From NCBI GenBank assembly GCA_024639405.1, contig JAHEIL010000019.1, positions 1-34,478 on the forward strand: a stretch of DNA of 34,478 bases. The letters are read 5' to 3'. Within the stretch, counting starts at the first letter, position 1. Every line of letters starts with the position of its first letter. A model generated the notes under the pieces. That model was not told the origin of the DNA. It did no database searches and saw only the letters and a list, made by a program, of their open reading frames with translations. The translations under genes were made by a program, and so were the position numbers. Origin of the DNA: Crocinitomicaceae bacterium (lineage in GTDB: Bacteria > Bacteroidota > Bacteroidia > Flavobacteriales_D > Crocinitomicaceae). This document shows positions 1 through 34,478 of the stretch, one piece after another.

Positions 1-926
1 CCTTGGCAATAAGAAACAAAGGTCGCCAATTCAGTTTGCAAGGGCAAAATAGCTTGCATAGAAATATTACAATTGAAAACTGTAAACAAGAAATCGCGCA
101 CTGTTTCGCCAATCAAAATGCCATTTCTGTATTCTTGCACACGAATTCCAACAACAAAAAGTCCTGTTAACAATGGCGTAGCAGTAAGTAAACCCGTTGT
201 TGGATTTATTTGAATGCTTGCACCTGGTCCTAATGGATTGGAAGCGTTAAAAGTAGTCGCCCAATTTACAACTGGATAAGGTGGTGGCGGTGCTACTGTT
301 GGAGCTGGTACAGCAGAATTAGCACCAGCATTTGGTGTTACTAATGAATAGACCAATTGATCTCCGTCAGGATCAGTAGCTGCATGGTTAAAAATCAATT
401 CTTCATTGTTGCACAATAACAAAGGAGGATAATTAGTGAAGCGTGGACTACTGTTAGCTGACATTCCTGTTTCAGAACCAGGAACATGGGTTGTTAAAGT
501 AAACCCTGTGTCATCTGGACTAATTAAGTTAATAATATTAGGGTTTCTACAACAACGTTGGTAAGAAATTGTATAGCCTCCAACGATTGGAGGTAATGTT
601 ATTATGGTTGTATAAACAGCTTTTTCAACACAAATGGTGGAAGGTGGGGTGACACATGGGTTGTTGAAGATAACTGGTAAAATAACACTTCCAGGAAAGG
701 GAATTGCAATGTGATGTGTGCTCACATTCGATTGATTATATACTTCTAAATAAAGGGGATCATCATAGGCAGCGCCTGACGAATTACAATCACGGTAAAC
801 ATTGATATAAAACTTGTAATTATTGTTCCCTAAATAGTCGTAATAAATATCTCCGCCAACGATATGAGTTGCATATGCTTGACAAAAAATAAAAAACGAA
901 AATAAGAGTATAAGTGCTTGTTTCAT
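1..926 (-). CDS. Secreted gliding-motility/adhesin-like protein, 5' part only
   Basis: The reading frame opens at ATG 926 and runs off the left edge without a stop (308 codons seen). It begins with a clear signal peptide, MKQALILLFSFFIFCQAYA, cut before THIVGGDIYYD. The THIVGG start, the following YRDC motif and a later YQRCCRNPNI motif are a pattern I know from large Bacteroidota surface proteins annotated as gliding motility-associated or T9SS type B proteins. A proline-rich stretch and an Ig/cadherin-like DPDGDQLVYSL motif (about residues 187-197) follow. The C-terminal sorting domain would lie outside the window, so T9SS export is inferred. It is on the same strand as the dehydratase-like gene upstream of it (gap 55 bases) and has a TAAATTTG element just before its start. 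The ligand and exact role are unknown. Confidence 0.85.
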   Translation of the reverse strand, partial: MKQALILLFSFFIFCQAYATHIVGGDIYYDYLGNNNYKFYINVYRDCNSSGAAYDDPLYLEVYNQSNVSTHHIAIPFPGSVILPVIFNNPCVTPPSTICVEKAVYTTIITLPPIVGGYTISYQRCCRNPNIINLISPDDTGFTLTTHVPGSETGMSANSSPRFTNYPPLLLCNNEELIFNHAATDPDGDQLVYSLVTPNAGANSAVPAPTVAPPPPYPVVNWATTFNASNPLGPGASIQINPTTGLLTATPLLTGLFVVGIRVQEYRNGILIGETVRDFLFTVFNCNISMQAILPLQTELATFVSYCQ

Positions 927-940
927 ATTGATTTACCAAA

Positions 941-948
941 CAAATTTA
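941..948 (-). promoter_or_regulatory. Candidate -7 element TAAATTTG
   Basis: On the minus strand this matches the Bacteroidota TAnnTTTG consensus and ends 14 bases before the ATG at 926. No good -33 TTTG is visible at the usual distance, so the call is tentative. It would give the secreted protein gene its own start point in the 55-base gap. Confidence 0.35.
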
Positions 949-981
949 CACAAATAATAATGTTAGACTTGTATAAAGCTA

Positions 982-1743
982 CTATTTTTTGTTAAAAATC
1001 GACGTTCTATAACGAAAGGAGGTCATTTGCTCTATTTGGTTACCATCAATCTGTTTACCAAGCTCATTTTGATTGATAAAGATTGGAAGTGGCAGGTTTA
1101 ATTTTTGTGCTTGTTGGGTATAATATTCTTGGCGACTTGGATGAGCAGGGTAACATATGTTGAATGTATGTTCCAATGGTTGTTCCGCTAATATCGATTG
1201 TATTGCAGTGATTACATCAATTTGATGCACCAAATTCACCACTTGCATAGGATTCAAATTTTCTTTACCGCTTAAATAGTAAACTGGATGACGTTGTTCA
1301 TTAATCAACCCTGCCAAACGAAGTGAATAAGATTGAGCAAAAGTTTGTTGTATGTAGGTTTCTACTAAAACTAGAGGATGATTTTTTATAACTTTGCTTT
1401 GTTCATTTATCACTTCCAAACTAGGTTCATAGACGCCAATTGAACTGGTGAAAATAATTTTGGTTGTGACAGGAAATTGGTGTAAAATGTTCTTGGTAAA
1501 GGCAACATAATCATCCATGCCACTTGGCGGTATCATATAAATTAACCAATCAGTTTGAATAATCTTATTAGATAAATGCTCCGTAGAATCTAAAAAAGGA
1601 ATCGCATGAATGTCAATCGATCGTAGAGTTTCGATTTTAGCTTTTGACCGAGTAAGTACATGAACTTCGAAATTATGAACCAATTGATTCACTAAAGGCA
1701 TTCCTAGCCAACCACAACCAACTATTGTTATTTTTCCTTTCAT
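982..1743 (-). CDS. NAD(P)-binding atypical SDR / epimerase-like protein (YeeZ-like)
   Basis: The 253-residue protein opens with a Rossmann nucleotide-binding turn, VGCGWLG (about residues 8-14), followed by a beta-strand ending in LTRS, where the acidic or basic residue selects NAD or NADP. A TSSIGVYEP segment at about residues 98-106 matches the active-site strand of extended/atypical short-chain dehydrogenases such as E. coli YeeZ. The classical YxxxK pair is not evident, which is usual for the atypical group. It has no signal peptide or membrane segment and should be cytoplasmic. The substrate cannot be read from the sequence. A TATTTTTG element sits 8 bases before the ATG, so the mRNA may have almost no leader. 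Confidence 0.8.
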   Translation of the reverse strand: MKGKITIVGCGWLGMPLVNQLVHNFEVHVLTRSKAKIETLRSIDIHAIPFLDSTEHLSNKIIQTDWLIYMIPPSGMDDYVAFTKNILHQFPVTTKIIFTSSIGVYEPSLEVINEQSKVIKNHPLVLVETYIQQTFAQSYSLRLAGLINEQRHPVYYLSGKENLNPMQVVNLVHQIDVITAIQSILAEQPLEHTFNICYPAHPSRQEYYTQQAQKLNLPLPIFINQNELGKQIDGNQIEQMTSFRYRTSIFNKK

Positions 1744-2009
1744 GTGCGATTCAAAAATAGTAAATGTTGAAATGAAAATAATATTTATTGCTAATTTACT
1801 ATATGTTTACAATTTTAGTATATTTTTTAACTTATTGAATTTTAATGTTTTAATTTTATAAAATGTAATTTTTAAAATGAATAATTATTATATATAGTTT
1901 AAAATAATAGTAATTATAGTTAAAACTATATATTTTACAATAAACTATGTTTCTTTTTGTTTATCAATTTGTTTTTAGTCAATTCGTTTAAATTTTAAAA
2001 TGACTAACA
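1744..2009. other. AT-rich divergent intergenic region before the acetate-type operon
   Basis: These 266 bases separate the minus-strand dehydratase gene from the plus-strand porin gene and are extremely A+T rich, with many TTTA/TATA runs. The minus-strand promoter sits at the left end. For the plus strand I find only imperfect -7 candidates (for example TATGTTTC at 1946-1953). I see no ORF, RNA gene or clear operator palindrome. Any activator site for the porin-acs operon would be expected here. Confidence 0.5.
1752..1759 (-). promoter_or_regulatory. Candidate -7 element TATTTTTG close to the start codon
   Basis: It is a perfect TAnnTTTG match on the minus strand. With the usual 5-7 bases to the transcription start, transcription would begin within about three bases of ATG 1743. 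No convincing -33 TTTG is seen. Confidence 0.4.
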
Positions 2010-3332
2010 ATGAAAAAACTAAAACTACTACTTTTTTTGGGCTTGTCAGCAAATTTATCTTTTAGCCAAGGTTACTCAGAATACGAGTCAGGTGTGAAAG
2101 TAAAATTAAATGCAGATGGAACAAAATACATTCGCTTTATCAATTGGAACCAAGTATGGTTGCGTTACAATGACAACAATTCTGGAAGTACTTTAATGGG
2201 GAAACCTCAAGCTGGTCAATTTGACATTGGTTTGCGCCGTGTTCGATTTTTAAATTACGCTCAAATCAGTGATAAATTCTTAATTGTAACGCACTTTGGA
2301 ATCAATAATCAAAGTGCATTTAGTGGTGGAGTGAATGGAACTGATGCCAAAAAACCACAATTGTTTTTCCATGATGCGTATGTAGATTACAAAGTGTTTA
2401 AAACAAAAAATATGAGTTTAAACATGGGGGCTGGATTGCATTATTTCAATGGAATTTCACGAATGACAAGTACAAGTACCTTGAATTTCTTAGCGTTTGA
2501 TGCTCCTATCTTTAACTGGCCAACCATTGATAAAACAGACCAATTCGCAAGAAAAATTGGTGTTTTTGCAAAAGGTAAAATCAATAAATTAGATTACCGT
2601 GTGTCTGTAAATCAAGCATTTCAAGCAAATACAGCAAAAACAATCAATGTCGATAAATCAGAATTCAACCCGTATTCTTCTGGGTGGCAAACAGCTGGTT
2701 ATTTCAATTGGCAATTTTTTGATCAAGAAAGTAACTTGTTACCATACTTTGTTGGAACTTACTTAGGAAGTAAAAAAGTATTCAACGTTGGTGTTGGATT
2801 TGAGCACCAAAAAAATGCAATGTGGCATAAAACATCAACAGGTGATACGGTTCAACAAGATCAATTATTGTTGGGTGCAGACGTGTTTTTAGATTTACCG
2901 TTAAATGCAGAACGAAAAGATGCAATTACATTCTATGGTTCATATTACAACTATAATTTTGGTAAAAACTATGTGCGCTCTATCGGAATTATGAATCCTG
3001 TTGATGGTGGTGGAACTTACAAAGGAAACGCATTACCAATGGTCGGTACTGGTAGCATTCTTTATGGTCAATTGGGCTATTTATTGCCAAAATTCAGTGA
3101 GAAATTTCGTGTTCAACCATACGCTGCATACACACACAGTACATTTGATGGCTTGAAAAATTCTGCCGGATCGAATGTTGCAGTGAATATGTTGGATGCC
3201 GGACTAAATGTGTATTTGGCTGGACACCATTCAAAAATGACGTTGAATTATAGAGCTAGACCAGATTTTTCTGATATTAATGCAGTAAAAAACAGAGGTG
3301 AAGTTACGTTACAATTTATGGTTTATCTTTAA
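2010..3332 (+). CDS. Outer-membrane porin (phosphate-selective porin O/P-like)
   Basis: The 440-residue protein has a signal peptide MKKLKLLLFLGLSANLSFSQ followed by many alternating hydrophobic/aromatic strands, ending in the aromatic-rich VTLQFMVYL typical of outer-membrane barrels. The segment around RRVRFLNYAQISDKF resembles the porin O/P family found in Bacteroidota. It should form a channel in the outer membrane. It is the first gene of a run of five on the same strand (31 bases to the next gene) ending with acs, so uptake of acetate or another small organic acid is a reasonable inference from context. The ATG at 2010 directly starts the signal peptide. The barrel class is fairly sure and the substrate is not. 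Confidence 0.8.
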   Translation: MKKLKLLLFLGLSANLSFSQGYSEYESGVKVKLNADGTKYIRFINWNQVWLRYNDNNSGSTLMGKPQAGQFDIGLRRVRFLNYAQISDKFLIVTHFGINNQSAFSGGVNGTDAKKPQLFFHDAYVDYKVFKTKNMSLNMGAGLHYFNGISRMTSTSTLNFLAFDAPIFNWPTIDKTDQFARKIGVFAKGKINKLDYRVSVNQAFQANTAKTINVDKSEFNPYSSGWQTAGYFNWQFFDQESNLLPYFVGTYLGSKKVFNVGVGFEHQKNAMWHKTSTGDTVQQDQLLLGADVFLDLPLNAERKDAITFYGSYYNYNFGKNYVRSIGIMNPVDGGGTYKGNALPMVGTGSILYGQLGYLLPKFSEKFRVQPYAAYTHSTFDGLKNSAGSNVAVNMLDAGLNVYLAGHHSKMTLNYRARPDFSDINAVKNRGEVTLQFMVYL

Positions 3333-3363
3333 ATTTACGTAACTTGCATTCAGAATTAGAAAC

Positions 3364-3558
3364 ATGGAAAAACGGAAAATAAGTGCATTGTATGTCGTCT
3401 TATCTTGCTTAGGATTGTTATTATTTAACTATCCTATCATCCATGTTTTTCAAAAAATTAAATGGAACGGAATACCTGGTATTCTGTTCTATTTTTGTTT
3501 GGTAAGTGTTTTTATTGTGATCGCTGGATTTTTAATTACCCGATTTAAAGAAGAATAA
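3364..3558 (+). CDS. Small two-helix inner-membrane protein next to SSS transporter-kinase
   Basis: A 64-residue protein with two predicted membrane helices (about 8-28 and 36-58), a basic N-terminus (MEKRKIS) and a charged tail RFKEE. It ends one base before the start of the transporter-kinase gene, so the two are almost certainly translated together. Small two-helix proteins (DUF4212, DUF3311 and DUF485 types) commonly sit beside sodium:solute symporters as partner subunits. By analogy this may be a subunit of the transporter half of the kinase. I do not recognise the exact family. Confidence 0.75.
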   Translation: MEKRKISALYVVLSCLGLLLFNYPIIHVFQKIKWNGIPGILFYFCLVSVFIVIAGFLITRFKEE

Positions 3559-3559
3559 G

Positions 3560-6238
3560 ATGTCGATTGGGATAATTGCTATAGTTTTAATTGCGTATTT
3601 AGCAATGTTGTTTTTTGTGGCTTACCGCATTGACAACTCAACTCGTTTGCGCTTAAAATTAACGAATAGCCCAACTGTTTATGCGCTTTCTTTAGCTGTT
3701 TATTGTACAGCTTGGACCTTTTTTGGAAGCGTTGGAGCGGCATCAACCTATAATTTAGAATTTCTAGCAATATACATCGGTCCAATTATTGTAGCGCCAT
3801 TTTTATGGGTGATTTACCGAAAATTTATCCGTATTGCTAAAGCCCAAGGAATTTCCTCAATGGCCGATTTTATTTCCAATCGATATGATAAGAGTATAAC
3901 AGTTAACCGCTTAGTTTCTTCGCTCTTATTTGTTGGGATTGTTCCATACATCGCTTTGCAAATTACAGGGATTGAACGGGCGATAGAAACCATTCTTTCC
4001 TGGAATAATGATGTGCAAAATTCGTGGGTTAATTATGTAGATATTGCATTTATCATTACGCTTGGTTTAGGAGCATTTATTGTGATTTTTACAACTCGAA
4101 AGTTTCAAAATAAAGAGCAAAACACAGGTTTAATTGGCGCTGTTGCCGTTGAATCTATTGTGAAATTAGTTGTCTTCTTAATTTTTGGAATTTATGTAAG
4201 TTATTACATTTTTAATGGGCAAAGTGAAATCTATAATAGTGTTCCTGCTGAATCATTCAAAATCAATAAAAACAATGATTTCGGACAGTGGTTTGGGATG
4301 ATTATTTTATCCATGATGGCCTTTTTGTTTCTCCCACGTCAATTTGAAATGGGTATAGTTGAGATAAATCATGAACGTCAACTGAAGCGGGCAATATGGG
4401 TGTTTCCCTTGTACCTTATCCTCATCAATTTATTTGTGATTCCAATTGCTATTGCTGGAAATCAATTATTTGCTGGTAAAGGAATCAATGGCGATACCTA
4501 TATGTTAGCCATTCCATTGTTATTTAAAAATAATTGGATGGCAGCATTGGTATTATTGGGTGGTTTTTCAGCAGCAAGTGGGATGATTATTGTTTCGACA
4601 CATGCATTGAGTAAAATGGTGTCCAACTCAATATTAATGCCCGTTTTTATCAATCGTTCATTTATTTTAAAGCAATTCAAAGACAGAAATCATAAAATAC
4701 CCGTATTCTTTAGACGAATCAGTATTTATGTTGTTTTACTTTCAGCCTATTTGTATTACAAATTTGTAGTAGCCGACTTTTCGTTGATTTCCATCGGATT
4801 GATTTCATTTGTTGCTGTGGCTCAATTTGCTCCTGCAATTGTTGGTGGTGTTTATTGGAAATTAGGAAATAAAAAAGGAGCCATAGCTGGAATTTCTGTT
4901 GGTTTCTTTATTTGGTTGGTATTGCTTATTATCCCTTCATTATTTTCACACGATTTAAAACATGTTTACCAAAGTTTAGGAATTGATCATTCTACACGCG
5001 AAGAAGGTTCGTTAATTACTTCCATTCTATTTTGGAGCTTAGGATTCAACACATTAACCTATGTATTGGTTTCTTTGTTTACGAAACAATCCATTTTAGA
5101 ACGCAATCAAGCAGTAATTTATGTAGATATTTTTAATTATTCGGAACAAATTGATTCTACGGTCGTTTGGAAAGGAAAAGCCTTTTTTCCTGATATTCGT
5201 TCACTTTTAGTGCGTTTTTTAGGTGAAAACCGAACGCATGGTGAATTGGTAAACTTTGCCAAAAAACAAAACATCGAATTGGATGATACTCAAGAATTAG
5301 ATCCACGCATTGTGAATTTTTCTGAACGCTTATTAAGTGGAATTGTTGGTGCGTCCTCAGCAAAAATTTTAGTTTCATCCGTGGTGAAAGAAGAGAAATT
5401 GAGCATGCAAGATATTGTCAATATTTTAGAAGAATCACAAAAATTAATTCTTTTAAACAAACAATTACAGCAAAAAACGGCGGAGTTAAAACGCGTGACA
5501 GATGCCCTCAAATTCGCCAATGAAAAAATGAAAGAAACGGATTTGTTGAAAGATGAATTCTTGTATACGGTAACGCACGAAATGCGCACTCCATTAACAA
5601 GTATCAAAGCATTAAGTGAAATTTTAGACGATGACGATGAAATGCCTGAGGAAACAAAAAAAGAGTTTTTACAAACGATTTTAAAAGAAACCAACCGCAT
5701 GACTCGTCTGATATCTCAAGTGTTGGACTTAGAGAATTTTGAATCTGGAAAACATCAATTGGTTATTGAATCTGTTGATTTAAAAGCACTGATAATAGAC
5801 TGCGTTAAATCGTTGGATGGTGTGTTTCAACAAGAACAAATTGAAGTAGAACTAATCATTGATGAAAACATCCCAAGTTTAGAAATTGATTACGATCGCA
5901 TTGTTCAAGTGTTTTTAAATATTTTATCAAATGCTGCAAAGTATTGTGAAAAAGGAAATGGTAAAGTATGGATTACCGCCACACAAACATCAGAGTATGT
6001 GAGTATTGAAATTGCGGACAATGGGCCTGGTGTCAAAGAAGACATGCAACAAATTATTTTTGAAAAATTCTTCCAAGCCAAAAATCAAACAATGCGTAAA
6101 CCAAAAGGAAGCGGTTTAGGATTGGCGATTTCAAAAAAAATAATACAATTACACGAAGGAAAAATTGGTGTTAATACACGACAACCCAATGGATCAATAT
6201 TTACATTTAGCTTACCAAAACAACAGAATTTACACTAA
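3560..6238 (+). CDS. Sodium:solute symporter-type sensor histidine kinase (CbrA/CrbS-like)
   Basis: The 892-residue protein joins a multi-helix SSS/PutP-like transporter domain (about residues 1-520) to a cytoplasmic linker, a coiled coil (about 625-665) and a histidine kinase core. The H-box VTHEMRTPLTS places the phospho-acceptor at His673. The N-box NILSNAAKYC starts at Asn787, the G1 motif ADNGPGV has Asp820, and the G2 motif GSGLGLAIS starts at Gly850. All are intact, so it should be an active kinase. I see no obvious PAS domain in the linker. CbrA/CrbS kinases with this design control carbon use and the acetate switch, including acs, and acs is two genes downstream here. It starts one base after the small membrane protein and ends one base before the receiver gene. 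Whether it still transports a solute is unknown. Confidence 0.9.
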   Translation: MSIGIIAIVLIAYLAMLFFVAYRIDNSTRLRLKLTNSPTVYALSLAVYCTAWTFFGSVGAASTYNLEFLAIYIGPIIVAPFLWVIYRKFIRIAKAQGISSMADFISNRYDKSITVNRLVSSLLFVGIVPYIALQITGIERAIETILSWNNDVQNSWVNYVDIAFIITLGLGAFIVIFTTRKFQNKEQNTGLIGAVAVESIVKLVVFLIFGIYVSYYIFNGQSEIYNSVPAESFKINKNNDFGQWFGMIILSMMAFLFLPRQFEMGIVEINHERQLKRAIWVFPLYLILINLFVIPIAIAGNQLFAGKGINGDTYMLAIPLLFKNNWMAALVLLGGFSAASGMIIVSTHALSKMVSNSILMPVFINRSFILKQFKDRNHKIPVFFRRISIYVVLLSAYLYYKFVVADFSLISIGLISFVAVAQFAPAIVGGVYWKLGNKKGAIAGISVGFFIWLVLLIIPSLFSHDLKHVYQSLGIDHSTREEGSLITSILFWSLGFNTLTYVLVSLFTKQSILERNQAVIYVDIFNYSEQIDSTVVWKGKAFFPDIRSLLVRFLGENRTHGELVNFAKKQNIELDDTQELDPRIVNFSERLLSGIVGASSAKILVSSVVKEEKLSMQDIVNILEESQKLILLNKQLQQKTAELKRVTDALKFANEKMKETDLLKDEFLYTVTHEMRTPLTSIKALSEILDDDDEMPEETKKEFLQTILKETNRMTRLISQVLDLENFESGKHQLVIESVDLKALIIDCVKSLDGVFQQEQIEVELIIDENIPSLEIDYDRIVQVFLNILSNAAKYCEKGNGKVWITATQTSEYVSIEIADNGPGVKEDMQQIIFEKFFQAKNQTMRKPKGSGLGLAISKKIIQLHEGKIGVNTRQPNGSIFTFSLPKQQNLH

Positions 6239-6239
6239 G

Positions 6240-6611
6240 ATGGAACAAACAAAAATACTTATTGTGGATGACGAACCCAACATCGTTTTGTCATTAGATT
6301 ACCTCGTTAGAAAAAAAGGATTTGTTCCTTTTATCGCACGTAATGGAGCTGAAGCGCTTTCCATAGCTGAAAAAGAATGTCCTAACTTAATAGTATTGGA
6401 TATTATGATGCCAGATATGGATGGTTACGAAGTCTGTAAAATTATAAAAGCAAATCCCGCGTTAAGCGCAACAAAAATTATCTTTTTATCGGCAAAATCT
6501 AGGCAAGAAGACATCGATAAAGGATTGGCTTTGGGGGCTGATAAATACGTCACCAAACCATTTAGTACGAAACAAATTATGCAAGAAATCATCACTCTTG
6601 TGAATTTATAA
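6240..6611 (+). CDS. Receiver-only response regulator
   Basis: The 123-residue protein is a single CheY-like receiver domain. It has the acidic pocket Asp10-Asp11, the phospho-acceptor Asp54 in VLDIMMPDMDG, Ser84 in the switch position (FLSAK), and Lys106 in the conserved KPF. There is no DNA-binding output domain. The start at ATG 6240, one base after the kinase stop, is chosen because the VDDEP motif then falls at the usual position. A longer in-frame extension upstream would overlap the kinase gene and has no family support. It is the likely partner of the kinase, and because it lacks an output domain it must act through protein contact or phosphotransfer. Confidence 0.92.
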   Translation: MEQTKILIVDDEPNIVLSLDYLVRKKGFVPFIARNGAEALSIAEKECPNLIVLDIMMPDMDGYEVCKIIKANPALSATKIIFLSAKSRQEDIDKGLALGADKYVTKPFSTKQIMQEIITLVNL

Positions 6612-6627
6612 TTAAAAATTATCAAAA

Positions 6628-8529
6628 ATGAACGCAAACTTACAAATCAAATCATTCGAAGAATACAAAGAAAAATATGCAAAAAGCATCGAAGATCCAG
6701 CAGGATTTTGGGGAGAAATTGCAGAAGAATTTGTCTGGCAAAAAAAATGGGACACCGTTGTTGAATGGAATTTCGATGAGCCAAAAATTGAATGGTTCAA
6801 AGGTGCTAAATTGAACATTACTGAAAATGCACTTGACAGACATTTAGAAAAAAGAGGAAACAAATTAGCCTTAATTTGGGAACCAAATGACCCAAAAGAG
6901 CGATTTGTACGTTACACTTACAGAGAATTACACGACCACGTGTGTCAATTTGCTAACGGTTTAAAAGCAAAAGGAATTCAAAAGGGTGATCGCGTATGCA
7001 TATACATGCCGATGATTCCTGAGTTAATGATCGCTGTTTTAGCTTGTGCGCGCATTGGGGCAATTCATTCTGTAATATTTGCAGGGTTTTCTGCAACAGC
7101 GGTGGCAGACCGTGTTAATGATGCACAAGCAAAAATGATAATTACTGCAGATGGATTGAACCGTGGTGCGAAACAAATTCCATTGAAACGCGTCATCGAT
7201 GAAGCATTAGATTTGTGTACTTCTGTTGAAACTGTCATTGTTCATGATTGCTTAGGTTGGATGCCAACGATGGTAGAAGGCCGTGATTGTTGGTGGCACG
7301 ATGCCGTGAAAGGTCAATCCAAAGTTTGTCCTGCCGAACCAATGGATGCAGAAGACATGCTCTTTATTTTGTACACTTCTGGTTCAACAGGTAAACCAAA
7401 AGGAGTTGTGCATACCTGCGGTGGATACATGGTCTACACAGCTTATACGTTCCAAAATGTTTACCAATACCAAGAATCTGATATTTACTGGTGTACTGCA
7501 GATATTGGTTGGATTACTGGACATTCTTACATTGTTTACGGACCATTAATTTCTGGTGCAACAACGGTAATGTTTGAAGGAATTCCAACGTATCCAGACG
7601 CAGGAAGATTCTGGCAAGTAATTGACAAACATAGTGTAACGCAGTTTTTAACGGCGCCAACTGCCATTCGTTCATTAATGGCTTATGGTGAAGATCACGT
7701 TTTGTCTTACAGCTTAGATTCATTGAAAGTGTTAGGAACTGTTGGTGAACCAATCAATGAAGAAGCTTGGAAATGGTATTATTTACATGTTGGGAAAGAA
7801 CGTTGCCCAGTAGCAGATAGCTGGTGGCAAACAGAAACAGGAGGAATTATGATTTCTGGAATTGGGAATTTATCCCCTTTAAAACCAACGTTTGCTGGTT
7901 ATCCAATGCCAGGAATTCACCCCGTTTTATTAGATCAAGAAGGCAAAGAAATTCAAGAAGCAAATGTGGAAGGTTACTTATGCATCAAAGCGCCTTGGCC
8001 ATCTATGCTTCGAACTACTTATGGTGATCACGAACGTTGTAGAATCAATTATTTCTCGCACTATAAAGGTTATTATTTCACTGGAGATGGTGCGAAAAGA
8101 GACGAAGATGGCATGTACCGAATCATTGGACGTATTGACGATGTTATCAATGTTTCAGGACACCGCTTTGGAACTGCAGAAATTGAAAATGCCATCAATA
8201 CCAACAGTCATGTCATTGAATCTGCAGTTGTTGGCTATCCTCACCCAGTCAAAGGACAATCAATTTATGCCTTTGTTGTAATGGATGGAGCTGTGGAGGA
8301 CGAAGCCATGGCAAAAGGTGAAATCGTTGAAACGGTAGTTGCTGAAATTGGTAAAATTGCGTTACCTGAAAAAATACAGTTTGTAACAGGATTACCAAAA
8401 ACACGCTCTGGAAAAATCATGCGTCGTATCTTGCGAAAAGTTGCAGAAGGCGATACCAGTAACTTAGGTGATACTTCTACACTATTGGATCCATTGGTAG
8501 TGGATGAAATTGTAGCAAATGCCTTGTAA
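6628..8529 (+). CDS. acs: Acetyl-CoA synthetase
   Basis: This 633-residue AMP-forming enzyme makes acetyl-CoA from acetate, ATP and CoA in the cytoplasm, feeding acetate into central metabolism. The adenylate-forming signature YTSGSTGKPKG begins at Tyr249. The WWQTETGG motif lies at 399-406. The C-terminal PKTRSGKIMRR motif places the catalytic, acetylation-prone lysine at Lys596, equivalent to E. coli Lys609. The length is close to the family norm (about 650). It lies 16 bases after the response regulator and ends the operon before a strong hairpin terminator. Co-transcription with a CrbS-like kinase fits a local acetate-sensing loop. Confidence 0.96.
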   Translation: MNANLQIKSFEEYKEKYAKSIEDPAGFWGEIAEEFVWQKKWDTVVEWNFDEPKIEWFKGAKLNITENALDRHLEKRGNKLALIWEPNDPKERFVRYTYRELHDHVCQFANGLKAKGIQKGDRVCIYMPMIPELMIAVLACARIGAIHSVIFAGFSATAVADRVNDAQAKMIITADGLNRGAKQIPLKRVIDEALDLCTSVETVIVHDCLGWMPTMVEGRDCWWHDAVKGQSKVCPAEPMDAEDMLFILYTSGSTGKPKGVVHTCGGYMVYTAYTFQNVYQYQESDIYWCTADIGWITGHSYIVYGPLISGATTVMFEGIPTYPDAGRFWQVIDKHSVTQFLTAPTAIRSLMAYGEDHVLSYSLDSLKVLGTVGEPINEEAWKWYYLHVGKERCPVADSWWQTETGGIMISGIGNLSPLKPTFAGYPMPGIHPVLLDQEGKEIQEANVEGYLCIKAPWPSMLRTTYGDHERCRINYFSHYKGYYFTGDGAKRDEDGMYRIIGRIDDVINVSGHRFGTAEIENAINTNSHVIESAVVGYPHPVKGQSIYAFVVMDGAVEDEAMAKGEIVETVVAEIGKIALPEKIQFVTGLPKTRSGKIMRRILRKVAEGDTSNLGDTSTLLDPLVVDEIVANAL

Positions 8530-8549
8530 TCAATTCTTAAAAACAGGAA

Positions 8550-8576
8550 AAGCGTCTAAAATTAGGCGCTTTTTTT
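8550..8576 (+). terminator. Rho-independent terminator after acs
   Basis: An 8-bp stem (AAGCGTCT with AGGCGCTT, one G-U pair) and a 6-base loop are followed by a T run. It lies 20 bases after the acs stop and directly before the next promoter. Confidence 0.85.
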
Positions 8577-8592
8577 ATATTCAAAAAAAAAC

Positions 8593-8600
8593 TATATTTG
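8593..8600 (+). promoter_or_regulatory. -7 element TATATTTG for barrel/P460 genes
   Basis: A perfect TAnnTTTG match. The inferred transcription start near 8606 leaves a leader of about 33 bases before ATG 8639. The position between the terminator and the start codon also argues against the longer in-frame start inside acs. Confidence 0.55.
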
Positions 8601-8638
8601 ATACAACCATTCAAATTAATCTTACTAAAATTTATCCT

Positions 8639-9400
8639 ATGAAAAAACACATTTTATTCTTTTCTATCTTGTGTGCAGGAGCATTTACAAGTTATGCTCA
8701 AGTGACAACTGCTACAACTGAAAGCAAAGACTACCCAATTAAAAAACCACAAGATCCTTTACTGAAATTCAAGAACTTTTTAGAAATTGGATTAAGTGCA
8801 ACTGCCGTGCGTGTAAATACCAACCAAGTTAATTTTACTACTTCAGCTGGAACATATAATTTCAAAAAGAATGATTATTTGCCAACGCTTGACGGAAGTA
8901 TTAATTACGGATGGCTGTTTAAAGAAAAAAATTCTAGTGCTATTTGGACTTTAAAGACTGGGTTGAATATGATCACTAGAGCGGCAAATTTATCCGATAG
9001 TTTAGGGAATAATCTACGCTTTTCTACTGGCTATCTTCAAATTCCCCTTCAATTTGGATTTCGTTTGCCGTTGAATTACAATCCAATGAAAAACAATTTG
9101 TTCCGAGCAGTTGATTTAAATTTTGGTTTCTACGCAGCTATTCCATACTTTCAAAAGTTAGATCATCCAGACAATGTCGATGCAAAAGCAGCAAAAATGA
9201 CGGGTTACTATTTGCGTTTCGGTTTTATCTCTGAAATTGCCTTTTCTGCATTAGACAGCAGAGGACGCGGCCACAAATTTGGAATTAAATCAACGGCTGA
9301 TCTTTCCAGCTTTATAACATTCAATAAAACAACGTATGAACTATTTCCAGTGTATAGTAGCATTGGAATCTTTTATAATATTATGAACCAGTATAAATAA
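8639..9400 (+). CDS. Secreted outer-membrane beta-barrel-like protein
   Basis: Starting at ATG 8639 the protein has 253 residues with a signal peptide MKKHILFFSILCAGAFTSYA cut before QVTT. The rest has alternating aromatic/polar strands (for example GYYLRFGFISEIAFSA) and ends in YSSIGIFYNIMNQYK, in keeping with a small outer-membrane barrel. I do not recognise a named family. It is followed after six bases by the P460 lipoprotein, so the two are probably co-transcribed. A longer frame begins at 8519 inside acs but would put the signal peptide 40 residues in, and a promoter and terminator lie between. The function is unknown. Confidence 0.8.
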   Translation: MKKHILFFSILCAGAFTSYAQVTTATTESKDYPIKKPQDPLLKFKNFLEIGLSATAVRVNTNQVNFTTSAGTYNFKKNDYLPTLDGSINYGWLFKEKNSSAIWTLKTGLNMITRAANLSDSLGNNLRFSTGYLQIPLQFGFRLPLNYNPMKNNLFRAVDLNFGFYAAIPYFQKLDHPDNVDAKAAKMTGYYLRFGFISEIAFSALDSRGRGHKFGIKSTADLSSFITFNKTTYELFPVYSSIGIFYNIMNQYK

Positions 9401-9406
9401 AAGATT

Positions 9407-9913
9407 ATGAAACCACACGTTTATTTGCTTGCGATAGCATCAGTTATTGTCTTATCTTCTTGTTTTAAAAATGATAAAACATTTTCAAAAACAGATTATG
9501 AGCTGTTTAAAATGGCAGAAAAAAAAGAGGGATTTGTTTGGTATAAAAACAGTGAAGAATATCTAGATAAAAGTTCTGGAACTGGTCATTCAAATCCATT
9601 GCTGAGAACTCGTTACAATGCAATTGCAGCGACTATGTTGGATGGAAACGGTCGGATTATTGAAGGTATTAATTTCCCAGAAGGATCTTTAATTGTGAAA
9701 GAGTTATACGATGCAAACAAAAAGTTGGAACGTTATGCTATTTTGTACAAAAATGCAACAAGTCCCGATGCAGATGCAAAAGGTTGGGTTTGGGGATACA
9801 TTAACTCAAATAACACCACTGCTGCTCCCGCATCTCTTAAAGGTAAATCATGTGTTAGCTGCCATTCACAAGAAAACAACATCGATTACATGTTGATGAA
9901 TAAATATTTTTAA
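9407..9913 (+). CDS. Cytochrome P460-family c-type heme lipoprotein
   Basis: The 168-residue protein has a lipoprotein signal ending in the lipobox LSSC (Cys19), so it should be anchored to a membrane facing the periplasm. The middle contains FPEGSLIVKELYD and WVWGYI, which match the cytochrome P460 fold. The C-terminal heme-binding motif is C149-V-S-C152-H153, followed by a DYML segment corresponding to the family's usual DyVf ending. P460 cytochromes and the related cytochrome c'-beta proteins bind or oxidise small nitrogen compounds such as hydroxylamine or NO. Which of these applies here is not known. It follows the barrel gene by six bases and is closed by a strong terminator. Confidence 0.85.
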   Translation: MKPHVYLLAIASVIVLSSCFKNDKTFSKTDYELFKMAEKKEGFVWYKNSEEYLDKSSGTGHSNPLLRTRYNAIAATMLDGNGRIIEGINFPEGSLIVKELYDANKKLERYAILYKNATSPDADAKGWVWGYINSNNTTAAPASLKGKSCVSCHSQENNIDYMLMNKYF

Positions 9914-9920
9914 CATGCAA

Positions 9921-9947
9921 AACGCCCGACAATTGCCGGGCGTTTTT
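9921..9947. terminator. Bidirectional terminator between convergent genes
   Basis: The stem AACGCCCG/CGGGCGTT carries an inner CAATTG. It is flanked by T runs on the plus strand and by A-rich sequence giving a short T run on the minus strand. It can end the P460 transcript and the minus-strand transporter transcript. Confidence 0.88.
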
Positions 9948-9966
9948 ACTATAAACTATGGAGCTA

Positions 9967-10185
9967 TCACTCGTCGTATTCACCAACTAAGGCGTAATAA
10001 CCAAAAACAGCCAATCCTAAAACAATCAATGGCGTAAGGATAAATAAGATAATAATCCCAAACACTAAATCGTCTTGTTTTCCTGTTGCAAACTTTGGTA
10101 AACCAAATTCAACAACACAAAAGTATGCGGCTAAGGCAGCCAATGCTAGCCAAATAATGCCTAAAATGCGTCTTACACTTTTCAT
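9967..10185 (-). CDS. Small two-helix membrane protein downstream of MFS transporter
   Basis: A 72-residue protein with two predicted membrane helices (about 6-27 and 40-66), a basic start (MKSVRRI) and an acidic end (GEYDE). The helices are joined by a short loop with KQDD. It lies 20 bases after the MFS transporter stop on the same strand, so it is probably in the same transcript. I recall small proteins of this kind beside MFS transporters in Bacteroidota but cannot name the family with certainty. A partner or stability factor for the transporter is an inference from position only. Confidence 0.75.
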   Translation of the reverse strand: MKSVRRILGIIWLALAALAAYFCVVEFGLPKFATGKQDDLVFGIIILFILTPLIVLGLAVFGYYALVGEYDE

Positions 10186-10205
10186 ATCTCTCTTCTTTTA
10201 AATAA

Positions 10206-11741
10206 TTAATCTTGGTGACGTGTTTTCTTCTCGTTGATGTATATCAAACCAATGATGAAACTCACGGAAGCGATGATAATTGGATACCACAAACCATTCA
10301 AATAGAATTCTGCTTGCCCTGCATCTTTTGCTTGTGTTACTAAATACGTTGCAATTGCTGGTAATAAACCACCAAAGATCCCATTTCCAATGTGGTATGG
10401 CAACGACATTGAAGTGTAACGAATTTGAACTGGGAATAATTCAACCAAGAATGCTGCAATTGGTCCATAAACCATCGTTACAAACAACACTTGAATTAAT
10501 ACCATTAATCCCAAAAACAGACGATCTGAACCATTCGCAAGTACTGTTTTCTTCGTGTCGATTTTTTCTTTTCCATCTTCACCCACAATGCGCTCTTTTG
10601 CATCTGTTAAGTGAACCGTTTTTTCCTCTGTAAATTTCGTGTTATCTGCATACACATAATTCGTAACGTACACAGAATCAATTCCTCCTTTTTTACCAGG
10701 TGCTTCGCTAACTGTTAAAACAGATGAAACTTCCGTTTTATTCTTCACATTTGTACGTTCATACATTGCTTTGTAAATTGGACGGTACAAAATTATCGCA
10801 AACAACATTCCTGCTAACATGATTTTCTTACGGCCAATTTTATCACTTAACCAACCGAAAAACACAAAGAAAGGTGTACCGATCAATAACGAAATCCCTA
10901 AAAGAGTATCTACTTGGTTGGAATCAATACTCATTACAGTTTTTAAGAAACTCATGGCGTAGAATTGACCCGTATACCAAACAACTCCTTGACCCATTGC
11001 TACTCCAAATAATGCTAATAAGACAAATTTGAAATTGTAACGGTTTCCAAAACTTTCTTTTAAAGGATTTTTAGAAACTTTTCCTTCATCTTTCGCTTTT
11101 TGGAATACAGGAGATTCGTGCATTTTTTTACGAATCAAATAAGAAACAGCCACCATTAAGATTGAAACCCAAAACGGCACACGCCATCCCCAATTTTCAA
11201 ATGCTTCTTTCGATAAGCTAGATTTTGTAATTAAAATAACCATCAGAGAAACAAATAAACCAACAGTTGCTGTTGTTTGAATCCATGAAGTCCAATACCC
11301 ACGTTGGTGTGACGGAGCGTGTTCCGCTACATATGTTGCAGCACCACCATATTCACCACCCAACGCTAATCCTTGCAATAAACGCAAAACTAACACCAAT
11401 AAAGGCGCTAAAAATCCAATGGATTCATAACTTGGAATACAACCAATTAAAAAAGTGGCTCCACCCATCAACAATAAGGTTACCATAAACGTGTACTTAC
11501 GTCCAATTAAATCACCCAATCGTCCAAAAAACAATGCGCCAAATGGTCGCACCACAAAGCCCGCAGCAAATGTTGCAAGCGTAGATAAAAATGCCGCTAC
11601 CGGATTATCGGCAGGGAAAAACTTGGTTGAAATGACGACCGCCAAACTACCAAAAATGTAAAAATCATACCACTCAATCAGTGTTCCAACTGATGAGGCA
11701 GAGATGACTTTCCAGATTCCTTTCGTTGATTCTTTACTCAT
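10206..11741 (-). CDS. MFS transporter, metabolite:H+ symporter (ProP/KgtP-like) type
   Basis: The 511-residue protein carries metabolite:H+ symporter signatures: GTLIEWYDFYIFG near the start, the loop motif GRLGDLIGRK at 74-82 between helices 2 and 3, and its repeat SDKIGRKK at 299-306 between helices 8 and 9. RLLQGLALGGEYGG at 120-133 is also family-typical. It should import a small organic solute or osmolyte with protons across the inner membrane, but the substrate is not readable. A charged hydrophilic insert of about 78 residues (roughly 328-406) lies in the loop after helix 9, which should face the periplasm. Its start codon is preceded by a 134-base gap containing a perfect 8-bp inverted repeat. 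Confidence 0.92.
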   Translation of the reverse strand: MSKESTKGIWKVISASSVGTLIEWYDFYIFGSLAVVISTKFFPADNPVAAFLSTLATFAAGFVVRPFGALFFGRLGDLIGRKYTFMVTLLLMGGATFLIGCIPSYESIGFLAPLLVLVLRLLQGLALGGEYGGAATYVAEHAPSHQRGYWTSWIQTTATVGLFVSLMVILITKSSLSKEAFENWGWRVPFWVSILMVAVSYLIRKKMHESPVFQKAKDEGKVSKNPLKESFGNRYNFKFVLLALFGVAMGQGVVWYTGQFYAMSFLKTVMSIDSNQVDTLLGISLLIGTPFFVFFGWLSDKIGRKKIMLAGMLFAIILYRPIYKAMYERTNVKNKTEVSSVLTVSEAPGKKGGIDSVYVTNYVYADNTKFTEEKTVHLTDAKERIVGEDGKEKIDTKKTVLANGSDRLFLGLMVLIQVLFVTMVYGPIAAFLVELFPVQIRYTSMSLPYHIGNGIFGGLLPAIATYLVTQAKDAGQAEFYLNGLWYPIIIASVSFIIGLIYINEKKTRHQD

Positions 11742-11776
11742 GTTCTGTAATAGTTAATAGTTAATTATAGTTTTTA

Positions 11777-11808
11777 GTAGATCTCCTGTATTCGATTTTC
11801 AGATCTAC
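11777..11808. repeat. Perfect 8-bp inverted repeat upstream of MFS transporter
   Basis: GTAGATCT at 11777-11784 and AGATCTAC at 11801-11808 are separated by 16 bases, 36 bases before the transporter start. It could be a regulator-binding site or a leader hairpin. No terminator-like T run follows on either strand. Confidence 0.5.
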
Positions 11809-11875
11809 GACACCAATATTCTAGAATTGTAAGCAAAGAAAAAAAACGACTATACAATTTTGTTAATTACTATAG

Positions 11876-12295
11876 TTAATCTTTGAATCGTTCCCATTTT
11901 ATTAACATAAATTTATCTCCTAACTCAGTAATAATCATACCTGCGCCAGCCAATTTTTGCTTGTCCTTTAAGAACTCAAGTAACTCATTATGTGTTATGA
12001 TACGATACGTTGGATGGTGGTAATTATCATTCAATCGCTTGATCTTATAGTGACGTACCCAGTTGGAAACTGTAACATGAGAAACACCTAGAATACGTTC
12101 AATTTCTCTGTAACTCAAGCCTTCTAAGTACAATTGCAAAGCTTTTGTAATGTAATAATCATCAATTTTTTTACCGATTTTATCAACGGTGAAGTTGTAA
12201 TTACACGATTTACACGTGTAGCGTTGACGCTCATTTACAATGCCACTTTTAATAATTTTTGGGCTGTGGCATTTCGGACAATTTTCTATGCGCAT
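11876..12295 (-). CDS. InsA-like zinc-ribbon and helix-turn-helix DNA-binding protein
   Basis: From ATG 12295 the protein has 139 residues. The N-terminus is a zinc ribbon with two CxxC pairs (CPKC at 6-9 and CKSC about 20 residues later), and a helix-turn-helix follows (GLSYREIERILGVSHVTVSN). This is the arrangement of IS1 InsA, the DNA-binding half of that transposase. No DDE catalytic partner, inverted repeats or target duplications are seen around it, and a further 55-residue tail lacks catalytic residues. I read it as a domesticated transposase-derived regulator rather than a live element. A longer in-frame start at 12373 is disfavoured because the zinc ribbon normally starts the protein and a promoter element lies between. 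It could regulate the MFS gene or divergent ctaA. Confidence 0.8.
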   Translation of the reverse strand: MRIENCPKCHSPKIIKSGIVNERQRYTCKSCNYNFTVDKIGKKIDDYYITKALQLYLEGLSYREIERILGVSHVTVSNWVRHYKIKRLNDNYHHPTYRIITHNELLEFLKDKQKLAGAGMIITELGDKFMLIKWERFKD

Positions 12296-12344
12296 AGTAG
12301 TAGCTATTCTAATTTTGCATAAATATAGTATTTTTGCAATAAAA

Positions 12345-12374
12345 CAAAAATAATTCGTTCGTTTTTTATTCAAA
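12345..12374 (-). promoter_or_regulatory. Candidate promoter of the InsA-like gene (TTTG-N18-TATTTTTG)
   Basis: On the minus strand TTTG (12374-12371) is followed after 18 bases by TATTTTTG (12352-12345). The predicted start near 12338 gives a leader of about 43 bases to ATG 12295. Confidence 0.45.
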
Positions 12375-12403
12375 AATTACTTTTCAAACGAATAACTAAT
12401 CCG

Positions 12404-12411
12404 TAATTTTG
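12404..12411 (+). promoter_or_regulatory. -7 element TAATTTTG abutting the ctaA start
   Basis: A perfect TAnnTTTG match ending five bases before ATG 12417. Transcription would start at or next to the A of the start codon, implying a leaderless mRNA. Other plus-strand matches lie at 12310-12317 and 12329-12336, so a longer leader is also possible. Confidence 0.45.
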
Positions 12412-12416
12412 TACCT

Positions 12417-13433
12417 ATGGCATATTCAAAAGGATTTATTCGGTTTCAATGGACAATCTTAATCTCCATTTATTTGATTGTAGTTGCAGGTAGTTTGGTT
12501 CGCATAACAGGAAGTGGAATGGGCTGTCCTGATTGGCCGAAGTGCTTTGGACAGTGGGTTCCGCCAACACATAAAAGTGAATTACCTGCTGATTACAGAG
12601 AAAAATTTGCTGAAAAACGCGGGAAGAAAATCGATAAATTTTGCCGCTTTTTAAGTTCAATTGGATTAAAAGAAACGGCTGCTAAAATTCAAGCAGACCC
12701 AACTTTGCGCCAAGAAGAACCGTTCAACGTGAGTAAAACTTGGACAGAGTATGGAAACCGCTTGGTTGGTTTTCTTGCAGGAAATTTATTGTTAATCGGG
12801 TTAATTTGGGCCATCATAAAATACCGTCAGCGAAAGATCATTGGATTAATTGTATTAAACATCGTATTGATGGGAATTGAAGGATGGTTTGGATCTATTG
12901 TTGTTGCTTCTAACTTAGTGCCTTGGACCATCACAGTTCACATGTTGTTGGCATTAATCATCATTGCTGTTCAATTGTATATCGTAAAACTAGTGAGTGT
13001 ACGTCAAAAAGGCACAATAGAATTCACTTCTACTTTGAAGTGGTTGGCAATTGTTGTGTTAGCTATCACATTTTACCAATTGTTTTTAGGAACACAAGTA
13101 AGAGAATACATCGATGCTTTGACAAAACAAGGATTTGGAAGAGAATCATGGACCGAAAAATTGGGCTGGGCGTTCTATATTCACCGCACGTTTTCATGGT
13201 TAGTATTGGTCTTAATGGTCATTCTCGTTTGGAAAAATGAAAAAATGAAAAAGTATTGGATTGTTCGTTCTGCATTTATCGTTTTGGGAATTGAATTGAC
13301 CTCAGGTGTTTTATTGGCTTATGCGAATATGCCGGGATTGATTCAAACGAGTCATTTGGTTTTTGCCGCAGTGTTGTTTGGTATATTAACAATGTTGGTG
13401 TTTCGACTCAAAAGCGCATCAGACCAAAACTAA
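12417..13433 (+). CDS. ctaA: Heme A synthase (COX15/CtaA)
   Basis: The 338-residue inner-membrane enzyme oxidises the C8 methyl of heme O to the formyl of heme A, the cofactor of aa3/caa3 oxidases. Recognition rests on GSGMGCPDWPKC at 32-43, which holds the extracellular cysteine pair Cys37/Cys43, and on conserved histidines in TVHML (His175), YIHRTF (His256) and TSHLVF (His313). About eight membrane helices are apparent. In the first half, the motif usually read as E-x-x-H-R in this family appears as E111-Y-G-N114-R, so Asn stands where a heme-associated His is usual. The first periplasmic loop is long (about 44-107). The heme O supplier ctaB is in the window at 22945-23841 on the other strand. 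Confidence 0.94.
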   Translation: MAYSKGFIRFQWTILISIYLIVVAGSLVRITGSGMGCPDWPKCFGQWVPPTHKSELPADYREKFAEKRGKKIDKFCRFLSSIGLKETAAKIQADPTLRQEEPFNVSKTWTEYGNRLVGFLAGNLLLIGLIWAIIKYRQRKIIGLIVLNIVLMGIEGWFGSIVVASNLVPWTITVHMLLALIIIAVQLYIVKLVSVRQKGTIEFTSTLKWLAIVVLAITFYQLFLGTQVREYIDALTKQGFGRESWTEKLGWAFYIHRTFSWLVLVLMVILVWKNEKMKKYWIVRSAFIVLGIELTSGVLLAYANMPGLIQTSHLVFAAVLFGILTMLVFRLKSASDQN

Positions 13434-13474
13434 ACTTTTCATGCAATTAATTGTTAGATAGTAAATTAAACTTT

Positions 13475-14800
13475 ATGAAAATAGGAATAATTGTTTGCGC
13501 ATTATCATTTGTATTTTTAAGTTCAGCCCAAACAGCGAACTATGGAATGGTCAGTAAAGCTTACTTTACAACTGTTTACAATCCATTAGATTCAAATATT
13601 TTTTACCAAATACACGATTCCACTGTTATTCGTTTGGCCAAAACAAACCCAACTACATGCTTTGTTGAAAATGTTGGAAATTTGTACCTAAAAGATGAGG
13701 TCATCAACATGACAGGCTCAACCATTAATACGGTTGATAGCACATTTATTTTTATCGGGGAATCTAAAATGCATCGCTTAAGATTATCAGATGGTGCAAT
13801 TCTTTCATCAGTAGATTTATTCAATCCATTGGCGAATCCTGCCGAACAAAACTATTTTAACAATTTTATTTTCAATCAATCCGATACTACCATTTATGGT
13901 TTAGCTACGCGTCAAAACGGATGTGTTTTTGGAAATTATTTGGCAAAAGTAAATCCAATTACAGGTGTTATAACTGAAATTTCTACTACTTCCGTTGGCC
14001 AATCAATTTTAATGGCAGGAGCTACAATTGATCCCTATCAAATGATTTATTATTTTTCTGACGGAATAGGAATGGTAGGTATTGATTTGTACAATGGATC
14101 GATTTATAGTAATTCAACGGTCGTTTTTCCTCCAACATTTAATCAGTTTGGAAACTTTGCCTACAGTTGCGCCAACAATACAATCTATGGTTTATTGACA
14201 AAAGAATACACTTCTACAGTTCCAAATCCATTTGATCCAGGAACATTCATAACACAAGTAGATTCTACCAACCTTTTTTTAGGAACAATTGACCCAACTA
14301 CCGGTCAAGTTTCAAGTGTTGGTACAAATCCGATTCTTTGTTCAAATTCGTATATCATGAATTCAGGTGGCGCAATTGACCCAGCTACAATGGCTTACTA
14401 TTTTAATGATGCTATTAAATACATCGGCGTTTCTTTAACAACCGGTTTGGTTGAAAGTTCTTGCGTAGATAATTACGAAGATGGCGATCAATTTATTCTT
14501 TTTCGAAACAACACAAATTGTGTAGGCGCATCGTTTATACGCGCAAATCCATTAAACGTAAAAGAGTTATTAGCTTCTGATTTCAAGGTTTATCCAAATC
14601 CGTCTTTTGGAAATTTTAGTATTCAATCAACCAATGAATCGATACATACCGTTCAGATAGCTACAATTGACGGTCATGTCATCCAAGATCTTGCTTTTGA
14701 TAACACTTCTAAAAAAACTTTAGAAATAAATGATTTACCGAAAGGTATATATTTGGTCAACATCAACGCTACCTCTTTTCATAAAATTGTTGTCAACTAA
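13475..14800 (+). CDS. Secreted repeat protein with T9SS type A sorting domain
   Basis: From ATG 13475 the protein has 441 residues with a signal peptide MKIGIIVCALSFVFLSSAQ. A TTG-started reading 24 bases earlier is less likely because it would displace the signal peptide. The last 75 residues, from about FKVYPNPSFGNFSIQ to HKIVVN, form a T9SS type A sorting domain, so the protein should cross the outer membrane by type IX secretion. The central part has repeated modules: IYGLAT and IYGLLT, IDPYQMIYYFSD and IDPATMAYYFND, each about 110 residues apart, which suggests propeller-like blades. The function is unknown. It stands alone, with a tRNA transcript starting about 50 bases after its stop. 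Confidence 0.85.
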   Translation: MKIGIIVCALSFVFLSSAQTANYGMVSKAYFTTVYNPLDSNIFYQIHDSTVIRLAKTNPTTCFVENVGNLYLKDEVINMTGSTINTVDSTFIFIGESKMHRLRLSDGAILSSVDLFNPLANPAEQNYFNNFIFNQSDTTIYGLATRQNGCVFGNYLAKVNPITGVITEISTTSVGQSILMAGATIDPYQMIYYFSDGIGMVGIDLYNGSIYSNSTVVFPPTFNQFGNFAYSCANNTIYGLLTKEYTSTVPNPFDPGTFITQVDSTNLFLGTIDPTTGQVSSVGTNPILCSNSYIMNSGGAIDPATMAYYFNDAIKYIGVSLTTGLVESSCVDNYEDGDQFILFRNNTNCVGASFIRANPLNVKELLASDFKVYPNPSFGNFSIQSTNESIHTVQIATIDGHVIQDLAFDNTSKKTLEINDLPKGIYLVNINATSFHKIVVN

Positions 14801-14813
14801 TTTTAAGACACTG

Positions 14814-14844
14814 TTTGAAATTTGAATTGATTCACTTATATTTG
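14814..14844 (+). promoter_or_regulatory. Strong promoter TTTG-N19-TATATTTG for the tRNA transcript
   Basis: TTTG at 14814-14817, a spacer of exactly 19 bases and TATATTTG at 14837-14844 form the best full match to the Bacteroidota promoter consensus that I found here. Transcription should start near 14850, about 235 bases upstream of the mature tRNA, with no ORF in between. Confidence 0.65.
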
Positions 14845-14907
14845 CATCCCGAAAAGATTGAAATGCATTTTGGTATTCCATTCATCGGTTCAAGTTTTAG
14901 CAATGAT

Positions 14908-15074
14908 TTCTGCGCTAATGCTTGAATAATCGCAAGCTAAGTTATGAAGAGATTCTGCGCTAACGCTTGAATAATCGCAAGCTAAGTTATGAAGAGATTC
15001 TGCGCTAACGCTTGAATAATCGCAAGCTAAGTTAAGAAGAGATTCTGCGCTAACGCTTGAATAATCGCAAGCTA
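14908..15074. repeat. Four tandem copies of a 45-bp repeat upstream of the tRNA
   Basis: Copies begin at 14908, 14953, 14998 and 15043, spaced exactly 45 bases. Units 2 and 3 differ at one base, unit 1 has a few changes (GCTAATG for GCTAACG), and the last copy breaks off at 15074 after 32 bases. Each copy holds GCTTG and CAAGC separated by 8 bases, flanked by TAAC and GTTA, so each can fold into an imperfect hairpin as RNA. After the last copy, GCAAGC-TAC-GCTTGC forms another small hairpin just before the tRNA. There are no spacers, so it is not a CRISPR. The array lies inside the predicted tRNA precursor. Confidence 0.93.
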
Positions 15075-15084
15075 CGCTTGCTCT

Positions 15085-15158
15085 GGTCCTATAGCTCAGT
15101 TGGTTAGAGCACCTGACTCATAATCAGGTGGTCCCTGGTTCGAGCCCAGGTGGGACCA
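15085..15158 (+). tRNA. tRNA with CAU anticodon (Ile2 precursor or elongator Met)
   Basis: All arms fold: acceptor GGTCCTA/TGGGACC with one G-U pair, D-arm GCTC/GAGC, anticodon stem CCTGA/TCAGG with loop CTCATAA (anticodon CAT at 15119-15121), T-arm CCTGG/CCAGG with TTCGAGC, and discriminator A. The 3' CCA is not encoded. CAU can mean elongator Met or Ile2, whose C34 is changed to lysidine. The GGTCC acceptor end and CTCATAA loop resemble Ile2 of other bacteria, so I lean to Ile2. An initiator is unlikely, since the 1-72 pair is a normal G-C and the three G-C pairs in the anticodon stem are absent. It is followed by a terminator. Confidence 0.95.
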
Positions 15159-15169
15159 CAAGTAAAATC

Positions 15170-15199
15170 AAAGCCTTACAGAGATGTAGGGCTTTTTTT
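15170..15199 (+). terminator. Terminator after the tRNA
   Basis: A 10-bp stem AAAGCCTTAC/GTAGGGCTTT (one G-U pair) with loop AGAGAT is followed by a T run. It ends the tRNA transcript 12 bases after the mature tRNA. Confidence 0.88.
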
Positions 15200-15270
15200 C
15201 TTTTTGAAAACCCCGTCAAATAAGGAATTACAGAAAAGTGTAGGTTAATTTTTGAAGTTCGATAATTTGT

Positions 15271-15278
15271 TAACTTTG
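15271..15278 (+). promoter_or_regulatory. -7 element TAACTTTG upstream of tspO
   Basis: A perfect TAnnTTTG match, with TTTG 16 bases upstream (15251-15254, shorter than ideal). The predicted start near 15285 rules out the longer TTG-initiated reading from 15252 and supports ATG 15324. Confidence 0.45.
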
Positions 15279-15323
15279 AAAGATGCATATTTATTTGCAG
15301 TTTTACATAAATTCAGTTTTCAA

Positions 15324-15776
15324 ATGAAACACCTTCTCTTATTTTTAGTCATCAATTATGGTGGCTTGGCACTAGGTTCATTTTTGATGGGGAATCCTGC
15401 AACGAATGAATGGTATCAACTGCAAGACAAAGCACCTTGGACACCGCCTGGTTGGGTGTTTGGTGCTGCTTGGTTTTCCATCATGCTTTTTTATTCAATT
15501 TTCCTACAGCAACTGTTTAAAATAAGTTCGATAAATACCAAAAAAGTAAAATGGCTTTATGGTGTTTCTGTTTTGTTGAATGTTTGCTGGAATCCATTAT
15601 TCTTTGTGCATCATTGGATAGCTTTGGGTGTAGTAGTTTTACTTGCGCTGTTTTTTGTGCTGCTGCTTTTTGCTCGAATTGCACTGAAACAAAAACCAAT
15701 TTTAATTTTACTCATTTTGCCCTATTTGATTTGGATGCTCATCGCAATCTCTTTAAACGGCTATCTATTGAAGTGA
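15324..15776 (+). CDS. tspO: TspO/MBR family tryptophan-rich sensory protein
   Basis: From ATG 15324 the protein has 150 residues and about five membrane helices, matching the family in size and fold. The signature KAPWTPPGWVFGAAW spans residues 36-50 and corresponds to the conserved K-P-x-W-x-P-P-x-W-x-F pocket region, and a WNPLFF segment follows in the third helix. TspO proteins bind porphyrins and sterols in membranes and have been linked to tetrapyrrole handling and stress signalling, but the bacterial role varies. It is a single-gene unit with its own promoter and a perfect terminator. It lies in a window rich in heme-related genes but is not adjacent to any. Confidence 0.92.
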   Translation: MKHLLLFLVINYGGLALGSFLMGNPATNEWYQLQDKAPWTPPGWVFGAAWFSIMLFYSIFLQQLFKISSINTKKVKWLYGVSVLLNVCWNPLFFVHHWIALGVVVLLALFFVLLLFARIALKQKPILILLILPYLIWMLIAISLNGYLLK

Positions 15777-15804
15777 AAATTTTAACACATTAATAAATTA
15801 CTTT

Positions 15805-15835
15805 AAAAGCCTCAGAAAAATCTGAGGCTTTTTTG
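15805..15835 (+). terminator. Terminator after tspO
   Basis: A perfect 12-bp stem AAAAGCCTCAGA/TCTGAGGCTTTT with an AAAA loop and a trailing T run. Confidence 0.92.
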
Positions 15836-15860
15836 TTGTATTTATTTCTACCTTTATTCC

Positions 15861-16613
15861 ATGAATAACTTGTTGAAATTGAACTTTGTTTTGATTTTTC
15901 TATTAAATGGGAATTGCAGCTTTTCTCAAGAAGATAGAACGCGGTTATTAGCGGAAGAATTAAATTTAATCAATGATTTGGTCATTGGTGATTCAGCCTA
16001 TTTCTTTGAAGAAAATGAAACGGTTGAATTGACGGATTTTATTAGAATCGAATTGATTGATAGTCTGACTTACGCAGCGAAGAAAAAAGCAAAAATCGAT
16101 TTTATTACACGGGACACTTCAGTCATTCGGAAGATAGATGGATTGATATCGTTGCCGTGTAAAAATGCTCTTGCAACGTTTAAAGACAATCCCGTTGAAG
16201 TAGAATCCATTGCTATTCATACATATGTCGGACAATTAAAAGCGCTTAATAAATTCATCGTTCAAACAATGTATTGGGAAGAATATGATTTTAAATTTAT
16301 AGATAAAACAACCGGCGATACTACCAATTATTTTACAGGAATACCGCTGCTTTCTCCTTCCAAAAAACACCTTATAGAACTCACTGAAAATGTGTATTCA
16401 ATGACAACTGAAATTAGTTTGTTTACAGTAAAAAAGAATTCTATTGAACCCGTCTTTTTTGCCAATTTTTGCAAGTGGATGTTAGCAGAAGAAGGATTTT
16501 GGGCAAAAGATGGTAATTTCTACGCTGCTGTTAATAAAACCACTGAATTTTACACTGCATCAGGTGATGTTCGAAAACCAAACTATTTTTTAAAAATTGA
16601 ATTAAAGCATTAA
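15861..16613 (+). CDS. Secreted protein of unknown function
   Basis: The 250-residue protein starts at ATG 15861 with a signal peptide ending near CSFSQ, before EDRTRL. The residues before Cys (NGN) fit a lipobox poorly, so ordinary signal peptidase cleavage is more likely. The mature part is mixed charged/aromatic with no membrane helix, no T9SS tail and no motif I recognise. It contains RIELIDSLTYAAKKKAK and a DKTTGDTTNYF segment. It is probably periplasmic or on the inner face of the outer membrane. It stands alone between the tspO terminator and the antiporter gene, so context gives no function. Confidence 0.7.
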   Translation: MNNLLKLNFVLIFLLNGNCSFSQEDRTRLLAEELNLINDLVIGDSAYFFEENETVELTDFIRIELIDSLTYAAKKKAKIDFITRDTSVIRKIDGLISLPCKNALATFKDNPVEVESIAIHTYVGQLKALNKFIVQTMYWEEYDFKFIDKTTGDTTNYFTGIPLLSPSKKHLIELTENVYSMTTEISLFTVKKNSIEPVFFANFCKWMLAEEGFWAKDGNFYAAVNKTTEFYTASGDVRKPNYFLKIELKH

Positions 16614-16688
16614 AATCATTCCTGTTTTAATATTAAAAAATTAAAGTAAAATTAATGACGACATTTATTCTTTCAATTCAATTTTTTA

Positions 16689-16696
16689 TACTTTTG
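16689..16696 (+). promoter_or_regulatory. -7 element TACTTTTG upstream of the antiporter
   Basis: A TAnnTTTG match with a weak -33 (TTTA at 16664-16667). It predicts a start near 16702 and a leader of about 18 bases before ATG 16721. Confidence 0.4.
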
Positions 16697-16720
16697 TTGA
16701 ACTAATTTAATACTTCAATT

Positions 16721-17965
16721 ATGGAGATGGCCTTGCCTCATTTTGACTTACCATTCTTTACGAATTTATTGATTCTTTTGGTTGTAGCACGTGTATTGGG
16801 AGAGATCTTCGAGCGTTTCAAACAGCCCTCTATGATTGGTGAAATTATTGCAGGAATCATCTTAGGCCCAACAACCTTAAATTTAATTCACAGAACGGAT
16901 GAAATTAAAACAATTTCAGAATTAGGCGTCTTTTTATTAGTTATTATCGCTGGTTTAGAAATCAATTTTGACGATATTTTACGCTCACTCAAAGGCCGTA
17001 ACATTGTAATTTCTATAATGGCATTCTTCTTGCCGCTTTCTAGTGGATTTGCTGTGGGCTATTTTTTCGGAATGGAAGCAATGACAACTGTATTTATTGG
17101 ACTTTGCGTTGCGATTACAGCCTTGCCTGTTAGTATCCGAATATTAATGGATTTGGGTAAAATAAATTCAGAAATCGGTCAAAAAATAATCTCTGTTGCC
17201 ATCTTTGATGATGTATTGGCTCTTTCAATTTTAGGAGTAATCTTGAATATTAAAGATACCGATATGACAATGTCAACAATACTTTCTGTTGCTGCATTTT
17301 CGTTTGTCAAATTGATTATTTTCATTCTTTTACTTGTATTAGCATACAGAGGAATCAAATTGTTAAGTAAAAAAGAAAATTACCTTGAAAACAAATTGAA
17401 CGAATTACTGAAAGTATTAAAAGGAAAAGAATCGTTGTTTGCTTTATTCTTTGTATTTGTTTTAATTTTTGCAACTACAACCGAATCATTAGGTTTTCAT
17501 TTTATTATTGGATCTTTCTTTGCAGCGATGCTAATTAGTGAAAATTTAGTGGGTAAAACCCATTTACATGCTTTCCATAAAACTACCAATGGATTAGCAA
17601 TGGGGTTTTTAGCACCCATTTTTTTTGCCGGTATTGGCTTAGAATTTAATTTTGGCGCTATCCATAATTACGGTTTACTGTTTGCTGTTTTAGGCGTTTC
17701 CTATTTGTCTAAAATAATTGGCGGATATTTGGGTGGACGTTTTGCAGGATACAACTCCAAAATTTCTTTAACCATGGGAATTGGACTCAATGCGCGTGGA
17801 ATTATGGAATTGGTAATTGCTAACATTGCGTTTAAAAATGGTTTAATTGATGTTGAGATCTTCTCTATATTAGTTATTATGGGTGTAGTTACAACCTTGT
17901 CAACACCTATTCTACTTAAAAAGAGTTTTGCATATTCTGACAAATCAGAATTACCATCCAATTAA
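16721..17965 (+). CDS. Cation:proton antiporter, CPA2 (KefB/Na+-H+ exchanger) family
   Basis: The 414-residue inner-membrane protein has about 12-13 hydrophobic helices. Family markers are QPSMIGEIIAGIILGP near residue 35, LGVFLLVIIAGLEI near 70, and AIFDDVLALSILG with the ion-binding pair Asp163-Asp164. GLNARGIMELVIA near 350 is the second conserved core motif. CPA2 members exchange K+ or Na+ for protons in pH and ion homeostasis. The protein ends after the membrane domain and lacks the cytoplasmic RCK/TrkA-N domain of KefB/KefC, so it would not be gated by NAD(H) or glutathione through its own tail. The cation is not readable. It is transcribed alone. Confidence 0.92.
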   Translation: MEMALPHFDLPFFTNLLILLVVARVLGEIFERFKQPSMIGEIIAGIILGPTTLNLIHRTDEIKTISELGVFLLVIIAGLEINFDDILRSLKGRNIVISIMAFFLPLSSGFAVGYFFGMEAMTTVFIGLCVAITALPVSIRILMDLGKINSEIGQKIISVAIFDDVLALSILGVILNIKDTDMTMSTILSVAAFSFVKLIIFILLLVLAYRGIKLLSKKENYLENKLNELLKVLKGKESLFALFFVFVLIFATTTESLGFHFIIGSFFAAMLISENLVGKTHLHAFHKTTNGLAMGFLAPIFFAGIGLEFNFGAIHNYGLLFAVLGVSYLSKIIGGYLGGRFAGYNSKISLTMGIGLNARGIMELVIANIAFKNGLIDVEIFSILVIMGVVTTLSTPILLKKSFAYSDKSELPSN

Positions 17966-17967
17966 AC

Positions 17968-17990
17968 CTGATAACAATCAGTTTATTTAA
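17968..17990 (+). terminator. Weak terminator-like hairpin after the antiporter
   Basis: CTGAT-AACA-ATCAG followed by TTTATTT directly after the stop codon. The stem is only 5 bp (8 with a bulge), so efficiency is doubtful. Confidence 0.35.
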
Positions 17991-18082
17991 AATTTCTTCT
18001 TCTGTTTTTTTCTTTTTTTTTAAATGACCTTTGTTAGAGAATGATCGCCATTCTTTAATGATGCTAATTAAAAACTAAAAAA

Positions 18083-18466
18083 ATGAATGCAACTGCACCA
18101 ATTTATCAGCAACACGAAGAAAACACAACATGGGCAAACAGTTTACAATTTTACAAAGATGAAATTGTAATTTTAAGAGAACGTTTGTCTGAAATCGCTG
18201 TTAAAAATACCAACAAAGAAATTTTAGCAGAAGTGGAACATTTTCAAAATCAATTTATTATTCAACGCAATAACATTGATGAAATCATGCATTTAATCAA
18301 GCAAAATGAAAATGCAATCATAGCAGAAATCAACTCAAATCCTATTGCCGTTGATCATCGAAAAGTTAAAGCACATACAGAAGAAAAGGAACAGATGGAA
18401 TCTTTTGAAAAAACATTTAATGACTTGAGAGAAGAATACAATCGCTTTTCTGCAAAATGGATGTAA
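18083..18466 (+). CDS. Small cytoplasmic coiled-coil protein, unknown function
   Basis: The 127-residue protein has no signal peptide or membrane helix. It is strongly helical, with heptad-like Leu/Ile spacing over about residues 25-80 and 95-125 and few glycines or prolines, so a coiled-coil or helical-bundle oligomer is likely. Similar short helical proteins are common hypotheticals in Flavobacteriales, but I cannot name a family. It has its own upstream gap of 117 bases with a GACCTTTG sequence at 18026-18033 (one base off the -7 consensus) and is closed by a strong bidirectional terminator. Confidence 0.75.
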   Translation: MNATAPIYQQHEENTTWANSLQFYKDEIVILRERLSEIAVKNTNKEILAEVEHFQNQFIIQRNNIDEIMHLIKQNENAIIAEINSNPIAVDHRKVKAHTEEKEQMESFEKTFNDLREEYNRFSAKWM

Positions 18467-18486
18467 TGTCCTGCCTTTACAAAAAC

Positions 18487-18515
18487 AAAAAAGCCTCTAA
18501 CATGAGGCTTTTTTT
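18487..18515. terminator. Bidirectional terminator between coiled-coil gene and oxidase cluster
   Basis: The stem AAAAAAGCCTC/GAGGCTTTTTT with loop TAACAT has T runs on both strands. It serves the plus-strand gene and the end of the minus-strand oxidase operon. Confidence 0.9.
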
Positions 18516-18533
18516 ATGAAGTAGAATTTTTAG

Positions 18534-19106
18534 TTACGCATAAAAAGGAGCAACCATGATATAAACAATTACACCTGTTACAGCGACATACAACCAAATT
18601 GGGAATGTAAAGCGCGTCATACGTTTGTGCTTTTCATAATTACCTTGCCAAGCAGCTAAATACGTAAACAAAACCAATGGAATAACTGCCATACTCAAAA
18701 GTATGTGTGTTACCAATAAAAAATAGTAAACGTAAGCCATCCAACCAGCATTCATTTTTTCTAAAATATCTACTTTCCCATCATGATTGGTATCACCATA
18801 AAAAGTAGAGTCTGAAAAAACGTGATATGCAACATACAATACCAAGAATAAAATAGATAATAATAAGGCAAATCGAATCAACGAACGGTGTAAGGTAATA
18901 TTCTTTGATTTAATGGCTAGTAAAGCACGAATTAATACTAATGCTGTCAACGCGTTGATTCCAGCGTATACAGGCGGTAAAAACGATGCGTCGAAGCCTT
19001 CAATTTTGATTTTAAACAATGCAGCAACAACAACTGGTACTACAATCGACAAAGCGATAATCGCCATGCGCACTTTGGGTAATTTACTTTGATCTAACAA
19101 TTCCAT
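18534..19106 (-). CDS. DUF420 (CtaM/YozB-like) cytochrome oxidase assembly protein with EF-hand loop
   Basis: The 190-residue protein has five predicted membrane helices (about 14-31, 44-63, 76-95, 124-151, 168-187), matching DUF420. In Bacillus subtilis the DUF420 protein CtaM is needed for maturation of heme-copper oxidases. Its place as last gene of the oxidase cluster fits that role. Between helices 3 and 4 lies D105-T-N-H-D-G-K-V-D-I-L-E116, a complete 12-position EF-hand calcium loop (D, N, D, G, D, E at positions 1, 3, 5, 6, 9, 12), where relatives as I recall them have a short loop. By helix count it lies on the periplasmic side if the N-terminus is inside. The start overlaps the upstream SCO gene by 23 bases, indicating coupled translation. 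Confidence 0.88.
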   Translation of the reverse strand: MELLDQSKLPKVRMAIIALSIVVPVVVAALFKIKIEGFDASFLPPVYAGINALTALVLIRALLAIKSKNITLHRSLIRFALLLSILFLVLYVAYHVFSDSTFYGDTNHDGKVDILEKMNAGWMAYVYYFLLVTHILLSMAVIPLVLFTYLAAWQGNYEKHKRMTRFTFPIWLYVAVTGVIVYIMVAPFYA

Positions 19107-19749
19107 ATTCTTCTTTTAATAATAAACGAACGTCGTGTTCTAATTGTTTAACTTGTTTTATATCTGTTCCTAAATATACACCTCTCACAAATCCTTCTTT
19201 ATCGACTAAAGTAAATGCTCCTGAGTGGGCAAATCCACCTTCAGCTTCATCGTCTCTTCCTGCAAAGATTTGAAAATTTTCAATGCCTAACCGATGTGTT
19301 TCTGATTCATTTCCAGTTAAAAAATCCCAATTTTTAGCAGTGATCTGATAATGTTCTTTGTAACGTTTCAATTGCGAAGGTGTGTCAAAATCAGGATTAA
19401 TTGAAAACGACATGAATTGAATGTCATTAGATAAGTCCTTCAAATTAGCGTTTAATAAGCGTAGATTTTTTGTCATCTTCGGACAAATAGTCGGGCAACT
19501 TGTGAAAAAGAAATCTGCAATCCAAACTTTGCCTTTAAAGTCTGTTGACTTCTTCAGCAATGAATCTTGGTTTCTAAAATAAAAAAATGGAACCTTTGGA
19601 TAAAGTGTATCTGTTACTTCTTTTCCATCCACTAATTTATATTCAACATCAAAATTACCAATGAAAGGAAGAACCTTTTTTTTCTTATCCGTTGATTGAC
19701 ATGAAAAAATTACTAATAAACAAGAGAAAAAAACAACGAATTGTTTCAT
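19084..19749 (-). CDS. SCO1/SenC copper chaperone lipoprotein
   Basis: The 221-residue protein has a lipoprotein signal with Cys17 (VIFSC) and a thioredoxin-like fold. The copper-binding residues are all present: C85-P-T-I-C89 in FFTSCPTICPKM and His175 in GGFAHSGAF. SCO proteins deliver copper to, or reduce the thiols of, the CuA site in oxidase subunit II, which faces the periplasm. That subunit is not in the window but should be made by the same organism. It lies five bases after the second SCO-like gene and overlaps DUF420 by 23 bases. Confidence 0.94.
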   Translation of the reverse strand: MKQFVVFFSCLLVIFSCQSTDKKKKVLPFIGNFDVEYKLVDGKEVTDTLYPKVPFFYFRNQDSLLKKSTDFKGKVWIADFFFTSCPTICPKMTKNLRLLNANLKDLSNDIQFMSFSINPDFDTPSQLKRYKEHYQITAKNWDFLTGNESETHRLGIENFQIFAGRDDEAEGGFAHSGAFTLVDKEGFVRGVYLGTDIKQVKQLEHDVRLLLKEEYGIVRSK

Positions 19750-19754
19750 ACACG

Positions 19755-20438
19755 TTATTTTTGAAGTGACTTTTTACGGGCTTTATCGTATTGTTTTTGC
19801 AACAACGCAATGTGTTCTTTCATGCGGCGAACCATTCCTTCTGTTCTTCCTGAAAGGACCATGCGTAAATGATTTTGTTTATCTAATAACAACATCAATT
19901 CTTGAAATGCTTGACCTCCAAAATACTTTTTATCTTCCTGCAACAATGTTTTACCATTGTGCTTGAAATTATAAAGAGAGCGCACATCACCTGAGGCCAA
20001 AATCCATAAAGATGAATCATATTCTTCTACTTGATCTTTTAAAGCTGCTTGAACAGTCGATAAGTCTTTTAAAGGTTTACCCTGTCCGTCTGTAGCAAAA
20101 GAAATGATTTTCACTTTTTTCATTTTCTTGTGCTTGTTTTTACGAATGTGCTGGTAAATTGCCTGATCTAAATGCCATAATGAAATCGCACAGCTATCAG
20201 GGCAATTTTGTTGAATCGTTGTAATTACAACAATTTGATCTTTAAATTCTTTAGCTGAACGTTGATTTCCAGATGCGTCTGTAAAGGAGTATTCGATTGC
20301 TTTACCGTAATCATCTAATGTTTTAAACTTATGCTCACAGCTTTGCTGAGAAATAAAAACCAATAAAAAAGCCGGTCCGAATGTAAGTAAAAATGCGAAG
20401 ATTACTTTCAATCGACCGGCAGTGCTTTTCTTATGCAT
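19755..20438 (-). CDS. SCO-like thioredoxin-fold protein lacking the copper-ligand histidine
   Basis: The 227-residue protein has an N-terminal membrane anchor (about 10-30) and a SCO/thioredoxin-like domain with C79-P-D-S-C83 in TTIQQNCPDSCAIS. Aligning its GGQAFQELMLLLDKQNHLRM with the paralogue's GGFAHSGAFTLVDKEGFVRG puts Phe178 where the copper-ligand His is expected. Copper binding by the usual Cys2His site is therefore doubtful, and a thiol-disulfide role toward CuA or the sister SCO is a possible alternative. It sits six bases after the cox4 gene and five before the canonical SCO gene, so both are made together. Family membership is fairly sure and the role is inferred. Confidence 0.82.
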   Translation of the reverse strand: MHKKSTAGRLKVIFAFLLTFGPAFLLVFISQQSCEHKFKTLDDYGKAIEYSFTDASGNQRSAKEFKDQIVVITTIQQNCPDSCAISLWHLDQAIYQHIRKNKHKKMKKVKIISFATDGQGKPLKDLSTVQAALKDQVEEYDSSLWILASGDVRSLYNFKHNGKTLLQEDKKYFGGQAFQELMLLLDKQNHLRMVLSGRTEGMVRRMKEHIALLQKQYDKARKKSLQK

Positions 20439-20444
20439 CGTTCT

Positions 20445-20813
20445 TTATACTCCGTGAGATTTTAACACATCGTCTACATAAATACCTTCAGTTAATAAAA
20501 TGAAGATTAAGTATGCAATGAAAATAAAGTATGGAATCAAAATAACATAGCGCATCACTTTACGTTCGTCACCTAAGTGCATAAATGATAAAACAATGTA
20601 TGCAGCTTTTACTAATGTCAATGCAATAAATGACCATTTAACGATTGGCCAAATTGTAGTTCCTTGTTTTATAAACGCACCTAACAATACTTCTACAACA
20701 GTGATGATTGTCAATAAAGCGGTTACTTTCCAAATCTTTTTTCTTAGAACTTTTCCTTCTTCTTCACTGTGGTGTGCATCCAAAGAATATTCAATAACGT
20801 CGTCTCTTTCCAT
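20445..20813 (-). CDS. Cytochrome c oxidase subunit IV (prokaryotic caa3 type)
   Basis: The 122-residue protein has three membrane helices (about 29-47, 58-78, 88-108) and the conserved LSFMHLGDE after helix 2, typical of the small prokaryotic oxidase subunit IV (COX4_pro/CoxF type). It belongs to the inner-membrane oxidase complex and is not catalytic. It lies 19 bases after the second cox3 gene in the same run. Confidence 0.9.
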   Translation of the reverse strand: MERDDVIEYSLDAHHSEEEGKVLRKKIWKVTALLTIITVVEVLLGAFIKQGTTIWPIVKWSFIALTLVKAAYIVLSFMHLGDERKVMRYVILIPYFIFIAYLIFILLTEGIYVDDVLKSHGV

Positions 20814-20832
20814 ATCTATATTTTTACGAGAA

Positions 20833-21858
20833 TTAAACTAAATAGAAGAAGGTAAATACAAATACCCATACCAAATCCACAAAGTGCCAGTATAATCCAG
20901 TTTTTTCAACCATCTCATAATGTCCTCTTTTGTGGTATGTTCCAGCAATAACACCTAACAAAATAATGATGTTGATAATTACTCCTGAGAATACGTGGAA
21001 ACCATGGAATCCAGTAATAAAGAAAAAGAATTGTCCGTATTGTTGAGGACCATATTCGTTTTGCTCTAAATTAGCTCCGTAAATTACTTTGTGAGGCGTA
21101 CCACTATAAATTGCTTCGTAGTACATTTTCTCAGCATTTTTACCGTGAATTTTTGTACCAACTTTATTCGTTTTACCATCTTTTTTGATGATTAATTCCA
21201 TGTGTTGATCAGCTTCTTTCGTGATTTTAGCTTTTGAACCATCGTGTAAAGTAATTACACCATCGTTAATTTTACCAGCTTCAACTGCATGTTGGAATTG
21301 GTGCATCAAATCATCTTTGATAACCGCTCCTTTTGCATGGTGAGATCCTGCTTCAATCACTGTGAAGTTTTTAATTTCTCCAAAATGACCTCTAACAATT
21401 GCTTGTGACCCATCAACTAATTCAACTTTTCCAAATTCAGAACCGTGAATAAAGTGACTCCACTCCCACGCTTGTGAACCAACGAAGAAAAATCCACCAA
21501 TGATAGTTGCAACCATCCATTTGATAACACCTTTTTTATCCATACGATGACCAGCTTCAACTGCTAATACCATCGTTACAGATGAAACGATCAAAATAAA
21601 CGTCATCAAAGCCACATACAATAATGGGAAACCGTGACCTAAAAATGGCATTGAATTAAATGTTTCCTCACCGATCGGCCAAGCATCTTGTGCATCGTGA
21701 CGTGTGAAACCATAAGCAATTAGTAAGCCTCCAAATGTCAGCGCATCCGACACTAAGAAGAACCACATCATTAACTTTCCATAACTCGTACTGAACGGAG
21801 AAATTTTCCCTCCCCAAAGCGTACTCGTATCAATTTGTTTAGAAGCGTGTCCTGACAT
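20833..21858 (-). CDS. Cytochrome c oxidase subunit III with ~130-residue periplasmic insert
   Basis: The 341-residue protein has the five-helix core of bacterial subunit III: FFLVSDALTFGGLLIAYG near 33-50, GSQAWEWSHFI at 127-137, FFFITGFHGFHVFSG at 278-292 and GLYWHFVDLVWVFVF at 321-335. Typical bacterial subunits of this kind are about 200 residues. Residues about 140-272, between the third and fourth helices, are an added hydrophilic domain rich in His, Lys and Gly that should face the periplasm. It follows another subunit III gene by 21 bases. Subunit III supports stability and proton uptake of the oxidase. The insert's job is unknown, but docking to cytochrome c or alternative complex III is a testable idea. 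Confidence 0.92.
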   Translation of the reverse strand: MSGHASKQIDTSTLWGGKISPFSTSYGKLMMWFFLVSDALTFGGLLIAYGFTRHDAQDAWPIGEETFNSMPFLGHGFPLLYVALMTFILIVSSVTMVLAVEAGHRMDKKGVIKWMVATIIGGFFFVGSQAWEWSHFIHGSEFGKVELVDGSQAIVRGHFGEIKNFTVIEAGSHHAKGAVIKDDLMHQFQHAVEAGKINDGVITLHDGSKAKITKEADQHMELIIKKDGKTNKVGTKIHGKNAEKMYYEAIYSGTPHKVIYGANLEQNEYGPQQYGQFFFFITGFHGFHVFSGVIINIIILLGVIAGTYHKRGHYEMVEKTGLYWHFVDLVWVFVFTFFYLV

Positions 21859-21879
21859 AATAAAAAATTTTATGCAAGT

Positions 21880-22938
21880 TTAGTGAATAAAAATCAAAAA
21901 TAGCAATAAATAGACCCATAATAGACCTAAAAAGTGCCAAAAAATTGCACCTAGTCTTAAACTCAAATGCTCTTCTTTGTTAAATCTTCCTGAAAATGAA
22001 CCAATTACCATTTTTATCAAATAAATTAGTGTTCCTAAAATATGTAATAAATGTAAAAAAGTTATAATGTAAAAATAAGAAGTTGCAGAATCTGCTGTTT
22101 CCATTGCTTTTATTTGAAGGTATTTCGACAATCTTTTACCTTCAAAGTACAAACTTCTTTCTTGATATGTCAATGCTTTTCCTTTAAAATAAATTTGAAA
22201 ATCTTTGCCTAATTCTCCTTTGTTGAAGAAATCTACACGACCATCTCTCACGTTGATTGCTAAATCTTTCAAACGAAGCTGATCTACGTATTGAATTTCT
22301 GTTCCATCAGGTTTACACAATTTTCCATTGATTAAGCCCAAAGGTTGATTGTTGTAATACAAAATGAATGTTTTACCATAATTTGTCACGTTAAATGACG
22401 TGTTTTGTTTCAAGTTAACAAATTGTCCCATGAAATCTTGATACGCTTTCATTTGTTGTTCGTTCATCGATTTTCCAGCATATACATAATGATTGCCATC
22501 TACTTCTAAAAATACGCCCTTGTACTTCACTTCGTAATAATCACCATATCTACCATCGGTAACGATGATGTGATTGTTCACTGCATGAGCACCCATTTTT
22601 GTTAAGTCTTTATACCCTTCAAATTGGAAATATGCAAACGCAATTCCTGTAAGTAAGGTCAATGAAATATGCAATTTTAATTGTCCAATAGCTCCTTTTT
22701 TAACTGAAACAATCGCTAATTGTAAAAAGATACTACTCAATAGAATAAACGCTGTGCTGATCCAAAAAGAAGTTGGTAATGGATATTTCAACCAAAATGA
22801 ATCCCCCATAGAAACGATGTAAGCCGATGTAAAACCAGCAAACAACATGATAATACTGAAAATACTTACGTAAACTAAATTCTTTTTAGCTTTTTCTTTT
22901 ACTTCTGGTGATAAGTCTTTGTAAACATCTGTTTTCAT
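21880..22938 (-). CDS. Second cytochrome c oxidase subunit III-like protein with ~170-residue periplasmic insert
   Basis: The 352-residue protein shows a divergent subunit III core: helices near 22-42, 58-78, 88-107, 285-312 and 329-350, with FLHLLHILGTLIYL and FWHFLGLLWVYLLLF matching the last two helices. Residues about 113-284 form a hydrophilic insert with repeated short beta-like phrases (YKGVFLEVDGNHYVYAGK, YYNNQPLGLINGKLC, YFKGKALTYQ), unlike the insert of the neighbouring paralogue but in the same loop. It lies six bases after ctaB and 21 before the other subunit III gene. Two adjacent subunit III genes are known from Bacteroidota. Here both are enlarged at the same site. Confidence 0.87.
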   Translation of the reverse strand: MKTDVYKDLSPEVKEKAKKNLVYVSIFSIIMLFAGFTSAYIVSMGDSFWLKYPLPTSFWISTAFILLSSIFLQLAIVSVKKGAIGQLKLHISLTLLTGIAFAYFQFEGYKDLTKMGAHAVNNHIIVTDGRYGDYYEVKYKGVFLEVDGNHYVYAGKSMNEQQMKAYQDFMGQFVNLKQNTSFNVTNYGKTFILYYNNQPLGLINGKLCKPDGTEIQYVDQLRLKDLAINVRDGRVDFFNKGELGKDFQIYFKGKALTYQERSLYFEGKRLSKYLQIKAMETADSATSYFYIITFLHLLHILGTLIYLIKMVIGSFSGRFNKEEHLSLRLGAIFWHFLGLLWVYLLLFLIFIH

Positions 22939-22944
22939 AATTCA

Positions 22945-23841
22945 CTAATTTGGTAAAGCACTTTCAATTCGGTCAAAAACGTATAAAAATTGTATGATTG
23001 GTAAATAAACAAACGAAGCGAACATAAGTTTACGCGCATCTTTTGTTTCGCAGCTTTGCAATAATTTGTATGCATACATAAAAAAGGCTAAGCTGAAAAT
23101 CGACGCAACTATTAAACTAACAGTCCCTGTCCAGCCTAAAAACCAAGGCAATAAGCTAAAGGGAACTAAAGCCAAAGAATAGATTACAATTTGAAATGCA
23201 GATGCTTTTGAACGACCGCTTTTAGATGGTAACAAACTAAATCCTCCTGCCTTGTAATCATCGTATAACACCCATGCAATAGCCCAAAAATGAGGGAATT
23301 GCCACATAAATTGAACAAAGAATAATACACCTGGCAACAATCCAAAATCATTCGTAGCGGCAACAGCGCCTAACATTGGTGGAATCGCTCCAGGAACAGC
23401 TCCAACAAAAACAGCCCATGGAGTAACGCGTTTTAAAGGGGTGTAAATAAATACATATGAAATATAGGCTAAAAAGCCCAAAATTGCTGAATAAACATTG
23501 ATTAAATACAATAAATAAGTTCCTAAAATCAATGCAGAAACAACTACGATATAAGCTTCTTTTAAGGACATTAATCCCATTGGAATCGGTCGTTTTTCTG
23601 TGCGCTTCATTAATTTATCAAGGTCGCGCTCCCAAATTTGATTCGAACCATTTGAAGCAGCTGTCACCAACATACCACCAACTAATAAATAAAATAGATG
23701 TACGTAATTTGTTGTGGGAGCAGTATCAGCAAAAAGATAACCCGCTAAAGCAGATAATACAACCGAAAAGGCCAATCTAAACTTTGTGAAAACAATGTAT
23801 GCTTTTACTTTTTTTCCTATTGGTGTATCTTTTTGTCCCAC
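22945..23841 (-). CDS. ctaB: Protoheme IX farnesyltransferase (heme O synthase)
   Basis: The 298-residue polytopic UbiA-family enzyme farnesylates heme B to heme O, the substrate of heme A synthase (ctaA in this window). The first prenyl-diphosphate motif is N67-QIW-E71-RDL-D75-KLM-KRT, and the second is YDDYKAGGFSLLP near 192-204. Both are intact. The start is GTG at 23841: no in-frame ATG is available before the conserved N-terminal region, and TAG/TAA codons lie in frame just upstream. It is the first gene of the oxidase assembly run, six bases before the first cox3. The catalytic subunits I and II are not upstream, where the queA terminator is found. Confidence 0.93.
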   Translation of the reverse strand: MGQKDTPIGKKVKAYIVFTKFRLAFSVVLSALAGYLFADTAPTTNYVHLFYLLVGGMLVTAASNGSNQIWERDLDKLMKRTEKRPIPMGLMSLKEAYIVVVSALILGTYLLYLINVYSAILGFLAYISYVFIYTPLKRVTPWAVFVGAVPGAIPPMLGAVAATNDFGLLPGVLFFVQFMWQFPHFWAIAWVLYDDYKAGGFSLLPSKSGRSKASAFQIVIYSLALVPFSLLPWFLGWTGTVSLIVASIFSLAFFMYAYKLLQSCETKDARKLMFASFVYLPIIQFLYVFDRIESALPN

Positions 23842-23861
23842 GCCTAACTATTAATGATGTG

Positions 23862-23869
23862 CAAAAATA
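23862..23869 (-). promoter_or_regulatory. -7 element TATTTTTG for the oxidase assembly operon
   Basis: A perfect TAnnTTTG match on the minus strand, 20 bases before the GTG start of ctaB, predicting a leader of about 14 bases. The -33 region is weak. It is the only good candidate to drive the seven-gene run. Confidence 0.45.
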
Positions 23870-23995
23870 AGCATTAAATTATACAACATGTAAAAGTGAG
23901 TTGGATATTTAGTAGATATAAAGTCATGAAGTAATGATTAAGGACGAATGATTTATGTAAAACCTTGACTCGAAGTAGGAATGAAGACGAAGATA

Positions 23996-24059
23996 TTCGT
24001 GAAAATTAGTGTATTAGTGGCATTGTTTTTCTTGCCACGAAGGCACGAATAAACACGAA
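23996..24059. repeat. Imperfect 27-bp inverted repeat built on CACGAA/TTCGTG words
   Basis: The arms at 23996-24022 and 24033-24059 match at 20 of 27 positions with a 10-base loop. The outer TTCGTG/CACGAA and inner GTGGCA/TGCCAC blocks are perfect. CACGAA recurs three times in the right arm. It sits in a non-coding gap and looks like a decayed dispersed repeat. Confidence 0.65.
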
Positions 24060-24081
24060 GGAATTATTAAAAAAGCAGAAC

Positions 24082-24107
24082 AAAAAAAAGGGAGACAATT
24101 GCCTCCC
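24082..24107 (-). terminator. Terminator after queA
   Basis: On the minus strand GGGAG-G-CAATTG-T-CTCCC is followed by eight T. It lies 25 bases after the queA stop and separates that gene from the oxidase operon. Confidence 0.9.
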
Positions 24108-24131
24108 TCGTATCTTCTATGAAATAAGGAA

Positions 24132-25190
24132 TTACAAAATCAACATGGCATCACCATACGAATAGAATTTGTATTTATTCTCTACTGCTTGTTTGTATGC
24201 TTCTACCATTAATTCGTGACCACAAAATGCAGAAATCATCATTAATAATGTAGAAAGTGGTGTGTGGAAATTCGTCACCATGCAATCAGCAATACTGAAA
24301 TCATATGGAGGAAAAATAAATTTATTTGTCCAACCGTCAAATGGTTTCAATGTCCCCTCTGTAGAAACAGATGTTTCAATCGAACGCATAGATGTTGTTC
24401 CAATAGCACAAATACGTTTTTTATTCTTTTTTCCTTCGTTAACAATATTCGCACATTTTTCAGAAATAATAACTTGTTCTGAATCCATTTTGTGCTTTGT
24501 TAAGTCTTCCACCTCTACTTGACGGAACGTACCTAATCCAACGTGTAACGTTACTTCCGCAAATTGAATGCCTTTTAACTCTAATCGTTTCATCAATTCA
24601 CGCGAAAAGTGCAAACCAGCTGTTGGTGCTGCTACTGCTCCTTCTTCTTTCGCGAAAATTGTTTGGTAACGATCTTCATCTTCAGGCTCAACTGCTCGTT
24701 TAATGTATTTTGGAAGCGGTGTTTCACCTAATTCAGTGATTTTTGCTTTGAATTCTTCGTATGGTCCATCAAATAAGAAACGCAATGTTCTCCCACGAGA
24801 AGTCGTGTTGTCAATTACTTCTGCAACTAATGAATCATCGTCACCGAAGTATAACTTGTTTCCTATTCTGATTTTACGTGCTGGATCAACTAATACATCC
24901 CACAATAAACTCTCACGGTTCAATTCGCGCAATAAAAACACTTCGATTTTAGCACCCGTTTTTTCTTTGTTACCATACATTCTAGCAGGGAAAACGCGTG
25001 TGTTATTCATGATCATCACATCACCTTCTGTGAAATAATTAATGATGTCTTTGAATAATTTGTGTTCGATTTTTCCTGTTTCACGGTGCAAAACCATTAA
25101 TTTCGCTTCATCACGATTATCACTTGGGTACTCCGCAACTAGTTCTTCTGGTAGGTCAAAACTAAAATCGGAAAGTTTCATTTTACTCAT
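24132..25190 (-). CDS. queA: S-adenosylmethionine:tRNA ribosyltransferase-isomerase
   Basis: QueA transfers and isomerises the ribosyl part of SAM onto 7-aminomethyl-7-deazaguanine at tRNA position 34, forming epoxyqueuosine. The 352-residue product from ATG 25190 has the family-typical start [20 protein letters not shown], then [29 protein letters not shown] and a C-terminal [13 protein letters not shown]. Start at 25190 (MSKMKLSDF) or 25181 (MKLSDF) is possible. The longer reading from 25229 is rejected because it overlaps the predicted -7 element. It has its own promoter despite following truB by about 110 bases on the same strand. It acts in the cytoplasm. Confidence 0.96.
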
Positions 25191-25226
25191 ACATGCAAAT
25201 TTTAACCTTTTATCTAAAAAGGAGTG

Positions 25227-25258
25227 CAAAGATACAAAATAATAGAGGGCTTGTCAAG
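25227..25258 (-). promoter_or_regulatory. Promoter of queA (CTTG-N20-TATCTTTG)
   Basis: On the minus strand CTTG (25258-25255) and TATCTTTG (25234-25227) are separated by 20 bases. The start near 25220 gives a leader of about 30-40 bases and fixes the queA start downstream of it. Confidence 0.55.
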
Positions 25259-25300
25259 TGTTTGAGCGACTTAATCAATTTCTGCGAATGAAATCAGGTG

Positions 25301-25990
25301 TTATTGTTGGCTTCCTTGGATAATTTCAATCCATTCATCAACTGTTTTAGCATCTGTTATTGCCTGTTCACCCGATTTTGTGCGACGCAGTGCAATTAAT
25401 GTACCGCCTGAACTCAATGCTTTCCCAAAATCATGCGCAATAGAACGAATATACGTTCCTTTTGAACATGTAATTTCAAAATCGATTGCTGGAAAACGTT
25501 CTGAATTAATTGTAAATTCTGTAACTTCTATTTGGTTGGACTTTAACACAACTTCTTTACCTGCTCTAGCAAGGTCATAGGCTCTTTTTCCATCTACTTG
25601 TTTGGCGGAAAAAATCGGAGGAGTTTGTTGCAATAACCCTACAAAGGATTGTCTTACCTCTTCCAACATTTCTGGTGTAATATGAGCTGTTGAAAATTCT
25701 TGGTCGTATTCCGATTCTAAATCGTAAGATGGGGTTGTCTTTCCAAGTAAAATAGTACCTGTGTACGTTTTCATTCCCGCCATCAATGCATCGATGTTTT
25801 TGGTATGTTTCCCTGTACAAATTACCAATAAACCTGTTGCTAAGGGATCAAGTGTACCTGCATGTCCCACTTTTACCTTTTTTAGTTTCAACACTTGTTT
25901 GATGTTCCAACGTAATTTATTGACAACATCAAAAGACGTCCAATTCAATGGCTTGTCGACCAATAAGGTTTCTCCTTCTAAAAAATTCAT
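25301..25990 (-). CDS. truB: tRNA pseudouridine(55) synthase
   Basis: The 229-residue enzyme isomerises U55 in the T-loop of tRNAs. The catalytic motif GHAGTLDPLATG places the nucleophile at Asp48, and KPLNWTSFDVV at 13-23 and KQVDGKRAYDLAR near 130-142 are further family motifs. The protein is shorter than E. coli TruB (314) and lacks a C-terminal PUA domain, which is usual in this phylum. Its ATG overlaps the uppP stop by four bases (ATGA), so the two are translationally coupled at the end of the ftsX operon. Confidence 0.95.
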   Translation of the reverse strand: MNFLEGETLLVDKPLNWTSFDVVNKLRWNIKQVLKLKKVKVGHAGTLDPLATGLLVICTGKHTKNIDALMAGMKTYTGTILLGKTTPSYDLESEYDQEFSTAHITPEMLEEVRQSFVGLLQQTPPIFSAKQVDGKRAYDLARAGKEVVLKSNQIEVTEFTINSERFPAIDFEITCSKGTYIRSIAHDFGKALSSGGTLIALRRTKSGEQAITDAKTVDEWIEIIQGSQQ

Positions 25991-26805
25991 TTGAAAACTA
26001 CTGTAAAAAGAAGTAACAAAAGAATCCCTGCGACAATTCTATACCAACCCCAAATTCGAAAACCATGTTTCTCAATGAACTGGATGAAAAATTTAATTGC
26101 TAAAGCTGCAACAATGAATGCTACTACGTTACCAATGACAAATAAGCCAATGTTTTGACTAGACGAAGTAATCATTTCATACCCTTTTTGTTCTATGCCC
26201 TTGTATTTCCAATCTTTTAAAAAGATCGAATAACACGTAACGGCCAACATCGTAGGTACAGCTAAAAAGAAACTAAACTCTGCTGCTACTTTTCGTGATA
26301 AGCCTTGTTGCATTCCGCCAATAATAGAAGCAGCAGAACGACTTGTTCCTGGCATCATAGCTAAACATTGCCAAAATCCAATAATCACAGCTTTTTGAAT
26401 GCTGATATTTTCTTCTTTTTGAATTTTAGCTTGTTGAAAAAAACGGTCGATAAACAATAAAACGATGCCTCCCAAAATCAATACAATGGCGATTGGAATT
26501 GGACTCTCGAGTACAGCTTCTATTTTGTCATCAAATAATTTGCCTAAAACCAACGCTGGAATAACCGCCAATGCTAACTTTAAGTAAAATGAAATTGATT
26601 TAAAATCAAAAAACTTTTTCCAATAAAGCGCAACTACAGACAATATTGCCCCAAATTGAATCGAAACTTGAAACATTTTCACAAATTCATCATTGGCAGT
26701 TCCAAAAATAGAACTCGCAAAAATCATGTGCGCTGTAGAAGAAATAGGTAAAAACTCTGTTAAGCCTTCAATGAAAGCCAACACAAGTGCTTGAATAAAA
26801 TCCAT
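25987..26805 (-). CDS. uppP: Undecaprenyl-diphosphatase (UppP/BacA)
   Basis: The 272-residue inner-membrane enzyme dephosphorylates undecaprenyl diphosphate, recycling the lipid carrier of peptidoglycan and surface glycans and giving bacitracin tolerance. The active-site motifs are EGLTEFLPISSTAH (13-26, with Glu17 and His26) and MPGTSRSAAS (151-160, with Arg156). About eight helices are seen. It is nine bases after the DUF3098 gene and overlaps truB by four. Confidence 0.95.
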   Translation of the reverse strand: MDFIQALVLAFIEGLTEFLPISSTAHMIFASSIFGTANDEFVKMFQVSIQFGAILSVVALYWKKFFDFKSISFYLKLALAVIPALVLGKLFDDKIEAVLESPIPIAIVLILGGIVLLFIDRFFQQAKIQKEENISIQKAVIIGFWQCLAMMPGTSRSAASIIGGMQQGLSRKVAAEFSFFLAVPTMLAVTCYSIFLKDWKYKGIEQKGYEMITSSSQNIGLFVIGNVVAFIVAALAIKFFIQFIEKHGFRIWGWYRIVAGILLLLLFTVVFK

Positions 26806-26814
26806 AAAGAAAAA

Positions 26815-27060
26815 TTAATCTTTTTTTGCCTTAGGCTTACGCATAATCGCGAGGAAAATAACGGCATATCCTGCAACAATGAAAAGAGGTGCGATCGTAA
26901 TTCTAACAGAACTGAAGATCTCTGACTTATTGAATTCGTTTGGGTTTTTTGCAGCACCACCAATCATTAAAAGAAAGCCAATGACATTGATTACTAATCC
27001 AATGATCAATAATTTATAGTTTTCAGGATGAAACCCGAAGTTTGATTTTTTAGTTTCCAT
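26815..27060 (-). CDS. DUF3098 small membrane protein
   Basis: An 81-residue protein with two membrane helices (about 17-35 and 52-72), a short N-terminal tail with FGFHPENYK and a basic end (MRKPKAKKD). The sequence fits DUF3098, a Bacteroidota family that I know from the position between ftsX and uppP. Gaps of nine bases on both sides tie it to both. No biochemical role is established to my knowledge. Location suggests a link to division or envelope synthesis. Confidence 0.88.
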   Translation of the reverse strand: METKKSNFGFHPENYKLLIIGLVINVIGFLLMIGGAAKNPNEFNKSEIFSSVRITIAPLFIVAGYAVIFLAIMRKPKAKKD

Positions 27061-27069
27061 AAAACAAAT

Positions 27070-27960
27070 TTAATACAAATCATCCAATTTCATACGCAAA
27101 TATTTGTTAAGCGCTAACCAAGTTGAAATTACAGTGATGACAATGCCGATAACAATAAGCGCAATCGACAGGAATAAAAAGCTTTCCAAAGAGAAACTAA
27201 TTTCAAGTGTACTCAAAACATTGTTCAACGCATAAAACAAGGTTAACAATAAACCGAGACCAATTAAAGCAGAAATGACACCTTGATAGATGGACTGAAA
27301 AATAAAGGGTTTGCGAATAAAGCCAGCCGTTGCACCAACCAATTGCATCGTTTTGATGGTAAAACGTTTCGAATACAATGCCAAGCGAATGGTATTATTA
27401 ATCATAGCTACAGCAACAGTGATTAATAAAAGTGCGACGACTAAAAACAGTAAAACAAATTGCTTAAAACCTATGTTAACTGATTCAACACTTGCTTTGT
27501 CATAATTCACCTCATCCAATTGATCTGCATAGGCTTTTAACAAGGCAACTTTAATTTTCTCCATTCCAGCTTTGGTCGCATGTTCAGCTTTTGGACGAAA
27601 ACTTATTGTTGCTGGCAATGGATTATCACCTTCAAAAATACCTAATATTTGTCCTGCATTTTGATCCGTACCAGAAAATTCTTCGATTGCTCGATCTGGT
27701 GAAACAAAATAAACAGTACTAAATTGGCTCCACGTTTTTAATTCTTGTTCAATTTGCTTGATGTCAGCATTGTTGACTTCTGGCTTAAAAAATAAATCCC
27801 CTTGCAAGCTTTCTTTTGCTTGACGTTGCACATTTTCTAATCCAAAAACGGCCGCTAATACCAAGCCGATCATGAACAAAACCAAAGAAATTCCAATAAC
27901 AGTTGAAATGTAACTTGTTCGAACTCCTTTCTTACTATATTTTTCTGCAGTTGTACTCAT
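27070..27960 (-). CDS. ftsX: Cell division protein FtsX
   Basis: The 296-residue protein has the FtsX layout: one helix (about 18-40), a periplasmic domain (about 41-165) and three C-terminal helices (about 166-187, 220-246, 262-284). The motif INNTIRLALYSKRFTIKTMQ (187-206) and LVGAT after helix 2 are typical. FtsX is the membrane half of the FtsEX ABC-type complex that activates peptidoglycan hydrolases at the division site. FtsE is not in this window, so it must be encoded elsewhere. It is the first gene of the ftsX-DUF3098-uppP-truB run. Confidence 0.93.
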   Translation of the reverse strand: MSTTAEKYSKKGVRTSYISTVIGISLVLFMIGLVLAAVFGLENVQRQAKESLQGDLFFKPEVNNADIKQIEQELKTWSQFSTVYFVSPDRAIEEFSGTDQNAGQILGIFEGDNPLPATISFRPKAEHATKAGMEKIKVALLKAYADQLDEVNYDKASVESVNIGFKQFVLLFLVVALLLITVAVAMINNTIRLALYSKRFTIKTMQLVGATAGFIRKPFIFQSIYQGVISALIGLGLLLTLFYALNNVLSTLEISFSLESFLFLSIALIVIGIVITVISTWLALNKYLRMKLDDLY

Positions 27961-28238
27961 CGAAGCGAAGTTAAAAATAATAACAATGCATTTAAATCGA
28001 ATGAAAATAAAATTAAACAGCTACATTGTTAATAAGTTCAATTAGTTGTTTTTCAATTAGTTGAATACTATTTATTTAGTAATGATTTCTTAAATTAAGT
28101 TAAAAAACATACCTGCGTATACTTTTTTTGAGTTTCCAACGTCATAGTTCTATAACACGCATTTTGAATTTGGCACTTAACCTGTCAACCAAAATAAAGT
28201 AGTTAGTTAGTTTCATAAGTAGTAGTAGTTTTAGGTAA

Positions 28239-28269
28239 AAAAAAGGAGGCACACGTTGCTTCCTTTTTT
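28239..28269. terminator. Orphan bidirectional terminator between divergent genes
   Basis: The stem AAAAAAGGAGGC/GCTTCCTTTTTT (one G-U pair) with loop ACACGTT and T runs on both strands. No annotated gene ends here, since ftsX and lepA both point away. It may end an unseen small RNA or shield lepA from read-through. Confidence 0.75.
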
Positions 28270-28330
28270 ATTTTCAATTCCTTTCCGACAAGCTTCCCCT
28301 AAAGTTGATGATTTTTTTGATTTTTTGACG

Positions 28331-28338
28331 TACTTTTG
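28331..28338 (+). promoter_or_regulatory. -7 element TACTTTTG for lepA
   Basis: A perfect TAnnTTTG match. The predicted start near 28344 gives a leader of about 40 bases to ATG 28384 and excludes the longer TTG-initiated reading that begins inside the element. Confidence 0.5.
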
Positions 28339-28383
28339 TATTCCTTTGGGAAAATAAAAAACAACCATACGAAGCATTTTTAC

Positions 28384-30180
28384 ATGAAAAATATACGCAA
28401 TTTTTGTATCATCGCACACATTGATCACGGGAAAAGTACACTTGCCGATCGCTTATTACAAACGACTGGGACGATTTCAGATCGTGATATGAAAGCGCAA
28501 GCCTTAGATGATATGGACCTTGAGCGGGAACGTGGAATTACAATTAAAAGTCACGCAATTCAAATGAAATATACCTTTGAAGGCGAAGATTACATATTAA
28601 ATTTAATTGACACTCCCGGACACGTTGATTTTTCATACGAAGTGTCGCGTTCAATCGCCGCCTGCGAGGGTGCATTATTGATTGTAGATGCATCCCAAGG
28701 AATTGAAGCGCAAACAATTTCCAACTTATATTTAGCCTTAGAACACGATTTAGAAATCATTCCTATTTTAAATAAAATGGACCTTCCTGGGGCAATGCCT
28801 GAAGAAGTTTCAGATCAAATCATAGAATTGATTGGTTGCGATATGGAAGAAATCATTCCTGCATCTGGTAAAACAGGATTGGGCGTCGATAAAATACTAG
28901 AAGCGGTTATTAATCGCATTCCTGCGCCAAAAGGAGATGAAAATGCGCAGTTACAAGCCATGATTTTTGATTCTGTATTCAATCCATTTAGAGGGATTAT
29001 AGCATACTACCGTGTGAAAAATGGTGTTATCCGAAAAGGAGATAAAGTTCGCTTTTTAAATACAGGAAAAGATTACAATGCGGAAGAAATAGGGATTTTG
29101 AAAATGGATCTAAATCCAAGAACAGAAGTTCGTGCTGGAGATGTTGGTTACATTATTTCAGGGATTAAAACGGCGAAAGAAGTAAAAGTTGGTGATACCA
29201 TTACCTTAGCTGCTGACCCGTGTGATGTGCCAATCAAAGGATTTGAGGACGTAAAACCAATGGTATTTGCTGGAATTTATCCTGTTGAAACAGACGATTA
29301 CGAAGAATTGCGCTATTCGATGGAAAAATTGCAATTGAATGATTCTTCTCTAGTATTTGAACCAGAATCTTCTGCAGCTTTAGGCTTTGGATTCCGATGT
29401 GGATTCTTGGGAATGTTGCACATGGAGATTATCCAAGAACGTTTGGAGCGTGAATTCAACATGACGGTGATTACAACTGTTCCTAACGTGTCGTACTTCT
29501 GTTACATGAACAAAGACAAGGAAAAAGCATTTACAGTAAATAATCCTTCAGAATTACCTGATCCTTCTGGTGTTGATAGAATTGAAGAGCCGTATATCAA
29601 AGCACAAGTTATTACAAAATCTGAATACATTGGTCAAATCATGAACTTGTGTATTGAGAAACGTGGCGAATTGCGCAACCAAGTTTATTTGACTCAAGAC
29701 CGTGTGGAATTAACCTTTGAAATGCCGTTAGCGGAGATTGTATTTGATTTCTACGATCGGTTGAAATCTGTTTCTCGTGGGTATGCATCGTTTGATTACC
29801 ACCCAATTGGTTACAAACAATCGGATTTAATTAAAATGGATTTATTGTTGAACGGCGAACAATTGGATGCCTTATCAGCCTTGGTTCACCGAAGCAATGC
29901 CTTTGATTTAGGGAAAAAAATCTGTTCTAAGTTGAAAGAATTAATTCCTCGTCAACAATTCGAGATTCCAATTCAAGCAGCAATTGGGGCAAAAATCATT
30001 GCCCGAGAAACGATCAAAGCGTTGCGAAAAGATGTTACCGCGAAATGTTATGGTGGTGATATTTCACGTAAACGTAAATTGTTAGAAAAACAAAAAGAAG
30101 GTAAAAAACGCATGCGCCAAGTAGGACGTGTGGAAGTACCTCAAGAAGCGTTTATGGCGGTATTGAAATTGAATGATTAA
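28384..30180 (+). CDS. lepA: Elongation factor 4 (LepA GTPase)
   Basis: The 598-residue translational GTPase acts on ribosomes in initiation/elongation fidelity and back-translocation models. From ATG 28384 the protein begins [19 protein letters not shown], the usual LepA start with the P-loop [17 protein letters not shown] (G3) and NKMDLPGA (G4) follow, and the LepA-specific C-terminus includes [20 protein letters not shown] and ends in [12 protein letters not shown]. The length agrees with the family (about 600). It is transcribed alone. Confidence 0.97.
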
Positions 30181-30212
30181 AAGATGAACTATAAAAAATA
30201 GTCCATCTTTTT
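30179..30212. terminator. Bidirectional terminator between lepA and the S74/T9SS gene
   Basis: AAAAGATG-A-ACTAT, loop AAAAA, ATAGT-C-CATCTTTT: 13 pairs around one mismatch, beginning at the lepA stop codon, with T-rich flanks on both strands. Confidence 0.82.
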
Positions 30213-30225
30213 AATACTTTTTTTC

Positions 30226-33200
30226 TTATTGTTTGATCATTTTTTTGGTAGCAAATTCTTTACCATCAATGATTAATGAGTACGTATAAATTCCGTTGAT
30301 CAATTCGTTTCCATCAATTTTTAATTTACTAGTACCACGTTCTTCAATCGTATATTCTTTTATTAACGTTCCGTTGATACTATAGAATTTGAGTTGTGCA
30401 TTTTTAACCTCCGCAGGAATTGTAACCATAATATCTGTTGTTTCATTGAACGGATTTGGATTGTTTTGGTACAATACAATTGAGCTTAATGAAGATAATT
30501 TAACGTTGTCTACTTGTTTGTATTGTAGATTAGTTTGATTCTCTGGAAGATAAGATGCATTCGCTTCACACAAAGATGGCAATAGATTAGATAAACAATT
30601 TTCTAATTTTGATAATCGCTTATTTACCTCGTCTAATTTTTGAGACAATGAATCTATCACAGTTGCTTGAGCAGTAACAATTGTATTTAATTCTTTGATA
30701 GCCTGCGTGTTTATTGGGATTAACCCTATGTAATTAAGAGATTTGTAAGGTGTTTCAGGTGAAATAACATTGCCCACTGAATCTATTTTTGCTGGCATTA
30801 CACTTTTATAAACAAGGTTTGGAAATTCTTGTTCAACTTCTTGCGCTATAAATCCAAATTGTTTTTCAGATGTAAAATTAAATTGTGGGTAATTAGCTAC
30901 ATCAAAAACATATTCAACTGGATTCAATTGTGCTAACGCATTTAAACTTCCATTTAATGGTTGTACACTATCTTTAAATTGTTGATCTGATATGAAAGTA
31001 TAAGTAACAGATTCTACAATTCCATTAAAATAGCCTGCTCTGTTGATAGATGATCCATTTATTCCTTCTGCATAAATACCATAAGAAATAGCCCCTCCAA
31101 TTGCTTGTGAATAAATGCCATAGTTATTTTGACTTGTTATATCTCCTGGATTTCCTCCTCTAGTTGATATTCCGTAATTAGTTAAACTATTATTTGCACC
31201 ACATAAAGCTCCAATACTTAATGTATTGTTCGTATTATTAGCTGTTCTACTTCCAGAAAATTGCCCGCCAATACTTGAATTTATAGCATCAATTCCCCAA
31301 CCTTCAATACCTACATTTATTGGTGATAAATTAGTGTTAGCAGATGTGTTAATACCAACAGCTCTTTTGGTTGGATTTCCAGAAGTTAATACAACTAATG
31401 ATTGATTAATGAGTGTTCCAGTTGCTGCGTTTTCAATTTTATTTAAATCATACAAAGGAATACTTGCCATATTATTCGTATTGTTAATATAAAGTCCAGT
31501 TGGGTCGATTGAAGAAGCTCTTATATCCATTTTTGCAATAGGAGAAATAGAAGTAAAGTTATTACCTATTCCAATTCTTCCTGATCCTGTATACAATATA
31601 TTGAAATTATTTAATGGTATTTGGCGATTGCTTAGTAAAATTGCAGGCGAACCTATTTGATTTACATTTTGACCTAAAACAACATTATTCCCACTCACTG
31701 AATTTCCATTATTAGCACTTAAATTTGATATCGGACCGAACGTACCATTCCCTAATAATGCAACATTAGGGTTGTTAGGGAAACTTAACCTTGATAATTC
31801 AACATCATTTGGATTTGTTGTGGAAATTTGTAAACCTAAAATAAGTGATTGCCCACCTTGTGCAGGAATATCTCTAAATCTGCCGTTTCCTTCTACATCT
31901 ATTCTTTCTGAAGGGGCATTGTTTATTGAACCTGAAGGTCCAAAATTTCCAATACCTACATTATTTGTTTCGCGATTGACACGCATACAAACTTTATCAT
32001 TATTTACTAAATTTGAGCTTGTATAGGAGTTCATAAAGACAAGATCACTTCCTCCAAAACCTACGATCGCTGAAGCTGGCGATTTCACATAGTTAACTGG
32101 TGAAATCCCTGTAAATAGATTGGTTGACAATAAGCTTGTTAAAACACCATCATCCATGTAGCGTGAAAAATTAGAAACAGGATTGGTTCCAAGATTGAAC
32201 AGAGCATTTGGTGTTGTTATAGGCACATTGCCATTATACGGAATTGCAACCCGCGTTGTGTTTACTGCATTTAACAAAGTTGCCGGAACACCTGGTGATG
32301 CAGTTGTTGAAACCCTGATGCGTTCTCCTGCTTCTACATCACCAGCTGCATTGTCCCAATCTGTTTGCACGATAAATGGCGTGTTTTCTTGCCAACGCAA
32401 ATAACTGTTTAAATGAGTAGCCCCTGCAATTGAAAGCACATCATTATCAATACCTAATCGCAAACCATCAAATTCAGTTTCACCTGTGCCTCGTGCAACT
32501 GAAGCATCTCGCAACGTAACTTGCATAAACCCAAACTTTTCATTTACTGAATTTGCTTGTCGGTCATAGCTGAGGTGAAAAATTGACTGTGGGCGAACAT
32601 ACAAATTAGCTGGGACACTTGTATTTTGAATACCAAAAGTATTACCTAGACCAAACAAACCATCACCTGTAAAACGGCCAATGTGCATCCCGTCAAAATC
32701 TGAAATTGTTCTTAAATCACTACTGGTTGTATTGGCGCTTCCTAACCAGTTACCGCCTGTAAAACGAAACACAAAATCATCTGGTCCGTTTGCGGAACTA
32801 GAATTATCAGACCAAGTCATTGTTGTTTCCGTAATATCGTTTCCTGTTCCCACCTGACGCAAGCCAAAATAGCTCAAATCTTGGTTATCTGTAAAGGTAA
32901 CCCCCGTGCGCATCCATGGGCGATAACCTAATTCTTGCACAAACGTGCCTTTATCGCCATTCAAATGCAACATTGAATAAGCACCTTTTGTGTTAAAAAA
33001 AGTACCGTTTTGCACTTCCTGCCCAAGGAGTAAATACCCTGAGGTGTTGATGTTAGTCGCTGCTGCTCCATACGTAAAACCATCAATGGCGTATTGGTTG
33101 GTTCCGCTGGTGTAGTTGCCATTGAGCTTCATGCGGTTTGTGCCAACTGTTTTGAAAAGAAGCGGGTTGGTACTGCTATTAGCATCCCAACCTAGGTATC

Positions 33201-33288
33201 TTCCTGTAACATAGGCGTTCAATGCGGAGGAAGATTGTGAAAAGCTATTCAAGCTAATACACATTAAAATAAAGAATATTGTTTTCAT
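30226..33288 (-). CDS. Secreted protein with S74 intramolecular chaperone domain and T9SS type A tail
   Basis: The 1020-residue protein has a signal peptide MKTIFFILMCISLNSFSQ. A long body (about 20-755) is rich in Asn, Gly, Thr and Ser, as in trimeric fibres. Next comes an endosialidase-type chaperone/peptidase S74 domain starting at S767-D-Q-Q-F-K772; in phage endosialidases a Ser and a Lys at this same spacing carry out self-cleavage. FGFIAQEVEQEFPNLV (about 814-829) and PYKSLNYIGLIPI are further S74 signatures. A coiled coil (about 865-900) and a T9SS type A sorting domain (about 940-1020, LYQNNPNPFNE to KKMIKQ) follow. It lies 13 bases after the next secreted protein gene, probably as one transcript. 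A surface fibre is a likely role. Confidence 0.88.
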   Translation of the reverse strand: MKTIFFILMCISLNSFSQSSSALNAYVTGRYLGWDANSSTNPLLFKTVGTNRMKLNGNYTSGTNQYAIDGFTYGAAATNINTSGYLLLGQEVQNGTFFNTKGAYSMLHLNGDKGTFVQELGYRPWMRTGVTFTDNQDLSYFGLRQVGTGNDITETTMTWSDNSSSANGPDDFVFRFTGGNWLGSANTTSSDLRTISDFDGMHIGRFTGDGLFGLGNTFGIQNTSVPANLYVRPQSIFHLSYDRQANSVNEKFGFMQVTLRDASVARGTGETEFDGLRLGIDNDVLSIAGATHLNSYLRWQENTPFIVQTDWDNAAGDVEAGERIRVSTTASPGVPATLLNAVNTTRVAIPYNGNVPITTPNALFNLGTNPVSNFSRYMDDGVLTSLLSTNLFTGISPVNYVKSPASAIVGFGGSDLVFMNSYTSSNLVNNDKVCMRVNRETNNVGIGNFGPSGSINNAPSERIDVEGNGRFRDIPAQGGQSLILGLQISTTNPNDVELSRLSFPNNPNVALLGNGTFGPISNLSANNGNSVSGNNVVLGQNVNQIGSPAILLSNRQIPLNNFNILYTGSGRIGIGNNFTSISPIAKMDIRASSIDPTGLYINNTNNMASIPLYDLNKIENAATGTLINQSLVVLTSGNPTKRAVGINTSANTNLSPINVGIEGWGIDAINSSIGGQFSGSRTANNTNNTLSIGALCGANNSLTNYGISTRGGNPGDITSQNNYGIYSQAIGGAISYGIYAEGINGSSINRAGYFNGIVESVTYTFISDQQFKDSVQPLNGSLNALAQLNPVEYVFDVANYPQFNFTSEKQFGFIAQEVEQEFPNLVYKSVMPAKIDSVGNVISPETPYKSLNYIGLIPINTQAIKELNTIVTAQATVIDSLSQKLDEVNKRLSKLENCLSNLLPSLCEANASYLPENQTNLQYKQVDNVKLSSLSSIVLYQNNPNPFNETTDIMVTIPAEVKNAQLKFYSINGTLIKEYTIEERGTSKLKIDGNELINGIYTYSLIIDGKEFATKKMIKQ

Positions 33289-33301
33289 TTTGATAAAATT
33301 T

Positions 33302-34291
33302 TCACCTTACCAATGTTAAAAAGCCGCGTTTTGTTATTTCGCTTTTAAGTTCAACTTTGTAAAAATATACACCGTCTGAGCATTTTTCACCCTGACTATT
33401 CCCATCCCATAAAAAATGGTTTTCTGAAGTATAAACAACTTCTCCCCAACGATTGAGGACAGTCAACTTAGAAATGTTGTCATAATTCAAAGAAAAAGAA
33501 TCGTTAATACCATCACCATTGGGTGTAAACACATTTGTCTGGTTGTCTTCTTGTTCGATGAGAGCTACATCGTCTACTAAAAAATAAATACCAAATTTTT
33601 GCTTATCAGCACCATAAATAGGATTATTATCATAATTGATAATATTGAATTGACCAATTCCTGAGAAAAAACCAATAGTGAGGAAATTTTCTGTACCGTT
33701 TGCGAGAAACGAATACTCTACTTTGTACCATTTGTTGGTATCACAAAAATAAAGGCTCTGATCTGTTTCGTAATCTGGTGCAATGGGCAGAATTGAATCA
33801 ATGGAATAATTTAACTGATTTTGACTGAACAAAACTCCCAATCTATTCGGACACACTGTCTTTGCGTTATGCGCATAAAATGTCAATTGGTATTTCTTTC
33901 CAGCAAGAAGGACTTGATTTAATTGTACTTGGATATATTCTGAGTAATAACTCATAGAGGAGTCTTCCTGTATTTGACCACCAAAGATAAAACCCGCATA
34001 CGCATTACCTTCTTTTGCGGCTTGGTTGCCGTATCTATTTTCAGGAACACTTGCAAAATATAAATTTAAAAAAGAATCAAACTCGGTGCTGCATGCATTA
34101 AAATAATCTGAAGTGCCTTGTGTGGGCATTGTCCAGTATTTACAGGCATCGATTAAATAACCTTGAGCAGTACTTGGGCAATGGTAATATTCTTCAAACC
34201 CACCATTAGGTACCAAGTTTTGTTGCGCGTTCAAAGACGAGAACACACAGAAGAAAAACACACAAACACTATAAAAAACGGGTTTTAACAT
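33302..34291 (-). CDS. Secreted protein with T9SS type B (gliding motility-associated) C-terminal domain
   Basis: The 329-residue protein has a signal peptide ending near SLNAQ, then NLVPNGGFEEYYHCP, an opening common in Bacteroidota carbohydrate-binding-like surface proteins. The middle (about 25-245) is beta-rich with several Cys residues. The last 80 residues contain NVFTPNGDGINDSF, LTVLNRWGEVVY, WDGNSQG and CSDGVYFYKVEL, which define the type B (CHU_C/gliding motility-associated) sorting domain. It should be exported by T9SS and held on the cell surface. It precedes the S74-domain protein by 13 bases, so the two may work together on the surface. Its ligand is unknown. Confidence 0.9.
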   Translation of the reverse strand: MLKPVFYSVCVFFFCVFSSLNAQQNLVPNGGFEEYYHCPSTAQGYLIDACKYWTMPTQGTSDYFNACSTEFDSFLNLYFASVPENRYGNQAAKEGNAYAGFIFGGQIQEDSSMSYYSEYIQVQLNQVLLAGKKYQLTFYAHNAKTVCPNRLGVLFSQNQLNYSIDSILPIAPDYETDQSLYFCDTNKWYKVEYSFLANGTENFLTIGFFSGIGQFNIINYDNNPIYGADKQKFGIYFLVDDVALIEQEDNQTNVFTPNGDGINDSFSLNYDNISKLTVLNRWGEVVYTSENHFLWDGNSQGEKCSDGVYFYKVELKSEITKRGFLTLVR

Positions 34292-34478
34292 CCATAAGAT
34301 TTGTTAATAATTTGTTCTTTCAATGCATTCAACGAAGCCAAATGCAGGTGGCTTGCTTTTTATGTTATGCTGCACAACAAAAACGCAGTAGAGTGGTTGG
34401 TTTCTTTTGTCACAATAATTAATATTAGTTATACCGAATGTACACTTTTTTTCATTACAAATAAAAGAAAGCGGTTAA
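34292..34478. other. Right-edge intergenic sequence
   Basis: These 187 bases upstream of the type B secreted protein contain no ORF of note and no perfect TAnnTTTG match on the minus strand. A weak hairpin, AAGCCA (34335-34340) with TGGCTT (34349-34354), is followed by GCTTTTT on the plus strand and could be a terminator of something, but nothing upstream on that strand needs one. Confidence 0.4.

Follow-up and report, generated by a model that had tools for sequence, protein, structure and literature searches.

A tandem array before a putative tRNA-Ile2 gene of a Crocinitomicaceae bacterium resembles inverted copies of a dispersed REP-like element

The tRNA-CAU locus and its leader

The window, i.e., the whole stretch of 34,478 nucleotides that was analyzed, belongs to a 2.63-Mb genome (G000; 98% complete, 52 contigs) of a Crocinitomicaceae bacterium and carries a tRNA-CAU gene that is preceded by a tandem array and followed by a terminator-like hairpin (Table 1). 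The array (positions 14908 to 15074) comprises 3.7 copies with a period of 45 and 98% matches, which confirms the four 45-bp units in register described in an earlier note on this DNA. The order of tRNA-CAU and terminator given there also held; the terminator scan found one stem with a T run, where 0.4 was expected. Upstream of the array, promoter-like letters were read from the sequence of the forward strand (TTTG at 14814-14817, a 19-nt spacer, and TATATTTG at 14837-14844). A sigma-70 scan returned 2 sites versus 2.5 expected and thus gave no support for a promoter when taken alone; the promoter that the earlier note had placed here is backed instead by the same motif in relatives, as described below. 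On the 3' side of the terminator (15208-15240), the letters CCCCGTCAAATAAGG-ATTACAGAAA recur, by eye, between the tRNA and the following gene in three other loci (L039, L040, and L012). Another tandem repeat in the window (20499-20545; 18-bp period, 2.6 copies) has no evident relation to the array.

TABLE 1 Coordinates of the features at the tRNA-CAU locus (numbered from the first letter of the window)
Feature	Position	Strand	Basis or remark
Putative promoter of the tRNA unit, TTTG-N19-TATATTTG	14814-14844	+	Sequence; motif shared by sister species ahead of this tRNA
Presumed pre-tRNA leader, up to 240 nt	14845-15084	+	The only TAnnTTTG within 330 nt is at 240 nt
Three inner 45-bp units (14908-14952, 14953-14997, 14998-15042)	14908-15042		Each has the element core and one arm of the second hairpin
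R3 match to the full dispersed element, inverted	15034-15092	-	48.6 bits; element letters proper extend to 15084
Terminal leader hairpin, GCAAGC-TAC-GCTTGC	15067-15081	+	3 nt 5' of the tRNA
tRNA-CAU, read as tRNA-Ile2	15085-15159	+	Rfam tRNA, 72.6 bits
Intrinsic-terminator-like hairpin and T run	15170-15199	+	Stem at 15170-15195

The tRNA behind the array is distinct from both Met tRNAs of the genome (Met identity judged by eye). We infer that it is tRNA-Ile2 (lysidine type) and not tRNA-Met, because the two other CAU tRNAs of G000 resemble Met tRNAs and because of its GACTCATAATC anticodon arm, which we take to point to tRNA-Ile2. Leader lengths were surveyed for the 29 tRNAs of G000 with enough upstream sequence. 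A TAnnTTTG motif was present within 330 nt for 25 of them, and the 4 tRNAs without the motif were left out. The distance from motif to tRNA exceeded 80 nt in 6 of the 25 cases. Because the other five long distances follow a tRNA, the array leader is the sole one of >80 nt with no tRNA ahead of it among the 25.

Relatives were compared using 26 genomes of the window's genus, 22 of which had a readable tRNA-Ile2 leader (G010, G018, G020, and G022 gave none). This array or a remnant of it was found in 5 of the 22 loci, an unrelated tRNA-copying element in 7, and neither in 10. Among these 10 array-free loci, 8 of which are preceded by a homologue of the window ORF at 12417-13433 (read by eye as a heme A synthase), TAnnTTTG lies 26 to 55 nt before the same tRNA in 9 and at 87 nt in the divergent tenth locus (G001). 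The corresponding distances in the five species with the array or its remnant are 240 (window), 332, 332, 169, and 108 nt, and no TAnnTTTG was found between the array and the tRNA. Since the motif is kept in relatives while the intervening stretch changes, the distal promoter is probably the one in use, and the long leader proposed in the earlier note gains support from these five species, the start site itself being predicted. The leader on a further Crocinitomicaceae contig, JAGNZC010000001.1, is identical to that of G040.

In the folding that the earlier note had suggested, the leader alone is no more stable than its shuffles (z = -1.35; 20 of 200 shuffles were equally good). Covarying hairpins were found in dispersed copies of the unit. 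The leader, tRNA, and terminator together reach a z value of -3.2, as is expected from the tRNA and the terminator. The earlier note had assigned a hairpin to each unit; a self-contained second hairpin is present only in the last one (15067-15081), whereas the inner units are partly paired with each other in the predicted fold. Such pairing between units, together with the position of the array inside the presumed transcript, would suit a source of small RNAs released by leader processing; we consider this highly improbable, as the units differ between sister species and there is no target or conservation support. Several other tRNA leaders of G000 fold far better than shuffles (L063, Arg-ACG, z = -6.9; L059, Arg-TCG, z = -4.6; L062, Leu-TAG, z = -3.3), and leader hairpins may therefore be a general habit in this genome.

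A dispersed palindromic element

To judge from their letters, the array units are inverted copies of a short, imperfectly palindromic element that is dispersed in several Crocinitomicaceae genera. The element is approximately 50 bp long and has two hairpins, with AAATAAGA followed by a hairpin of variable letters and then by GAU..C-AA-GCG-UUAG-CGC-A-G... The unit that the earlier note regarded as a tRNA leader repeat is real at the tRNA in sister genomes, but the note missed that it is an inverted copy of this family-dispersed element. When one mismatch was allowed, the core of the element, CTGCGCTAACGCTTG, was located in 14 of the 26 genus genomes at 38 sites, 20 of which are outside tRNA arrays; a reversed control pattern gave 3. 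At least 2 of these 20 sites (L078 and L084) look like chance matches inside genes, whereas at most of the remaining sites conservation extends beyond the core and a hairpin with variable letters is present. A covariance model trained partly on the last unit of the window (R1) detected the element in at least 15 of the 26 genus genomes (E value of ≤0.1) and in at least 16 of 199 genomes of the order (E value of ≤0.001), all of the latter being Crocinitomicaceae (5 of 62 genera). Element counts from these large searches are lower bounds, because few candidates were scored per genome. Two genomes of another genus, g19, had 72 and 76 matches at an E value of ≤1 (150 candidates scored per genome).

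Because the last unit of the window had been included in the training of R1, we built another covariance model (R3) from 46 matches in four genomes of g19 only. R3 matched the last unit on the minus strand with an E value of 2.3e-9 over 62 kb (1.0e-7 for the genome) and scored the inner cores weakly on the same strand (21.7 and 21.7 bits, and 13.5 bits for the first unit). At least two places in G000 were matched, with 150 of 2,195 candidates scored, the second being a copy between rpsM and rpsK (1.7e-11). By this match, the last unit is a nearly complete inverted element abutting the tRNA, and the AAATA of the element gives way to the first five bases of the tRNA; the inner units are without one arm of the second hairpin. 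Another conceivable origin is a slippage repeat confined to the tRNA and without kin elsewhere. Contiguous units that are alike over 45 bp would fit such a repeat, but a model derived from another genus matches the last unit and dispersed copies share the core and the hairpins, which leaves this origin very little probability.

The two hairpins of the element covary. When 17 copies, including two linked to the tRNA, were aligned, 89.8% of the cells were paired and 35 cells were changed on both sides versus 12.2 in shuffles (0 of 500), whereas two of five covariation measures failed against the shuffles (pairs changed on both sides, 8 versus 7.2, 199 of 500; further pair types, 20 versus 17.5, 79 of 500). 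The 46 copies from g19 were 88.5% paired, with 100 doubly changed cells versus 23.2 in shuffles (0 of 500), in an alignment that was fitted to the R1 structure and therefore favors that structure. The outer GAU/AUC helix was paired in just 50% of the g19 copies.

Many copies of the element are placed at stop codons. In g19, 25 of 40 sites had the stop codon of an ORF (≥80 codons) inside nucleotides 1 to 15 of the element, 20 of them at a single offset (the TAA of AAATAAGA), versus 0 of 40 on the other strand and 2.0% for random positions in the same loci. One site was taken from each of 40 stretches, which represent 42 of the 49 copies listed in four g19 genomes; three weak tandem copies of L212 were left out of the sequence display of g19 copies. 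In genomes of the window's genus, the element read on the other strand often starts on a stop codon, such as those of rpsM (L077, L087, L112, and L115), infC (L082, L116, L118, and L129), dnaK (L119), and other genes (names assigned by eye), and it lies just before the stop codon of dnaK in L100. Other copies are off a stop codon (e.g., L076, L079, L089, and L102) or antisense to neighboring genes (L134 and L135). The rpsM-rpsK element is present in G000 (L112; G000:C14:26472-26531) and three sisters (L115, L077, and L087). At this site, G040 has different letters in place of the variable hairpin, and G006 has two copies of the element.

Rfam searches at the gathering score detected tRNAs alone in the window and ten loci. 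At an E value of ≤1, five loci of the dispersed element gave nothing on the element itself; the hits were to an S4 leader in another part of L077 and to a subthreshold leucine leader in L082. The element was found in neither Rfam nor the literature searched (open-access papers only).

The tRNA-Ile2 leader in relatives and its predicted role

Copy numbers at the tRNA vary among the sister species, with four copies in the window, six in G006, six in G040, two in G009 (spaced 43 bp apart), and a single decayed one in G014. Tandem copies of the element at the tRNA (6, 6, 4, and 2) were seen only in the window's genus. Full units (the last unit of each array and G009 being left out) are 96 to 99% alike within a genome and 92 to 93% alike between genomes. 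This difference and the 43-bp spacing in G009 agree with the growth by tandem duplication envisaged in the earlier note; the copy number comparison it had proposed, run here between sister species, gave one to six copies. Its suggestion that the strict register reflects a maintained function was not borne out, with the array absent from 17 of the 22 readable genus loci (7 with the unrelated array and 10 with none). Because tandem copies also occur at protein gene sites (L181, L185, and L212; rpsM in G006; dnaK in G002), amplification appears to be a habit of the element and not of the tRNA.

The position next to tRNA-Ile2 is shared more widely. Four genomes of the window's genus, two g19 genomes, and a g16 genome (with one mismatch) have an 11-nt core, inverted in every case, 25 to 28 nt before this tRNA. 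This amounts to 7 of 54 distinct tRNA-Ile2 leaders from three genera versus 0.025 expected, a count that leaves out L010, in which the core has decayed. As the same inverted core stands at the same distance in three genera, the tRNA-Ile2 address would be either old or repeatedly chosen. R3 does not score the tRNA leader remnants of g19 and g16, and the argument for an old address across genera consequently relies on the core and its position. Additionally, a terminal stem of at least 5 bp that ends within 4 nt of the tRNA was found in 38 of 51 distinct tRNA-Ile2 leaders versus 13.2 in shuffles, and one of 6 bp in 26 of 51 versus 5.9, although the leaders compared are related and these counts are therefore not independent.

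A second, unrelated unit of 84 to 95 nt, absent from the window, precedes tRNA-Ile2 in one to four copies at 7 of the genus's 22 readable loci as well as in other genera and families. It starts with an exact or near-exact copy of the first 12 nt of the tRNA, continues with TTCCCG..CGGGACAGGCAACTTCGC, and ends with the complement of the tRNA 5' end; its pairing amounts to 93.3%, with 7 doubly changed cells versus 2.1 in shuffles (0 of 500). A model of this unit (R2) had matches in at least 20 of 299 genomes of the order, and nothing was found in G000 under strict filters. The next gene at 23 inspected R2 loci (the third G291 match excluded) was tRNA-CAU in 20 cases and tRNA-His in 1 (L163), and 2 loci ended at a contig border. 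At L163, the element copies the 5' end of tRNA-His instead, and at a tRNA-Arg locus obtained by a pattern search (L263), that tRNA's own 5' end is copied. L013 and L011/L012 represent an empty site and filled sites of the element, respectively. The loci with the tRNA-copying hairpin, a host-specific mimic of the tRNA that it precedes, are L011, L012, L020, L022, L025 to L028, L137 to L156, L163, and L263, and the hairpin was not found in print (open-access papers searched). The idea that the window's unit is a shortened tRNA-copying element was dropped, the unit being without tRNA letters by eye and G000 being without an R2 match under the strict filters.

We consider it likely that the array is an amplified, inverted REP-like element at the processing site of tRNA-Ile2, with a predicted effect on the maturation of this tRNA. 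The array would be transcribed as a pre-tRNA leader and removed by RNase P at 15085, and its tandem growth would be slippage that is largely tolerated. The constrained part would be the terminal hairpin, which may prevent pairing between leader and tRNA and which, being 3 nt away from the site where RNase P cuts, may delay cleavage or impose an order on it. In Escherichia coli, pre-tRNA leaders are best single stranded, base pairing between the leader and the tRNA 3' end acts as an antideterminant, and a leader stem-loop in valVW inhibits RNase P cleavage (excerpts of PMC9433436). By analogy, the terminal hairpin may act as a brake on RNase P; as a leader hairpin is inhibitory by E. coli rules, it could also be a mere burden.

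It seems rather unlikely that the array is a selected regulatory leader. In such a leader, the AUA-reading tRNA would have its maturation tuned either by the number of units or by the pairing of the last CGCAAGC, with CGCTTG on its upstream side or with GCTTGC on its downstream side. In favor of this reading, terminal hairpins persist while their letters change, and one of two unrelated elements occupies this leader at 12 of the genus's 22 readable loci (the window's element at 5 and the tRNA-copying one at 7), but the remaining 10 have neither, the copy number ranges from one to six among sisters, and the leader alone is no more stable than shuffles. Because two unrelated tandem elements occur in the tRNA-Ile2 leader, we still grant regulation a small share of the probability. 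Similarly doubtful is a role of the tRNA-Ile2 leader of this family as a dedicated control platform, on which structured modules (the inverted element in the window and the tRNA-copying hairpin in relatives) would be recruited and tandemly amplified to set the rate of RNase P maturation, with copy number as an evolvable dial. Our verdict is that the leader is a real feature, exceptional within G000, and for the most part accounted for by an amplified inverted copy of a REP-like, stop-codon-linked element at an old tRNA-Ile2 address.

Significance and comparison with known systems

The odd leader is tied to stop-codon-linked palindromes that are absent from Rfam and from the literature searched, and the leader of this one tRNA repeatedly collects tandem arrays of structured elements. 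These observations bear on the spread of small palindromic repeats and on whether tRNA leaders are regulated.

The rtT repeats of E. coli tyrT are likewise tandem repeats in a tRNA transcript. They lie downstream of the tRNA and contain letters of its 3' end, whereas the repeats in the window are upstream and without tRNA letters. A CRISPR array was rejected, the units being head to tail without unique spacers. The valVW leader of E. coli resembles the window in having a hairpin close to the RNase P site (excerpts of PMC9433436), but the hairpin in the window has a dispersed repeat as its source and stands at the head of a tandem array.

Among REP elements, GTAG termini reportedly often supply a stop codon, many Pseudomonas REPs are in tandem, and CGTC repeats have been reported in Bacteroidetes (excerpts of PMC3733652). 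A RAYT-driven REP was not supported for the window's element, since transposase linkage was lacking: no Y1_Tnp transposase was found in G000, such genes were present in 13 of 16 genomes, and beside 25 of them there were two weak element matches (E values of 0.049 and 0.12). The element shares with REPs its short imperfect palindromes, its dispersal between genes and near gene 3' ends, and its occasional tandem arrangement. It differs in having no GTAG or CGTC tag (consensus of alignment A1 and of R3 by eye, with AAATAAGA at one end), in having two hairpins over approximately 50 bp, which exceeds the 20 to 40 bp of the REP definition, and in supplying its stop codon as the TAA inside AAATAAGA. 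We therefore call the element REP-like and not a REP.
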